Assembly: GCF_001889025.1 (NCBI RefSeq)
Contig: NZ_CP018154.1
Span: 1,912,501 to 1,976,500 of the forward strand
From: Sphingorhabdus lutea
GTDB lineage: Bacteria; Pseudomonadota; Alphaproteobacteria; Sphingomonadales; Sphingomonadaceae
DNA: 64,000 nucleotides
Reading direction: 5' to 3'
In this document: positions 1-64,000 of the stretch, one piece after another
Layout: every line of letters begins with the position of its first letter
Position numbering within the stretch: position 1 is the first letter of the stretch
The notes under the pieces: model-generated
The model's input: the letters and a program-made list of their open reading frames with translations, nothing else
Databases searched by the model: none
What the model was told of the DNA's origin: nothing
Translations under genes and position numbers: made by a program

Positions 1-1
1 G

Positions 2-1420
2 ACTGATGCATTTCAGGAAGCCGACACCGTTGGCATTACCCGCCATTGTTCAAAGCATAATTATCTGGTCAAAGATCCAAGCGAGCTTGCCGCGACAGTG
101 GCAGAGGCATTTCATCTGGCCACAAAAGGTCGCCCTGGCCCTGTTGTTATCGACATTCCCAAAAATGTTCAGGTGGCAACCGCAGAATATAGCCGTAAAA
201 TGGTGACCGAGCGCCACCGCCATGCCGTACCAAAGGAAGCGGACTTTGCCGAAATAACAAAGGCTGTTGAATTATTGGCCAATGCAAAATCACCCATTTT
301 CTATACTGGTGGAGGCGTTATAAATAGTGGGCCAGAGGCCAGCCAAGCATTGCGCGATTTGGCCGCACTTTCTGGCGCACCTGTAACATCCACCCTAATG
401 GGGCTTGGTGCATTTCCGGCAAGCGACCCCAATTGGCTTGGCATGTTGGGCATGCATGGCACATATGAAGCCAATTTGGCGATGAACCAATGCGATGTCA
501 TGTTCTGCTTTGGGGCGCGATTTGACGACCGGATAACGGGCCGCTTGGACGCATTTTCACCCAATAGCATTAAAGTGCATATTGACATTGACCGCAGCTC
601 CATCAACAAAACCATCCATGTTGAACATGGAATAGTGGCCGATGTCGGCACGGCGTTAAAGCAAATGTGCGATATATGGAAATCACGCAAGATTAAGCCG
701 CAAGATTTAACCGAATGGCAAGCCCGGATTAAGGGATGGCGCGCTGTGAAAAGCCTGAATTATCCGAAAAATGACACAGCCATCATGCCGCAATATGCCA
801 TTGAGCGATTATATGAGGGCACGAAAAAGCATAAACCCATTATCACCACCGAAGTGGGACAGCACCAAATGTGGGCGGCGCAATATTTCCATTTTGATGA
901 CCCCAATCAATGGCTCACCAGTGGCGGGCTTGGCACAATGGGATATGGTATGCCCGCGGCCATTGGTGCACAGGTTGCCCATCCCGATGCATTGGTCATC
1001 GACATTGCGGGAGAAGCCAGCATCCAAATGAATATTCAAGAAATGGGCACGGCCAGCCAATATCGTCTGCCGATTAAAATATTCATTCTCAACAATGAAT
1101 GGATGGGCATGGTCCGCCAATGGCAGCAATTAACCTATGAAAGCCGCTATTCAAATAGCTATTCCGACAGCCTGCCTGACTTTGTCGCATTGGCAGAGGC
1201 ATATGGGTGGAAGGGTATAAGATGTGACGATCCCGCAAAATTGGACGATGCCATTGCCGAAATGGTCGCCTATGACGGTCCGGTCATGTTTGATTGCCGC
1301 GTGGTAAAAGACGCCAATTGTTTCCCCATGATACCATCGGGCGCGGCACACACCGAAATGATTTTGATGAATGACACCGTGTCCGGCACAATGGACGATG
1401 AAGCAAAAGCGCTGGTTTAA
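2..1420 (+). CDS. ilvB: Acetolactate synthase large subunit, 5' truncated by window edge
   Basis: ThDP-dependent acetohydroxyacid synthase catalytic subunit, first common step of Ile/Val/Leu synthesis. The frame is open from base 2, so the true start lies to the left and roughly the first 115-130 residues (including the ThDP catalytic Glu region) are missing. Visible are the TDAFQE segment, the [15 protein letters not shown] stretch closing the Pyr domain, the central FAD/nucleotide-binding domain ([10 protein letters not shown]), and the C-terminal PP domain with the ThDP/Mg site ([11 protein letters not shown] followed by [12 protein letters not shown]). The first in-frame ATG (base 98) is internal, not a start. 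ilvN follows 14 bases downstream. Family assignment is secure; which AHAS isozyme is not determinable here. Confidence 0.97.
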
Positions 1421-1434
1421 GAAAGATTAAAATA

Positions 1435-1950
1435 ATGCATATTCAACAATATGATGCACAGCGCCACGTCCTGACCCTGGTCGTGGATAATGAAGCAGGA
1501 ACATTGGCGCGTATTGCGGGCATGTTTACCGCACGCGGATATAATATTGACAGCTTAACCGTCGCAGATATCAGCGAAGATCACGCGACCAGCCGTATTA
1601 CAATTGTCACCAATGGTCCGCCCAATGTAATTGACCAAATTATTGCGCAATGTGAGCGGCTTGTCCCCGTGCATAAAGTAACCGATTTATCGGAGGCCGG
1701 CCCACATGTGGAGCGGGAACTTGCGCTGGTAAAGGTTTCAGGAAAGGGTGACAATCGAATTGAGGCTTTGCGCCTTGCCGATGTGTACCGCGCCCGCGTT
1801 ATTGATGCGACCACCAGCAGCTTTATTTTTGAGTTGACCGGTGCGCCCGATAAAATAGACAGTTTTATCGCCATGATGCGTGAAGTTGGATTGGTAGAGG
1901 TGGCGCGAACCGGCGTTGCGGGATTAATGCGCGGCAAGGAAGCAAGTTAA
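1435..1950 (+). CDS. ilvN: Acetolactate synthase small (regulatory) subunit
   Basis: Regulatory subunit of acetohydroxyacid synthase, which binds valine and activates IlvB. At 171 residues it has the usual long-form length: an N-terminal ACT domain (HVLTLVVDNEAGTLARIAGMF, with the glycine-rich turn that binds the effector, then RGYNIDSL) and a C-terminal ALS-type domain (RIEALRLADVYRARVID). It starts 14 bases after ilvB, with only a weak AAAGA ribosome site, suggesting coupled translation. Its TAA stop shares its last base with the ATG of the next gene (1950). It might equally be named ilvH; the symbol depends on convention. Confidence 0.96.
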   Translation: MHIQQYDAQRHVLTLVVDNEAGTLARIAGMFTARGYNIDSLTVADISEDHATSRITIVTNGPPNVIDQIIAQCERLVPVHKVTDLSEAGPHVERELALVKVSGKGDNRIEALRLADVYRARVIDATTSSFIFELTGAPDKIDSFIAMMREVGLVEVARTGVAGLMRGKEAS

Positions 1951-2378
1951 TGGCCATTTCTCCCCTATTTTTAGCATTTGCGCTTTTTGCCTCTGCTGAT
2001 GTCAGTCATTCTGACCAAGAGATTATCGGCAAAAATGACCCCATTTTGGCGCATTGCATTGAGACATCGCGTGAAACCAGCGCCGATTATAGCCAATGCT
2101 ATGGCGCGGCAATTAAACGCGCCGATGACAGGTTAAACATTGTTTATAAAAATTTGATGCAAAATGTCGGCGGCAAAGAAAGCGAAGCGGGCAAAGATTT
2201 GTTGAAGGAACAACGCCTGTGGATATCATTTAAGCAAGAGGCATGCGGTCTTTATTGGGGCAGTGAATTTGGCTCTATGCACCGCAGCATCATTGGCCCA
2301 TCCTGCATATTAAACATTGTATCCTCACGGGTTGAACAATTGGAAGATATGAATAGTAATTTTGAAACTGAATATTAA
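1950..2378 (+). CDS. Secreted LprI-family (DUF1311) protein inside the ilv operon
   Basis: A 142-residue protein with a short N-terminal hydrophobic signal-like segment (residues 1-18) and then an LprI-N/DUF1311-type domain: Cys at the start of the domain, an ADDRLNIVYKNLM helix, KEQRLWISFKQEAC, and a late Cys. Members of this family include lysozyme-inhibitor-like periplasmic proteins, but many are uncharacterised and no inhibitor activity can be inferred from this sequence. The start ATG overlaps the ilvN stop by one base, and ilvC begins 37 bases after its stop, so it is embedded in the branched-chain operon. Four cysteines in the mature part suggest disulfides. It has no evident metabolic role in the pathway. 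Confidence 0.8.
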   Translation: MAISPLFLAFALFASADVSHSDQEIIGKNDPILAHCIETSRETSADYSQCYGAAIKRADDRLNIVYKNLMQNVGGKESEAGKDLLKEQRLWISFKQEACGLYWGSEFGSMHRSIIGPSCILNIVSSRVEQLEDMNSNFETEY

Positions 2379-2400
2379 ATATATAAAATAAACTACTTAA

Positions 2401-3450
<1,050 letters not shown>

Positions 3451-3454
3451 TCCC

Positions 3455-4081
3455 CTACCCGTCCAATAAAGACGATAAATCGACCCTGGCGTGGGATAGG
3501 ATTTCAACATTTCTATCCTCTCCGCTAGGGTCTTTTTGCATCAAAATTTCATCACGTTCACGCAATAAATTGGCGATGATATTTTGTGAAAGCCGTAACA
3601 TGGCGGTCAGCCAGATGTTCACCAAAGGATCACCATTTAAACCGCGCAGGTCAAATAATGCCATTTTTGAGATAATATTTTCTGCGGGATAGAGGCTTTC
3701 ATCTGTCACCCATCTATTCGTGGTGAACCATTTTATGGGAAGTCCATTATAATCCATTGATAAAGCAGCAATATGCACCACTTCGGCGCGCTTTCCCGTT
3801 ATTTCAGGTGCAGCGATCAAGGGGTTAAAATCACTATCCATTGATTTTTTATCAATGAAGAAATGGAAATGACCATGCTCCTCGCCATCTCTGTCTTCTG
3901 GTGGATGGCAATGATAGAAAAACCGGCTGCCGGCGACGCCATTGACCACATCAATTTCGGGATAATGATTCCAAATTAAAACATCGTCCGGCACGATTCG
4001 GTGCATCAATGGCATAGCACTTTCATGCATGGCAACGCTGCTATCCATCAAAAATTCTGCTGCCTTTTGCTGCTCCATCAT
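3455..4081 (-). CDS. His-rich DUF6969-like protein, third gene of the Cys-rich peptide operon
   Basis: A predicted soluble protein of 208 residues with no signal peptide. From memory it resembles the family annotated DUF6969 (function unknown); the segment FTTNRWVTDE and the C-terminal WLTAMLRLSQ...NLLRERDEIL are the parts I recognise. A dense histidine cluster (H57, H59, H69, H71, H73 and H103 from this start) looks like a metal site. The open frame continues upstream into the CAANP repeat in another frame, which is an artefact. I chose the ATG at 4081; ATG at 4114 is possible but lies inside a 7-bp hairpin and lacks a ribosome site. It is the last gene after the YHS and Cys-rich genes, 68 bases behind the latter. 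A role as enzyme or chaperone acting on the Cys-rich peptide is inference. Confidence 0.7.
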   Translation of the reverse strand: MMEQQKAAEFLMDSSVAMHESAMPLMHRIVPDDVLIWNHYPEIDVVNGVAGSRFFYHCHPPEDRDGEEHGHFHFFIDKKSMDSDFNPLIAAPEITGKRAEVVHIAALSMDYNGLPIKWFTTNRWVTDESLYPAENIISKMALFDLRGLNGDPLVNIWLTAMLRLSQNIIANLLRERDEILMQKDPSGEDRNVEILSHARVDLSSLLDG

Positions 4082-4103
4082 ATTCTTAATCCCGCCATTA
4101 TTA

Positions 4104-4124
4104 CCTCCCCCCATTTTGGGGAGG
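4104..4124 (-). other. Perfect 7-bp GC-rich hairpin between the Cys-rich gene and its partner
   Basis: CCTCCCC (4104-4110) pairs exactly with GGGGAGG (4118-4124) across a 7-base loop. No T-run follows on the minus strand, so it is not a standard terminator. It lies between the stop of the Cys-rich gene (4149) and the start of the DUF6969-like gene, and could protect the upstream mRNA or reduce expression of the downstream gene. It may also be a dispersed palindromic repeat; no second copy is seen in this window. Confidence 0.5.
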
Positions 4125-4148
4125 GAGGCAATTTGATGTTCCAATTGC

Positions 4149-4445
4149 TTATGCGCGTGGGCTGCATTTCGCAGCGCATGGATTTGCTGCACAGGGATTA
4201 GCCGCGCATGGGTTGGCTGCACAGGGATTAGCCGCGCAGGGATTGGCCGCGCATTTATGCTTTTTTGCCATTTTGGCCTTTTTAACTTTTTTTGCCTTTT
4301 TGGGGGCACATGGACGCGCCGAACAATATGAAGATGAACGGCTCGGCCCACATGGCGCGGTTGCGCCAGCAACGCCGCCAATACTGGCCATGGCCAAACC
4401 ACCGGTAATTGATAATAATTTTGCTAATTTCATTGCATTTGACAT
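4149..4445 (-). CDS. Secreted Cys-rich peptide with tandem CAANP repeats
   Basis: A 98-residue precursor-like protein. Residues 1-28 form a signal peptide (basic start, hydrophobic LLSITGGLAMASIGG, small residues before cleavage). The mature part has Cys at 32, 41 and 46, a strongly basic stretch (49-64, mostly Lys/Ala), and then Cys at 65, 70, 75, 80, 85, 90 and 94, the first six spaced exactly five residues apart by AANP. The start at 4445 is set by AGGAG seven bases upstream; the longer frame to 4484 has no ribosome site. It follows the YHS gene by 48 bases. Ten cysteines, a basic linker and export suggest a periplasmic metal-binding or modified peptide, analogous to bufferin-type or HvfA-type metallophores, but no MNIO (DUF692) enzyme is encoded nearby. 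Function unproven. Confidence 0.8.
   Translation of the reverse strand: MSNAMKLAKLLSITGGLAMASIGGVAGATAPCGPSRSSSYCSARPCAPKKAKKVKKAKMAKKHKCAANPCAANPCAANPCAANPCAANPCAAKCSPRA
4176..4253 (-). repeat. Five imperfect 15-bp tandem repeats encoding CAANP units
   Basis: The codons for residues 65-90 of the Cys-rich protein form tandem 15-base units that differ at a few third positions and at one or two wobble changes. Because 15 is a multiple of three, unit gain or loss keeps the frame, so copy number could vary between strains. The same regularity keeps other frames open and creates the false long ORFs on both strands here. Confidence 0.8.
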
Positions 4446-4493
4446 ATATTTACTCCTTCTTACTTCCCGCCCGAAATTGGGCAAAACTTTCCC

Positions 4494-4979
4494 TTATGCG
4501 CCGAAAGCGGCATCATCTGGAATTTCTTTCCATTCAGCATTTGCTTTTTCAATGAAGCCGGAAATATCCTTCAGCCACATATTTTGAACTTGCTTATTGA
4601 AATTTAAATATAATTTGCCGTCGACAATTTTATATACGGTCGGATCACCGGGTGCGATTGAACCACGGGCCATTGCCCATGCGCAATGGCCGCCATATTG
4701 CGGCAGAAATTGCGCGGGGTCGGCGGAAAAGGCATCGGCATTTTTCTGGCTGGAAAAATGATAGGCGACGCCTTCATGCTTTACCATGATGGTCGCATTG
4801 CCCTTTACCGGAACGCCATCGCCCATGAAATAACTAACCACATCATATCCGCCAACGCCGATATTTTCGCCTTCAACGCCGACATAAACGGGCTTGGCCT
4901 CTGCATGGGTTAAAAATGCTATGGGCGATGCAGATACAGCCACTGCCGCCAATAATAATGAAAATTGTTTCTTAAACAT
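4494..4979 (-). CDS. Secreted YHS-domain protein, first gene of the Cys-rich peptide operon
   Basis: A 161-residue protein with a signal peptide (residues 1-29, ending AEA) and one YHS domain: GGYDVVSYF, then YHFSSQKNADAF and FLPQYGGHCAWAMARG, then YLNFNKQVQ near the end. YHS domains occur in metal-related proteins such as copper P-type ATPases and some periplasmic proteins; this one keeps a single Cys (C99) in the conserved GGHCAW motif. The start is set by AAGGA six bases before the ATG at 4979. It sits first in the unit with the CAANP-repeat peptide and the His-rich protein, under the sigma-F-like promoter at 5069-5094. A periplasmic metal-linked role is inferred from family and context. 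Confidence 0.85.
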   Translation of the reverse strand: MFKKQFSLLLAAVAVSASPIAFLTHAEAKPVYVGVEGENIGVGGYDVVSYFMGDGVPVKGNATIMVKHEGVAYHFSSQKNADAFSADPAQFLPQYGGHCAWAMARGSIAPGDPTVYKIVDGKLYLNFNKQVQNMWLKDISGFIEKANAEWKEIPDDAAFGA

Positions 4980-5068
4980 AAAAAATCCTTTGAAAAGCTT
5001 GCCGGATAACATCGCCCTGTTGGTAACAGGTGTAGGGGGAACGCAATGTCACCCAGCATGCAATGTAA

Positions 5069-5094
5069 TTCAGGCAAAGCCCTTCAAAGGTTAC
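5069..5094 (-). promoter_or_regulatory. Candidate ECF sigma-F-type promoter for the YHS/Cys-rich operon
   Basis: On the minus strand GTAACC (5094-5089) is followed by exactly 16 bases and TGAA (5072-5069). The Caulobacter sigma-F consensus that I recall is GTAACC-N16-CGAA, so this is one mismatch away with the correct spacing. That sigma factor governs heavy-metal stress genes, including small Cys-containing exported proteins. The -10 element is about 90 bases upstream of the YHS start codon, leaving a leader with a small hairpin (CCTGTT-GGT-AACAGG, 5016-5030). Confidence 0.55.
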
Positions 5095-5157
5095 TTATTA
5101 AAAAATATATTTAGTATTTCTTACCTATATTGCTGTATTATATATTTAATTTTTATC

Positions 5158-6129
5158 TTATCCGCGATAAATACCATCGAGACGGTTTTTGGCCTCGGCA
5201 TATTCTTTGGCAAGGCGGGCCACCATTTCGGCCACTGGACCGCGGGATTTAACCGCGCCAATACCCTGCCCGCTGCCCCAGATGTCCTTCCATGCCTTGG
5301 CATCGCTATTCCCGCCAGAGCCGAAATTCATCGCGCTGGGGTCGCTTTCGGGCAAATTATTGGGGTCCATGCCCGCATTTTCAATTGAAGGACGCAAATA
5401 ATTGCCATGAATACCAGTAAACAGGTTGGAATAAACAATGTCATCGGCCGAACAATCAACAATGGATTGTTTATATTCCTCAACCGCACGTGCTTCATCA
5501 GTGGAAATAAAGACACTGCCCATATAGGCAAGGTCTGCGCCCATTGCCTGTGCACCCAAAATGGACGCGCCCGTGCCAATTGAACCGGACAGCGCAACTG
5601 GACCATCAAACCATTCGCGAATCTCCTGAACCAAGGCAAAGGGAGATGTAACGCCGGCATGGCCGCCCGCGCCCGCCGCCACAGGGATAAGGCCATCTGC
5701 GCCTTTCTCAATCGCCTTATGTGAAAAACGATCGTTAATCACATCATGCAAGGCAATACCGCCCCAGCTATGAACCGCGTCATTCACTTCTTTAATCGCG
5801 CCCAATGACGTAATGGTAATGGGCACTTTCCATTTGGCACAGGTCGCCAAATCTTCCTGAAGGCGGTTATTGGTTTTATGCACAATTTGATTTACCGCAA
5901 ATGGCGCTGCCGGATTGTCCGGATTATCACGATTATGTGCGGCCAATTCCTCGGTAATTTGGTGCAGCCATTCGTCAAGCTGTGCCTGTGGCCGGGCATT
6001 TAATGCCGGAAATGCACCAATAATTCCTGCCTTACATTGGGCGATTACCAATTCTGGTCCTGAAATAATGAACAAAGGCGACCCAATTACGGGCAAACGC
6101 AAATTATCAAATAATGGTGGCAATGACAT
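5158..6129 (-). CDS. NAD(P)H-dependent flavin oxidoreductase / nitronate monooxygenase-like
   Basis: A 323-residue TIM-barrel FMN enzyme of the nitronate monooxygenase/2-nitropropane dioxygenase family. Visible are the N-terminal LPVIGSPLFIIS, the flavin-site GAGGHAG with the family His, GPVALSGSIGTG and AMGADLAYMGSVF for phosphate binding, and the C-terminal SGQGIGAVKSRGPVAE. Such enzymes oxidise nitronates such as propionate-3-nitronate, or act as enoyl reductases; the substrate is not decided by sequence. The ATG at 6129 has GGAG eight bases upstream; the in-frame TTG one codon earlier is less likely. It lies 72 bases downstream of leuA on the same strand with no terminator between, so cotranscription is possible. 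Confidence 0.9.
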   Translation of the reverse strand: MSLPPLFDNLRLPVIGSPLFIISGPELVIAQCKAGIIGAFPALNARPQAQLDEWLHQITEELAAHNRDNPDNPAAPFAVNQIVHKTNNRLQEDLATCAKWKVPITITSLGAIKEVNDAVHSWGGIALHDVINDRFSHKAIEKGADGLIPVAAGAGGHAGVTSPFALVQEIREWFDGPVALSGSIGTGASILGAQAMGADLAYMGSVFISTDEARAVEEYKQSIVDCSADDIVYSNLFTGIHGNYLRPSIENAGMDPNNLPESDPSAMNFGSGGNSDAKAWKDIWGSGQGIGAVKSRGPVAEMVARLAKEYAEAKNRLDGIYRG

Positions 6130-6201
6130 CAAATATTCTCCGGTTTAATTCCTTGATTAAATCCATGTAATGCGGCTTTATGCCCTATGTCAAATGCCCA
6201 A

Positions 6202-7875
6202 TCATATATTATTCATCGCGCTTAAAATTGCCCTTACGGAAGCGGTCGCCACATCGCGGCTATTGCCCACTCCAAAAAGGATAGGACCATTGCCAACACG
6301 GCATTCAACATAGGCCGCAGCCCGCGCATCCGTGCCATGGCCAATGGCATGTTCGCTATAATCGATTATATCAATCACGCCGCCCACGCTTTGTTCCAAT
6401 GCGTTGGCCAAAGAAGAAATTAAACCATTGCCCCGCCCGCTTATTGATTGTTCTTCACCATCAATGCGGACCATACCAACAAAAAATCGCTCCGTCCTTT
6501 GTTGTGGATTAAGGCTTTCATTAAAATCCACCAACTCAAAACGCACATCATCATCGGGGATAAGGTGATAGCGAGACTGAAACGCCTCCCATATATCTTG
6601 AGAGCTTAACTCCCTGCCCGTTTCATCGGACAAAATCTGGACCGTTTTGGAGAAATTAGCCTGCATTTTTTTGGGTAATTTATATCCATAATCTTTTTCA
6701 AGGACCCATGCGACACCGCCCTTGCCGCTTTGTGAATTAACGCGAATGACCGCTTCATAATCACGGCCAAGGTCCGCCGGATCAATGGGCAAATATGGCA
6801 CTTGCCACAAATTATCATTGCGTTTTTCCTGTGCCTCAAAACCCTTTTTAATCGCGTCTTGATGGCTACCGGAAAATGCGGTGAACACCAAATCACCCGC
6901 ATATGGATGGCGCGGATGAACAGGCAAATCATTACAATAAGTCACCGTTTCAATCACTTCATCAATATTGGAAAAATCCAAATTTGGGTGCACGCCCTGC
7001 GTATATAAATTAAGCGCCAATGTCACCAAATCAACATTGCCCGTGCGTTCGCCATTGCCAAATAAACAACCCTCTATCCGGTCCGCCCCCGCCATCAGGC
7101 CAAGTTCCGCCGCCGCAATGCCGCTGCCCCTGTCATTATGGGGGTGCAGCGAGATAATAACCTTTTCCCGCGCAGAAATATTGCGGCACATCCATTCAAT
7201 TTGGTCAGCATAAATATTGGGGGTCGATGCCTCCACCGTGGCGGGAAGGTTTAGGATAAGCGGTTTTTCGGTTGTGGGCTGTAATATTTCCATCACCGCT
7301 TCACATACTTCCAAACTGAAATCCAATTCGGCGGTAGAAAATGTTTCGGGCGAATATTCAAAATGCCAATCGGTTTCGGGATATTTGGCCGCCTGTTCCT
7401 TTAAAATCTCAGCGCCTTGCTGTGCAATGCCAATCACCCCTGGCTTATCCAATTTAAACACAATGTCGCGCCATGCCGGTGATACGGCATTATATAAATG
7501 CACAATTGCCCTTTTCGCGCCGGCCATGCTTTCAAAAGTGCGCTCAATCAAATCACGGCGTGATTGGGTTAACCCTTGAATAATAACATCGTCCGGGACC
7601 TTTTTTTGATCAACCAATGACCGCACATAATCAAAATCGGTCAGGCTGGCAGATGGAAAACCAACCTCAATCTCTTTGACACCAATTTTCACCAGCAAAT
7701 CAAAGAAACGCGCCTTCTTCTCGCTATTCATAGGGTCAATCAATGCCTGATTACCATCGCGCAAATCGGTGGATAGCCAACGCGGTGCTTTTTCTATCAA
7801 GCGGTCGGGCCATTGGCGGTCTGGCAAATTAATTTTAGGAAATGGACGATATTTTTGTGAAGGATCGGTAATCAT
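6202..7875 (-). CDS. leuA: 2-isopropylmalate synthase (type 2, long form)
   Basis: Condenses acetyl-CoA with 2-ketoisovalerate, the committed step of leucine synthesis. The protein has 557 residues. The catalytic barrel begins [14 protein letters not shown] (R39, D40 metal and substrate contacts), with the divalent-metal ligands in SLHPHNDRG and the GNGERTGN motif; the C-terminal LeuA dimer/allosteric domain ([14 protein letters not shown] onward, ending with the AAAYVE region) senses leucine. Start ATG 7875 is preferred over a TTG five codons upstream. It is preceded by the leuL leader peptide and attenuator (7927-8025), so control is likely by both feedback inhibition and leucyl-tRNA-dependent attenuation. 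kup lies upstream but is separated by about 190 bases beyond leuL. Confidence 0.96.
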
Positions 7876-7926
7876 GAAAATGCCTATCAAATTTGTATAT
7901 TGTAAAAAAGCGTTATGACCTTTTTT

Positions 7927-7981
7927 ATAAAACCCCTAGGCGATAGCTGGTCATGAAAATAGCTAACCTTTCGCCTAAGGG
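7927..7981 (-). terminator. leuA leader terminator hairpin (attenuator)
   Basis: On the minus strand the 11-base arm CCCTTAGGCGA (7981-7971) pairs with TCGCCTAGGGG (7943-7933), with one wobble, and an inner TAGCT/AGCTA helix (7965-7961 with 7948-7944). TTTTAT follows directly. The 5' arm overlaps the stop codon of leuL. A competing hairpin (7989-7963) uses the same 5' arm, as expected for an attenuator. The T-tract is short, so termination strength is uncertain. Confidence 0.7.
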
Positions 7982-7989
7982 CGGGTTAG
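7963..7989 (-). promoter_or_regulatory. Candidate antiterminator hairpin in the leuA leader
   Basis: CTAACC (7989-7984) pairs with GGTTAG (7968-7963), and inside it CGCC (7983-7980) pairs with GGCG (7975-7972), leaving a CTTA loop and an AAA bulge. This structure consumes the 5' arm of the terminator and is mutually exclusive with it. Its first strand contains the last Leu codon (CTA) of leuL, so a ribosome stalled at the earlier Leu codons would leave it free to form and spare leuA from termination. Confidence 0.55.
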
Positions 7990-8025
7990 TCGCAGGCATA
8001 ATGATAAAAGCGTCTTCTTTGTCAT
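7975..8025 (-). CDS. leuL: leuA leader peptide
   Basis: A 16-codon reading frame with the peptide MTKKTLLSLCLRLTRP. Five of sixteen codons are Leu (CTT, TTA, TTA, CTG, CTA), clustered in codons 6-13, and the stop codon lies in the 5' arm of the terminator hairpin. An AGAGAA ribosome-site-like sequence precedes the ATG. The position (100 bases before leuA), Leu richness and overlap with alternative RNA hairpins are the classical layout of amino-acid attenuation. The rest of the leader upstream, 8026-8212 to the end of kup, is AT-rich and I see no clear promoter or other gene in it. Confidence 0.75.
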   Translation of the reverse strand: MTKKTLLSLCLRLTRP

Positions 8026-8212
8026 AATATTCTCTATGCTGATATTTGCTATTATCGTCCAGCATTATTTTAACATTTTTATACCAGCATAGTGCAAATT
8101 ATATTATTTAATTTCCAATATGCCCCATAATATAGGCGAAAACATCATCCCATTAAAAATTAAAATCATAAATACACATATAATTTTTGTGGAATATATT
8201 TATTATTATAAT

Positions 8213-10138
8213 CTAAATTTCAACCTGGCTGCCAAGCTCCACCACGCGGTTGGTAGGCAATTTGAAAAAATCCATCGCATTGGCTGCATTTCGCAACATC
8301 CATGAAAATAATGGTTTGCGCCATTGTGCCATGCCGCCCTTTTTCGTGGTGCGCAATGTTTGCCGTGATAGGAAAAAGCTGGTCTTCATCATATCAAATT
8401 TGCCGCCGCAAATATTGATATTCTTCAACGCAAGCGGCACGTTACTCTCCTGCATAAATCCATAACGCAGGACAATACGGAAAAACCCATCTCCCAAATC
8501 GGTAACCAGCGCTCTTTCCTTTGGCCGAACATGGGGAATATCCAAAATTTGCACCGTCAATATAACCACCCGTTCATGCAGCACCTTATTATGTTTAATA
8601 TTGTGCAATAGGGCCGATGGCACACCATCGGGAGAACTTGCCATAAATATTGCCGTGCCCGGAGCGCGCTGCGCACTGGATCTGGCAGATTGGATGAATA
8701 TATCCAAAGGCATTGATTCATCCGCCATTCGGTTGCGTAAAATCATCCGCCCACGCGCCCAAGTGGTCAATAATACCGCAATAATTGCGCCAATTAACAA
8801 TGGGAACCAACCGCCATCAGGCACTTTGGTCAAATTTGCGCCGAAATAGGCAATATCGACAATGAAGAATATCGCTAATAAGGGGATGGAATAATAAAGT
8901 TTCCATTTCCAAAGCTGGGTCAACAGCACCGCCAATAAACAGCTATCAATCAACATCGCGCCAGTTACAGCAATGCCATATGCTGCGGTCAAATTTGATG
9001 AGCTTTGGAAGGTTAGAACCAAAATAATCACCATCGTCATCAAAAACCAATTGATGGTTGGAATGTAAATTTGCCCCGCCTGGCTTGCGCTAGTATGTTC
9101 AATTTGCAAACGGGGGATAAAGCCAAGTTGAATGGCCTGCTGTGTTACCGAAAATGCGCCGGTAATCACCGCTTGAGAAGCGATAATCGCGGCCATTGTC
9201 GCAATGATGATTAGGGGTAATTGAAACCATTCGGGCGCCAGTAAGTAAAATGGGCTTTCCAACGCAGGTGCGCCATCACGAATTAACAATGCACCCTGTC
9301 CCATATAGTTTAATATCAATGCAGGCAAAACAAATACCAGCCAGCTTACGCCAATGGGTTTGCGGCCAAAATGACCCATATCGGCATATAATGCCTCCGC
9401 CCCAGTAACCGCCAAGACCACGGTGCCAAGCGCCAAAAACGCCTTATATCCATCAATAATGAAGAAATTTATCGCATGATGCGGCATTAAAGCATATAAA
9501 ATTGACGGTGTCGCGGCGATGGAAATAATTCCCAAAACCGCAATGGTTCCAAAATATAATAACATAATTGGCCCAAAAAATGCGGCCACTTTTGATGTTC
9601 CTGCACGTTGTATTGCAAATAAAAATATCAAAATACCAATGGCCAACGGCAAAATTAAATTGGAAAGTGCCGGGCTATACACGCCCACACCCTCAACCGC
9701 GCTTAACACCGACACAGCAGGCGTTATCATGCTATCACCATAAAAAAGGGCGGTGGCAAATATACCTAATAAAACTATACCCGCAGTCCAGCTTTTCTTG
9801 CCAGCATTTTTGCTGATTAGAGCAAGCAGCGCAAGCGATCCGCCCTCCCCCTTATTATCCGCGCGCATAACAATGGCGACATATTTGACCGTCACCACCA
9901 AAATCATGGACCAGAACATTAAACTAATCACGCCGTAAATATGCTCTACATCCAAATCCAATGGATGATGCCCGGCAAATGTTTCGCGCAGCGCATAAAT
10001 TGGGCTGGTCCCGATATCACCAAAAACAACGCCAATCGCGCCAACCGCCATCGCGCCTAGGCTGGCCTTTTTATGGCCGCCATGGTGAGTATTTTCACCA
10101 TTTCCTTCAACTAAGGCTGTGTTTTGAGCGCTCGTCAT
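8213..10138 (-). CDS. kup: Low-affinity potassium transporter Kup
   Basis: K+/H+ symporter of the KUP/HAK family in the inner membrane. Its 641 residues comprise a short hydrophilic N-terminus, about twelve membrane segments beginning with [20 protein letters not shown] (the Asp at 41 and the GTSP motif are family signatures), [15 protein letters not shown], and [13 protein letters not shown], then a cytoplasmic C-terminal domain from about residue 455. The start ATG 10138 has AGGG ten bases upstream. It lies 81 bases downstream of ccmI and upstream of leuA on the same strand, with no functional tie to either neighbour visible. Nothing is missing relative to the family. Confidence 0.97.
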
Positions 10139-10219
10139 ATAAATTTTACCCTGTGCATTTTATGCAGTCTTAAGTTTCATTTTTATATTTCACTAAATAA
10201 TCAACTGCTTATTGACGAT

Positions 10220-10846
10220 TTACCTTGGCTGAGTCGTCATTTGCTGAATTGCACCATATTGCAGAAATAAAGGTTGATACCAATCACTATTTTTCGGACC
10301 ATTTTTCAATGCCTTACCCCAGAATTTCATTGTTTCTTCGGGTTTACCATCCATTAAAGCGGCCAATCCCATAAAATATTGGGGGCTGGGCGATTGCGGC
10401 CATAATTGCTCTGCTCTATCAAAAGCATCCTGCGCGGGGGCAGACATGCGCCCACCACTTGCCAACATGATTTGCAGACCAAGAGCCGACCATAAATCGG
10501 GTTGATTTGGGTATTTTTTAATGCCGCCCTGTATATATGCTGCCGCCAGATGATAATCACCGCCCCGCGCCAGGCTGTCCGATATGATTAAATATTGTTT
10601 CGACACAGCGAATTTACGATCCATTTTGGCGCGCATTTCAATCAATAATGCAGCGGTCTTGCCATCATCGCCAATTTTTTGCGCCGCCGAAGATGGCATA
10701 TTGCTATTGCCTGAAACGCTATATCCCGCAAGGCCAAGACACATAAACATTGCCAATGGCGCCATGCGCGACCATGCAATTTTTCCCAAATAACGAAAGG
10801 ACAGCAATAAAATCGCCATGATAATAAGGATGAAAATCCAGATCAT
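10220..10846 (-). CDS. ccmI: Cytochrome c maturation protein CcmI (CycH), short TPR form
   Basis: Membrane-anchored TPR protein that delivers apocytochrome c to the CcmF/CcmH haem lyase. The protein has 208 residues: two N-terminal membrane segments (about 1-14 and 28-43) and a periplasmic TPR region (about 65-195; GDYHLAAAYIQGGIKKYP, LWSALGLQI, PSPQYFMGLAALMDGKPEE). It is shorter than the about 400-residue CycH of many proteobacteria, matching a reduced alphaproteobacterial form. It starts on the last base of the ccmH stop (one-base overlap) and is the last gene of the ccm block; kup follows 81 bases later. Confidence 0.87.
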   Translation of the reverse strand: MIWIFILIIMAILLLSFRYLGKIAWSRMAPLAMFMCLGLAGYSVSGNSNMPSSAAQKIGDDGKTAALLIEMRAKMDRKFAVSKQYLIISDSLARGGDYHLAAAYIQGGIKKYPNQPDLWSALGLQIMLASGGRMSAPAQDAFDRAEQLWPQSPSPQYFMGLAALMDGKPEETMKFWGKALKNGPKNSDWYQPLFLQYGAIQQMTTQPR

Positions 10847-11259
10847 TATGCCTCATCCTTAATAAATAATCTTTGCGTTAAGAAAAAACCGCCCAACAAT
10901 AATAAAATTGGCAAAATCCAAATGAACATCCCTACCCCCTTTGACGGGGGGGTAAAGGTGACATAACGGCCATAGCGGCCAATCATCCAATCGTTAATTT
11001 CCTGTTTTGATTTACCCTGCGCGATTTGGGATCGAACCTCGGCCCGCATGGCCCCGGCAATTGGTGCATCGCTGTCTGACACCGACTGCCCCTGACATTG
11101 GATGCATCGCAATTGGTGCATTACCTCCATTGCCTTTGCCTCCAATTTTGGATCGGCAAGTGGTTTTTCATTCAACGGCAATTCGGCCTGCGCGAACAGG
11201 GGCAATGGCGCAAGAAGGGATAATGAAAAACCCAATAATATTGCGCGAAACATCATCAT
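10846..11259 (-). CDS. ccmH: Cytochrome c maturation protein CcmH (CycL)
   Basis: Thioredoxin-fold-like thiol reductant that holds the CxxCH motif of apocytochrome c reduced for haem ligation. The protein has 137 residues: signal peptide (1-24), the active-site RCIQCQ (C52, C55) within the conserved ELRC-type helix bundle, and a single C-terminal membrane anchor (about 108-127). The form without a fused TPR domain pairs with the separate ccmI that follows. It overlaps ccmG by one base (TAATG) and ccmI by one base. Confidence 0.94.
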   Translation of the reverse strand: MMMFRAILLGFSLSLLAPLPLFAQAELPLNEKPLADPKLEAKAMEVMHQLRCIQCQGQSVSDSDAPIAGAMRAEVRSQIAQGKSKQEINDWMIGRYGRYVTFTPPSKGVGMFIWILPILLLLGGFFLTQRLFIKDEA

Positions 11260-11816
11260 TATTGGCCGCCCATTTTCTGCGCCCGTTCCGCATCCTGCAT
11301 TATTTTGACCAATTTTGGAATATCATCGGCCCGCACATCGCCAAGATGCTGGTGGATAATATTCCCCTCACCATCGATAATAAAGGTTTCAGGAACGCCT
11401 GAAGACCCCATTTTCAATTGAAATGCAAAATCATTATCCGCCCCAATGCGCGTATAGGGATTGCCATATTGCGCCAAAAATGCCGATAAATCCGCCGGTT
11501 TATCGTTTAAGGCAACGCCATTTATTTCAAATCCTTGCTTTTTCAACGCCTCCAACATGGGTGCTTCGGCGGCGCATGGACCGCACCAGCTGGCAAAGAA
11601 ATTCAGCATGCGGACCTTCCCCCCGCCAAAATCAGATGATTTTAAGCCTGGCATTTCTGTCTGCGCGGCTGGCAATGAAAATTGCGGCAAAGGCTGCCCC
11701 ACCATTGCCGATTCAACAAAACCATCATCCTCACCTTGATATAATTGATAGGCGAATAACCCGCCAATAAAGGCGATGATGATTAAAGGAACCCAAAAGA
11801 TAATTTTTTTAATCAT
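11259..11816 (-). CDS. ccmG: Thiol:disulfide interchange protein CcmG/DsbE
   Basis: Membrane-anchored periplasmic thioredoxin that reduces apocytochrome c or CcmH. The protein has 185 residues, with an N-terminal membrane anchor (5-25), the redox motif FFASWCGPC (C78, C81), the cis-Pro region SSGVPETFIID, and a typical acidic face. The start ATG overlaps the ccmF stop by four bases (ATGA), and its stop overlaps ccmH by one base, so the genes are translationally coupled. Confidence 0.95.
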   Translation of the reverse strand: MIKKIIFWVPLIIIAFIGGLFAYQLYQGEDDGFVESAMVGQPLPQFSLPAAQTEMPGLKSSDFGGGKVRMLNFFASWCGPCAAEAPMLEALKKQGFEINGVALNDKPADLSAFLAQYGNPYTRIGADNDFAFQLKMGSSGVPETFIIDGEGNIIHQHLGDVRADDIPKLVKIMQDAERAQKMGGQ

Positions 11817-13762
11817 GATATATTCCCGCCATAGGGGTTTTTATTTTTCCGCCCTTGCCGCCATTTTTTTATATATAATAATATCGCGGATCGAGAGATT
11901 AGCGCCAATATTCCGCCAAATGCGATTATCAACCCGCCAAGCCATATCATCCATACCAATGGTTTCCACCAAAGGCGAACCTGCCAATTTTTCCCCTCAT
12001 TTTGTCCCAGAGAAATATATAATTGCCCATCTGGCCGCATCAATAATCCCGCTTCCGTCGTTTGTTGCTCCGGATTAAAAAAGAAACGTTTTTGCGGTGT
12101 CATTTCAAATTTATCACCATTGCGGCTGGCCATGATATTTGCCTGTTGCGCAACCCAATTTTCGCCGACAACGGGGCGTATTTCTTGTAATTTAACCTGC
12201 CATCCGGCGAAATTTGTCTCTTTGCCCTCGTTTAAAATGACAAGCTGTTCCTTGCTCCACCCTGATTCCGCCGCCATGCCGCCAACCGACACTGCAACGC
12301 CAAAATGGGCAATGACCATAGCGTAAATGGGCAATGGAGTGCGGCGTAAATTGCGCCCATATAATGGCATGAATGAACCAATGGCCAGCGCAATTGCAAT
12401 GGCCGCACCCAATATAGGGAAAATCCCAGCCTGAGGCGACAATAGATAGATGATTATGGCAAGCAGACCGAATAATATAATCGGTAATAAAGCCCGCCAG
12501 CCCATATTTTGTGCCTCATCCTTGCGCCAACGAAGTAATGGCCCAACCAATAATAATAAAAACATGCCAAGAGTGATGGGAATGGTGGTTTGGTTAAAAT
12601 AGGGCGGGCCAACGGAAATTTTATCGGGGCTTATCGCCTCCACCGCTAATGGGAACAAAGTGCCGACAAAAATAACCGCCAAAATAACGGTTAATAACAT
12701 ATTGTTCAGCACCAATGCGCCCTCGCGGCTTATAAAATGGAATAATTTACCCTGTCTTACCGTGCCAATTTTTATGGCAAAAATCGCAAATGCACCACCA
12801 ACATAAAATAATAATAACCCCAAGATGAAACTGCCTCTTTCGGGGTCAACGGCAAAGCTATGCACGCTGGTCAATATGCCCGATCGCACCAAAAATGTAC
12901 CCAGCATGGACATGGCAAAGCATAAAAGCGCCAACATAATCGTCCACGCACGCAGCGCATCGCGCGCAGCAAGCACACTGACCGAATGGAGCAGCGCCGT
13001 TGCTGCCAACCAAGGCATTAAGGACGCATTTTCAACCGGATCCCAAAACCACCAGCCACCCCAGCCAAGTTCATAATATGCCCAATAGCTGCCTGCGACG
13101 ATGCCAATGGTCAAGAATATCCATGATAAAAGCACCCATGGCCGCATTGCGCGGGCAAAGGCTGGACCAACTTGGCCGGTCAACATTGCGCCTAATGCCA
13201 ATGAAAATGCGACTGACAGGCCGACATAGCCGATATATAATGTGGGTGGGTGGAACGCCAAACCCAAATCCTGTAACAAAGGGTTTAACCCCGCACCAAC
13301 CTGTGCAGCGGGATATAGCCGTTCAAACGGATTTGACACCGAAATTAAAAATAGAAAAAAACCAAGCGCGATAAAGGCCTGCACCGCCAATGTCGCATTT
13401 AATGTTGCGCGGTTTATCCGCCGTTCAAAAATAGCAATGGCCGCGCCCGACAATGTTAAAATCATCACCCATAATAGCATCGAACCTTCATGATTGCCCC
13501 AGCTGCCGGCGATTTTAAAAATCATGGGTTTGTCGATATGGCTGTTACTGGCCACCAATAATAACGATAAATCGGTTATCACGAATAAATAAATTAACGC
13601 ACCAAAAGCGGCCATTACCAATGCAGCCTGTGCAATGGCGGCAGGCCGGATAATATAGGCCAATTCCTGACGCCCAAAAATGGTAAAACTTGCCGAAATT
13701 GCCTGTAATAAGGCAAGCATGGCCGCGACCCAAAGCGCACTATGGCCCAATTCTGCAATCAT
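11813..13762 (-). CDS. ccmF: Haem lyase CcmF
   Basis: Large inner-membrane component of the haem-apocytochrome c ligase. The protein has 649 residues with about 14-15 membrane helices. The tryptophan-rich WWD domain (GWGGWWFWDPVENASLMPW) binds haem on the periplasmic side, and the conserved His residues are in flanking loops (for example LLHSVSVLAA and SVHSFAVDPERGSF). Length and order match the family. It overlaps ccmE upstream and ccmG downstream by four bases each. Confidence 0.96.
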   Translation of the reverse strand: MIAELGHSALWVAAMLALLQAISASFTIFGRQELAYIIRPAAIAQAALVMAAFGALIYLFVITDLSLLLVASNSHIDKPMIFKIAGSWGNHEGSMLLWVMILTLSGAAIAIFERRINRATLNATLAVQAFIALGFFLFLISVSNPFERLYPAAQVGAGLNPLLQDLGLAFHPPTLYIGYVGLSVAFSLALGAMLTGQVGPAFARAMRPWVLLSWIFLTIGIVAGSYWAYYELGWGGWWFWDPVENASLMPWLAATALLHSVSVLAARDALRAWTIMLALLCFAMSMLGTFLVRSGILTSVHSFAVDPERGSFILGLLLFYVGGAFAIFAIKIGTVRQGKLFHFISREGALVLNNMLLTVILAVIFVGTLFPLAVEAISPDKISVGPPYFNQTTIPITLGMFLLLLVGPLLRWRKDEAQNMGWRALLPIILFGLLAIIIYLLSPQAGIFPILGAAIAIALAIGSFMPLYGRNLRRTPLPIYAMVIAHFGVAVSVGGMAAESGWSKEQLVILNEGKETNFAGWQVKLQEIRPVVGENWVAQQANIMASRNGDKFEMTPQKRFFFNPEQQTTEAGLLMRPDGQLYISLGQNEGKNWQVRLWWKPLVWMIWLGGLIIAFGGILALISRSAILLYIKKWRQGRKNKNPYGGNIS

Positions 13763-14256
13763 TCGACGACGCTGTCTTTGCTATGTTCTGCCTGATATTG
13801 GTCCATATCGCCCAGCTCCCTTGGCACATAATTTTCATCATGCCGGGCAAGCAAGCTGTCCGCGACAAATTGCCCCTGTGCATTTAACCGTCCCTCGGCC
13901 ACCACACCCGAACCTTCGACAAATAAATCTGGCAAAATCCCGCTATAATTTACCAAAATTTGGGAATTTTTATCCTGAACAGTAAATTGAACCGACGTGC
14001 CATCGGGGGATTTTTCTATTGATCCATGCTTTACCATGCCGCCCAATCGCACCGCCTTGCCCTCTTCTATTTTTGAGGAATTTAGCGTGGTGGGCGTGTA
14101 AAAATATGCCGCCTGATCGCGCAGGGCATTGGCCGCCAATAATGCCGCCCCAATTAACATTAACAGGGCGAATAATATTAAAATTAAGCGTTGATGCTTT
14201 GCCTTTACGCCTTGCCCCATCTTTTTGGAGATATTATTTTGATGTCCCTTCACCAT
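13759..14256 (-). CDS. ccmE: Cytochrome c haem chaperone CcmE
   Basis: Periplasmic haem chaperone that binds haem covalently and passes it to CcmF. The protein has 165 residues: one N-terminal membrane anchor (23-43), an OB-fold (residues 50-140; VRLGGMVKHGSI, VQFTVQD, ILVNYSGILPDLF, GVVAEGRL), and the haem-binding LARHDENYVP with His139 and Tyr143. A second in-frame ATG (14220, MGQGVKAKH) is an equally possible start and would give the more usual N-terminus. It begins one base after the ccmD stop and overlaps ccmF by four bases. Confidence 0.95.
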   Translation of the reverse strand: MVKGHQNNISKKMGQGVKAKHQRLILILFALLMLIGAALLAANALRDQAAYFYTPTTLNSSKIEEGKAVRLGGMVKHGSIEKSPDGTSVQFTVQDKNSQILVNYSGILPDLFVEGSGVVAEGRLNAQGQFVADSLLARHDENYVPRELGDMDQYQAEHSKDSVVE

Positions 14257-14257
14257 T

Positions 14258-14389
14258 TCAACTATCTTTTCTTAAATCATCGCTGCTTTTTTCCGCGCGT
14301 TTCATTTTGACATAACTATCCCATGATAGCAGGAAAATGCCGGCAAAAGTGACGGCAAAGGCGGCAATTATATATGGCATATGGTTCAT
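14258..14389 (-). CDS. ccmD: Haem exporter subunit CcmD
   Basis: A 43-residue protein with one membrane helix (about residues 5-23: YIIAAFAVTFAGIFLLSW) followed by a basic, charged C-terminus, the canonical CcmD architecture. CcmD stabilises holo-CcmE release from CcmC. It starts three bases after the ccmC stop (TAG GTT ATG) and ends one base before ccmE. Position between ccmC and ccmE supports the assignment despite low sequence conservation. Confidence 0.88.
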   Translation of the reverse strand: MNHMPYIIAAFAVTFAGIFLLSWDSYVKMKRAEKSSDDLRKDS

Positions 14390-14392
14390 AAC

Positions 14393-15109
14393 CTATCCCT
14401 CTGCCCTGCGGCGCATACGGTTTTCAACCTTTATTTGGGCCAAAATGCTGCGCATTCGCATCAACACAACCGCGCCAAAAATTAACGAAAAGCCCAATAT
14501 CGCGCCATAAAGCGGGTAAAGATAGGCCGCATCAATTGACGAGCCGCCCAAAGTGATGCTGGGTTTTTGATGCTGGCTTTCCCACCAGATAACCGAACGG
14601 TTGATAATGGGAATATTTACCGCGCCAAATATGCCGAAAATCGCGGCAAAGCGGCTTGTTTCGCCCTTATTACTGCTGCTGCTGACCAATGAAATATAGG
14701 CGATATAGATTAAAAATAACACCAACATGGATGTTAAGCGGCCATCCCATACCCACCATGCGCCCCATGCGGGCCGTCCCCAAATCGATCCAGTAACAAG
14801 ACAAATTGCCGCAAAAACCGCGCCTGGCACGGCAATGGCGCGCGCCGATATTCCGGCCAAGGGATGTCGCCAGACCAATTGAACGATGCTGGCAATCGCA
14901 ATACTGGTCCAACCCGCCATAGAAAGCCATGCAGACGGCACATGAACAAAGATAATAGACACCATTTTGCCCATTAACCGTTCTTCAGGAACCATCGTCA
15001 CGCCCCATAAACAAGAAGCGAGAGTCAAAATCATACCCGGCCAAAACAGCCAAAAAGTGGCTGGTTTTGCAATTTTAAGAAATTGGGCAGGATTAGCGTA
15101 TTTATGCAT
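14393..15109 (-). CDS. ccmC: Haem exporter/handling protein CcmC
   Basis: Inner-membrane protein with six helices that presents haem to CcmE. The protein has 238 residues from the ATG at 15109 (MHKYANPAQF, the usual N-terminus); an ATG nine codons earlier (15136) is possible. The WWD signature is WGAWWVWDGRLTS, with conserved His in IIFVHVPSAW and in the WRHPLAG segment. It opens the ccm block (C-D-E-F-G-H-I). ccmA and ccmB, which encode the ABC transporter that releases holo-CcmE, are not in this window and must be elsewhere. Confidence 0.95.
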   Translation of the reverse strand: MHKYANPAQFLKIAKPATFWLFWPGMILTLASCLWGVTMVPEERLMGKMVSIIFVHVPSAWLSMAGWTSIAIASIVQLVWRHPLAGISARAIAVPGAVFAAICLVTGSIWGRPAWGAWWVWDGRLTSMLVLFLIYIAYISLVSSSSNKGETSRFAAIFGIFGAVNIPIINRSVIWWESQHQKPSITLGGSSIDAAYLYPLYGAILGFSLIFGAVVLMRMRSILAQIKVENRMRRRAEG

Positions 15110-15193
15110 GGTATAGACTCGAAGAGCGTTTAGCATCCATGAGCCATATTCACCAACAATAATTGACGAAAAAGCCGCTTAATATGGCAAATT

Positions 15194-16243
15194 TTATCGG
15201 CCAATTAATTTTTGCGCCATTTGATCGGCAATTTTTGACGATGCAATATTGGTTTCTTCGCTTTGTTTCCAAATATCGCTTAACCGCTGTGGAATGATTT
15301 TAATCCGCTCATTCACATCATCCACCGTTGCATTACCCAAATATTCCAACCCAACATTTATAATGCCGCCCGCATTTATGACATAATCCGGTGCATATAA
15401 AATGCCGCGTTCAAACAATATTTGCGAATCGCGCGCGGTGGCAAATTGATTATTCGCGCCGCCGGCAACAATTTGGCATTTTAACGCAGCAATGCTTTGT
15501 TGGTTTAAAACCGCGCCCAATGCATTGGGGCTGAAAATATCACATTCGCTGGTCATGATATTGTCCAGATCGACATGCGCCGCGTCAATTTCCTCGGCCA
15601 ATTTTGCGGCTTTATCCGCAAATAAATCCGCCAAAATCAATATTGCGCCATCCTTGGCCAATAATTTGGCGACCCCCCCGCCAACACTGCCCACGCCCTG
15701 TATCGCCACACGAACGCCGCGCATATCATCAACGCCCAATTTATGCTTTGCCGCTGCCTTTATGCCCAAATATACGCCATAGGCGGTATAGGGCCCTGGG
15801 TCGCCACCAGCCAGATTTGGGTCGCTAACCGGCAGGCCGGCAACATATTTGGTTTGTTTTGAAATTTCCACCATATCCATATCGGACATGCCAACATCTT
15901 CGGCAGTGACATATTGTTCATTATATTGGTTAATCGCGCGTCCAAATGCCGCCAGCATTTCGGGGGTTTTTGTGCGTTTTGCATCGGCCAATATCACCGC
16001 TTTACCACCGCCAAGGGGCAATCCGGCCATTGCATTTTTATAACTCATTCCGCGTGACAAACGCAGCGCGTCGGTAATCGCCATTTGCGGCTGTGCATAA
16101 TGCCAAAATCGGGTACCGCCTGCTGCGGGTCCTAAATTTGTGGAGTGAACGGCGATCACGCTTCGCAGTCCGCTTTTATAATCCTCAACAACATGAACCG
16201 CTTCATGCGCGTCAAAATCAGGCAATTCCCAAATAGAGGTCAT
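15194..16243 (-). CDS. Leucine/valine-type amino acid dehydrogenase
   Basis: A Glu/Leu/Phe/Val dehydrogenase family enzyme of 349 residues that reversibly deaminates branched-chain (or aromatic) amino acids with NAD+. It shows GPAAGGTRFW, the catalytic Lys in PLGGGKAVI, the Asp in TAEDVGMS, the NAD-binding GVGSVGGG, and the late GGANNQFA and NAGGIINV segments. Length fits the short leucine dehydrogenase branch rather than glutamate dehydrogenase. The start ATG 16243 has GTGGA seven bases upstream; an upstream in-frame codon (16264) is less likely. It is downstream of tRNA-His and upstream of ccmC on the same strand. Substrate preference is inferred from family only. Confidence 0.9.
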   Translation of the reverse strand: MTSIWELPDFDAHEAVHVVEDYKSGLRSVIAVHSTNLGPAAGGTRFWHYAQPQMAITDALRLSRGMSYKNAMAGLPLGGGKAVILADAKRTKTPEMLAAFGRAINQYNEQYVTAEDVGMSDMDMVEISKQTKYVAGLPVSDPNLAGGDPGPYTAYGVYLGIKAAAKHKLGVDDMRGVRVAIQGVGSVGGGVAKLLAKDGAILILADLFADKAAKLAEEIDAAHVDLDNIMTSECDIFSPNALGAVLNQQSIAALKCQIVAGGANNQFATARDSQILFERGILYAPDYVINAGGIINVGLEYLGNATVDDVNERIKIIPQRLSDIWKQSEETNIASSKIADQMAQKLIGR

Positions 16244-16273
16244 ATTATATCCACTTTTCAACATTCAGCCATT

Positions 16274-16297
16274 TATGACGATAATATATCCGTCATA
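16274..16297. promoter_or_regulatory. Inverted repeat upstream of the leucine dehydrogenase gene
   Basis: TATGACG (16274-16280) and CGTCATA (16291-16297) form a perfect 7-bp inverted repeat with a 10-base AT spacer, 31 bases upstream of the start codon at 16243. The dyad size and location suit a dimeric regulator, possibly of Lrp/AsnC type given the gene, but this is a guess from position only. Confidence 0.35.
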
Positions 16298-16421
16298 GAT
16301 TATCATATATCGACATGATATTGGCGTAATTTAATAATTATATGATGTAATAATATTATAAATGTCTTTTGTCATCCCCCGTAATGCAATTTATAAAATA
16401 ACATTTAGGGGAGAGAAAAAA

Positions 16422-16499
16422 TGGGGCGACCGAGGGGTCTCGAACCCCCGACCTCCGGTACCACAAACCGGCGCTCTAACCAACTGAGCTACGATCGCC
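16422..16499 (-). tRNA. tRNA-His (GTG anticodon), CCA encoded
   Basis: The minus strand folds into a full cloverleaf. The acceptor GCGATCG/CGGTCGC has one wobble pair; the D arm contains AGCTCAGTTGGTTAGAGC; the anticodon arm CCGGT-TTGTGGT-ACCGG carries anticodon GTG; the T arm has the GTTCGAGAC loop. An extra 5' G (G-1, position 16499) faces discriminator C73 (16425), the identity mark of tRNA-His, and CCA is encoded (16424-16422). A TTGACC -35-like hexamer lies about 65 bases upstream (16568-16563). It is in the gap between leucine dehydrogenase and the NRAMP-like gene. Confidence 0.97.
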
Positions 16500-16621
16500 A
16501 CATAACCAATTAACAAAACATCAATTGGGTGAGGCCGCTCCTTAATCCTACTATATATATTTGGTCAAGCATAATGCACAAAAAAAAGAGTGACTATTTT
16601 TGCTAGCCAAACAAAAAAGCC

Positions 16622-17881
16622 ATGCTAAAAATTAAAATTATGGGAATTGGAAAAGCATTATTACAATATCGGCCTGGCCCTGCCATGTTGGTTTCTGCGG
16701 CATTTATTGGACCAGGAACGGTCACAATATGCACGTTAAGCGGCGTAAAATTTGGCTATTCACTATTGTGGGTCATGTTATTTGCCACTTTTGCCACCAT
16801 AATTTTGCAAAATTTGGCCAGCCATGTTGCCATCATCCTGCAAAAGGGATTGGGAGAGGCGATTTTGGACGCCCTGCCCAATAAATTAACGAAAATATTA
16901 TTCTCTATCATCCTTATTACAGCATTATTTGTAGGCAATAGTGCCTATGAATCGGGCAATATTGCGGGGGTGATGATGGGAATTAACGCCATCAACCCAC
17001 AAATTACGCCTTCGTTACTCCCCTTATTGGTCGGAGGATTCGTTATTTTAATGGTATTTTTTGGGGCGCAAAAATGGTTGGAGAAAATTTTAATCGCCAT
17101 TGTGGTGGTGATGAGCATTTCTTTTTTAATCAGTTTAATCATCGTAAAACCGAATTTTGCGTTAATGATGGGCGGTTTTATCCCCAATCTTTCTGATGAA
17201 AATCTATTCACCGCAATTGCATTGGTTGGCACCACAATAGTGCCATATAATTTATTTTTGCACGCGGCTTTATCCAAAAAACATTGGAAAAGCGCGGATA
17301 AACTGACCGAGGCGAATGTCGAAAATGCTGTTTCCATTTCACTGGGCGGGCTGGTTTCCATGGCGATTATTGCCACTGCCGCCGCAGCATTTTTTGGTAA
17401 TAATATTGAAATTCAAAGCGCCGCCGACATGGCGGGGCAAATGCGTCCCTTATTTGGTGATGTCGCGCAATATGCATTGGGCGCGGGTTTATTTGCCGCC
17501 GGTTTAACCTCCGCCATAACTGCGCCAATGGCCACAGCATATATTGCCTGCGAAATCACCGGCGCACAGGGCAAAAATTATGAACAAATATTGTTCAAAT
17601 CCACCGCCATTTTGGTGGCGGCCATTGGCACCGCCCTGGCCTCCTTGGGAATTAAACCGGTTGAAATTATTACCATTGCACAATTTGCAAATGGGCTTTT
17701 ACTGCCAATTGTCGCACTTTTCTTAATGATATTGATAACATCAAGCTCTGCATTGGCGGCGCATAGGCCGGGTAAGATAAAAATTATTTCAGGATGGGTT
17801 ATCTTGATTTTTTGCACCTTTTTGGGCGCAAAATCATTATTGGGCGCCGAATCATTGACTCATATTCTTGGATTAAGTTGA
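16622..17881 (+). CDS. NRAMP-superfamily transporter (YcsG-like) linked to 5-oxoprolinase
   Basis: An inner-membrane protein of 419 residues with about eleven helices and NRAMP-type order. Two metal-site motifs are altered: in helix 1 the canonical DPGN is GPGT (G30-T33), and in helix 6 the canonical MPHN is VPYN (V207-N210). Canonical Mn/Fe transporters need the Asp, Asn and Met, so Mn uptake is unlikely. The gene sits 3 bases before pxpA; in Bacillus subtilis an NRAMP-like gene, ycsG, likewise neighbours ycsF (pxpA) and kipI-kipA. A role in supplying 5-oxoproline or a related substrate is inferred. The start ATG 16622 is uncertain; ATG 16640 is an alternative and neither has a strong ribosome site. 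Confidence 0.85.
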   Translation: MLKIKIMGIGKALLQYRPGPAMLVSAAFIGPGTVTICTLSGVKFGYSLLWVMLFATFATIILQNLASHVAIILQKGLGEAILDALPNKLTKILFSIILITALFVGNSAYESGNIAGVMMGINAINPQITPSLLPLLVGGFVILMVFFGAQKWLEKILIAIVVVMSISFLISLIIVKPNFALMMGGFIPNLSDENLFTAIALVGTTIVPYNLFLHAALSKKHWKSADKLTEANVENAVSISLGGLVSMAIIATAAAAFFGNNIEIQSAADMAGQMRPLFGDVAQYALGAGLFAAGLTSAITAPMATAYIACEITGAQGKNYEQILFKSTAILVAAIGTALASLGIKPVEIITIAQFANGLLLPIVALFLMILITSSSALAAHRPGKIKIISGWVILIFCTFLGAKSLLGAESLTHILGLS

Positions 17882-17884
17882 GCA

Positions 17885-18640
17885 ATGGCGAACATTGACC
17901 TTAATTGCGACCTTGGCGAAGACAGCGCCGCCGAATCACAGGCGCGCGACATTAAAATTATGGATGTGGTCAGCAGCGTAAATATTGCATGTGGCGGGCA
18001 TGCGGGCGATGAATTTAGCATGGCATATATGATGAAGGAGGCGGCAAAGCGCGGCGTTGCCATTGGCGCGCATCCCTCCTTTCCCGATACGCAAAATTTT
18101 GGCCGTAAAGAAATGATAATGACATCGGATCAATTATCATCGGCCATTATATCTCAACTGGAAATTTTTGCTGATATTGCCCACGCCCAAAATATCGTGG
18201 TGCGCCATGTAAAACCCCATGGGGCATTATATAATATCGCGGCAAGAAATGCGGAAATTTCGCATATTATTTGCGCAGCTGTGGCCGAAATTTTTCCCAA
18301 TATAAATTATTATGGGCTCGCCGGATCGCAATGCCGCGGTATTGCGGCCCAATATGGCCTTAAATATATTGATGAAGCCTTTGCCGATCGGCGATATAAT
18401 CAGGATAAAAGTTTGGTCCAGCGTAGCGAGCCCGATGCCATTTTGCATGATGTCCCCGAACAATCTATACAGGCGCTAAATATGGCGCTTGGCAGACCAA
18501 TATTGGATAAAAATGGCGCCGATTTAACCATAAACGCACAAAGCCTTTGCCTTCATTCAGATAGCAATGACGCATTGAAAAGCGCACAGGCAATTTATCA
18601 AATTTTGCAAGAAAATGGCATTTCCATCCAACCGATATGA
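17885..18640 (+). CDS. pxpA: 5-oxoprolinase subunit A (LamB/YcsF family)
   Basis: Subunit A of the prokaryotic ATP-dependent 5-oxoprolinase, which opens pyroglutamate to glutamate together with PxpB and PxpC. The protein has 251 residues, the usual length. Family motifs are visible: IDLNCDLGED at the N-terminus, NIACGGHAGDE, GAHPSFPD, VRHVKPHGALYN, and EAFADRRYNQDKSLVQR. It begins three bases after the NRAMP-like gene and overlaps pxpB by four bases (ATGA), so the cluster is a tight operon transporter-pxpA-pxpB-pxpC. The reaction is known for the family; the operon role is supported by all three subunits being present. Confidence 0.95.
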   Translation: MANIDLNCDLGEDSAAESQARDIKIMDVVSSVNIACGGHAGDEFSMAYMMKEAAKRGVAIGAHPSFPDTQNFGRKEMIMTSDQLSSAIISQLEIFADIAHAQNIVVRHVKPHGALYNIAARNAEISHIICAAVAEIFPNINYYGLAGSQCRGIAAQYGLKYIDEAFADRRYNQDKSLVQRSEPDAILHDVPEQSIQALNMALGRPILDKNGADLTINAQSLCLHSDSNDALKSAQAIYQILQENGISIQPI

Positions 18641-19290
18641 ACCAAATTAACATCATATATAGCGGCGAAGATTATATCCTTATCGCGCCATATGAAGGAT
18701 TAAGCGCATCACAAACCGCAAGCCGTCTGCGCAGCGATTTTTTTGCCGATATTATTGCCGGATGGTCTGATATCGCCATAAGCTATGACCCATTATTATA
18801 TGATGAGGCAAAGATTATGGCGCAAATTACCCAATGCCTTTCCCCGCCACATGATAAAGTGCAAACAGATGAAAAACAGCATATATTAACTGCAAATTTT
18901 ACTGCTGCGGATGCGCCCGACATTTTAATGGCCAGCCAATTTTACGATATGAGCAAAGATGATTTTATATCCCATATCCAAACAAGCATATTTGACGTGG
19001 TGATGATGGGCTTTCAACCCGGCTTTGCATATTTACAAAATTCTAATGATTTATTTCAACGCCCCATGACGCGTTTGGATAATCCCCGGCAACATGTACC
19101 GGCTGGAAGTATTGGTTTTTTGGGAAATCGCGCCTGTATTTATGCAAATGACGGCCCGGGCGGCTGGCCCATTATTGGCCGGATAAGTCAATCATTAGTG
19201 CATTTAGATATAGCGGAAAATGGCCAATCGCCCTTTTTATTAAAATTGGGGGATGAGATTATTTTTTCGTCCGTGGAAATTGCAACATGA
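18637..19290 (+). CDS. pxpB: 5-oxoprolinase subunit B (KipI/allophanate hydrolase subunit 1)
   Basis: Subunit B of the PxpABC 5-oxoprolinase. The protein has 217 residues. The diagnostic segment is GFQPGFAYL, then RLDNPRQHVPAGSIGF and NDGPGGWPIIGRI. The same fold is the carboxyltransferase C/D module of urea amidolyase, and KipI in Bacillus. It overlaps pxpA upstream and pxpC downstream by four bases each, so equal expression of the subunits is likely. Confidence 0.95.
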   Translation: MNQINIIYSGEDYILIAPYEGLSASQTASRLRSDFFADIIAGWSDIAISYDPLLYDEAKIMAQITQCLSPPHDKVQTDEKQHILTANFTAADAPDILMASQFYDMSKDDFISHIQTSIFDVVMMGFQPGFAYLQNSNDLFQRPMTRLDNPRQHVPAGSIGFLGNRACIYANDGPGGWPIIGRISQSLVHLDIAENGQSPFLLKLGDEIIFSSVEIAT

Positions 19291-20240
19291 TAGCCGCGTT
19301 AAAAATTATAAATCCGGGCATTGGCTCGACCTTACAGGGAATTCCCTATCGCGCGAATCGCGCCTTTGGCATGCCCCTATGCGGTCCTGCAGAGCCGATT
19401 ATGATGGCATTGGCCAATTATTTGGTAGGAAATGAAAGCAGCGCCCTTGCCCTTGAAACAGGCTGGTCGCCGCTTCGCTTAACCGCCATGGGTGATGTGA
19501 AAATTGCGGTTGCAGGTTCAATTGATTATGTGACGATAAATGGCGTAATTGCGGACCATTATTCCACCCTATATGTACCATGCGGCGGCGACATATTCAT
19601 CATGCCCAATAATATAGGACGCAGCTGCTATCTTGCCATATCGGGCGGATTTGTCGGGGAAAAATGGATGCAAGGTAATTCAACCTATCTTCCTTCCAAA
19701 ATTGGTGGTTCGGCCTTGATCCCTATTTTTGGAGGGCATATTTTACATGCCAATCACCCGCAAATTATTGGAGATAATATATGCCATATCCCGATTGAAT
19801 ATCGCCAGCCAATTTTGACAGATAAGATTATCCGTTTTATTGCCGGGCCAGAATGGCATTTATTAGATGAAGGACAAAAGGCGCTATTCACAACGCAAAA
19901 ATGGCAGATTAGCAATCGTGGAGACCGAATGGGATTGTCATTAAACGGCAAAAATGCGTTAAAAATTCCGCATCATCATATGGATAGCAGCGCGGTTTTC
20001 AACGGCACCATTCAATGCCCGCCAAATGGACAGCCCTATATTTTGGGGGTTGATGGCCAAACAAGCGGCGGATATCCGCGCATTGCCCAAATTATCGCGG
20101 CGGATCGGCATTTAATTGGTGGCTGTGCGCCGGGAAATAATATTATTTTCCAAATGAAAGAACCGGAGGAAGCGCGTCGCCTCCACCGGTTAAAACTTTC
20201 AAAATGGCGGGAATTACTTCCCGATTTACGGCTGGATTAA
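19287..20240 (+). CDS. pxpC: 5-oxoprolinase subunit C (KipA/allophanate hydrolase subunit 2)
   Basis: Subunit C of the PxpABC complex. The protein has 317 residues, with the start-proximal NPGIGSTLQGIPYR, the AFGMPLCGPAEPIMMALAN motif, SNRGDRMGLSLNG, and late DGQTSGGYPRIAQIIAADRHLIG typical of the family. The complex produces glutamate from pyroglutamate, a metabolite that forms spontaneously from glutamine and that bacteria must recycle. It converges with rpmE, leaving a 16-base gap and no clear hairpin. Confidence 0.95.
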   Translation: MIAALKIINPGIGSTLQGIPYRANRAFGMPLCGPAEPIMMALANYLVGNESSALALETGWSPLRLTAMGDVKIAVAGSIDYVTINGVIADHYSTLYVPCGGDIFIMPNNIGRSCYLAISGGFVGEKWMQGNSTYLPSKIGGSALIPIFGGHILHANHPQIIGDNICHIPIEYRQPILTDKIIRFIAGPEWHLLDEGQKALFTTQKWQISNRGDRMGLSLNGKNALKIPHHHMDSSAVFNGTIQCPPNGQPYILGVDGQTSGGYPRIAQIIAADRHLIGGCAPGNNIIFQMKEPEEARRLHRLKLSKWRELLPDLRLD

Positions 20241-20256
20241 AACAGCCATAATTCCA

Positions 20257-20484
20257 TTATTTTTTAAGTGAAAGACCGCCAAAACGCTTGTTAAAGCGTG
20301 CAACCTGACCGCCTGCATCCAACATACGTTGGTTGCCACCATTCCATGCAGGGTGAGAAGAAGGGTCAATATCCAATTTCAGGACGTCGCCTTCCTTGCC
20401 CCATGTGGAACGCGTTTCAAATTGCGAACCATCGGTCATTTGTACTTTAATCATGTGATAATCGGGATGAATATCTTTTTTCAT
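20257..20484 (-). CDS. rpmE: 50S ribosomal protein L31 (Cys-free form)
   Basis: Ribosomal protein bL31 of 75 residues. It starts [10 protein letters not shown] and keeps [12 protein letters not shown] and the C-terminal [13 protein letters not shown], but has none of the four zinc-binding Cys of the C+ form. The ATG at 20484 has GGAG eight bases upstream; an in-frame TTG one codon earlier is ignored. The gene follows fabZ by 156 bases on the same strand. The gap contains an imperfect hairpin (20601-20620) and a small CTGGT/ACCAG dyad, and may hold the rpmE promoter. Confidence 0.96.
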
Positions 20485-20600
20485 CAATCTTGCTCCATAT
20501 TTTGACTGGTTTCCGACCAGCCATTAGAACGGCCCAAATGGACAGAAGCAACGCCAATAACGGGGCTTCTTAACATTTGCAACCAATAGTTTTAATAAAG

Positions 20601-20620
20601 GCGGATAAAATAACCCGCCC
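20601..20620 (-). terminator. Weak candidate terminator after fabZ
   Basis: On the minus strand GGCGG (20620-20616) pairs with CCGCC (20605-20601) around a T-rich 10-base loop, followed by TTTATT. The stem is only five pairs, so termination may be partial. It lies 24 bases after the fabZ stop and would end the rpsB-to-fabZ operon before rpmE. Confidence 0.4.
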
Positions 20621-20643
20621 CCTCTTTCGGGACAATGAAAACC

Positions 20644-21099
20644 TTATTGCGGGGGATCTGCAATCATTGCCATAAATTCCGCCTCTGCGGCCACAATATC
20701 ACCCAACATTGCCTTACCCGCAAATCGGCAGGCACGTTTGCTCTGTTTGGTAAATTCGACATTTAAATGCAGTAAACAACCCGGTTCAACGGGCGCACGG
20801 AATTTGGCATTGTCAATTGACATGAAATAAACCAGCTTACCCGATCCGGCAAGACCAAGGCTTTCCATCGCCAACACGCCAGCCGCCTGTGCCAAAGCCT
20901 CAACAATCATAACCCCTGGCATGATGGGGCGTCCAGGGAAATGCCCTTGAAAAAACCCTTCATTCATGGTCACAGCCTTTACCGCGACAATCCGCTCATT
21001 CATGACCAGTTCTTCAACACGGTCAACTAACAACATGGGATAACGGTGCGGAAGCACCGCCATCACCTTGCGGACATCATATCCCTCGACTTTGGTCAT
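20644..21099 (-). CDS. fabZ: 3-hydroxyacyl-ACP dehydratase FabZ
   Basis: Dehydratase of fatty-acid elongation with a hotdog fold. The protein has 151 residues, usual length. The catalytic His53 is in [13 protein letters not shown], and Glu67 follows in [11 protein letters not shown]; the [13 protein letters not shown] start and CRFAGKAM are also typical. It follows skp by 17 bases as the last gene of the bam-skp cluster. In most Gram-negative bacteria lpxD lies between skp and fabZ and lpxA follows fabZ; both are absent here, which fits a lipid A-free sphingomonad. Confidence 0.97.
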
Positions 21100-21116
21100 A
21101 TTGCCCCCAATTGACC

Positions 21117-21815
21117 TTAGCGTGATTCAGGTTGCGCAGCATTGGCAGCTGGCGCATTTTGTTGTGCAGCGGCCTGTGCGGCGCGTTGACGCGCAACATT
21201 GGTCAATAATTGTTGAATTTGTTCATAAATGCCATATCCCTGACGCGAAGGCTGCCATTCTGCGGGCGGTGTAATTGATGCTGTTGGCACCAATTTATCC
21301 AATTCCGCCGTAATTGCGGGCGAAATATCAATTGCTTCAGGTGCCCATAAAAATGCATCGGGCGCCAAAATAAAATTGATTTTTTTCGCTGTCACCACGC
21401 TTTGCTGTGCGGCGGCATATTGCTGCAAATATTGCTCAATTATATAAACACGCGCACGAATTGCAGGTGCTTCCAATTGATTTATTTCATCTTCTTTTTG
21501 TTGTAATTGCGTCAAAAGCGGGTTTTTAGCCTTAATCGCTGCATCAAGTTCAGCCTGGGTTAGCTCTTTATTGCCATCGGTATCAAGCTGGGCATTTATG
21601 TCGTTAATTTCTTTTAACTTGCCCTGTATCAATCCGCTATTCGCGCTGAAAGTATTTTGAACCTGTTCATATGCAGCCCCAAAACCCTTTGCCTTTACAA
21701 TAGAGGTTGTGACATCGGCAGTCGCGATACCAGCAACCTGTGCCTGTGCCGCAGGAGCGATAAATAATGCCGAGGCAGTTGCAGCCATTAAAATATTTTT
21801 CATAGATTTAATCAT
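21117..21815 (-). CDS. skp: Skp/OmpH-type periplasmic chaperone with an EF-hand-like loop
   Basis: A periplasmic holdase for outer-membrane proteins by family. The protein has 232 residues, longer than the about 160 of enteric Skp. Signal peptide 1-26 (ends AQA), then [21 protein letters not shown] and a long helical, Gln/Ala-rich tentacle region. Within it, D78-E89 ([12 protein letters not shown]) matches an EF-hand calcium loop: acid at 1, 3 and Asn at 5, hydrophobic Leu at 8, Glu at 12, though Lys sits at 6 where Gly is usual. The C-terminal 50 residues are Ala/Gln/Pro-rich and probably disordered. It begins on the last base of the bamA stop (TAATG), and fabZ follows. Calcium binding is an inference. 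Confidence 0.85.
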
Positions 21816-24511
21816 TAGAATTGTGTTCCTACATTGAATGAGAATAATTTGGTATCGTCGCCCTCTTTTTTCAAAAGAGCATGTGCGATATCAATTCGGA
21901 ATGGACCAAATGGAGAGTTCCAGTTCACACCAAAACCAACCGATAATCTTGGTGAAATGCTATCACCAAAAAATACTTCCTCACGAGGGGTAATGACCCG
22001 TGCGTCGCTGGCACAAATATTAAATGCCCCTGTTGCCGCGCTGCCATCGGTTGGCGTGACGCGCGTTGCAAATGTTGTACCTGTGGATGATTGGCATAGC
22101 GATTTATAATTGCCGTCACTGCTATCCAAAAAGTCAGAAAGAGTGGTCAAAATTGGTTTTCTGATATTAAAGACCGAACCAATATCCATGAATAAGGATG
22201 GACGAAGGCCAAGCTCACTTGCACCTGTACCCAATGGAATTTCAAGCTCCGCACGGCCAAGATAATATGCACGTCCGCCAATTGCATCATCAAAATTGAT
22301 ACTGTTACGACCCAATTCACGGTTAACCACTGGGCTTGATGGATCGGTCATGTCAACATCAATATAACGAATAACACGCGGCCCAACGCCGCGAATATCA
22401 AATCCGCGAATTTGCGGCTCGCCCAAATAAAAACGGTCGGTCAATCGCACATCATCAATGCCATTTGCATCGGTTCCGCGATTTTCCAATGGATGAATAT
22501 ATCCGCCCTCACCCTTTAATGAAAAGATAAAGCCGCTTTTGGTTAAACGCCAATATTTATCGGCATTAAAACGTGTTTTAACATATTTAACACTACCGCC
22601 CAGCCCGGCAAAATCTTGGCTCAGGCTAAGGCTATATCCCCTTGTCGGGCGCAGACGGCTGTCGCGCGTGTCATATAGGAATGTATAACCCAAAAGCGAT
22701 GTTGTGCGCTTACCCACCGCTTCACATAAAAAACGACCTACTTGATAAGTGTCGCATTCCGATGGCAATGGCCCTGTGCCATCAGGATCATAAAAGAAGA
22801 TGTCCGATAAGGAAACCTCATCATAGCTTAATGAATAACGCGCCTGAAATAATAAAAATTCATTAATCGGCGTGCCTGCCGATATGGAAAGGCCCGTTGT
22901 CGTCTGGCTATATGTTGTATTGCTGCTGGTGCCATATCCATTATCATAATCCTGACGGAAAATTGACCCGCTAACCGCAATTGAACGGTCAAATAATGAT
23001 GGCTCAGTAAAGGAAAGTTGTGCGGATTTTGAAAGGCTGGAATAAGACATGCTCAGCCCCAATTCCTGCCCCATGCCACGGAAATTCTTTTGACGAATTG
23101 AACCTTGGAAAATAAAGCTTTCAAGGCTAGAGAAACCCGCAGAAAGCGAAAGCTCACCTGTGGGCTTTTCCTCCACATTGGCGACCAGAACAATACGATC
23201 TGGCGCGCTGCCGTCCACTTGCTCTACCTCAAAATCTTCCTGAAAATAACCAAGCGATTTAATACGATCGGCCGATCTTTTGACCAAGAAACTGTTAAAC
23301 GCATCGCCTTCGTTCAAACGAAATTCGCGGCGAAGCACTTTATCTTTGGTTTGGGTATTACCATTAATGTCAATCCGCTCCACATAAACGCGCGGCGTTT
23401 CGGCAAGGGTAAAGGTCACATTCATGACCAAATCATCTTTATTGCGGTCAAATTGCGGGCGCACATCAGCAAAGGCATAGCCAAACAAACCGGCGCTTTC
23501 ACTTAATGATTCAACTGTATCCTCAACCTCTTGGGCATTATACCATTCACCCTTTTTCATCGGCAGATTTGCCGAAAGCGCCTCTGATTTAAAATCACGA
23601 ATTTGGCTTTCAACCGTTACATCGCCAAATTTATATTTATCACCCTCTTCAACAACATAGGTGATAATGAAATCTTTTTTATCGGGGGTTAATTCGGTAA
23701 CCGCCGACACAACACGAAAATCAACATAACCCTCGGTCAAATAAAATTGACGCAATTTTTGTTGGTCAAATGCCAAACGATCGGGATCATAGCTGGTACC
23801 AGAGGATAAAAGCTTGGTCCAACGTGCCTGTTTGGTCAACATTTGACCACGAAGTTCACCGTCGGAGAATTTTTCATTGCCAATAATGTTAATTTGACGA
23901 ACTTTTGATTTTGGGCCTTCCTCAATCTCAAAAACAACATCAACACGGTTCTGGTCCAATTGCACCAATTTTGGTTCTACATTGGCGGCGAAACGCCCCT
24001 GACGTTTATATAGCTCGATTATACGTGCAACATCGGCGCGCACCTTGCTGCGCGAGAAAATTTGCCGCGGGGCAAGGCGAATTTCAGGTTGAATTTTATC
24101 ATTTTTGACGCGTTTATTGCCTTCTAAGATAATCCGGTTAACCACGGGATTTTCTTTCACCTCAATAACAACAGCGCCAGCATTATTTTGGATTGAAACA
24201 TCGGCGAATAATTCGGTTGCAAATAAATCTTTAATCGCTTGGTCAGCGGCGACTTGTGACCAATTTTGACCTTCGCGTAATTGGATATAGCTGCGAACAG
24301 TATCGCCCTCTAAACGCTGCGATCCGACAACGACAATCGACCTTATTTGCTGCGAATCTGTGGCAGATGCTGGAGCAGCGGGTGCTTGCTGCGCCATAAC
24401 TGGCTGTGCAAGCGCGATGGATAATGACATGCCAATCGGGGTCAATATGGTTGAACCCCATAAAAATGCTGGCTTTTTTGTAATTTGCATATTTCGCTTT
24501 TCCAGTTTCAT
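21815..24511 (-). CDS. bamA: Outer-membrane protein assembly factor BamA
   Basis: Core of the beta-barrel assembly machine in the outer membrane. From the ATG at 24511 the protein has 898 residues: a signal peptide (ends VMAQ), then five POTRA domains through about residue 430 (for example GDTVRSYIQLREGQ, NKRVKNDKIQPEIRL, GNEKFSDGELRGQM, GNTQTKDKVLRREFRLNEGDAFN), and a C-terminal 16-strand barrel. The barrel has RGYSLSLSQDF and the VRGF-like QIRGFDIRGVGPR that lid the pore, and it ends in a Phe after NVGTQ, the usual sorting signal. The alternative start is ATG 24490, which lies closer to a purine-rich site; the open frame extends to a TTG at 24556. Upstream rseP is 130 bases away. Confidence 0.95.
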   Translation of the reverse strand: MKLEKRNMQITKKPAFLWGSTILTPIGMSLSIALAQPVMAQQAPAAPASATDSQQIRSIVVVGSQRLEGDTVRSYIQLREGQNWSQVAADQAIKDLFATELFADVSIQNNAGAVVIEVKENPVVNRIILEGNKRVKNDKIQPEIRLAPRQIFSRSKVRADVARIIELYKRQGRFAANVEPKLVQLDQNRVDVVFEIEEGPKSKVRQINIIGNEKFSDGELRGQMLTKQARWTKLLSSGTSYDPDRLAFDQQKLRQFYLTEGYVDFRVVSAVTELTPDKKDFIITYVVEEGDKYKFGDVTVESQIRDFKSEALSANLPMKKGEWYNAQEVEDTVESLSESAGLFGYAFADVRPQFDRNKDDLVMNVTFTLAETPRVYVERIDINGNTQTKDKVLRREFRLNEGDAFNSFLVKRSADRIKSLGYFQEDFEVEQVDGSAPDRIVLVANVEEKPTGELSLSAGFSSLESFIFQGSIRQKNFRGMGQELGLSMSYSSLSKSAQLSFTEPSLFDRSIAVSGSIFRQDYDNGYGTSSNTTYSQTTTGLSISAGTPINEFLLFQARYSLSYDEVSLSDIFFYDPDGTGPLPSECDTYQVGRFLCEAVGKRTTSLLGYTFLYDTRDSRLRPTRGYSLSLSQDFAGLGGSVKYVKTRFNADKYWRLTKSGFIFSLKGEGGYIHPLENRGTDANGIDDVRLTDRFYLGEPQIRGFDIRGVGPRVIRYIDVDMTDPSSPVVNRELGRNSINFDDAIGGRAYYLGRAELEIPLGTGASELGLRPSLFMDIGSVFNIRKPILTTLSDFLDSSDGNYKSLCQSSTGTTFATRVTPTDGSAATGAFNICASDARVITPREEVFFGDSISPRLSVGFGVNWNSPFGPFRIDIAHALLKKEGDDTKLFSFNVGTQF

Positions 24512-24609
24512 CACTTTATTTTTATCCCTTGCCCCCAAGAAATTTCCATTGCGCAAATGGGATATATATCCCCTGCCCGACTATCGCCTTTTGTTCAAGC
24601 CTCCTAAAG

Positions 24610-24630
24610 CTGAAATATAATAATTCAGCC
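24610..24630 (-). terminator. Weak hairpin between rseP and bamA
   Basis: GCTGAA (24610-24615) pairs with TTCAGC (24625-24630) across a 9-base AT loop, followed on the minus strand by TTTAGG. It is at most a partial terminator; bamA is likely also transcribed from a promoter in this 130-base gap. Confidence 0.3.
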
Positions 24631-24640
24631 TAAAACCTCA

Positions 24641-25744
24641 TCACACCAATGATAAAATATCATTATAGGTAACCACCAGCATAAAGCCGATTAAAAATAT
24701 AAATCCAACCCTAAATGCCCATTCTTGTATCGCGGGATTGGGCGGCTTCCTTGTCACCGCTTCAATCCCATATAATAATAAATGTCCACCATCCAGCATA
24801 GGGATTGGCAAAAGGTTGATGAACCCTAAGTTAATCGAGATCATCGCTATTAAAGAAATAAAGGCGGCAAGGCCCAAGGTAAATTGTTCGCCAGATATTT
24901 TCGCAATTTTTACAGGCCCGCCCAATTCTTTAACCGAACGCTGTCCCGACAATATTTGACCAAGGCCGGTTACCGTTAACCGAATAATCGCACCGGTTTC
25001 CTTTACCGCCAACCACGGGGCTTCATAAATGGGAACTTCCCGAATCTCTGCACCCGATGCCCCAATACCCAATTGGCCAATTTTTTGTTCATTGCCAAAT
25101 TTGTCGGTCATGATTGTGTGGCCAATTTGGCCCATTAAGGTCATTTTTTGACCATCGCGGACAATATCTATTTCCACATTTTGACCGCCATAAATGCTAA
25201 TCTCTCTGGCCAATTCGGGGAAATTTTCCATTTCAACACCGTTGAAACTGGTCACCAAATCGCCTTTTTTAATGCCCATTTTGTCCGCCGGGCTTTGCGC
25301 CTGCACCTGATCAATTCGGGCGGGCATGACAACCTGGCCATAGGTCATGAAAAATCCCGCCATAATGGCAATCGCCAAGATAAAATTGGTCGCCGGCCCT
25401 GCAAAAACAATAATTGCCCGCTGCCATAGAGGCTTTGCAGGAAAACTATGCGCACGCTCCTCTTCGGGCATTTCTTTCCATGCATCGTCATTTTGGCTGG
25501 CAGCATTTGCATCTCCTGCAAATTGCACATATCCGCCCAGTGGCAATAACGCCACGCGCCATAATGTGCCGCGTTTATCCACGCGCCCAAAAATTTGTGG
25601 ACCAAAGCCAATTGAAAATTTTTCTGCCTTTACGCCAAAAAAACGCCCCGCATAATAATGGCCCAATTCATGAATAATAACCAAAATGCCAATCATTGTT
25701 AAAAATGACAATATGGTCACAAATATATTAGGAGAATCGATCAT
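24641..25744 (-). CDS. rseP: Site-2 intramembrane zinc protease RseP
   Basis: Intramembrane metalloprotease that cleaves anti-sigma factors in regulated proteolysis. The protein has 367 residues with four membrane helices. The catalytic HELGH (H25, E26, H29) is in helix 1 and the second zinc motif NLLPIPMLDGG is in helix 3. One periplasmic PDZ domain lies between (about residues 125-200; DQVQAQSPADKMGIKKGDLVTSFNGVEM), whereas E. coli RseP has two. It starts five bases after the dxr stop. Confidence 0.95.
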   Translation of the reverse strand: MIDSPNIFVTILSFLTMIGILVIIHELGHYYAGRFFGVKAEKFSIGFGPQIFGRVDKRGTLWRVALLPLGGYVQFAGDANAASQNDDAWKEMPEEERAHSFPAKPLWQRAIIVFAGPATNFILAIAIMAGFFMTYGQVVMPARIDQVQAQSPADKMGIKKGDLVTSFNGVEMENFPELAREISIYGGQNVEIDIVRDGQKMTLMGQIGHTIMTDKFGNEQKIGQLGIGASGAEIREVPIYEAPWLAVKETGAIIRLTVTGLGQILSGQRSVKELGGPVKIAKISGEQFTLGLAAFISLIAMISINLGFINLLPIPMLDGGHLLLYGIEAVTRKPPNPAIQEWAFRVGFIFLIGFMLVVTYNDILSLV

Positions 25745-25749
25745 TATTT

Positions 25750-26913
25750 CTATGCGGCCTTTATAATATTATCTTGGCAATAACGCCTGACTTCTGCATC
25801 TATGCTGAACACATCGTCCAGATGCGATAATTTTTCATCACCATATTGGTCCATGGCATCGCGCACAATATTGATGATGTCCAAAAATGCGATTTTTTCT
25901 TCTAAAAATGCGCCAACGGCAATTTCATTGGCGGCATTCATCACCGCTGCCGCTGCGCCACCCTTTTGCGCAGCATATTTTGCAATGGCAATGGCGGGAA
26001 ATCGGGTTTCATCGGGCTGCTCAAAAGTTAATTGGCCAATTTCGGCAAGGTTCAACGGCGTGCAATTTGTTGCCATACGCGCGGGCCATGCCAATGCACT
26101 GGCAATGGGAATACGCATATCGGGCGCACCTAGCTGCGCCAAGGTGGAGCAATCATGAAATTCCACCATGCTATGGATCACCGATTGGGGGTGCACCAAA
26201 ATATCCAGCTTATCCAAACCCACGGGAAAAAGATGATGCGCCTCAATAAATTCCAGCCCCTTATTCATCATCGTTGCGCTGTCCACGCTAATCTTTGCGC
26301 CCATTGACCAATTGGGGTGCGCCACCGCCTGTTTCGGGGTGACATTGCGCATTTTTTCCAATGTGAATTCTCGAAATGGCCCGCCCGATGCGGTAAGCGT
26401 AATTTTGCGCACCTCGTCAATTTTTCCGCCCGCAAGGCATTGGAATATGGCATTATGCTCGCTATCCACTGGAAGCAAAGTTGCGCCTGATTTTTGCACC
26501 GCCGCCATCATTAACGCACCGGCAGAAACCAACGATTCCTTATTGGCCAGCGCAACATAATTGCCCTGTTCAATAGCAGCCAAAGTCGGCTTTAACCCCG
26601 CCGTTCCAACAATAGAGGCCATTGTCATGTCGGCATTGCGCCGCGCAGCGTCAATCAATGCACCCTCACCTGCTGCGGCCTCTATACCAGATCCGGATAA
26701 GGCGGATTTCAAACTTTCATACGCCGCCTCATCGGCGACAACGGCAATTTCGGCCTCAAATTTTATCGCCAGCGCAGCCAGCGCTTCGGCATTGCCATTG
26801 GCCGTTAAGGCCACGACCTTAAATTGATCGCGATTTGCCCCGACCAGATCCAAAGTGGACATGCCCACCGAACCTGTTGCCCCAAATATAGAAATTGATC
26901 GCGAAGCACTCAT
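25750..26913 (-). CDS. dxr: 1-deoxy-D-xylulose 5-phosphate reductoisomerase
   Basis: NADPH- and metal-dependent enzyme making MEP, first committed step of non-mevalonate isoprenoid synthesis. The protein has 387 residues. NADP-binding FGATGSVGMSTLDL near the N-terminus; metal and substrate ligands in LLPVDSEHNAIFQCL (D, E), TASGGPFRE, KISVDSATMMNKGLEFIEAHHLF, and the PHPQSVIHSMVEF turn. The start ATG overlaps the cdsA stop by four bases. Linked functionally to uppS (isoprenoid use) upstream. Confidence 0.96.
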   Translation of the reverse strand: MSASRSISIFGATGSVGMSTLDLVGANRDQFKVVALTANGNAEALAALAIKFEAEIAVVADEAAYESLKSALSGSGIEAAAGEGALIDAARRNADMTMASIVGTAGLKPTLAAIEQGNYVALANKESLVSAGALMMAAVQKSGATLLPVDSEHNAIFQCLAGGKIDEVRKITLTASGGPFREFTLEKMRNVTPKQAVAHPNWSMGAKISVDSATMMNKGLEFIEAHHLFPVGLDKLDILVHPQSVIHSMVEFHDCSTLAQLGAPDMRIPIASALAWPARMATNCTPLNLAEIGQLTFEQPDETRFPAIAIAKYAAQKGGAAAAVMNAANEIAVGAFLEEKIAFLDIINIVRDAMDQYGDEKLSHLDDVFSIDAEVRRYCQDNIIKAA

Positions 26914-27608
26914 CCAATTACCATGTCGCGTAAAATGATAATATGGGTCAGTCCAATGACAAAAAATAACGCGATCATGCCATCGGCGCGGTCAAATAAT
27001 CCGCCATGACCGGGGATAAAATTGCCCGAATCCTTTACCCCTGCACGTCTTTTCATCCAGCTTTCCAATAAATCGCCGCCTTGTGCTAAAATGGCCATAA
27101 ATGCGCCAGTTAAGAAAATGACCGCTATGCCAAAATCGCCGCCCGCAGGGGCAAAATCATAAGAGACAAAAATTACCCATATAATTCCCGCCGCGCTCAT
27201 GCCCCCGATTAACCCTGCCCATGTTTTATTCGGGCTTATTTTCGGGGCTAATTTCGGTCCGCCTATGCTGCGTCCGGCAAAATACGCCCCCACATCGGTG
27301 GCAATCACCACGGATATAAGCGCCAATACCGCCTGCCAATCATCATCCTTTACCCGAAACAGGATAATCGCCGCAACGGCCAGTCCAATATATATTATTG
27401 CGCATATCGCCCAAATAAACTTACCCAAAAATGTTGTGGCAATTTTATTGGATAAAGCCATCCATTCTTTCAAAATAACGATACCAGCGGCTGCCATAAA
27501 GAACCCAAAAAACCAGCCGCCAGCATATAATGCACCGCCCGCAATCAGCATCATGAACAAAGCGGATATTGACCGAACCTTTAAATCGTTATTTTTACCC
27601 TCTGCCAT
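26910..27608 (-). CDS. cdsA: Phosphatidate cytidylyltransferase
   Basis: Integral-membrane enzyme making CDP-diacylglycerol from phosphatidate and CTP. The protein has 232 residues with about six membrane segments. The family signature is SPNKTWAGLIGG and, near the C-terminus, DSGNFIPGHGGLFDRADG with the catalytic Asp. It begins on the last base of the uppS stop and overlaps dxr by four bases. On the short side of the family but complete. Confidence 0.95.
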   Translation of the reverse strand: MAEGKNNDLKVRSISALFMMLIAGGALYAGGWFFGFFMAAAGIVILKEWMALSNKIATTFLGKFIWAICAIIYIGLAVAAIILFRVKDDDWQAVLALISVVIATDVGAYFAGRSIGGPKLAPKISPNKTWAGLIGGMSAAGIIWVIFVSYDFAPAGGDFGIAVIFLTGAFMAILAQGGDLLESWMKRRAGVKDSGNFIPGHGGLFDRADGMIALFFVIGLTHIIILRDMVIG

Positions 27609-28297
27609 TATCGCCCCCCAAAGCGGCGGTCGCGCGTCGCATAATCATCCAATGCGCGAACCAATTCTTGTTTATTAAAATCTGGCCATAAAATATCGGT
27701 AAACCATAGCTCGGCATAGGCCGCCTGCCACAGCATAAAATTACTTAATCGTTGCTCACCCGATGTGCGGATTAAAAGATCAAGCGGCGGCATATCTGCG
27801 CTATCTAAATTTGCGGCAATATTTTCCATATCAACCGTACCATTTGCCGCCGCCTTTTGCGCGGCGCGCACAATTTCATCCTGCCCGCCATAATTTAAGG
27901 CAACGGCCAATGTCGTGCGTTTATTTCCCGCCGTACGGTCCAACGCATCATCAATTAACGCAACCAAATCCGGCGCCAAAGCGTGATAATCACCCAATAT
28001 TTTCAAACGCACATCATTGGCGGCAAATTCATTAATATCGGATTTTATGAAATGGCGCAAAAGCCCCATTAAGTCATTTACTTCGTCCGCCGGACGTTTC
28101 CAATTTTCCGACGAAAATGCATAAAGACTAAGCGCCTCCAACCCCAATTCACCAGCGGCGCGTACAATATCACGCACGGCCTCTACCCCGCGCTTATGCC
28201 CCATGGCACGCGGCATCATGCGTTTTTTTGCCCAACGCCCATTGCCATCCATGATGATGGCAACATGACGCGGCATTATTTTTTCAGACTGACCCAA
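27608..28297 (-). CDS. uppS: Undecaprenyl diphosphate synthase (cis-prenyltransferase)
   Basis: Makes the C55 lipid carrier for peptidoglycan and polysaccharide. The protein has 229 residues. The catalytic Asp is in IIMDGNGRWAKKR (D17), with YAFSSENWKRP, LRTSGEQRLSNFMLWQAAYAE and the late LWPDF. The start is most likely a TTG at 28297, supported by GGAGG eight bases upstream; ATG 28276 is the next option but lacks a site. Lies 51 bases after frr and is coupled to cdsA. Confidence 0.95.
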   Translation of the reverse strand: MGQSEKIMPRHVAIIMDGNGRWAKKRMMPRAMGHKRGVEAVRDIVRAAGELGLEALSLYAFSSENWKRPADEVNDLMGLLRHFIKSDINEFAANDVRLKILGDYHALAPDLVALIDDALDRTAGNKRTTLAVALNYGGQDEIVRAAQKAAANGTVDMENIAANLDSADMPPLDLLIRTSGEQRLSNFMLWQAAYAELWFTDILWPDFNKQELVRALDDYATRDRRFGGR

Positions 28298-28348
28298 AAA
28301 CTACCCCTCCACCAGCATTTAATGAAAATTAAATGGCTGGCCAATTTA

Positions 28349-28906
28349 TTATTGCGTCATAATTTCTTTTTCTTTTGCCTCGGCGGCTTCATCGACCAAC
28401 TTAATATAATCATCGGTCATTTTCTGCACCTCGGTTTCAAGCCGCTTTGCATCATCCTCGCCAATGACCTTCTTATTTTCGTCATTTTTAATATTGTCCA
28501 TGCCGTCGCGGCGCACATTGCGAATGGCGATTTTTGCCTTTTCAGAATATTGCCCAGCCAATTTGGCCAATTCTTTACGGCGTTCCTGCGTCAAATCAGG
28601 AATCGGTAGGCGAATTAACTGCCCGTCGGTGATGGGGTTAATCCCCAAACCTGCGTTACGAATCGCCTTTTCAACTGCGTTCAAATTGGATTTATCCCAA
28701 ACCTGAACAGATAATAATCGCGGCTCAGGCGCTGAAACCGTTGCTACCTGATTTAATGGCATATTTGCACCATATACCTCTACCACCACAGGATCCAATA
28801 ATGCGACATGGGCACGCCCCGTGCGAAGACCGGTCAAATCGCCTTTAAACGATTCCACCGCACCATTCATTCTGCGATCAATGTCTGATTTATCATATTG
28901 CGCCAT
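28349..28906 (-). CDS. frr: Ribosome recycling factor
   Basis: Splits post-termination ribosomes together with EF-G. The protein has 185 residues, the usual size. It has the [28 protein letters not shown] helix-start and the [15 protein letters not shown] motif, followed by a long helical arm. The start ATG lies 12 bases after pyrH. The gene order rpsB-tsf-pyrH-frr is widely conserved. Confidence 0.97.
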
Positions 28907-28918
28907 ATATTTTGCCCT

Positions 28919-29656
28919 TTATTCTGCTTGATTACAAACGGTGGTGGAAACACCCTCACCACGTAAGATTTTTGCCAAATTGCCTTGCTCTCTTATCGTG
29001 AATACCACGATCGGTATATCATTGTCACGGCAAAGCGCGACCGCGCTGGCATCCATAACCTTTAAATTATCGGTCAGGACGCGGCTGAAACTTAATTCGT
29101 CATAACGAACGGCATTGGGGTCCTGCTTTGGATCAGCATTATAAACGCCATCAACGCTTGTTCCTTTAAACAAGGCATCACAGCGCATTTCCGCTGCACG
29201 AAGGGCTGCACCGCTGTCCGTGGTGAAATAGGGCGCACCCACACCGGCGGCAAAAATAACCACGCGCCCTTTTTCCAAATGTCGTTCCGCGCGGCGACGA
29301 ATAACCGGCTCACACACTGCATCCATTTGAATGGCGGATTGAACACGGGTCGCAACGCCCAATTGTTCCAAAGCATTTTGCATGGCCAGTGCGTTCATAA
29401 CCGTGGCCAACATGCCCATATAATCGGCCTGTGCACGGTCCATTCCCTTTGCTGCCCCTGCCATACCGCGGAAAATATTGCCCCCACCAATGACAAGACA
29501 GATTTGCAAGCCTGTATCCTGGGCCGCTTTTACCTCACCTGCCATACGGGCCACGGTATCGGGATCAATGCCAAATTGCGTATCCCCCATTAACGCCTCA
29601 CCCGATAATTTGAGCAAGATTCGTTTATATTGTTTTTTTTCCATGTCTTTGCCCAT
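28919..29656 (-). CDS. pyrH: UMP kinase
   Basis: Phosphorylates UMP to UDP, amino acid kinase fold. The protein has 245 residues from ATG 29656. It carries [21 protein letters not shown] for phosphate binding, and [12 protein letters not shown]. The open frame starts at a GTG four codons earlier, and ATG 29644 (MEKKQYKR) is also possible; none has a strong ribosome site. The 126-base gap to tsf contains a long inverted repeat (29701-29735), so a separate promoter or a processing site is plausible. Confidence 0.96.
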
Positions 29657-29700
29657 AATAATCGCCACTCTTTCGATAAAATTTATTGGTGCTGATATGC

Positions 29701-29735
29701 ATATGGCGCACAGCTATATAAGCAGTGCGCCATAT
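29701..29735. promoter_or_regulatory. 11-bp perfect inverted repeat between tsf and pyrH
   Basis: ATATGGCGCAC (29701-29711) pairs exactly with GTGCGCCATAT (29725-29735) around a 13-base AT loop. No T-run follows on the minus strand, so it is not a normal intrinsic terminator. A shorter GGGTGC/GCACCC dyad lies between it and tsf. It may stabilise or process the tsf mRNA, or be a protein site for pyrH control. Confidence 0.5.
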
Positions 29736-29782
29736 CGCCAAGGGGTGCGATGAAAAAAAGCACCCTATAATTTAAAAAAAGA

Positions 29783-30706
29783 TTATCCGCCAACCGCTGC
29801 GGCTACTTCCGCCGCGAAATCGCTTTCTTCTTTTTCAATGCCTTCGCCCAATTGGAAACGGACATAATCGGTCAATGTGATTGACTTTCCAGCTTCCTTT
29901 GCAGCCTTTGCAACAACTTCGGCGATTGGTGTTTTATTGTCCATCACGAAAAGTTGAGACAATAGAGCGTTTTCTTTGGCGAATTTATCCATTGCACCAA
30001 CAACCATTTTTTCAACAATTTCCGCAGGCTTGCCAGATTCAGATGCTTTTTCAAGAGCGATGGCGCGCTCACGCTCCAACATTTCTTGGTCAAGACCATC
30101 TGCGTTCAACGCCAATGGGAATGCAGCAGCAATATGCATCGCCAATTGCTTACCCAATGGTTCAAGAACAGATGCGTCCGCATCACTTTCAAGCGCAACC
30201 AACACGCCAATGCCGCCCATATTCGGGGCAGCTGCATTATGCACATATGAATGCACAAGGCCATTTGATACTGACAATGTTTTAACACGGCGAAGCGCTT
30301 GATTCTCACCAATGGTCGCAATATTATTGGTCAACACTTCTTGAACAGTTTCGCCGCCAGGATATGCCGCCGCTGCAACTGCTTCAATATCATTTGCACC
30401 AAGGTCAAGCGCAACCTGGCTAACCTTTGACACGAAATCTTGAAACTGATCATTTTTCGCAACAAAATCGGTTTCACTATTTACTTCGATTGCGGTGCCA
30501 CTTGTGCCATTGGTCACAACGCCAACCAAACCTTCGGCTGCGGTGCGGCTTGATTTTTTCGCAGCAGCGGCCAATCCCTTGGCGCGCAACATATCAACAG
30601 CAGCATCAATGTCGCCATTTGCTTCTGAAAGCACTTTTTTGCAATCCATCATGCCAGCGCCTGTGCGCTCGCGCAATTCCTTTACGGCTGCAGCGGTAAT
30701 TGCCAT
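29783..30706 (-). CDS. tsf: Elongation factor Ts
   Basis: Guanine nucleotide exchange factor for EF-Tu. The protein has 307 residues, the usual alphaproteobacterial length. The N-terminal UBA-like domain has [19 protein letters not shown] and the core has ALRRVKTLS and [11 protein letters not shown]. The ATG has AAAGGA eight bases upstream. Follows rpsB by 119 bases, which hold an imperfect hairpin (30749-30772) also known from the rpsB-tsf spacer in other bacteria. Confidence 0.98.
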
Positions 30707-30748
30707 GGTAAATTCCTTTATAAAATAATTAGTTTTAGATTTGGAAAA

Positions 30749-30772
30749 TGGCCAAGCATATATGCCCGGCCA
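30749..30772 (-). terminator. Hairpin in the rpsB-tsf spacer, possible attenuator
   Basis: TGGCC (30749-30753) pairs with GGCCA (30768-30772), with a GCATATATGC palindrome (30756-30765) inside, and TTTTCC follows on the minus strand. In Escherichia coli the rpsB-tsf spacer also has a partial terminator that lowers tsf relative to rpsB; a similar role here is inference. Confidence 0.45.
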
Positions 30773-30825
30773 ATATTCCTTTATATTATCAATCTATCTA
30801 TCATAAGGCGATAGGCAAATTGATA

Positions 30826-31605
30826 TTATGCTTTATCACCTTCAGCCGCAGCCTCGGTAACAACTGCCTCAACAGGAGGTTCAACCATTGCGCCCAAATC
30901 CGCACCTGATGCAACAGCAGCCTGCTGGCCGCCCTTGGTTGCTGCAGTCGCAATCGCATCGCAATAAAGGCGAATAGCGCGCGCGGCGTCATCATTTGCA
31001 GGAACAGGAAATGCGATGCCAGAGGGATCAACATTTGAATCAAGAATGGCAATGACGGGAATACCCAGAACATTGGCTTCTTTAATGGCAAGCTCTTCCT
31101 TATTCGCGTCGATAACAAACATCACATCAGGAATGCCGTTCATTTCACGAATACCGCCCAATGATAACTCAAGCTTATCACGGTTACGGGTCATGTTCAG
31201 AACTTCTTTCTTGGTAAAACCAGAGGTATCACCTGAAAGTTGCTCTTCAAGAGTTTTAAGGAATTTAACGCGCTTTGAAATTGTTTCCCAATTGGTCAAC
31301 ATTCCGCCCAACCAGCGATGGTTGACAAAATGCTGTCCAGAGGCACGAGCAGCATCAGCAATCGGGCCTTGGGCCTGACGCTTTGTACCGACGAACAATA
31401 CTTTACCGCCAGCCGAAACTGTTGCATCAACAAAGTTTAATGCACGCGCAAATAAAGGCACTGTTTGTGACAAATCAAGAATATGAACACCATTACGATC
31501 GCCAAAAATATATGGCTTCATACGTGGGTTCCAACGATGGGTTTGGTGGCCGAAATGTGATCCGGCTTCTAGCAATTGCTGCATGGTGACGACTGGTGCC
31601 GCCAT
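30826..31605 (-). CDS. rpsB: 30S ribosomal protein S2
   Basis: Ribosomal protein uS2 on the 30S subunit. The protein has 259 residues. It shows [43 protein letters not shown], and [18 protein letters not shown], with an Ala/Val-rich C-terminal tail typical of alphaproteobacteria. GGAG nine bases before the ATG. Its leader (31606-31700) carries a small hairpin, and a sigma-70-like promoter lies at 31704-31732. Confidence 0.98.
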
Positions 31606-31644
31606 AATAGTTCTCCTTCCGGTTATACCTCTAAGGAGCTGTGA

Positions 31645-31668
31645 CTTTTAATGCAAAAACATTAAAAG
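31645..31668 (-). other. Hairpin in the rpsB leader
   Basis: CTTTTAATG (31645-31653) and CATTAAAAG (31660-31668) form a perfect 9-bp stem with a 6-base loop, 40 bases upstream of the rpsB start. S2 represses its own mRNA in some bacteria, so this could be part of such a site, but the AT-rich stem has no recognised rpsB-leader signature. Confidence 0.35.
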
Positions 31669-31703
31669 CACCGGTATGATGCCCCTTATGTGGAATGGAA
31701 GCG

Positions 31704-31732
31704 CGGATAAACCATGTTGAACAAAAGGTCAA
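31704..31732 (-). promoter_or_regulatory. Candidate sigma-70 promoter for rpsB
   Basis: On the minus strand TTGACC (31732-31727) is followed after 17 bases by TATCCG (31709-31704), about 100 bases before the rpsB ATG. The TTGACC hexamer with a degenerate -10 is common at alphaproteobacterial ribosomal promoters. Confidence 0.5.
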
Positions 31733-31800
31733 GCCCAATATTTCCGCAGATAGTAATTTATCGCTTCAACCATCTCTCAAATCACCTTCAAAAATAATTA

Positions 31801-31829
31801 TTGACAAAAGAACAAAACATGAACATAAG
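31801..31829 (+). promoter_or_regulatory. Candidate sigma-70 promoter for the small membrane protein at 31862
   Basis: TTGACA (31801-31806), a 17-base spacer, and CATAAG (31824-31829), ending 33 bases before the ATG of the 102-residue gene. The -35 is consensus; the -10 matches four of six bases. Confidence 0.45.
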
Positions 31830-31861
31830 GGCAATAACGACGATTATATAGGGTTTTTGAT

Positions 31862-32170
31862 ATGATATATATTTCTTCCTTTGCCTATTTTTTTGGATTT
31901 TCCATGGCTGTTTTCGCCATTTTTGCCAGCATCAAATCCGCAATGCCGCAAATATTGGATATTATATCTGATCATATTGATATGCAGGATGCGGCACAGG
32001 ATATGCGCGACCATGCACCGCGCATTGTCATCCGCCCTTATCGAACCAATTATCAGGCGCCTTTAAATATAATGAATGATTTGCCAAAAATGCGGGCACA
32101 GCCCACCCGCATCAAATCACGCCATGTCATGATGAAACAGCGTCAACGAAGCGCGAAATTGGCGGCCTGA
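31862..32170 (+). CDS. Small single-span membrane protein, unknown
   Basis: I do not recognise a family. The product has 102 residues: one N-terminal hydrophobic helix (about 3-23), an acidic middle (DIISDHIDMQDAAQDMRDH), and an Arg/Lys/Met-rich C-terminus (RPYRTNYQ, KMRAQPTRIKSRHVMMKQRQRSAK). AGGG lies eight bases upstream of the ATG and a sigma-70-like promoter lies 33 bases ahead, both supporting a real gene. It is divergent from rpsB and convergent with rnhB. A basic C-terminal tail suggests contact with nucleic acid or acidic lipid, but that is only a property, not a function. Confidence 0.65.
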   Translation: MIYISSFAYFFGFSMAVFAIFASIKSAMPQILDIISDHIDMQDAAQDMRDHAPRIVIRPYRTNYQAPLNIMNDLPKMRAQPTRIKSRHVMMKQRQRSAKLAA

Positions 32171-32207
32171 TATTTAATAATAAGTGTTATCTATAATTAA
32201 GTGATAT

Positions 32208-32813
32208 TTATAATAATGTCATTTGGCGCATGGGGGCAAAGCTCATCCTATGAAAAGGGCTTGGACCATATTGGGCAATCGCCTCCAAATGCGCTTTACT
32301 GCCATAGCCTTTATTTGTCGCCCATCCATATTGCGGATATTGCGCATCTGCCTCCATCATCAAACGGTCACGATGTTCCTTTGCAATAATGGATGCAGCC
32401 GAAATACAGGGGTGCAGCGAATCGCCTCCGATTATCGCCTGTGCGCCATAGCGCCATTTCGGCAGTCGGTTTCCATCAACCAATATCATATCGGGCAATG
32501 CATCAATTTTTTGGGTTAAGGCATCTGCCGCCCTTTTCATGGCAAGCATGGTGGCCTGTAATATATTTATCTCATCAATCTCGTCATGGCTGGCAATGCC
32601 CACTGCCCAATCGCATTGCTCCTTTATCTGCTGCTCTAATATAGAGCGCCTATGTGGGGATAATTTCTTACTATCATCCAATCCGACAATGTCGCTACCT
32701 CGTAAAAATACCGCCGCCGCCACCACTGGCCCGGCAAGCGGCCCTCGCCCTGCCTCATCAACACCAAAAATTAACTGCCTATTGCTAGCCAAAGCATCCT
32801 CAAACTTCTTCAA
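32208..32813 (-). CDS. rnhB: Ribonuclease HII
   Basis: Removes misincorporated ribonucleotides and RNA from RNA-DNA hybrids, acting at the cytoplasmic nucleoid. The protein has 201 residues from a TTG start at 32813, close to the usual 200. The catalytic site has VDEAGRGPLAGPV (D19, E20), VGLDDSKKL, and the late Asp in ILVDGNRLP. GGGG lies seven bases upstream of this TTG, which falls just after the stop of the preceding gene (32830). ATG 32873 and the long frame to 33014 overlap that gene and lack a site. Last gene of the glmM operon. Confidence 0.93.
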   Translation of the reverse strand: MKKFEDALASNRQLIFGVDEAGRGPLAGPVVAAAVFLRGSDIVGLDDSKKLSPHRRSILEQQIKEQCDWAVGIASHDEIDEINILQATMLAMKRAADALTQKIDALPDMILVDGNRLPKWRYGAQAIIGGDSLHPCISAASIIAKEHRDRLMMEADAQYPQYGWATNKGYGSKAHLEAIAQYGPSPFHRMSFAPMRQMTLL

Positions 32814-32829
32814 AATAATACCCCGATAT

Positions 32830-33978
32830 TTATTTAATGCGCCATGCGGGGTGCCGCCTATTTTCACCGGCATAATATAAACAAATGGCATTGCCCGATG
32901 GGTCGAACAGCCTTGCCTCACGCCATCCCCATTTTTCATCACGCGGCATTTGGTCAAAAACATATCCTGCGCCTTGTAAAGCTGCGCACCATTCATCCAA
33001 TTGGCAATGTTCAAAATAAATAACCGCGCCGCTCACCTCTTCGCCATTATTTGCGCAATGAATTGAAAATGTCACGCCATTATCAGCTTCAAATCGGGCA
33101 TAGCCATTAAAGGGGCTGTCCACAATTTGCCTTAAACCCAGCCCCTTATAAAATAAGACGGAGGCATCATAATCGCGCACATTCACCGTCAATTGATTTA
33201 ATGATGCACCCATAAAAATCGCATCATTTCTGACAAATTGCTGACCCAATGGGCCATGCCCCGCGCCAATATCGGGATGTGTCATTGCATCATGATAGGC
33301 AATTCGAACAAAGGATATGGCGCGCGCGCACGCGGTCTCTATGTCCAATCCCTGGCCCATTCCACATGCAATCGCACTGGCCAATGTGCATCCCGTGCCA
33401 TGATTATTATCGCCGTATATGCGCTCATTTTGCCATGAAACCACCGTGCCATTTGGCCTATATAGCTGGTCAATTATCTGCTTGCCTTCGCCATGCCCCC
33501 CCTTGGCAAGGATAAAAGCATCATGCCGCAAAATATTTTCAATACCGCCCAATGCGTGCAGTTCCGGCAAATTGGGCGTTACCAGAAGACTGATATCCAT
33601 CATCCGGTGAAAGGCCGAGATTGTTGCCTCATCTGCCAATAATGACCCGCTGGTCGCAATCATTACGGGGTCGAAAATAATCGGCACATCTATTGCGGCC
33701 AATTTATCGGCCAACATATTGGCAATTTCTGCGCTGCCCAACATGCCAATTTTAATGGCATCCACGCCAATATCGGCCAAAATTGCATCAATTTGCGCCG
33801 CCACCATATCCACAGGAATAGGATGAACAGCGGCAACCCCGCAAGTATTTTGCGCGGTAATCGCGGTAATTGCGGTCATGGCATGGCCACCCAGCATGGT
33901 GATGCTTTTTATATCCGCCTGTATCCCCGCGCCGCCACCGCTGTCTGAACCGGCAATGCTTAAAATACGGGCGCTCAT
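32830..33978 (-). CDS. thiD: HMP/HMP-P kinase ThiD fused to a VOC (glyoxalase-like) domain
   Basis: The N-terminal 1-258 is a full ThiD kinase that phosphorylates hydroxymethylpyrimidine and its phosphate in thiamine synthesis: GSDSGGGAGIQADIK, the substrate-specificity KIGMLGS, VIFDPVM-like segment, KGGHG, and the anion-hole GDNNHGTGCTLASAIA. Residues about 262-382 form a VOC/glyoxalase-bleomycin-resistance fold (LNQLTVNVRDYDASVLFYKGLGL, ARFEADNGV, REARLFDPSGNAICLYY). No stop or ribosome site separates the two, so I call one fused gene. VOC ligands (Glu/His metal site) are only partly evident. Starts four bases after the DUF1272 gene. Confidence 0.88.
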   Translation of the reverse strand: MSARILSIAGSDSGGGAGIQADIKSITMLGGHAMTAITAITAQNTCGVAAVHPIPVDMVAAQIDAILADIGVDAIKIGMLGSAEIANMLADKLAAIDVPIIFDPVMIATSGSLLADEATISAFHRMMDISLLVTPNLPELHALGGIENILRHDAFILAKGGHGEGKQIIDQLYRPNGTVVSWQNERIYGDNNHGTGCTLASAIACGMGQGLDIETACARAISFVRIAYHDAMTHPDIGAGHGPLGQQFVRNDAIFMGASLNQLTVNVRDYDASVLFYKGLGLRQIVDSPFNGYARFEADNGVTFSIHCANNGEEVSGAVIYFEHCQLDEWCAALQGAGYVFDQMPRDEKWGWREARLFDPSGNAICLYYAGENRRHPAWRIK

Positions 33979-33982
33979 GGAT

Positions 33983-34210
33983 TTAATAACCCTTAAACTT
34001 TCGCACGGTGGAGGCGGGAAATTTCTCCTGCGCCTTTAATGAACGCGCCGGCCTGTCCATCAATTCTCCGCCGCAATTTGGGCATGTTTCGTCCAATATA
34101 TCCGCGCAATCGGCGCAAAATGTGCATTCAAATGAACATATAAATGCGCCCGCCCCCTCGGCGGGTAAATCGCCCCCGCATTTTTCGCAATCGGGCCGCA
34201 TCTCCAGCAT
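33983..34210 (-). CDS. DUF1272 small zinc-ribbon-like protein
   Basis: 75 residues, recognised as the DUF1272 family by [16 protein letters not shown] and the CxxC-rich core. Eight Cys (8, 11, 25, 29, 32, 35, 43, 46) pair as four two-Cys knuckles, expected to bind two zinc ions. The function is unknown. The start ATG shares its first base with the last base of the glmM stop, and thiD follows after four bases. The coupling to glmM (cell-wall precursor) may be passive operon packing. Confidence 0.87.
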   Translation of the reverse strand: MLEMRPDCEKCGGDLPAEGAGAFICSFECTFCADCADILDETCPNCGGELMDRPARSLKAQEKFPASTVRKFKGY

Positions 34211-35553
34211 TATCCAGCCTCATTTCTGATAATATCGCAAAGCTGATCAACAATAGTTTCAACCTGCGCGGCGTCGTCTCCTTCGGCCATTACGCGAATT
34301 AACGGCTCGGTCCCCGATGGACGAATGACCAACCGACCCTTGCCAGAAAGCTCGGCCTCTGCATCAGCAATCGCCGCTTGCACCACCTTATTTGCCAATG
34401 GCTGCCCGCTATTATATCTAACATTTTTTAACAATTGCGGCACCGGTTCAAACATATGCAGCAATTCACTTGCCGGACGCTCGCTTTCGGCAAGTCCCGC
34501 CAAAATTTGTAGAGCAGTAATCGTGCCATCTCCGGTGGTGGCATGGTCCAATAATATCATATGGCCGGATTGCTCCCCGCCCAGATTTGCGCCAATTTTG
34601 CGCATTTCCTCCAACACATATCGGTCGCCAACTTGCGCCCGCAATAAACCAATATCATGATCGGCGAGAAAACGCTCCAAACCCAAATTGGACATGATGG
34701 TCGCCACCAATTTATTGGCCTTTAAGTTTTCGGCGCGTTTCAATCGCATGGCCATTAACGCCATAATCTGATCACCATCGACCACTTGGCCCTTTTCATC
34801 GCACACGATTAAACGGTCAGCATCACCGTCAAGCGCAATGCCAATATCCGCGCCCGCCGCCACCACAGTTTCACACATGGTTTCGACATGGGTTGAACCA
34901 ACACGGTCGTTAATATTGCGCCCATTTGGCGTCACGCCAATTGCAGTTACCTTTGCGCCCAGCTCCCAAATCGCGGCAGGGGCCACCTGATAGGCCGCGC
35001 CATTTGCGCAATCAACCACGACGTGCAAACCATCGAAACGGATATTTTCCGGTACGCTGGCCTTTACCGCGTGAATATATCGCCCGCGTGCATCCTCAAT
35101 CCGCCGCGCACGACCAATATCCCTGCTGACCGCCAATTGAGCGGGTTCTTCAAGCAATGCCTCAATCATCAATTCATCCTTGTCGGATAATTTGAAGCCA
35201 TCGGGCCCGAATAATTTGATACCATTATCTTCATATGGATTATGGCTGGCCGAAATCATTACCCCCAAATCGGCCCGCATTGAACGGGTCAACAAAGCCA
35301 CTGCGGGGGTTGGTATTGGGCCAAATTGCACCACATCCATGCCCACGCTGGTAAATCCGGCAACCATCGCGCTTTCCATCATATAACCAGAAAGCCGGGT
35401 ATCTTTGCCAATGACAACACGATGTTTATGTTTGCCGCGAAGGAAATGCGACCCGGCGGCCTGCCCCACGCGCATGGCGATTTCCGGTGTCATGGGTGAC
35501 ATATTTGTCCGCCCTCTTATCCCATCAGTTCCAAAAAATCTGCGCTTTACCAA
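34210..35553 (-). CDS. glmM: Phosphoglucosamine mutase
   Basis: Interconverts glucosamine 6- and 1-phosphate for UDP-GlcNAc. The protein has 447 residues from a TTG at 35553 ([13 protein letters not shown] follows), matching the family length of about 445. The TTG has GGGGA seven bases upstream; the longer frame to 35577 adds no homology. The phosphoserine loop is [13 protein letters not shown] (active Ser103), with the Mg loop DGDADR and the sugar loop GGEQSGH. It is the first of the glmM-DUF1272-thiD-rnhB cluster. Confidence 0.96.
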
Positions 35554-35730
35554 AATAAAATCCCCATTGATTATCAAATTTACTTAAAATGCCATAGCCT
35601 ATCGTGCCAGATAACGCCAAGAATGTTTTGCCATATTTTTTCGGTGCTGTATCGTGGCTGTAAATAAATTTCTACTCTTTCAATCTGCTTTGATAAAATA
35701 ATCGTCGCAGTAATAAATTAAGGATTATCG

Positions 35731-36949
35731 ATGCTAAGAGCATATTTGGTTTTGGGCGCCCTGGCATTGGGTATTTTGTTGGGTGCGGTGATAGAAGACG
35801 GCGCCCCTGCGTTAATGAATGGCGCGGATGTGGTGGGCAGCATGTGGTTAAATGCACTGCGCATGACGGTGGTGCCGTTAATTGTCGGATTATTGATTGT
35901 TGGCATTTTAAAGGCAGCGCAAATGGCCCGTGCGGGGCGAATGACGGTGCGCGCCATTGGCACGATGATGATATTATTATGGTTGTCGGCAATAATGGCC
36001 GCAATTGTCACCCCGGCTTTATTGGAACTTTTCCCCCTGCCCACCGATGCTGCGAATGCGTTAAAAGCCGCATTGGGCAGCGCAGCCCCAGCAGGTGAGA
36101 TTCCACCATTTAGCGAATTTCTGCGCGCTATCATCCCAACAAATCCGGTTTCGGCGGCGGCGCAAGATGCGATTTTACCGTTGATAATCTTTACCCTTGC
36201 CTTTGCCTTTGCGATTAGCAAATTGCCCGCCGATCAGCGCGGTGTGATGCGCGGTTTTTTTGATGCTTTGGCCAATGCCATGTTAATTTTAATCAATTGG
36301 GTTTTGTTAATTGCGCCCATTGGCGTTTTTGCATTGGCAATGGTTGTCGGGGCAAAGGCGGGCGTGGCGGCATTTGGCGCATTGGCCCATTATGTTTTAA
36401 TCTTGGTGTCGGTTGGCTTTATTGTGTGGATTGCTTCCTTTTTCGTGGCATTATTTGGCGCAAAAATTGGCCCTGTTACTTTTTTCAAGGCCGCCATCCC
36501 TGCACAGGCGGTCGCGCTATCTACGCAAAGCTCGCTTGCATCACTGCCCGCCATGGTGGAGGGGGTGAAAAAATTGGGCGTGGGCGAACGCAGCGCGGAT
36601 GTTGTCTTGCCTGTGGCGGTTGCCTTATTTCGCGCGACAGGCCCGTGCATGAACCTTGCCGTTGCCATATATGTCGCGCATTTCATGGGTATAGAGCTTA
36701 GCATTACTGCACTGGCCATTGGTGTGGCGGCGGCGGCCATCACCACCCTTGGCGCGGTCAGCCTGCCCGGCTCAGTCAGCTTCATTACATCAATCGCGCC
36801 GATAAATATTGCCATGGGCTTGCCGGTTGAACCGCTCATCATCCTATTGGCAATTGAAACATTTCCAGACATTATGCGCACATTAGGAAATGTGACAATG
36901 GATATGGCCGTCACCACTACAATCGCAAATTATGAAGAGGATTTAGGGC

Positions 36950-36972
<23 letters not shown>
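35731..36972 (+). CDS. Dicarboxylate/amino acid:cation symporter (DAACS family)
   Basis: Sodium- or proton-coupled inner-membrane carrier of the GltP/DctA superfamily with eight helices and two re-entrant hairpins. The protein has 413 residues. It has LRMTVVPLIVGLL in the first half, STQSSLASLPAM for HP1, LFRATGPCMNLAVAIY for TM7, and PGSVSFITSIAPI in HP2; the canonical NMDGT of TM7 is degenerate (GPCMN). Ribosome site AAGGA six bases upstream. It is divergent from glmM (153-base gap) and overlaps the aldo/keto reductase by 23 bases. Substrate not assigned. Confidence 0.9.
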
Positions 36973-37945
<973 letters not shown>

Positions 37946-38016
37946 GCAATTATAATATAATATTTATACATCATTGATTTTATATTTATGATGCGCAGAA
38001 AATTTATAATGCACAG

Positions 38017-38045
38017 AAAAAAGGCCCGCTATACTGGCGGGCCTT
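38017..38045. terminator. Bidirectional terminator between the AKR and amidohydrolase genes
   Basis: AAGGCCCGC (38021-38029) pairs with GCGGGCCTT (38037-38045) with a 7-base loop. The minus strand continues TTTTTT after the stem; the plus strand reads ATTCATTTTT. It ends the minus-strand amidohydrolase at 38071 and probably also the plus-strand aldo/keto reductase. Confidence 0.85.
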
Positions 38046-38070
38046 ATTCATTTTTACCAAATCGGCTTTA

Positions 38071-39366
38071 TTATCTATCATATGCCTTGGGCAAATTTCC
38101 TTCGACTGGATTTGCATAACGATCGCGCAATTTGCTTTGGCGGTTTTCCAATGATTGTTTCTTACCATCAATGAAAAGCTGTTCCACATTGGTAGAAAGT
38201 TCCAACGGATCACCATTCCAAATCACCACATCGGCCGCCGCGCCATTTTTTAACACGCCCAATTTGCCGCCCTGTCCCAAAATTTCTGCGGGACGAGAGG
38301 AAATCAGCGCAAAGGCAGTATTCCAATTTACCCCTGTAGCACCGGGCACTTTATTAAGCGCGACAAGATTGCCCGCATATTGCGCCGAATATCGTAATTG
38401 ATGGGCATCACGGTCATCAATCATGCCAATGGCCACCTTTACCCCGGCATTTTCCATGCGGCCTACATTTGATTGTGTGGCGGCCAATACCTCAAAACTA
38501 GACGGCAGGTCATTTAACGCAGAAGCAATAACCGGCACATTTTCACGCGCCAAACGGTCGGCAACGCGCCATCCCTCGCTTGCGCCCACAATCACCAATT
38601 TCATGGCCGGATATTCTTTTTTCAAATCAATCATCTGGTTAATATCGGCGGCGCTTTCCACATGTGCCAATAACATGGTCTCTCCGCTTATCACCTTTAA
38701 CAATGCCTTGGCATCCTCAACGGTCAATTGGCTTTCATCAAAATTTGCTCTATTATTGGCATAATCGCTCGCCTGACGCAGCATGGAACGGAATAATGTT
38801 TTGCTGGCAGTTCGGCTGCCCCCCGCAATGGATGCTGCACGTTCACCCATTTCAACAAATTGAAAAACCCGTTTATGCGATGTTGGGTCCTGCCCTTCGC
38901 CCAAATTGGCAATTGCGCCCTGCCCTGCAAAAATATTGCCGCCAACCGATGGAGCAACCGCCGCACGCGTAACACCCGATGCGCGGTTGACCCCAAAGGG
39001 TGAACGATCCGCGCTAATCGCGTCGGACACATCCAAAGCTGCGGAAAATTTTGATTTGCTGGCATTTTCGTCATTGGTGCCGCTGACCGCGCTAATTTCG
39101 GTTAGGCCCAATCGGCTGAACCCTGCAAAAATTCCTGGCGTGACCCATTTATTGGTCGCATCAATTTTTTGGGCATCCGCGGGAATGGCAATATTGCTGC
39201 CCGCCGCGATCACTTTGCCATCTTTAATAACAACAGTTCCGTTTTCAATTGGCGCACTGCCATCTCCGGTGATCAGTTTGCCGCCAATAATGGCATAGCT
39301 TTGTGCAAATGCACTTGTCGCGCTTAATGACAAAAGGGCGGCTGTTAATGTGATAAATTTCTTCAT
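38071..39366 (-). CDS. Secreted amidohydrolase-family protein with degenerate metal site
   Basis: An exported (signal peptide 1-21, ending AFA) amidohydrolase-fold protein of 431 residues, with the two-part beta-sandwich (YAIIGGKLITGDG at the start, AADVVIWNGDPLEL near the end) around a barrel. The canonical HxH that binds the first metal is replaced: the stretch VTPGIFAGFSRLGL has Phe83 and Arg85 where its neighbour has His114 and His116. A second ligand region (IVGASEGWRV) also lacks His, while the third (GMIDDRD) keeps Asp. Catalysis is therefore doubtful. Its start overlaps the stop of the intact paralogue upstream by four bases (ATGA), implying partnership. Confidence 0.88.
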   Translation of the reverse strand: MKKFITLTAALLSLSATSAFAQSYAIIGGKLITGDGSAPIENGTVVIKDGKVIAAGSNIAIPADAQKIDATNKWVTPGIFAGFSRLGLTEISAVSGTNDENASKSKFSAALDVSDAISADRSPFGVNRASGVTRAAVAPSVGGNIFAGQGAIANLGEGQDPTSHKRVFQFVEMGERAASIAGGSRTASKTLFRSMLRQASDYANNRANFDESQLTVEDAKALLKVISGETMLLAHVESAADINQMIDLKKEYPAMKLVIVGASEGWRVADRLARENVPVIASALNDLPSSFEVLAATQSNVGRMENAGVKVAIGMIDDRDAHQLRYSAQYAGNLVALNKVPGATGVNWNTAFALISSRPAEILGQGGKLGVLKNGAAADVVIWNGDPLELSTNVEQLFIDGKKQSLENRQSKLRDRYANPVEGNLPKAYDR

Positions 39367-40757
39367 TTCGTGTCTCCCTCACCTGGTTGGCCAAGCTCAA
39401 AATCGCTTACGGGGCGCATTTTGGGATTGCTGCTATCATATAATAATGCACCATCGACCCACACACGGTCAGGACGCGAATATACGGACAAGGGATTTCC
39501 ATTCCACAAAACAATATCCGCCATTTTCCCATTTTCCAATGAACCTGTTTTGTCATTAATCCCCAATGCCTTTGCCGCATTATATGTAATCCACCGAATG
39601 GCTGTCCCATCGCTAATGTCGAAACCCATATGGCGGGCATCTGCGGCGGCCTTTGCAGCTTCTTGGTTCAACCTTTGGATTTGATTATCATCATCGGAAT
39701 GGATTATCACACATGCTTTTTGATTTTCCAAAATTGCGGCATTTTCCGGAATGGCGTCATATGCCTCAATCTTAAAACCCCACCAATCGGCCCAAATTGC
39801 CGAACAAACATCCTCTTCGCGCAATTTATCGGCGATTTTATAACTTTCAATCGCATGGTGAAATGCGGTGACTTTATATCCAAATTCCTTGGCCATATCC
39901 ATGACCAGCGCCATTTCATCGGCGCGGTAGCAATGATTATGGACCAAAATATCGCCCGACAATACGCCTGCCAATGTTTCCATACCCAAATCACGGGTTA
40001 CTTCTTTGCCGCTGTCCAATTTCTTTTTATATTCAGCCGCCTTTACCCATGTTTGGCGGTTTACGGCAAAATTGCCCATGCGGGTGGATGGCATACGCCC
40101 GCGGCCACCATAAACTCTTTTGGGATTTTCACCGCACGCCATTTTAAAACCATAGGGCGCATCAGGAAATTTCATCCCCTGAACCGTGCGGGAATAGACA
40201 TTTTTTAATGTCACCGAACGGCCGCCCATTAAATTCGCCGAACCAGGCAATATTTGTAATGAGGTAATGCCGCCATTCACCATTGCACGGCCAAATCCGG
40301 GATCCTGCGGCCAAACACTATGTTCCGCCCATACCTCTGGCGTGGTGGGCGAAGTGGCCTCATTGCCATCGCTATGCGCCTCTACCCCCGGGGATGGATA
40401 TACGCCCAAATGGCTGTGCACATCAATAATGCCGGGGGTGATATATTTACCTTTGCCGTCAATAATTTGATAGCCATCAGGAATATTGGTGGAGGAATCG
40501 CCAACCGAAACAATTTTGCCATCGGCAAATAAAATAACACCATTTTCAATTTTGCCGCCCAAACCATCAAAAATTGTCACATTATTGACGGCGGTATTTA
40601 CCCCTGCATAGGCATGATAGGTGGATGGAAAGGCGACTGGCGCGGCTGTTTTTTCAACCTTTGCCTCATCCTTTTTAGATTTTTTAGCATCCGCCACTTG
40701 GGGTGACAGGATCATCAGCGCCGCAGAGGCGGCCAATATGGTTTTCAAATGGTGCAT
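39363..40757 (-). CDS. Secreted amidohydrolase (metal site intact)
   Basis: Amidohydrolase-superfamily enzyme of 464 residues exported by a signal peptide (1-24). The binuclear metal site looks complete: ITPGIIDVHSHLG (H114, H116), further His in LVHNHCYRADE and FHHAIESYK, and a late VIIHSDDDNQ. The C-terminal MADIVLWNGNPLSVYSRPDRVWVDG returns to the beta-sandwich. Substrate may be a cyclic amide or peptide-like compound; context with a peptide transporter suggests imported peptide breakdown. Translated first of the pair, then coupled to the degenerate paralogue. The Lys ligand was not located. Confidence 0.9.
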   Translation of the reverse strand: MHHLKTILAASAALMILSPQVADAKKSKKDEAKVEKTAAPVAFPSTYHAYAGVNTAVNNVTIFDGLGGKIENGVILFADGKIVSVGDSSTNIPDGYQIIDGKGKYITPGIIDVHSHLGVYPSPGVEAHSDGNEATSPTTPEVWAEHSVWPQDPGFGRAMVNGGITSLQILPGSANLMGGRSVTLKNVYSRTVQGMKFPDAPYGFKMACGENPKRVYGGRGRMPSTRMGNFAVNRQTWVKAAEYKKKLDSGKEVTRDLGMETLAGVLSGDILVHNHCYRADEMALVMDMAKEFGYKVTAFHHAIESYKIADKLREEDVCSAIWADWWGFKIEAYDAIPENAAILENQKACVIIHSDDDNQIQRLNQEAAKAAADARHMGFDISDGTAIRWITYNAAKALGINDKTGSLENGKMADIVLWNGNPLSVYSRPDRVWVDGALLYDSSNPKMRPVSDFELGQPGEGDTK

Positions 40758-40788
40758 TGCTGCTTCCTCTAATTTTTATAATTTTAAC

Positions 40789-40818
40789 AAAAAAGGGGCA
40801 GGAATTTCTTCCCGCCCC
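40789..40818 (-). terminator. Intrinsic terminator after the POT transporter gene
   Basis: On the minus strand GGGGCGGGAA (40818-40809) and TTCCTGCCCC (40804-40795) form a 10-bp stem with one G-U wobble and a GAAA loop, followed by TTTTTT (40794-40789). It terminates the transporter transcript, so the amidohydrolase pair probably has its own promoter in the remaining 31 bases or depends on readthrough. Confidence 0.85.
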
Positions 40819-40831
40819 GATTTTTTATTTC

Positions 40832-42370
40832 TTAATGAGCTTCTTTAGCCGCTGTGGCATCGCCATCATCTTTCAACGTGTCCAGATGCATCATTTTTTT
40901 AATCAGCGGCGAAATGACCAATACGGCAACACCAATGCCAATCGCATACCAACCCACGGTTGAATAAACGCCAAGGACAACTTCCTTACCTGCAGCCTCG
41001 CCTTCTAATCCCTCTGCACCCGCAGCGGCAGCAATTAAACCAGCAGCAAAATTACCCGTTGCCGAGGCAAAAAACCATGTGCCCATGATTAACGATGCCA
41101 TATGCGCAGGGGCAAGACGGTTCATCGCCGATAAGCCCACAGGAGACAGGCAAAGCTCTCCGGTTGTATGCAGCAAGTAAATCAAGAAGATGAAAATTAC
41201 CGGCACAGCCGCATCCGCACCAACCGAATTTGCACCCCAAACAAGAACCAAGAAACCAAGGCCCACCTGAATAACACCAAGCCCGAATTTAAATGGCGCA
41301 GAAGGCTCTTTGCCGCTTTTGCTCATCATGGTCCACAGCATTGCGAATAATGGCGCGAGCATGAAGATATAGGCTGCGTTCAATGATTGGAATACCGATG
41401 CAGGAACACCCGCACGGTCAACATGACGGTCAGTAAATAGGTTCAATGAAGAACCGGCTTGCTCAAATAATGCCCAAAAAACAATGGAAACAAAGATTAA
41501 GAACATTGCCGCAAAGATACGGTCACGATCCTCCGATGGTAATTTGACAACCGCAATGAACAAAACATATGCCACCAATATTGCGCCAAAAACGCCCAAT
41601 AATGTGCCGACAACCGCCTGATTTTGGACCATCCACCAGCAAAGACCAACACCAACAAGGCCAACAGCATAAAGAAGCCATTCAAGCTTAATTCCCGCAA
41701 CCTTAGATAATAATTTCGCAGGATCGGAAGGCTCACCACGGCCAAGCAATAATGGCTTGCCCCAAATAAAGACCAAAAGACCAAGCAGCATGCCAAATCC
41801 AGCAAGGCCAAATCCATATGACCAGCCATAGGTTTCACCAATATAGCCGCATAATAAAGAGCCCAAAAAAGCGCCCAAATTTATTCCCATATAAAAAATG
41901 GTATAGGCCGGATCACGGCGCGTGTCGGTGCGCGGGTATAGTTGGCCCACGATTACCGAAATATTCGCTTTTAAGAAACCTGAACCAACAATGATAAAGG
42001 CAAGAGCCAACCAGAAAATGTTCAGCGAAGTAGGATCTTGACCGCCATCGCCTTCAAATCCCATGATGAAGTGGCCAAAGGTTAAAAGGACCGCGCCATA
42101 TAAAACAGCCTTACGTTGTCCCAAATATTTATCGGCCAAATATCCGCCCAAAACGGGCGTAATATAAACCAAAGCAGTATATGCACCATAAATGACGCCT
42201 GCTTCGCTGTCCGAAAATAACCAATGTTTTGTTAGATAAAAAATCAACAAAGCACGCATACCATAATAGGAAAAACGCTCCCACATTTCTGCAAAAAACA
42301 ATACAAACAATCCCTTAGGATGACCTAAAAAGGTACCTGCGGAATCGCCATCTTGAGCATATGTCGCCAT
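40832..42370 (-). CDS. Proton-dependent oligopeptide transporter (POT/PTR2)
   Basis: Inner-membrane peptide/H+ symporter of 512 residues with 14 predicted helices. The signature E28xxERFSYYG, TPVLGGYLADKYLGQRKAV, and FYMGINLGAFLGSLLCG (the PTR2 signature) are visible, with GELCLSPVGLSAMNRLAPAH late. Start ATG 42370 has GGTGGG five bases upstream; the in-frame codon at 42391 is less likely. A terminator follows the gene. Likely imports di- and tripeptides. Confidence 0.95.
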   Translation of the reverse strand: MATYAQDGDSAGTFLGHPKGLFVLFFAEMWERFSYYGMRALLIFYLTKHWLFSDSEAGVIYGAYTALVYITPVLGGYLADKYLGQRKAVLYGAVLLTFGHFIMGFEGDGGQDPTSLNIFWLALAFIIVGSGFLKANISVIVGQLYPRTDTRRDPAYTIFYMGINLGAFLGSLLCGYIGETYGWSYGFGLAGFGMLLGLLVFIWGKPLLLGRGEPSDPAKLLSKVAGIKLEWLLYAVGLVGVGLCWWMVQNQAVVGTLLGVFGAILVAYVLFIAVVKLPSEDRDRIFAAMFLIFVSIVFWALFEQAGSSLNLFTDRHVDRAGVPASVFQSLNAAYIFMLAPLFAMLWTMMSKSGKEPSAPFKFGLGVIQVGLGFLVLVWGANSVGADAAVPVIFIFLIYLLHTTGELCLSPVGLSAMNRLAPAHMASLIMGTWFFASATGNFAAGLIAAAAGAEGLEGEAAGKEVVLGVYSTVGWYAIGIGVAVLVISPLIKKMMHLDTLKDDGDATAAKEAH

Positions 42371-42572
42371 AAAAACCCACCCTCTCATCAATTTGTTTAA
42401 ATTTATTTGGCCAATTGACCTTATTTTTACCCCACTACCCTAGCAAAAAAATTACGTCTGTGAAGAAGATTGTTTCAACATCGCAAATTTTCTTCGCCCG
42501 CCATATACCCTCATTTGGCCATTTTATATATTTGCTCTGGAAAAATTATATGTTGTTGCTATCTCCATTTTT

Positions 42573-43154
42573 ATGGAATTTAATAATCTGCACTCATTAA
42601 AAGGCTATTTTGACACCCGCCGTTCCGGGCGACCGCGCGAAATGGTTGAACCTGCGCCAAATGATAATGAACTGCGCGAAATGTGCGCCGCTGCCATGCG
42701 CACGCCCGATCATGGCAAATTATCACCCTGGCGGTTTATCATCGTCCCATCACATGGGCGCGATAGGTTTAAGCAGATTTTATCCGATGCCTTTATTGCC
42801 AATAATCCCGATGCGCGGGACGGCCAAATATCCGCCGCCATTAACATGGCAGATCATGCCCCATCTTTGGTGATATTGGTGCATAGTTTAAAACCGCATG
42901 CCAGCATTCCGGCATGGGAACAAATGTTAAGCACCGGCGCGGTCGGCATGAACCTGCTCCATGCGGTGCATATAAGAGGATATGTGGGCAGTTGGATTAC
43001 CGGATGGGCCGCATATGATGAGGCGGTGCGTGTGGCATTTTGCAAAGATGAAGAACGCATTGCCGGATTTTTCTTTTTGGGCAGCCCTGGCGAAAAGTTA
43101 CAGGAAAGGCCCCGGCCAGATGTCGATGATTTAATTTCCTATTGGCCGGAATGA
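42573..43154 (+). CDS. Nitroreductase-family protein
   Basis: FMN-dependent nitroreductase fold of 193 residues in the YdjA/TM1586-like branch. TRRSGRP near residues 15-20 and RTPDHGKLSPWRFIIV fit the FMN phosphate and ring contacts; WEQMLSTGAVGMNLLHAVHIRGYVGSWITGW is the conserved dimer core. GFFFLGSPGEKLQERPRPD closes the fold. Substrate unknown. It is divergent from the POT gene (202-base AT-rich gap, no clear operators), and 80 bases upstream of gntR. Confidence 0.92.
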   Translation: MEFNNLHSLKGYFDTRRSGRPREMVEPAPNDNELREMCAAAMRTPDHGKLSPWRFIIVPSHGRDRFKQILSDAFIANNPDARDGQISAAINMADHAPSLVILVHSLKPHASIPAWEQMLSTGAVGMNLLHAVHIRGYVGSWITGWAAYDEAVRVAFCKDEERIAGFFFLGSPGEKLQERPRPDVDDLISYWPE

Positions 43155-43234
43155 TCCCCGCGCCCTTTATATAAATTATTTGCGTAAATGGCGTATGCTT
43201 GACCTATAATATTTTATTATGGCAGTAAGGCAGC

Positions 43235-43576
43235 ATGAACCGCAAACAACCCCTTTATCTTAATCTTCGCCAATATATTATCGACGCGATTATTGACGGT
43301 AAATATGTGGAGGGTGATTTTTTACCATCGGTTCGCGCCATGGCGTTGGAACAGGGCGCAAACCCACTGACCGTGGCCAAGGCATATCAATTTTTTCAGG
43401 ACGCAAATTTGGTGGCGGTTCAACGCGGGGTCGGTTTGAAAATTTCATCCGGCGCGCGCCAAAAATTAAAACAGACAGAGCGCGAAAAATTTATTCAGGA
43501 AATCTGGCCCAAAATATGCCGAAAAATGGACCAGCTTAACCTTAATATTGAAGACCTTAATAATATATCGCGTTAA
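43235..43576 (+). CDS. GntR-family regulator, YtrA-like short form
   Basis: A transcription factor with an N-terminal winged helix (residues 7-75; PLYLNLRQYIIDAIIDGKY, DFLPSVRAMALEQGANPLTVAKAYQ, LVAVQRGVGLKI) and a short helical tail to 113, the size of YtrA-type GntR proteins that lack a large effector domain. Such regulators often control neighbouring transporter operons. Here the neighbours are the nitroreductase (80 bases upstream, same strand) and prsR (18 bases downstream, convergent). Confidence 0.9.
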   Translation: MNRKQPLYLNLRQYIIDAIIDGKYVEGDFLPSVRAMALEQGANPLTVAKAYQFFQDANLVAVQRGVGLKISSGARQKLKQTEREKFIQEIWPKICRKMDQLNLNIEDLNNISR

Positions 43577-43594
43577 ACCTTATTTTTGTAAAAA

Positions 43595-44953
43595 TCATGT
43601 TTCAATATTATATTGTTTTAACAAATCATATAAGGTCGGCCTGCTAATCCCCAATAATTTAGCAGCATTGCTGATATTACCATCGGTGCGGGAAATTGCG
43701 CGGTAAATCGCCTTGCGGTCGGCCTGTTCCCTCGCGGCCTTTAAATTAAGGAATTCCTGCTCATCATCCTCATCAATCTCTAATAAATCAGATGAAATAA
43801 GACGGTCATCGGCCATAATTACCGCGCGCTTTATTTTATTTTCAAGCTCCCTCACATTGCCAGGCCATGTCCATTGATCAATCACGGTTAACGCCTCTGG
43901 CCGGAAACCCTTCACACTGGGGTTCATTTCGGCTGCAAATTTATTCAAAAAATGCTTTGCCAATAAAACCGCATCGCCCGTGCGATCCTTTAATGACGGG
44001 ATTTGAACCGTGATTTCGGCCAAACGAAAATATAAATCATCCCGAAATTCTTGCGCAGCAATCATCTGATTCAAATTTCTATGCGTTGCACAAACCACCC
44101 GCACATCAATGGGGATGCTTTTGCGCCCGCCAATTCGTTCAATCACTCTTTCTTGAAGGAAACGCAGCAATTTCACCTGTAACGCAAGGGGAATATCGCC
44201 AACTTCGTCCAAAAATAATGTCCCGCCATTTGCGGTTTCAATCCGGCCGACAACGGTCTTTACCGCGCCAGTAAATGCACCCTTTTCATGCCCGAAAAGC
44301 TCCGATTCCAACAAGGTTTCAGGAATCGCACCGCAATTTATGGCAATAAAGGGTTTATCACGCCGATCGCTAATATTATGCAGGCCGCGCGCCAATAATT
44401 CCTTGCCCGTGCCGCTGCCACCCAATAGCATGACCGACACCGATGTGTTGGCCACACGTTCAATTGTATTGGCGATTTTTATCATTTCCGGCGCGCCGGT
44501 CAAAATATTGCCAAGGACAAAATCCTTGCCATTGCCCTGTTGTTCCAAAAATTCCTTACGTTTTTCCAAAGACCGCACATGAAAGGCACGATTGACGATT
44601 AAATGTAGCTCATCAATATCAACCGGTTTTTGGTAAAAATCCCATGCACCTGCGGAAATGGCTGACATTGCCGCTTCGTTGGAGCTATGGCCCGATGCCA
44701 CAATCACTTTAGTATCGGGTTTTAATTTTAATATTTCCTCCAATGCCGCAAATCCCTCTGTCACACCATCGGGATCAGGCGGCAGGCCAAGGTCCAATGT
44801 CACAATATCGGGTTCTTCGCTGCGTAAAATATCAAGCGCCTCTTTACGATTGGATGCGCAAAATACCTCAAAATCCTCATAAGACCATTTTAATTGTTTT
44901 TGCAGGCCCGGATCATCCTCAACAATCAATAATTTGCGGGTTTCACTGGTCAT
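43595..44953 (-). CDS. prsR: XrtA/PEP-CTERM sigma-54-dependent response regulator
   Basis: A three-domain sigma-54 activator of 452 residues. The receiver domain (1-120) has the phosphorylated Asp54 and acidic pocket (E12, D13, D14). The AAA+ domain has Walker A GGSGTGKE (178-185), the sigma-54-contact loop GAFTGA (225-230) and Walker B LFLDE (246-250). The HTH is Fis-type, with NISNAAKLLGISRPTLYDLLKQYN at the C-terminus. Such PrsR proteins activate exopolysaccharide and PEP-CTERM genes. It starts on the last base of the prsK stop. Confidence 0.95.
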   Translation of the reverse strand: MTSETRKLLIVEDDPGLQKQLKWSYEDFEVFCASNRKEALDILRSEEPDIVTLDLGLPPDPDGVTEGFAALEEILKLKPDTKVIVASGHSSNEAAMSAISAGAWDFYQKPVDIDELHLIVNRAFHVRSLEKRKEFLEQQGNGKDFVLGNILTGAPEMIKIANTIERVANTSVSVMLLGGSGTGKELLARGLHNISDRRDKPFIAINCGAIPETLLESELFGHEKGAFTGAVKTVVGRIETANGGTLFLDEVGDIPLALQVKLLRFLQERVIERIGGRKSIPIDVRVVCATHRNLNQMIAAQEFRDDLYFRLAEITVQIPSLKDRTGDAVLLAKHFLNKFAAEMNPSVKGFRPEALTVIDQWTWPGNVRELENKIKRAVIMADDRLISSDLLEIDEDDEQEFLNLKAAREQADRKAIYRAISRTDGNISNAAKLLGISRPTLYDLLKQYNIET

Positions 44954-47076
44954 TAAATTGATCCTTCATGGTTGGCATCATCAATATAATCTGTTTTTGC
45001 ATTATCTGTTTTTGCCTGTTTATTATTTTCAATTGGGATGGAAATGATGAATTTTGTGCCTTCGCCCAATTTGCTCATCACTTTTAATTCGCCGCCCAAT
45101 GATTTGGTCAACGTCAATGCTTCATATGCACCAATACCAAATCCATCTGCTTTTGATGAATGAAATGGCCGGAACAAATCATTTGCAACAAAATGTTCGC
45201 TCATCCCTGAACCATTATCTTGTACCGTTATTTCAATATTTTCACCCAATTTTTTGGCATTGATATCAATAGGTGAACCATCATCGGTTGCCTCAATGGC
45301 ATTTTGCAATAAATGGTTTAAAATCGTTTCCAGACGCTCTGCATCAATCATAGCGAATAATCCCTCGCTTACATTTACCATCATGGGGTGCAGCAATCGT
45401 TTGGAATGGACCGATTTTAGAACAATTTCGCCAATATCCATGGCAATAAGCGGCTTTACCACCGCCTTATTATGTGATGAAAGCCGCGCTAATAATGCGT
45501 TCATCTTCTCCACTGAAGATTTTAATGTATCAATCATATCGGCGCGAAATTCCGGTTTATCGGCATGTTTTTCGGCATTGCGTGCCAATATGCTTAATTG
45601 ACTGACCAGATTTTTTATATCATGCATGATAAAGGCAAATCGACGGTTAAATTCGGTAAATTGCCGGCTTTCAATCAATTGCCTTTGGCTGCTGGCCTCG
45701 GCCAAATAACTCGCCAATTGGCGGCTGACCGTGCGGATCATGTCCAAATCCTCCCAATCCAGCCCGCGCATAATGCGTGGTTTTGCCAAAATGATAAGAC
45801 CAGTTAATTTACCAAAATGGACCAATGGCAACATTAACCACGCATTTTCCTGTTCATATAACCAATTGGGAATGGCGGTCGGGTCAATTTTATTATCCGT
45901 TCCTGCGCGCGCATCATCCAAATTGACGATATATTTTGTATTTTCAAAATATGACGCACTATGTTTTGTTGCCGGAATTGCAGGAACATCGGCGGTGCGC
46001 CAATTCCATCTTGCTTGTAAATTTAATTGTTTATCATTTGTCGGGGTTAATAATAAACCCGATGGGCAATCCATAATATCGGCCATTGCCTTGACTATAC
46101 GTTCATGAAAGGGCGTATTTTCTTCCCCTGGAAAGCCAATAGTATCGGCAAAACGCATCCATTCGGAACGATAATCATATCGATGCTGAAAAAAATGTTT
46201 GGCAATGAACACGCGCAGCCACGAACGAAACTTACCCGATGGCAGGATAAGCAAAGCGCCAACCGACATACCGAAAATCAAGGTAATCTGTGCCAATGCG
46301 GCATAATCTTCAAAGAAAAATTCCAATAATGTCGCCAAAAACAACATTAATAATAAATATATACCAATGGCGATGAGGGATACCGATTGAAAGGCCACAC
46401 TGCGCGAAAGTCGAAATTTCCATGCGCTGTTCCGGCGTGATGCGATAATGAAAATCGGCGCGATTATCGCCATCATTATCCCGCGTGTCGCCTGAAGCTC
46501 AATTGGAATTTCGCGGGTTAAATATGCAATTGTATATAAATTAAGGTCAAATGCCCACATGGATGTTAACGCCGCCAAAGGCAGGTTAATCCCCCAACGG
46601 GCCATTGGCGCGGTTATGGTATAAATATTATGCAGCGCGACCAACGCCCCAATGGCAAATAACACCCGCAAAATAAGCGAAGAAATCGCAACCGCGACAT
46701 TATTTCCCGCATTAAATATAAAATGGGTCGCCAAATCCACACCCAATTGGATCATCAAAATGGCGGCAACAACGGCATATAATATATTCACCGTTCTGGG
46801 TTGTTCTTCGGTATCTTCGCCTTTTAATAAAAAGAATAAAAAGCTGAACCATGCCAAATTACGCACGGTTTCCGTTGCCTGCGCATAAATGGTGTTCACA
46901 CCCGAAACTGTCGTGGCAAATGCCCAAATTGCCGTTACCGACAGGGCGATAATCATCATTAATTGCTTTGCGCTGCTGCTGCCATATTTATGCAGCAACC
47001 ATATCGCCATCATGACATAAGCAAAGGCGGCGGTTAAATGCCCCCAAAATGAAAGATTTGCCAAAATTTCTAACAT
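44953..47076 (-). CDS. prsK: XrtA/PEP-CTERM histidine kinase
   Basis: Membrane histidine kinase of 707 residues. The N-terminal 270 residues hold about eight to ten membrane helices, then a GAF-like domain (about 330-450), the phosphoacceptor H-box AFIMHDIKNLVSQL (His485) and an HATPase domain (N-box LLQNAIEAT, G1 DNGSGM, G2 GFGIG). The start follows the sugar transferase stop by one base (ATG 47076); an in-frame ATG at 47091 overlaps it. It pairs with PrsR and probably senses envelope or polysaccharide status; the signal is unknown. Confidence 0.94.
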   Translation of the reverse strand: MLEILANLSFWGHLTAAFAYVMMAIWLLHKYGSSSAKQLMMIIALSVTAIWAFATTVSGVNTIYAQATETVRNLAWFSFLFFLLKGEDTEEQPRTVNILYAVVAAILMIQLGVDLATHFIFNAGNNVAVAISSLILRVLFAIGALVALHNIYTITAPMARWGINLPLAALTSMWAFDLNLYTIAYLTREIPIELQATRGIMMAIIAPIFIIASRRNSAWKFRLSRSVAFQSVSLIAIGIYLLLMLFLATLLEFFFEDYAALAQITLIFGMSVGALLILPSGKFRSWLRVFIAKHFFQHRYDYRSEWMRFADTIGFPGEENTPFHERIVKAMADIMDCPSGLLLTPTNDKQLNLQARWNWRTADVPAIPATKHSASYFENTKYIVNLDDARAGTDNKIDPTAIPNWLYEQENAWLMLPLVHFGKLTGLIILAKPRIMRGLDWEDLDMIRTVSRQLASYLAEASSQRQLIESRQFTEFNRRFAFIMHDIKNLVSQLSILARNAEKHADKPEFRADMIDTLKSSVEKMNALLARLSSHNKAVVKPLIAMDIGEIVLKSVHSKRLLHPMMVNVSEGLFAMIDAERLETILNHLLQNAIEATDDGSPIDINAKKLGENIEITVQDNGSGMSEHFVANDLFRPFHSSKADGFGIGAYEALTLTKSLGGELKVMSKLGEGTKFIISIPIENNKQAKTDNAKTDYIDDANHEGSI

Positions 47077-47077
47077 A

Positions 47078-48466
47078 TTACCGCGCCCCATCGGGCCACA
47101 GGACCACGCGCAAAGTTTGCAGCAAAATAACTATATCCAAAAATGGGGTATAATTTTTTGCATAATAAAGATCATATTCCAATTTTTGCCGCGCATCATC
47201 AATGGATGAACCATAGGGAAAATTAACCTGTGCCCATCCAGTTATGCCCGGTTTTACCATATGGCGTTCGGCATAAAATGGAATTTTCTTTTCTAAATCA
47301 GAAACAAATTCCGGGCGCTCTGGACGTGGCCCTACAAAACTCATCTCTCCTTTTAACACTGACCAACATTGGGGCAGTTCATCAATTCGCACTTTACGAA
47401 TAAACCGCCCGACCAGTGTAATACGCGGGTCATCCTTTGCCGCCCATATCGCTTTACCGCCATGTTCGGCATCCTCGCGCATCGAACGTAATTTGATGAT
47501 GTCATAATTTTGGCCAAATAACCCCACCCTATTTTGCCGATAAAATGCCGGACCTTTGCTTTCCAACTTAACCAATATCGCAAATAAAAGGATAATCGGC
47601 CCGGTTAAAATTAAAATTAACATGCTGACAATTAAATCAAATAATCTTTTTCCAATGGTGGAAATGCGCCGACCCGATGAAAATCCATCTGAAAAAATCA
47701 ACCAACTTGGGTTCACGCTATCCAAATCAATTCGGCCGGTTTCCCGTTCCAAAAATGTCGATAAATCATTTACGTGGACGCCCGTGGTTTTAATGCGCAG
47801 CAAATCATCCAAAGGCAGGGCGTTGCGCCGTTCCTCAAGCGCAAGCACAACCTCACTTGCGCCCAATTTCACCACATAATCGGCCAAATTATAAATTGCG
47901 CCGCGATCAATCGCCTCTGGAATAACTTTTTCACCATTGGTCATGCCAATATAACCCACGACGACAAATCCCGATCCAGGCTGGCTTTCCAACTCCTTTA
48001 TCCGCTGTGCCCTTGCGCCCGCGCCCAATATAATCAAACGGCGCTTAAACGCCTCTGTGCCGATTAACCCTCCCAATAATATACGTGTGGCCGCAACAAA
48101 GGCAAAGGCAAGCCCCATGGCATAAATGGAATTGGACCGCCATAATGTCATTCCGGGAATGGCAAAGGCCATAATCGCCATGAATATAACACCAAGCGAC
48201 ACAGCAACCAACATTCGCGCAATGGCAAAACGCAATGATTGAAGCGATTCGGTGCTATATACACCCACTGCGATGCTGGCTATTTGGACGCTACAGGCAA
48301 AGGAAAATAAAGGCGCCATACGATTGCCAATAAAATCAACTGTCATGCCAATTTGTTGCGCGCGAATAATCCACGCAACCTCGGCTGCGGCCAATAATAA
48401 TACAAAATCCGTTATCGCCAGGAACAAGACGGGATAAGGGATATAATGTTTAAATAATCTCAGCAC
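47078..48466 (-). CDS. XrtA-system initiating sugar transferase (polyprenyl-phosphate type)
   Basis: Polyisoprenyl-phosphate hexose-1-phosphate transferase of 462 residues, of the TIGR03013 XrtA/PEP-CTERM group. It has four to five N-terminal membrane helices, a nucleotide-binding-like CoA_binding_3 domain (about 130-250; LIILGAGARAQRIKELES, YIGM), one helix near 280, and the C-terminal catalytic domain (RLFDLIVSMLILILTGP, KLRSMREDAE, RIDELPQCWSVLKGEMSFVGPRPERP, PGITGWAQV). It loads the first sugar on undecaprenyl phosphate to begin exopolysaccharide. First gene of the prsKR group; divergent from the mannose-1-phosphate gene. Confidence 0.93.
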   Translation of the reverse strand: MLRLFKHYIPYPVLFLAITDFVLLLAAAEVAWIIRAQQIGMTVDFIGNRMAPLFSFACSVQIASIAVGVYSTESLQSLRFAIARMLVAVSLGVIFMAIMAFAIPGMTLWRSNSIYAMGLAFAFVAATRILLGGLIGTEAFKRRLIILGAGARAQRIKELESQPGSGFVVVGYIGMTNGEKVIPEAIDRGAIYNLADYVVKLGASEVVLALEERRNALPLDDLLRIKTTGVHVNDLSTFLERETGRIDLDSVNPSWLIFSDGFSSGRRISTIGKRLFDLIVSMLILILTGPIILLFAILVKLESKGPAFYRQNRVGLFGQNYDIIKLRSMREDAEHGGKAIWAAKDDPRITLVGRFIRKVRIDELPQCWSVLKGEMSFVGPRPERPEFVSDLEKKIPFYAERHMVKPGITGWAQVNFPYGSSIDDARQKLEYDLYYAKNYTPFLDIVILLQTLRVVLWPDGAR

Positions 48467-48523
48467 TTAATTGATGCCTAACCATGAATAAAATTACGAT
48501 TAAACATGATTTACAGTCAAAAG

Positions 48524-48545
48524 GTAAAGTGTCGGTTACTTTTAC
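48524..48545. promoter_or_regulatory. Imperfect inverted repeat in the divergent exopolysaccharide spacer
   Basis: GTAAAGT (48524-48530) and ACTTTTAC (48538-48545) form an inverted repeat with one extra base in the second arm and a 7-base spacer, 57 bases upstream of the sugar transferase. The 203-base spacer (48467-48669) is otherwise AT-rich, and I found no TGGCAC-N5-TTGC sigma-54 site in it. Confidence 0.3.
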
Positions 48546-48669
48546 AAAAAAAAATTAACTTATTGATATTGAATGTATATATTATCATAAATATATGATT
48601 TATCATATTTGATAGTAAAATTTATTTTTGATAACCTTTTTTTATGTCCTTGATGATAAACAGCATGAC

Positions 48670-49764
48670 ATGAATGATAATAACACTCCCCTATTGGAAA
48701 ATATAACCATATTGCCCGTTATTTTATCGGGTGGTTCGGGCAGCCGCCTTTGGCCGCTTTCCACGCAAGATAAGCCAAAGCAATTTCATCGTTTAGACAG
48801 CGAACATAGTTTGTTACAACAAACATTAAACAGATGCAGAAATGAAAGCAATTTCGCCGCACCCTTAATTATTGGCAATGTACAGCATGTTGATTTAATT
48901 CGCGGTGAATGCGCCGCAATGAATTTACAAGAATATGATATTATTGCCGAACCCATTGCACGAAACACCGCCCCTGCAATTGGCCTAGCCGCGCAATATG
49001 CACAGGATAAATATGGTGATAATATTGTGATGTTGGTCATGCCCAGCGATCATGCCATTAAAGATGTTAATGCCTTTCAAAACGCAGTAAGGTTAAGCGC
49101 AGGTCTTTGCCTAAAAAAAGCATTAATCACCATTGGAATTACACCCGATCGTCCAGAAACCGGTTATGGATATATAAAAATTGGTGATAATAGGGATGAT
49201 GTTCGCCAAGTGCATCATGTTGACCAATTTGTCGAAAAACCGGATGCGGAAACCGCGCAAAAAATGGTGGATAGTCAAAAATATCTGTGGAATGCGGGAA
49301 TATTTATGTTCACAGCCAAAAATATTTTGGCATGCCTGCAATCATATCAAGCCGAATTAACGCATTATATTTCCATTGCGTGGCAGGCAAAGGCGGCCGA
49401 TAAAAACTGCTTCACCCCTGAATTACAGGCAATGCACGATTGCCCTTCCATCTCCATTGATCATGCGGTGATGGAATTGGCATATAATATTGGTGTTATT
49501 CCAGTTCAAATGGGTTGGTCAGATATTGGCAATTGGGATGCCATTGCCGATATATCATCGCCCGATGATGACAAAAATATTATTATTGGGCCGCAACAAG
49601 TTTCGGGAAATAAATTTATTGATAGTCATAATGTGCTTATCCACGCCGATAAATGCAGCATTACCGCTATTGGCATTGAAAATTTGACCATCATTGAATC
49701 AAACGGCCATATTTTAATTATGCCAAGAGGTCAGGCACAGCTTGCCCGCAAGGCTTCGGAATAA
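48670..49764 (+). CDS. manC: Mannose-1-phosphate guanylyltransferase (single domain)
   Basis: Makes GDP-mannose from mannose 1-phosphate and GTP. The protein has 364 residues from ATG 48670. It holds the nucleotidyltransferase signature PVILSGGSGSRLWPLS, the following KPKQFHRL, IAEPIARNTAPAI, the PSDHAI, the PETGYGYIK and FVEKPDAE motifs, and GWSDIGNWDAI. It lacks the C-terminal mannose-6-phosphate isomerase domain of bifunctional enzymes. A TTG at 48628 could extend it but has no homology support. It feeds the exopolysaccharide with ugd downstream. Confidence 0.94.
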   Translation: MNDNNTPLLENITILPVILSGGSGSRLWPLSTQDKPKQFHRLDSEHSLLQQTLNRCRNESNFAAPLIIGNVQHVDLIRGECAAMNLQEYDIIAEPIARNTAPAIGLAAQYAQDKYGDNIVMLVMPSDHAIKDVNAFQNAVRLSAGLCLKKALITIGITPDRPETGYGYIKIGDNRDDVRQVHHVDQFVEKPDAETAQKMVDSQKYLWNAGIFMFTAKNILACLQSYQAELTHYISIAWQAKAADKNCFTPELQAMHDCPSISIDHAVMELAYNIGVIPVQMGWSDIGNWDAIADISSPDDDKNIIIGPQQVSGNKFIDSHNVLIHADKCSITAIGIENLTIIESNGHILIMPRGQAQLARKASE

Positions 49765-49838
49765 TATAGCATAAATAAATATTAGCCATTATCGCATATA
49801 TATTGCGATGAATAATGCATAAATAGATGGAATAAATA

Positions 49839-51143
49839 ATGAAAATTGCAATGATCGGTTCGGGCTATGTTGGGTTGGTTTCCGGCGCATGTTTCGCGGA
49901 TTTTGGCCATGATGTCGTTTGCGTTGACAAGGATGAAAGCAAAATTGCACGCCTGAACGATAATATCATGCCGATATTTGAACCCGGCCTTGCCACATTG
50001 GTGCGCAAAAATGTGGAGGCAAACCGGTTGAAATTTTCCACATCGTTAAAAGAAGGCATTAAAGGAGCAGATGCCATATTCATTGCGGTTGGCACGCCAT
50101 CACGCCGTGGAGACGGCCATGCGGATTTAAGCTTTGTTTATGCCGTCGCCGAAGAAATTGGCGAATATATGGATGACAAATCCGTCATTGTTACCAAATC
50201 CACCGTTCCCGTGGGCACGGGTGATGAGGTGGAAAGAATCATCCGCGACATACGCCCCGATGCAAAATTTGCGGTTGTTTCTAATCCAGAATTTCTGCGC
50301 GAGGGCGCGGCAATTGGCGATTTCAAACGCCCCGATCGTATCGTCATCGGAACAGAGGTAAAATGGGCGCAAAAGGTGATGCACGCCATTTACCGCCCCT
50401 TATTTTTAAATGAATCGCCCATATTATTTACCAGCCGTAAATCCGCCGAATTGATAAAATATGCCGCCAATGCATTTTTGGCGACCAAAATCACCTTCAT
50501 CAATGAAATGGCCGATTTATGTGAAAAGGTCGGCGCAAATGTTCAGGATGTATCGCGCGGCATTGGGCTGGACAATCGAATTGGGCCAAAATTTTTGCAT
50601 GCTGGTCCTGGCTATGGCGGCAGCTGTTTTCCAAAGGACACGTTGGCATTATTAAAAACAGCACAGGATTATGAAAGCCCCGTGCGCATTGTAGAGGCCG
50701 TGGTTCAGGCAAATGACCTGCGCAAACGTGCCATGGGCCGCAAGGTTATTGCCGCATTGGACGGCGATGTTCGCGGCAAAAAAATTGGCATATTGGGCCT
50801 TACCTTTAAGCCGAATACAGATGATATGCGCGATGCGCCATCAATTACCATTGTCCAAACATTACAGGATGCCGGCGCCATCATTTGCGCCCATGATCCC
50901 GAAGGCATGGAGGAAGCGTCACATATCATGCCCGATATTCAAATGTGCGAAGACCCATATTTGGCGATTAAAGACGCCGAAGCGGTGGTTATCATTACCG
51001 AATGGGATGCGTATCGCGCCCTGCAATTGGACAGAGTGAAACAAGAAATGTCGGGTGATGCGTTAATCGACCTACGTAATATTTACAGCAAGGACGAAGC
51101 CGAAAAAGCAGGTTTCCGATATTTTGCCATTGGCCGTGTTTAA
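49839..51143 (+). CDS. ugd: UDP-glucose 6-dehydrogenase
   Basis: NAD-dependent oxidation of UDP-glucose to UDP-glucuronate. The protein has 434 residues. It has the N-terminal Rossmann IGSGYVGLVSGACFAD, TKSTVPVGTGD, SNPEFLREGAAI, the active Cys263 in GYGGSCFPKDTLAL, and GLTFKPNTDDMRDAPS for UDP binding. Spaced 74 bases after manC and 21 bases before the epimerase; typical exopolysaccharide precursor genes. Confidence 0.96.
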   Translation: MKIAMIGSGYVGLVSGACFADFGHDVVCVDKDESKIARLNDNIMPIFEPGLATLVRKNVEANRLKFSTSLKEGIKGADAIFIAVGTPSRRGDGHADLSFVYAVAEEIGEYMDDKSVIVTKSTVPVGTGDEVERIIRDIRPDAKFAVVSNPEFLREGAAIGDFKRPDRIVIGTEVKWAQKVMHAIYRPLFLNESPILFTSRKSAELIKYAANAFLATKITFINEMADLCEKVGANVQDVSRGIGLDNRIGPKFLHAGPGYGGSCFPKDTLALLKTAQDYESPVRIVEAVVQANDLRKRAMGRKVIAALDGDVRGKKIGILGLTFKPNTDDMRDAPSITIVQTLQDAGAIICAHDPEGMEEASHIMPDIQMCEDPYLAIKDAEAVVIITEWDAYRALQLDRVKQEMSGDALIDLRNIYSKDEAEKAGFRYFAIGRV

Positions 51144-51164
51144 TTTGAACAAAAGGATTATATT

Positions 51165-52163
51165 ATGAGCATCCTTGTCACCGGCGCGGCTGGTTTTATC
51201 GGTTTTCACACATGCCTTCGGCTTTTAAACGATGGCAAAAATGTCATCGGAATTGATATCATCAATGATTATTATGATCCGGCATTAAAACAGGCGAGAT
51301 TGAATGAACTTACCAAATTTGGAGAACAATTCACATTTTTGAAAGTGGATTTTGCCGATCGCCATGCATTGGATGCAGCGTTAAACAATCACAAATTTAC
51401 CTCCATCATCCATTTGGGGGCGCAGCCCGGCGTGCGTTATTCGATTGAAAATCCGCACGCATATATTGAATCCAATATTGTCGGCCACCTTAATATGTTG
51501 GAACTGGCCCGCCACCGCAAGGTGACATCCATGGCCTATGCTTCATCTTCCTCAGTTTATGGGGAGAATGAGAAAATACCATTTAGCGTTGATGACCGTG
51601 TCGATCACCCTATTTCATTATATGCCGCGACCAAAAAGGCGGATGAGTTGATGAGCGAAACCTATGCCCATTTATATGGAATTGCCCTAACCGGCCTGCG
51701 GTTTTTTACCGTTTATGGCCCATGGGGGCGTCCAGAAATGGCGGTATGGTTGTTCACCGATGCCATTATGAATGACCGGCCCATTAAAATTTTCAATCAT
51801 GGTAAAATGATGCGCGATTTCACCTATATTGACGATATAGTCAGCGGCATTATTGCAGTGGCGGCCAACCCGCCCAAAAATGATGGCAGTATCAAAGCAG
51901 GCGGCAGCAAGGCATGTCATGCAATATATAATATTGGCAATAATAAGCCCGAACAGCTTTCCACGCTAATCGAAACCATTGAACAGGCATGCGGCAAAAC
52001 AGCCGAAAAAATTTATATGGAGATGCAGGCAGGCGATGTGCCCGCCACCTATGCCGATATTGATGCCATCCAAAAAGACCATGGCTATGCCCCCACCACA
52101 TCATTGGACGCAGGGATTCCAGCTTTCGTCAATTGGTATAAATCATATAAGAACATCAAATAA
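51165..52163 (+). CDS. UDP-glucuronate 4-epimerase-like NAD-dependent epimerase
   Basis: Extended SDR of 332 residues. The Rossmann motif VTGAAGFIGFHTCLRLL, the catalytic triad with SSSSVYGE (Ser) and Y153xxxK157 (SLYAATKK), and TGLRFFTVYGPWGRPEMA are visible; the GAQPGVRYS and GRPEMA details are shared with CapI-type UDP-glucuronate 4-epimerases. Together with Ugd it would supply UDP-galacturonate. Alternative substrates (UDP-glucose or arabinose series) cannot be ruled out. Confidence 0.9.
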   Translation: MSILVTGAAGFIGFHTCLRLLNDGKNVIGIDIINDYYDPALKQARLNELTKFGEQFTFLKVDFADRHALDAALNNHKFTSIIHLGAQPGVRYSIENPHAYIESNIVGHLNMLELARHRKVTSMAYASSSSVYGENEKIPFSVDDRVDHPISLYAATKKADELMSETYAHLYGIALTGLRFFTVYGPWGRPEMAVWLFTDAIMNDRPIKIFNHGKMMRDFTYIDDIVSGIIAVAANPPKNDGSIKAGGSKACHAIYNIGNNKPEQLSTLIETIEQACGKTAEKIYMEMQAGDVPATYADIDAIQKDHGYAPTTSLDAGIPAFVNWYKSYKNIK

Positions 52164-52237
52164 GTTATTATAATATTGTATTATTTTCTTACTTGAATAG
52201 TATAATTTTATGTTATTAAAGTAATTCGATGTTGTAT

Positions 52238-52258
52238 ATTCACCTTATTGGGGTGAAT
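52238..52258 (+). promoter_or_regulatory. Hairpin covering the cysD ribosome-site region
   Basis: ATTCACC (52238-52244) pairs with GGTGAAT (52252-52258), a perfect 7-bp stem with a 7-base loop, ending 10 bases before the cysD ATG. The stem includes the GGGGTG that is the only Shine-Dalgarno-like sequence there, so folding could repress translation; it could also be a protein dyad. Confidence 0.35.
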
Positions 52259-52268
52259 TGCAAACATC

Positions 52269-53195
52269 ATGATAAATCAAGAAATAAGCGCAGATGCACC
52301 GCAATTAAGCCATTTAGATCGCCTTGAAGCCGAGGCGATATTCATCATGCGTGAAGTAATGGCCGAGGCGAAAAATCCCGTCATGCTTTACAGTATTGGT
52401 AAGGATAGCGCGGTCATGCTGCATTTGGCGCGTAAGGCTTTTTACCCCTCCCCGCCGCCATTTCCTTTATTACATGTGGACACAACATGGAAATTTCAGG
52501 CCATGTATGCAATGCGCGAAAGCGCCGCAGTTAAAGCAAATATGCAATTGATTGTGCATAAAAATCCCGAAGCAATGGCGCAAAATATCAACCCATTTGA
52601 CCATGGCAGCCTGCATACCGACATGTGGAAAACCGAAGGGTTGAAACAGGCATTGGACATATATGGATTTGACGCAGCATTTGGGGGCGCAAGGCGCGAT
52701 GAAGAAAAAAGCCGTGCAAAGGAACGTGTATTTTCTTTCCGCACAGCGCAGCATAGATGGGACCCCAAAAGACAGCGCCCCGAAATATGGAATATATATA
52801 ATGCGCGTAAAAATGATGGAGAAAGCATCCGCATTTTCCCATTATCCAATTGGACCGAATTGGACATTTGGTTATATATAATGCGCGAAAATATTGACAT
52901 TGTGCCTTTATATCTCTCCGCACCGCGCCCCACGGTTGAACGTGATGGATTATTATTGATGGTCGATGATGAACGTTTTCCATTATTGCCAAATGAAAGC
53001 CCGAAAATGCGCTCCATCCGCTTTCGCACCTTGGGCTGTTACCCCTTAACTGGCGCGGTGGAAAGCAGCGCCACGACAATTTCTGAGGTGGTTCAGGAAA
53101 TGCTTCTTACCACCAGTAGCGAGCGTCAGGGCCGTGCCATTGACACGCAAAGCAATGCATCAATGGAAGCAAAAAAACAGGAAGGATATTTTTAA
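52269..53195 (+). CDS. cysD: Sulfate adenylyltransferase subunit 2
   Basis: Makes APS from sulfate and ATP, driven by the GTPase subunit. The protein has 308 residues, the usual size. PAPS-reductase-fold P-loop [46 protein letters not shown], and [10 protein letters not shown] are typical. The start ATG lies 10 bases after the hairpin. Forms a complex with CysNC, one base after its stop. Confidence 0.96.
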
Positions 53196-53196
53196 T

Positions 53197-55116
53197 ATGG
53201 CACAGCATCCTTCGTTCAAACCCGATGATTTAATCGCCCAAGATATTGATCAATATTTACAATTACATCAATCAAAACAATTGCTTCGCTTCATAACTTG
53301 CGGCTCTGTCGATGATGGAAAATCCACCTTAATTGGCCGAATGCTATATGATTGCAAAATGATTTTTGACGATCAATTGGCCAGTTTGGAAAGCGACAGT
53401 AAAAAAGTCGGCACACAGGGCGGCGATATAGACTTTGCCCTGCTGGTGGACGGGTTGGCGGCGGAACGCGAACAAGGCATTACCATTGATGTCGCCTATC
53501 GTTTCTTTTCCACCGAAAAACGCAAATTCATTGTCGCAGATACCCCGGGGCATGAGCAATATACGCGCAATATGGTTACCGGCGCATCGACGGCGGACCT
53601 TGCCATTTTGTTGGTTGATGCGCGTAAATCCATTTTGCCCCAAACCCGTAGGCACAGTTTTCTAGCGCATTTATTGGGGATTAAAAATATCCTTCTTGCC
53701 GTGAATAAAATTGATTTAATGGATTATTCGCAGGAAATTTTTGATAATATCGCCGCGGAATTTGGTGCATATGCAGGCCAAATTGGGATTGAGAATTTTG
53801 ATGCAATCCCCCTATCCGCACTTAAAGGTGATAATATTATTGCGCCATCACCCAATATGCCATGGTATGATGGACCAAATCTGATTTCATATTTGGAACA
53901 TTGCCCCATAGCGGGAGATGTCGATAATGCCGATAATAACAAAGAAGATGATTTCACAATGCCCGTCCAATGGGTTAATCGTCCCAATTTGGATTTTAGA
54001 GGCTTTTCTGGGCAAATAAGCAGCGGCACAGTGCATAAGGGTAGCGAGATACGCATTGTCGCCTCTGGAAAGCGCAGCAAGGTCAAATCCATCATTACCT
54101 TTGATGGCGAATTACAAAGCGCGGCAAAGGGCCAATCCATTACCCTTACCCTAGAAGATGAGATTGATGCATCGCGCGGTGATATTATCGCGATTGCCGA
54201 TGCGCCGCCCCAAATGGCCAGCCAATTTGAAACCACCATTTTTTGGATGGATGAAACCGCAATGCTGCCGGGCCGTGCCTATGCAATGAAATTGGCCAGC
54301 CAAAGCTGCACCGCCACATTACAACCGCCAAAATATAAATATGACATCAATAATGCCAGTAAATTGGCCGCAAAGGACATGTCATTAAATGATATTGCGG
54401 TTTGCACCCTATCCACCGATCGAGATATATGTTTTGAAAGCTATGCTGATAATCGCGATTTGGGCGGCTTTATTTTAATTGACCGTGCAACCAATGCCAC
54501 GGTCGCCGCCGGCACGATAAATTTTGCACTACGCCGCAGCCAAAATATCCATTGGCAAAATATTGATGTTGATAAGGCCGCCCATGCCCAGCAAAAGGGA
54601 CAGCGCCCTCGCCTGCTTTGGTTTACGGGCCTGTCTGGATCGGGCAAATCCACCATCGCCAATTTGGTCGAAAAACAGCTTTATGATCGCGGCAAGCATA
54701 GTTTCCTATTGGATGGGGACAATGTGCGTCATGGGTTAAACCGTGATTTGGGCTTTACGGACAAAGACCGCGTGGAAAATATCCGCCGAATTGCAGAGGT
54801 TGGCAAGTTAATGACCGATGCGGGTTTAATTGTGTTGACCGCCTTTATTTCTCCTTTCCGTGCAGAACGTGAAATGGCGCGTAAAATGATGCCAGAGGGT
54901 GAATTTATTGAAATTTTCATCGACACTTCAATTAAAGTGGCCGAGCAGCGTGACGTCAAAGGATTATATAAAAAGGCCCGCGCAGGGGAGCTTAAAAACT
55001 TTACCGGTATAGATAGCCCCTATGAAAAGCCGGAAAATCCTGAAATATATATCGACACGGCCAAGCTTTCTTCCGAAGATGCCGCAAATTTGATTGTTGA
55101 GACAATATTGAAATGA
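53197..55116 (+). CDS. cysNC: Sulfate adenylyltransferase subunit 1 / APS kinase fusion
   Basis: A bifunctional protein of 639 residues. Residues 1-460 are the CysN GTPase (P-loop GSVDDGKST at 36-44, DTPGHEQYTRNM, NKIDLMDYS) with beta-barrel domains 2 and 3. Residues 478-639 are the CysC APS kinase (P-loop GLSGSGKST at 478, LDGDNVRHGLNRDLGF, SPFRAERE), making PAPS. The start ATG 53197 lies one base after the cysD stop (TAATATG); the upstream open frame to 53134 overlaps cysD and is rejected. The stop overlaps cysQ by four bases. Confidence 0.96.
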   Translation: MAQHPSFKPDDLIAQDIDQYLQLHQSKQLLRFITCGSVDDGKSTLIGRMLYDCKMIFDDQLASLESDSKKVGTQGGDIDFALLVDGLAAEREQGITIDVAYRFFSTEKRKFIVADTPGHEQYTRNMVTGASTADLAILLVDARKSILPQTRRHSFLAHLLGIKNILLAVNKIDLMDYSQEIFDNIAAEFGAYAGQIGIENFDAIPLSALKGDNIIAPSPNMPWYDGPNLISYLEHCPIAGDVDNADNNKEDDFTMPVQWVNRPNLDFRGFSGQISSGTVHKGSEIRIVASGKRSKVKSIITFDGELQSAAKGQSITLTLEDEIDASRGDIIAIADAPPQMASQFETTIFWMDETAMLPGRAYAMKLASQSCTATLQPPKYKYDINNASKLAAKDMSLNDIAVCTLSTDRDICFESYADNRDLGGFILIDRATNATVAAGTINFALRRSQNIHWQNIDVDKAAHAQQKGQRPRLLWFTGLSGSGKSTIANLVEKQLYDRGKHSFLLDGDNVRHGLNRDLGFTDKDRVENIRRIAEVGKLMTDAGLIVLTAFISPFRAEREMARKMMPEGEFIEIFIDTSIKVAEQRDVKGLYKKARAGELKNFTGIDSPYEKPENPEIYIDTAKLSSEDAANLIVETILK

Positions 55117-55877
55117 CCAAAATGACCATCAATGCGGATTGCAGCGACTTGCAACTTGCAAGATTCCTTGCCCAAGGCGCAGGGGGCATATTGTTGGACA
55201 TTGCCGCAAATTCGGGATTAAGCGGCAAAATATTGGGAAAGGCCGGTGATAAACAGGCAAATGATTGGATTTTGTCCATTTTGCACCAACACCGCCCCCA
55301 AGACGCCATTTTATCCGAAGAAAGCAGCGATGATAAATCGCGCCTAGGACACAGCCGATGTTGGATTATTGACCCGTTGGACGGCACAAGAGAATATAGT
55401 GAGGGGCGCGACGATTGGGCAGTGCATATTGCGCTATCCATTGATAATCAGCCAAATATTGGCGCAGTCTCCCTGCCCGCGCGTGACCAATTATTTGATA
55501 GCCAGATCAACCCATATCGCGGCCAAGTGGCAACTGATGCAAAAACAGTAAAATTGGCGGTCAGCAGGACAAGAAATGTCCCCTGCGCGGATAAATTACA
55601 AACCGCCCTAAATGCTGAAATGCTCCCCATGGGATCAGCAGGGGTAAAGGCAATGGCCGTGGTTCAGGGCATGGCCGATTGCTATGTGCATGAGGGCGGC
55701 CAATATGAATGGGATAATTGCGCGCCCATTGCCATTGCGGCGGCGGCGGGGCTTCATTGCTCCCGCATTGATGGCAGCGCGCTTATCTATAATCAAGATA
55801 ATGTTTTTATCCCCGACCTGTTAATTTGCAGACCAGAATTAAGCGTAGAAATATTATTAATATTAAATGATAAATAA
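55113..55877 (+). CDS. cysQ: 3'(2'),5'-bisphosphate nucleotidase CysQ
   Basis: Removes the 3'-phosphate from PAP, relieving PAPS-derived inhibition, and recycles the nucleotide. The protein has 254 residues of the inositol-monophosphatase-like superfamily. LSEESSDD and WIIDPLDGTREYSEGRDDWAVHIAL hold the metal-ligating acids, with YEWDNCAPIAIAAAAGLHCSRIDG late. It overlaps cysNC by four bases (ATGA), so sulfate activation and PAP recycling are co-expressed. Ends 9 bases before the convergent acyl-CoA synthetase. Confidence 0.92.
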   Translation: MTKMTINADCSDLQLARFLAQGAGGILLDIAANSGLSGKILGKAGDKQANDWILSILHQHRPQDAILSEESSDDKSRLGHSRCWIIDPLDGTREYSEGRDDWAVHIALSIDNQPNIGAVSLPARDQLFDSQINPYRGQVATDAKTVKLAVSRTRNVPCADKLQTALNAEMLPMGSAGVKAMAVVQGMADCYVHEGGQYEWDNCAPIAIAAAAGLHCSRIDGSALIYNQDNVFIPDLLICRPELSVEILLILNDK

Positions 55878-55886
55878 TTATATTAT

Positions 55887-57419
55887 TTAAACATTCCAAT
55901 ATGGCGCGCGCAATTCACGGCGCAAAATCTTTCCCGATGCATTGCGCGGCATGGCGGCAATAATATCAATTGATTTCGGCACTTTATATGGCGCGAGTTT
56001 TTCCTTTGCCCATAAAATAATGGCATCCGCATCGACTTGTTTTCCCGCTTGCGGCACGATAACGGCCTTTACCGCCTCACCCCATTTTTCATCGGGAATG
56101 CCGATAACCGCCACTTCAAATATATCGGGATGGCTGAATAACATATTCTCCACCTCGGCAGGATAGACATTTTCACCCCCCGAAATAATCATATCTTTCA
56201 CGCGGTCCTTAATAAAAACATATCCATCCTTATCCATTAACCCCGCATCGCCCGTATGCAACCACCCATCGGCATCAATTGTTTCGGCGGTTTTGGCGTC
56301 ATTACGCCAATATCCCTTCATATTTAATGGCGCACGCACCACAATTTCTCCAATTTCACCATTGGGTAAGGGCCGATTATCCTCATCGACAATACGCACC
56401 TCAACCCCCGGCATCGGCTTACCCGCCGATTTCATCCGTTCATTGCCATTGACATCATGGTCAGATGGCGGCAGCGAACAAAATGTACCTGTGGTTTCGG
56501 TCATCCCATATACTTGGACCAATTGCGCACCGGTCACGCTTAACGCATGGCGCATTAAATCCACCGGCATGGGCGCTGCGCCATACCATAAATATTTGAA
56601 TTTTGACCAATTTACTGTCACGGCGCGTGGATGCGTAATCACCATTTGTATCGCGGTGGGGACAAGGAAATTATGCGTCACCCCTGCCTCTATCGCATCC
56701 AATACATTATCCGGTGTAAACTCCGCCTTAATCAATGTTTGCGCCCCACAATATAATGACATGGCGATAACGCCCGTTCCGGCAATATGCGCAATCGGCA
56801 TAATGGCAAGCTGCATATCCTGCGGTGCCATTTTGGCCCATAAATGTTCGATAGGATCCAATTGGTCACGCATGCAAAACATATTATGGTTGGAAAGGAC
56901 CGCGCCCTTGGGCTGGCCCGTTGTGCCAGATGTATATAATTGCAATGCCGCATCATGGGGGTTTATCGGCGACAAATCGGATGCGCCTTCGCCCCATTGG
57001 CCAATATGTTCATGCCCATCATGATGGGCAGTATTGACAATTATTTTCACATTTTCCAGATTTTCGGTTGCCTTTATGGACAGCTGCAAAAATTCTTCAT
57101 CGGTAAATAAAATGCGCGCGCCTGTATCCTCCAAAACATATCGCACTTCACCCGTCACCAATCGCCACCCAATGGGCGCCATGACCACCCCCGCCTTGGT
57201 CGCGGCCACCAACATGGCAAAATAATGTGCGCTATTTTTGCCAAGCCAGCAAATATGATCGCCATTTACCAACCCCATATCCAATAGGTTGCGTGCCCAT
57301 TTATCGGTTAATTCATCCAATTCGCCATAGCTATATTCATGCGATGCATCCTTTAACGCCATATTATCCGAATGATGCTGCGCCCAATAATTTACAGCCG
57401 ATGCCAAACAGTTAATCAT
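55887..57419 (-). CDS. Acyl-CoA synthetase (AMP-forming, class I adenylate-forming)
   Basis: Activates a carboxylic acid as acyl-AMP and then acyl-CoA. The protein has 510 residues. It has the phosphate loop LYTSGTTGQPKG, YGMTETTG, GWLHTGDAGLMDKDGYVFIKDRVKD (A7-A8), and the C-terminal Lys motif NASGKILRREL. The size fits the medium-chain or long-chain fatty-acid group FadD3/FadK-like; substrate chain length is not decidable here. Divergent from the TonB-like gene (107-base gap). Confidence 0.93.
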   Translation of the reverse strand: MINCLASAVNYWAQHHSDNMALKDASHEYSYGELDELTDKWARNLLDMGLVNGDHICWLGKNSAHYFAMLVAATKAGVVMAPIGWRLVTGEVRYVLEDTGARILFTDEEFLQLSIKATENLENVKIIVNTAHHDGHEHIGQWGEGASDLSPINPHDAALQLYTSGTTGQPKGAVLSNHNMFCMRDQLDPIEHLWAKMAPQDMQLAIMPIAHIAGTGVIAMSLYCGAQTLIKAEFTPDNVLDAIEAGVTHNFLVPTAIQMVITHPRAVTVNWSKFKYLWYGAAPMPVDLMRHALSVTGAQLVQVYGMTETTGTFCSLPPSDHDVNGNERMKSAGKPMPGVEVRIVDEDNRPLPNGEIGEIVVRAPLNMKGYWRNDAKTAETIDADGWLHTGDAGLMDKDGYVFIKDRVKDMIISGGENVYPAEVENMLFSHPDIFEVAVIGIPDEKWGEAVKAVIVPQAGKQVDADAIILWAKEKLAPYKVPKSIDIIAAMPRNASGKILRRELRAPYWNV

Positions 57420-57526
57420 ACTCCCATACCCTCTCTCGCCGAAACCTATATGTCATTTGTCGAGCCAAAGTTTACAAATGTCAACGCACCGCCAAACATA
57501 TATGTTAAAGTCACATCGGAGTAATT

Positions 57527-58747
57527 ATGCGTCCCCTTCCAAATTTTTGTTCTATTTCCCTTATCGCCATTGCCATGACCTCGGCAACGATGGGGGCGTT
57601 GATAACGGCGAATATCGCCGTCACGCCTGCTTTGGCCGCCGATGGCGAGGGTAATAAACAAATTGTCGTAACCGCCCGTTCGTTAAAGGATACAGAGGAT
57701 AATCTTAAAGCCTGCCTAAAGCGTAAATGCCCACCCGATGAAGATATTGCCGCGACATTGGCACATGCGGAAAATCAATTTGTGGAGGGTGATTATCGCG
57801 ATGCTCGCACCACCATCTTAAAATCATTAAGCAGGAATAAAAAATTTAAAGACCAATATCCAATTGAGGTTTCCGACCTATTGCGGGGCAGCAGCCGCGT
57901 CGCCGAACATTTGGGCGAAGCCGACAGCTATAAATTGGCGGTGCTGGACATGCGCGATATTTTAAAGGATAATTTTGCCGAAAACGATCCCAAATTATTG
58001 GCCGCTGAAATCGAAGTGGCCGACAGCCGCCTTGCCCTTGGCTATCCCAAAGAGGCAATTGAAAAATATGATGATATAGAAAAAAAGGCATTATTATTTA
58101 ATGTGCCGCATATTGCCGCCATGGCAAAATTACGTTCCCTGTCGCTTTACACCTTAATCGCGCAAGAAACGAAATTGGAATTTGATATTAAAAGAGCGAA
58201 TGAAAAAATAGAGAATTTTATTGATAAGCCCATTAAAGGGGCGGAAAATTTCTCTATCGCAGCCAAAATATTAAAGGCGCGCATGGACCGCGCGCTGGGT
58301 TTAGAAGACAGCACAGATATGATAATATCCGAACTATCGACGATGGGCGGTTTGGAAAAACCATATTTATTATATGCCAATCCCATTGAAATTGGCGAGG
58401 TTCAACGCGCCAGATCGCGCGAAGGCGGCAACACTTTAAACCAACTTTCCACCGATAATTTTGAGGACAAATGGGTCGATATTGGATTTTGGGTTAATGA
58501 TAAGGGACGCGTGGAAGATGCAGAAATATTGCGTTCCTCCGGCGCGACAAATTGGACAACGCCAGTGTTCAAATCCATAAAATCGCGCACCTATGCCCCT
58601 GCAAAATCAAATGATGGTTTGGGCTTTTATATGGTCGAACGTTATAGCTATACCGCAAAAATGGTTGATTATGTTACGGGGTCCAGATTACCACAAAGGT
58701 CACCTGTCCCCGAAATTAAGAAAATCGACATCACCCCAGATAATTGA
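57527..58747 (+). CDS. Secreted TPR protein with TonB C-terminal-like domain
   Basis: A 406-residue exported protein (signal peptide to about residue 38, ends ALA). IVVTARSLKDTEDNLKACLKRKCPPDED is followed by TPR-like repeats (DEDIAATLAHAENQFVEGDYRDARTTILKSL and others) and a C-terminal TonB-C-like fold (WVDIGFWVNDKGRVEDAEILRSSG, then TYAPA). It lacks the N-terminal membrane anchor and Pro-rich spacer of TonB, so it is unlikely to transduce energy by itself. CGGAG lies five bases upstream. Two cysteines (C63, C68 region) may form a disulfide. Partner unknown. Confidence 0.8.
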   Translation: MRPLPNFCSISLIAIAMTSATMGALITANIAVTPALAADGEGNKQIVVTARSLKDTEDNLKACLKRKCPPDEDIAATLAHAENQFVEGDYRDARTTILKSLSRNKKFKDQYPIEVSDLLRGSSRVAEHLGEADSYKLAVLDMRDILKDNFAENDPKLLAAEIEVADSRLALGYPKEAIEKYDDIEKKALLFNVPHIAAMAKLRSLSLYTLIAQETKLEFDIKRANEKIENFIDKPIKGAENFSIAAKILKARMDRALGLEDSTDMIISELSTMGGLEKPYLLYANPIEIGEVQRARSREGGNTLNQLSTDNFEDKWVDIGFWVNDKGRVEDAEILRSSGATNWTTPVFKSIKSRTYAPAKSNDGLGFYMVERYSYTAKMVDYVTGSRLPQRSPVPEIKKIDITPDN

Positions 58748-58778
58748 TTTTTCAACCAAAAACCTATGCGGCGAAAGT

Positions 58779-60326
58779 TTATTCTTTCGCCCACACCAAT
58801 TGCGGGTTACGCGCGGCGGCGGTTTCGTCCAAACGGCGGCGCGGTGCATGATGCGGCGCGGTTGATAATGAAGCATCACCATCCTTTGCCCGTTGTACCA
58901 CATAGCGAAATGCCGCAATAAATTGATCAATGTCCCGCTTACTTTCGGTTTCGGTGGGTTCAACCAACATGGCGCCATGCACAACCAAGGGGAAATACAT
59001 GGTCATGGGGTGATATCCCTCGTCAATCAGCCCCTTGGCCACGTCCAAAGTGGTCATCCCATCGGCAAATCCCTTATCGCTGAAAATTGCCTCATGCATG
59101 CATGGACCAGATGCAGCAAAGGGCGCATCCAACACATCTTCCATTGACCTTAATATATAATTTGCGTTTAACACCGCATCCTCGGCCACTTGGCGCAGGC
59201 CATCTGCGCCATGGCTCATAATATAGGATAAAGCGCGGGTGAACATGCCCATTTGCCCGTGAAAGGCAACCATCCGGCCAAAGCTATTGGCGGCTTCTGC
59301 ATCGGCATTTTCTTCCTCAACCAAATGATATTCACCGCCAACCTTGCGCACCATTGGAAATGGCGCGAATGGCGCAAGAGCAGCCGACAACACAACAGGG
59401 CCTGAACCCGGCCCGCCGCCGCCATGCGGGGTAGAAAATGTTTTATGCAGGTTAATATGCATTGCATCCACGCCCAAATCACCTGGACGAACACGGCCAA
59501 CAATTGCATTGAAATTTGCGCCATCGCAATAAACAAATGCACCTGCTGTATGCACCGCATCCGAAATCACCTTCATATCAGGTTCAAATAGACCGCAAGT
59601 ATTGGGGTTGGTAATCATAACCGCCGCAACATCAGGGCCAAGCCGCGCCTTTAACGCATCCACATCCACACGGCCCGACGCATTGGCAGGAATATTTTCC
59701 ACCTTATACCCCGCAAAAGCGGCCGTGGCGGGGTTTGTGCCATGCGCGCTTTCGGGGACAAGAACCACTTCACGCGCATCGCCGCGTGCTTCCAATGCGG
59801 CGCGTATCGCCAAAATACCACATAGCTCCCCATGTGCACCCGCCTTTGGGCTCATCGCCACGGCGGGCATATTAGTCAATTTCATCAGCCATCCGGCCAA
59901 TTGATCGATAAGTTCTAACGCGCCCTGAACCGTTGATTGCGGCTGCAATGGATGGATATCGGCAAATCCAGGAAGACGCGCCATTTTTTCATTTAAGCGC
60001 GGATTATGCTTCATGGTGCAACTGCCCAAGGGGAAAAAGCCCAAATCAATGCCGTAATTTTGGCGCGACAGGCGCGTATAATGGCGCACCGTTTCCGCCT
60101 CCGACAAGCCGAAAAGGCCAATTTCTTCTGTACGTTCCAATCCGCCAAGGCGCGATGTAAATTCCGGCACGCTTTCTAAATCAACACCGCTGCGGTCCAC
60201 ACCGCCCTTTTCAAAAATAAGGACTTCTTCCAACATTAACGCACGGTTTCCTGTGCTGGTCATTGGGCCTGTATCATTTGTGCCTATGTTTGGCGCGGTC
60301 GGGCGGCCTACATTATTCATGCTCAT
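58779..60326 (-). CDS. gcvPB: Glycine dehydrogenase (decarboxylating) subunit 2
   Basis: The PLP-binding half of the split P-protein of the glycine cleavage system. The protein has 515 residues. The PLP Lys is in [20 protein letters not shown], after [14 protein letters not shown] and [11 protein letters not shown] and [16 protein letters not shown]. The start ATG overlaps the gcvPA stop by four bases. This split form is typical of many bacteria including alphaproteobacteria. It ends 31 bases before the convergent TonB-like gene with no clear terminator. Confidence 0.96.
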
Positions 60327-61681
60327 GCCACTAACTCCTTCAAAACGGAAACAAATCGCGTCATATCCTCATCAGTTGATGTTTCGGTTACCGCAACCAA
60401 CATGATATTTTCCAACGCATCTTTACCGGGATATAGCCGCTCCATTGAAACACCGCCCAATATTCCTTGCTCGGCCAATTCATGCAAAACCGCGCGTGAT
60501 GGCTTGTTTAACTTAACCGCAAATTCGTTGAAAAATTGCTTTGTAAGCACTTCAACACCATCTAAAGCATGTAATTTATCGGCCAATGACACCGCCTTTT
60601 GATGGTTTAACATCGCCAAATGGCGCAGGCCCTTTTCACCCAATAATGTCATATGGATGCTGAACGCCAGGGCGCACAGCCCGCTATTGGTACAGATATT
60701 GGAAGTGGCCTTGTCGCGGCGAATATGTTGTTCACGCGTGGAAAGCGTTAACACAAATCCACGCTTACCCTCTGCATCCACGGTTTCGCCGCATAAACGG
60801 CCCGGCATTTGCCGCACATATTTTGATTTGCAACCAAATAAGCCAACATATGGCCCACCAAATTGCAGGCCAACCCCAATGGATTGCCCCTCACCCACCA
60901 CAATATCCGCGCCCATTTCACCCGGCGATGTCACCGCGCCAAGCGCCACAGGCTCGGTCACCACAACAATCAATAATGCGCCATTTTCCGCGCAGCTGGC
61001 GCTCAACGCTCGTAAATCCTGCACATTGCCAACAATATCGGGATATTGCACCACCACCGCGCTGGTTTCTTTATTCACCGATGATAATAAACGCGCCATA
61101 TCCGCATCGCCATTTTCATCTGGCATGCCAATGTCCAAAATATCTTTGGTAAAACGCGCCATTGTAGAGGCCACGGAAACATAATGGGGGTGCAGCCCCC
61201 CCGATAAAATAACATTTTTGCGCTTTGTTATGCGCCCTGCCATGCTAATCGCCTCCCAACAGGCGGTCGAACCATCATACATGGAAGCATTGGCGACATC
61301 TGTTCCGAAAAGGCGTGCAACCTGTGTTTGAAATTCAAACAACATTTGCAAAGTGCCCTGTGCAATTTCGGGTTGATAGGGTGTATAGGCGGTTAAAAAT
61401 TCACCGCGTTGGATAATATGGTCAACCGATGCCGGCACATGATGGCGATATGCCCCCGCGCCAAGGAAGAAAGGCCCCTGCCCCGCCACCATATTTTTAT
61501 TGGCAAGACCGTGAAAATGCCGCTCCACCGCCATTTCACTAATATGATCGTTAAGCCCCTCAATTGCCCCGCTCAGCTGGGCCTCTTTTGGTACATCAAT
61601 GAACAAATCATCAATGCTATTGACCCCGATTTCGTTCAACATCGCGCGGCGATCATCATGATTTAATGGCAGGTAACGCAT
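60323..61681 (-). CDS. gcvPA: Glycine dehydrogenase (decarboxylating) subunit 1
   Basis: The other half of the split P-protein. The protein has 452 residues. [18 protein letters not shown] at the start, [46 protein letters not shown] and [18 protein letters not shown] are characteristic. Works with GcvPB to decarboxylate glycine onto the lipoyl arm of GcvH. AAGGGA lies near the ATG. Preceded by a weak hairpin (61702-61722) after gcvH. Confidence 0.96.
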
Positions 61682-61701
61682 ATTATTCCCTTAATAAAAA
61701 C

Positions 61702-61722
61702 AGATATTTATTTGCAATATCT
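61702..61722 (-). terminator. Weak AT-rich hairpin between gcvH and gcvPA
   Basis: AGATATT (61702-61708) pairs with AATATCT (61716-61722) with a 7-base loop; GTTTTT follows on the minus strand. It could lower gcvPA-gcvPB relative to gcvT-gcvH, since H protein is needed in excess. The stem is AT-only apart from one G-C pair. Confidence 0.35.
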
Positions 61723-61738
61723 ATCAAAATTTCTTTAC

Positions 61739-62110
61739 TTACAGCCCCTCGACAAATGCTTTATAAGCAGCTTCGTCCATCATAGTTTCCAATTGGCTGG
61801 CATCGCTTAATTCCATTTTGAAAAACCAACCCTCTCCTTCGGGGTCGCTGTTCACCAATGCGGGATTATCCGCCAATGCGGCGTTACCTTCGGTCACCGT
61901 GCCATCCACGGGCGCATATACATCCGATGCGGCCTTTACTGATTCGACCACGGCAGCGTCGTCTCCCTTGGTCAATGCTTTGCCTTCTTCTGGTGTTTCG
62001 ACATAAACAACATCGCCCAATTGCCCCTGTGCATAATCGGTAATACCAACGGTTGCAGATGTGCCGGAAACTTGGATCCATTCATGATCTTCGGAAAAAT
62101 AACGTGACAT
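61739..62110 (-). CDS. gcvH: Glycine cleavage system H protein
   Basis: Lipoyl carrier that shuttles the aminomethyl group among P, T and L proteins. The protein has 123 residues. The lipoyl Lys59 is in [12 protein letters not shown]. Starts at ATG 62110, which has GAGGAG five bases upstream; the longer open frame to 62308 overlaps gcvT and is rejected. YFSEDHEWI and [16 protein letters not shown] are conserved. It begins 16 bases after gcvT. Confidence 0.97.
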
Positions 62111-62126
62111 AAAAACTCCTCTTAAC

Positions 62127-63278
62127 TTATTTTGAGACACCGCGCGGTGCACGGTGATAATTTTGGGGGACAAATGGCATTTTTGTAATGGTGGCGGGGA
62201 TTTTCTTGCCCCGTTGTTCCAAAATAATTTCCTGGCCTTCAACGGCCAATTCGGTCGGCACATATGCCATGGCAATTGGCCGTCCCAATGATGGAGAAAA
62301 ACCGCCACTGGTCACATTGCCAATTATAGCACCATTGCCATTGACAACAACCGCGCCCTCCCGAACGGGTTGGCGGCCATCAATAGACAATCCGACGCGT
62401 TTTTTTACCGGCCCATTCTCTAACTCGTTCAGGATTTTTTCTGCGCCCGAAAACCCGCCCTCTTCACGCCTTTTTTTAGAAATGGCAAAGGACAGGTCCG
62501 CTGATACTGGCAAAATTTCTGGGTTCATATCATGCCCATAAAGCGGCAATCCCGCCTCCAGCCGCAGCGAATCACGCGCACCAAGACCAATGGGTTTCAC
62601 CTCGTCTAACGCGCATAAAGCATCCGCAAATTCCATCGCATGTTCCGCCGGAATGGAGATTTCAAACCCATCCTCGCCCGTATATCCCGAACGGCTAATC
62701 CCCAACGCAACCCCATTCCACATAAAGGGCGCAGCATCCATAAAATATAAATCGGTCACCTGCGGCCAATCGGGCTGCAATGGCATTATCCCCAATTTTT
62801 CAATGGCGGCGGCAGCCTTTGGCCCTTGTAATGCCAATAATGCTGCATCTGTCATATGATTTATCTTTATATCTTCGGGTAATTTTTTACGAAGATAGGC
62901 AATATCACCATGTTTTACCGCGCCATTGACGACCATATAAAGATTATGGCCGGTGTTGGTGACCATTAAATCATCCAATATGCCGCCATCATTATTTAGC
63001 AATAATGAATAACGCATCTTTCCCGCCTTTAACGCGGAAATATCGCCCGGCAAAATTGCCTCCAACTTTGCGGCAACATCTGGCCCGCTTAATTGCAATT
63101 GCCCCATATGAGACACATCAAATAATCCGGCATTTTCACGCACCCATAAATGCTCTGCCATAATGCCTTCATATTGCACCGGCATGGAATATCCCGCAAA
63201 GGGGACCATGCGGCCGCCGCGCGCAATATGCCAATTATTTAACGGCAATAAACCTAAATTTTCTGTATTTTCATCCAT
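62127..63278 (-). CDS. gcvT: Aminomethyltransferase (glycine cleavage T protein)
   Basis: Transfers the one-carbon unit from the lipoyl arm to tetrahydrofolate, releasing ammonia. The protein has 383 residues from ATG 63278. [47 protein letters not shown] and [21 protein letters not shown] are typical. ATG 63278 has GGGG nine bases upstream; ATG 63302 and 63332 are in frame upstream and would add an unusual N-terminus, so the start is not settled. First gene behind the glycine riboswitch. Confidence 0.95.
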
Positions 63279-63344
63279 CGTGACAAACCCCAAATGTGAC
63301 ATATCCCAAAAGTGCCTAAGCCAAATCAACATGATATGGCCGCA

Positions 63345-63530
63345 CCCCCTCTGTCACGGGACCTGAGAGTTTTCACGGCGGATAAATTCGCCGCTTACCC
63401 CTTCGGTGGTTAATGCAAAATGCATTAACTCTTTCCAGAGTTTTTCCCTAAAGCGGTCCCTGTTGCCTGAGAGTTTCCGGGGTGGTTGCTCCTTCGGCGG
63501 CGGCGTAAACCGCGCTCTCCCGCTTTATGG
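63345..63530 (-). promoter_or_regulatory. Tandem glycine riboswitch controlling the gcv operon
   Basis: On the minus strand there are two glycine aptamers in series. Each has a GAGAG- or GGAAAGAG-type start, a core with CCGAAGGAGC (63498 region) or CACCGAAGGGG (63399 region), and a CTCTCAGG closing block (63473-63466 and 63369-63362). Two aptamers of about 78 and 93 bases are joined by a short AGGGAAAAA linker, as in cooperative glycine riboswitches, and lie just upstream of gcvT. Glycine presumably switches the gcv genes on. The expression platform is not resolved; a G-rich stretch precedes the gcvT starts. Confidence 0.95.
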
Positions 63531-63617
63531 CCGACTGTCTTTCGATAATCAGAATTGATATTTGAATTGGCCCAGAGTGCCAAAAGAGTCAATGCGACTT
63601 TTCACATATCCACAATT

Positions 63618-63999
63618 TTATTTCGTTAATTTTTGCGACAGCGCCATGATAGACGCATTTTCGTGCACATGGCTGCCCCCGCCCTTTGCCATTAACAATG
63701 TCATCATCGCGCGTGCGACATCTTGCGCCCTTACCGAACGATATTTTGCCCATTTACCCTGTAATAAAATATCAAAAAGGGGCGATATCATCATCGCCAT
63801 TTTCTCAAGCGGCCTCGAATCATTTTCCCGCCGTCCGCGCAACAGGCCGGGCCGGATAATATCCAACCGTGCAAAATTCATCGCCCTAATTTTTTTATCG
63901 ACCATGCCCTTTGTTTGAAGATAAAAATTCTTCGCCTCTGCATTTGCCTGCGCCGATGATATTAAAATCACATGCTCCACCCCTGCATTCTTGGCCGCA
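63618..63999 (-). CDS. NAD(P)-binding oxidoreductase, C-terminal part only
   Basis: The gene continues past the right window edge; the frame is open to the edge and the visible 127 residues are the C-terminal part. The sequence AKNAGVEHVILISSAQAN, then YLQTKGMVDKKI, LDIIRPGLLRGRREN and RPLEKMAMMISPLFDILL fits an atypical short SDR / NAD(P)H-binding family of the HTATIP2-like type. The YxxxK and the RPG(L)L substrate-pocket motif are present. It is divergent from nothing here: the 87 bases between it and the riboswitch hold the gcv promoter region. Substrate unknown. Confidence 0.8.
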   Translation of the reverse strand, partial: AAKNAGVEHVILISSAQANAEAKNFYLQTKGMVDKKIRAMNFARLDIIRPGLLRGRRENDSRPLEKMAMMISPLFDILLQGKWAKYRSVRAQDVARAMMTLLMAKGGGSHVHENASIMALSQKLTK

Positions 64000-64000
64000 G

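Follow-up and report, generated by a model that had tools for sequence, protein, structure and literature searches.

What do three neighbouring genes of Sphingorhabdus lutea (NZ_CP018154.1), encoding an exported YHS-domain protein, an exported Cys-repeat peptide and a DUF6969 protein, do together? An earlier note on the window, by which we mean the whole stretch of 64,000 nucleotides that was analysed, had read them as one operon working in parallel to the bufferin systems with another partner protein. All three genes lie on the minus strand, in the order motif, YHS, Cys peptide, DUF6969, from 5094 to 3455:

5069..5094, minus strand: sigma-F-type promoter motif GTAACC-N16-TGAA (Caulobacter consensus GTAACC-N16-CGAA)
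4494..4979, minus strand: exported YHS-domain protein, 161 aa, of the YHS (seleno)protein subfamily (signal peptide by inspection)
4149..4445, minus strand: exported Cys-repeat peptide, 98 aa, 10 Cys (signal peptide by inspection)
4362..4445, minus strand: leader/signal peptide of the Cys-repeat peptide, residues 1-28, with conserved GGLA (cleavage site by inspection)
4170..4253, minus strand: five CAANP repeats and a final CAA, residues 65-92 of the Cys-repeat peptide
3455..4081, minus strand: DUF6969 protein (PF22308), 208 aa (no signal peptide by inspection)
3863..3913, minus strand: conserved His cluster HxH...EHGHFH, residues 57-73 of DUF6969 (H57, H59, H71, and H73 invariant in the alignment)

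The strand, the gene positions and the first intergenic spacer (48 bases) were as claimed in the earlier note; the second spacer, given there as 68 bases, is 67 bases on recounting. The motif was located ahead of the operon as described, and GTAACC-N16-[CT]GAA has no other occurrence in the 64 kb. Recounting placed the cysteines of the peptide at positions 32, 41, 46, 65, 70, 75, 80, 85, 90, and 94, which agrees with the reported ten, six of them (65-90) spaced exactly five apart. When the part after residue 28 was shuffled, an equally long regular run of Cys arose in 5 of 100,000 shuffles; the even spacing is therefore not a matter of chance. The codon pattern for CAANPCAA, searched as an exact pattern, is unique to this site within the 2.53-Mb genome. 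The peptide matched no Pfam or NCBIfam family above the cut-off.

The product of the third gene, previously called DUF6969-like with a histidine cluster, matched PF22308 at 197.9 bits (cut-off 27) over profile positions 2-201 of 201, with the conserved residues present. DUF6969 is its sole Pfam match at E <= 1, in agreement with the suggestion that the partner protein here is a different one from MNIO or DUF2063. We counted residues over 151 aligned DUF6969 rows, two duplicate pairs included. H57, H59, H71, and H73 occur in all 145 rows that cover them, and H103 and R176 in all 149; H39 (142/145), E68 (141/145), and D177 (147/149) are mostly kept. In an AlphaFold model, H57, H71, H73, and H103 lie within three strands and H59 just after one. 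Judging from this strand spacing, the invariant histidines could face one side of the protein, and the five together look like a metal site. Two AlphaFold models (mean pLDDT 75 and 78, 5 sequences each) matched no known fold, so catalysis by DUF6969 is without structural support. We found no recorded function for DUF6969, and literature searches returned no paper on DUF6969 or on NPC-repeat proteins.

Of 397 genomes from the window's family, 44 contain DUF6969, with 45 genes in all. Each of the 45 is directly preceded, on the same strand, by a short peptide with the same kind of leader. Forty-three of these peptides carry 5 to 22 Cys, while the peptide at locus L010 has three and that at L103 has one. 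Most leader peptides were collected with a script that demanded GG, and those of L108, L109, and L111 by reading ORF lists. The neighbourhood that the earlier note envisaged for the DUF6969 family was therefore found as far as Cys-rich leader peptides are concerned, and mostly not for YHS proteins: a YHS gene lies near DUF6969 at 5/45 family loci (stretches of 3.1 to 11.6 kb), and upstream of it on the same strand at three (the window, L095, and L097). The three-gene unit stands in the window and fails as a general core. Because YHS is so seldom near, the core pair is the peptide and DUF6969, and we regard these two as very probably dependent on each other in function.

Leaders were compared in 53 peptides, from 44 of the 45 family loci (L096 was missed by the script) and from nine second-site loci described below. 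The window's leader reads L-A-K-L-L-S-I-T-G-G-L-A; the family form is like L-x-x-M-L-x-V-A-G-G-L-A. The GG was demanded by the filter. An A at GG+5, a position that the filter did not demand, was found in 51 of the 53 peptides, and a V at GG-2 in 48. The core repeats vary by genus (CAANP, NPCSAKA, CCAAEG, CAACAAG, CGAC, and others), whereas the leader varies far less. At the same eight loci, leader identity averages 54% for the peptides versus 36% for the signal peptides of the YHS proteins, a comparison that favours the peptides somewhat, since they were gathered by leader. The conserved leader fits recognition by a partner protein, without proving it. A conserved leader joined to a variable core, a criterion for RiPP precursors, is what we found, with the leader at all 45 family loci. 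Close to the mature start, PCGP is kept in 9/53 peptides, the window's included; at L103 the sole remaining Cys lies in PCGPS, and leader, DUF6969, and promoter motif are all kept. By a loose lipobox pattern, 37 of the 53 peptides are lipoprotein-like.

The YHS protein had been taken as secreted and connected with metal handling. Its secretion (by inspection) and its YHS domain (31.5 bits, cut-off 30.3) stood; the link to metal handling needs correction. The protein scored 141.8 against NF041384, the YHS (seleno)protein subfamily (curated cut-off 70), and is the genome's only match to that model. Its single Cys sits in GGHCAWA, at a position where relatives presumably carry selenocysteine; a YHS protein is listed among prokaryotic selenoproteins in one review (PMC9312934, consulted in part). 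The subfamily and the single Cys suggest a redox role rather than metal handling. While the score places the protein within the NF041384 subfamily, its setting is different, as it lies here beside a leader/Cys-repeat stretch and in locus L260 is fused to one.

Leader peptides also occur away from DUF6969. Profile A4, made from 19 peptides taken from beside DUF6969 and limited in sensitivity, matched 38 of the 397 family genomes (which are related), and 37 of these belong to the 44 DUF6969-positive genomes. The lone match without DUF6969 (G648) was rejected, as it lies in an unrelated-looking ORF of another kind. Nine genomes, all DUF6969-positive, have an A4 match away from DUF6969, at loci from four genera; the roughly 4.2 kb fetched around each of these nine loci contained no DUF6969 match. 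The same stretches hold one or two YHS genes at seven of the nine loci, with the order YHS-peptide-YHS at three. In L260:1593-2213, the leader and Cys repeats are fused to a YHS domain, and a further leader peptide and an unfused YHS gene adjoin. Because the second-site peptides are found only in DUF6969-positive genomes and have YHS genes nearby, the leader peptide, the YHS protein, and DUF6969 appear to be modules of a single system, with DUF6969 kept where the peptide is kept. A single DUF6969 may serve several peptide loci.

Across the class, DUF6969 was found in 90 of 385 genomes, about a quarter of the sample, and we surveyed 100 stretches, 98 of them distinct, with lengths of 3 to 14 kb. 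A filter flagged Cys-repeat ORFs in 33 stretches and in none of the other 67; the 33 include one spurious frame (L075) and several pieces of larger NPC-cytochrome proteins. Under a looser rule, 45 stretches contained a Cys-repeat ORF and 55 contained none. Automated neighbour clustering gave NPC-repeat proteins beside DUF6969 in 29/100 stretches, 20 of them with a CxxCH motif, and a representative NPC-repeat CxxCH protein matched cytochrome P460 (PF16694). Further neighbours are an exported FGE-sulfatase-like protein (29/100, mostly just upstream; PF03781 in one representative), a c-type cytochrome (28/100), and DUF2336 (19/100). Among L141-L203 there are fusions of NPC-repeat domains with cytochrome P460, whose genes often lie divergent to those for DUF6969 and an exported FGE-sulfatase-like protein.

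We built profile A2 from eight NPC peptides, all from DUF6969 neighbourhoods and one from the window's family. It matched 54 of the 385 class genomes: 49 of the 90 with DUF6969 versus 5 of the 295 without (odds ratio 69, Fisher p = 3.7e-31; the genomes are related and the counts not independent). With this association and the 45/45 family genes, the conserved linkage of DUF6969 with Cys-repeat peptides was upheld. In 34 of the 49 genomes the nearest A2 match lies <=3 kb from DUF6969. The sensitivity of A2 is limited, and it misses the window's own peptide. The five class genomes with an A2 match in which no DUF6969 was found are G391, G221, G439, G105, and G187; since other genomes from the genus of G391 are DUF6969-positive, assembly gaps are possible.

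In a sample of the phylum, 11 of 329 genomes contained DUF6969, four of them outside the class, and six stretches were inspected. In L272 (outside the class), an NPC repeat fused to a SoxA/TsdA-type cytochrome lies directly upstream of DUF6969. Directly downstream of DUF6969 in L277, a locus from the class, is an NPC-type gene whose P460 match stays below the Pfam cut-off. L273, outside the class and at a contig end, had nothing relevant around DUF6969. In L274 and L275 (outside the class) and L276 (in the class), DUF6969 lies between genes for a sulphur transporter (PF04143, from a Pfam run on L274 and L276; L275 is alike by eye) and a rhodanese, and no Cys-repeat peptide is evident at these three loci.

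The Caulobacter sigma-F consensus is GTAACC-N16-CGAA (PMC3511200, consulted in part), from which the window's motif differs in its -10 element, TGAA. Upstream of the family loci, GTAAC[CT]-N16-[CT]GAA occurs on the coding strand at 16/45, with CGAA at 15 and TGAA in the window, and is missing at 29/45; one match inside the L074 peptide gene was left out of the 16. As controls, the other strand gave four further matches and the reversed motif one, in 220,820 bases. The motif begins 58-76 bases before the peptide start in 12 of 41 upstream regions checked, and roughly 100 to 200 bases before it at L108, L109, and L111. At the class loci the motif is not enriched (6/100; four matches for the reversed control). 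With spacers of 15-17 and YGAA, it is not enriched in the window's genome either (20 versus 87 reversed).

That genome contains one NrsF match and one MNIO match. The motif also precedes both its DUF2282-MNIO-DUF2063 operon and its DoxX-sigma factor-NrsF operon, which agrees with the sigma-F link drawn in the earlier note. Because the motif is common to these operons, the window operon is likely part of the same regulon; the lack of enrichment genome-wide and at the class loci, and the 29 family loci without the motif, speak against this. As in the sigma-F/NrsF heavy-metal regulon of Caulobacter, the single NrsF locus goes with a sigma gene and the same motif; in contrast, the table of that regulon in PMC3511200 contains no DUF6969 or Cys-repeat gene. 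Elsewhere in the window's genome, GTAACC-N16-TGAA also lies before a gene whose product matches DoxX weakly, at 20.2 bits against a cut-off of 23.6 (L116, G000:C1:241499-241524), and TGAA may therefore be an accepted -10 there. By eye, the motif-less loci L010, L060-L072, L012, L013, L006, and L051-L054 have similar upstream blocks with CTTGC, which suggests that another regulator may act at these loci.

The closest known systems are the bufferins (Buf1, DUF2282) with MNIO and DUF2063. There too, a small Sec-exported Cys peptide is encoded before its cytoplasmic partner, the genome's own bufferin operon carries the same sigma-F-type motif, and domain-fused variants are known (main text of PMC12452194). 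The window peptide shares the bufferin trait of an exported Cys-containing precursor (signal peptide by inspection). However, its partner is neither MNIO nor DUF2063, and none of the three genes encodes DoxX. The peptide had no DUF2282 match at E <= 1, the genome's true DUF2282 gene being elsewhere, and no MNIO gene adjoins it; the genome's only MNIO match (C1:1099114-1099944) is about 0.8 Mb away. Its repeats are unlike the Buf1, Buf2, EGKCG, and CxxxxC types described in the main text of PMC12452194, which does not mention YHS, NPC, or DUF6969. With DUF2282, an adjacent MNIO, and DUF2063 absent, the system would be bufferin-like in its working and is not a bufferin system. MNIO was also sought in three other complete DUF6969-positive genomes. 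Two of them (G089 and G087) have it; G074, 100% complete, gave no MNIO match, though the leader peptide, DUF6969, and the CGAA motif are present. A peptide-DUF6969 pair without MNIO in one of three genomes agrees with the proposal of a system parallel to MNIO.

Our preferred reading, which we put forward tentatively, is that DUF6969, cytoplasmic and probably metal-dependent, recognises the leader of the Sec-exported Cys peptide and, ahead of export, acts on the cysteines of that peptide; once matured, the peptide would be a thiol or metal buffer of the envelope, with the YHS protein as its periplasmic thiol-redox partner. Judging from the promoter motif, sigma-F would switch the operon on under envelope metal or thiol stress. 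DUF6969 would bind the leader in the cytoplasm and act on the cysteines, most likely by modifying them, otherwise by protecting or loading them. Sec would export the peptide, given the signal peptide seen by inspection, and the peptide would buffer metal or thiol species in the envelope. The YHS protein may swap electrons or thiols with it, as the operon, the second loci, and the fusion suggest.

For covalent Cys modification as the mode of DUF6969 action, we see a little under an even chance. Still more tentatively, DUF6969 may represent a new class of metal-dependent Cys-modifying enzymes that add a group to leader-guided, Sec-exported Cys-repeat proteins. Its substrates would range from small lipoprotein-like peptides to NPC domains fused to YHS, cytochrome P460, or SoxA/TsdA-type cytochromes, with several loci served in trans. 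Some loci argue against the preferred reading: L103 keeps leader, DUF6969, and motif with a single Cys, the L010 peptide has three, and Cys-repeat ORFs are lacking both in the L274-L276 subfamily, where no such peptide is evident, and in 67 or 55 of the 100 class stretches, depending on the rule.

The same linkage data would be expected if DUF6969 were a non-catalytic escort that binds the leader and the nascent peptide and keeps the thiols reduced or metal-loaded until Sec export. The lack of an enzyme fold match agrees with this, and a similar masking role has been speculated for MNIO partner proteins (main text of PMC12452194). However, the five invariant histidines and R176 (149/149), together with the mostly kept H39, E68, and D177, resemble a metal centre and not a plain binding surface, and the single-Cys peptide of L103 would need little escorting; we consider an escort rather unlikely. 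A role in sulphur chemistry is a serious rival because of the sulphur transport, rhodanese, and SoxA/TsdA-type cytochrome neighbours, even though we judge it unlikely. The targets of DUF6969 would then be sulphur species such as persulphide, thiosulphate, or a small thiol, and in the envelope the Cys-repeat proteins would serve as carriers or buffers of sulphane sulphur. The Sulf_transp (PF04143) and rhodanese genes at L274-L276, a Sulf_transp-type neighbour in 8/100 class stretches (one representative Pfam-confirmed), the fusion of an NPC repeat with a SoxA/TsdA-type cytochrome in L272, and the single Cys of the window's YHS protein all point this way. In contrast, sulphur-metabolism neighbours are a minority, and the conserved leader suggests direct contact between DUF6969 and the peptide.

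It appears very unlikely that DUF6969 is a bystander and that the MNIO of this genome modifies the peptide in trans, as it would an unusual bufferin. The genome does have one MNIO operon with the sigma-F motif, and MNIO occurs in two of the three other DUF6969-positive genomes tested; however, among the four genomes in which it was sought, G074 combines leader peptide, DUF6969, and CGAA motif with no MNIO match. Least credible of all is inherited synteny without functional coupling. The DUF6969 proteins of the family do form one clade (44/44 tips, support 0.998, in a tree from which 3/151 sequences were left out for gaps), so the 45 loci are not independent. However, the association recurs across the class in other gene orders, on other strands, and with peptides of other types, and in one case beyond the class; moreover, all peptides found at a distance from DUF6969 come from genomes that contain it.

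The recurrence of the pair suggests a system, as yet undescribed, that makes or handles peptides rich in thiols. According to a 2025 survey (PMC12452194, consulted in part), bufferins were the only RiPP precursors with Sec signal peptides for which experiments had demonstrated use of Sec in the natural host. Should DUF6969, an unrelated protein, play a comparable part, the same problem would have been solved a second time and independently, in 90/385 of the class genomes sampled. DUF6969, the NPC-repeat proteins, and the exported YHS proteins would then all gain a function at once.

Two further genes recur on the same strand upstream of DUF6969 in the window's family: a 3TM holin-like gene about 1 kb upstream in 21/45 loci, and an endolysin-like gene about 1.5 kb upstream in 15/45. 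The loci with these genes include L009-L013, L060-L072, L096-L100, L112, and L113, where they lie about 1-1.6 kb before DUF6969. These neighbours possibly reflect a release route or only synteny. One holin-like representative matched GTA_holin_3TM, and one endolysin-like representative matched Glyco_hydro_108.
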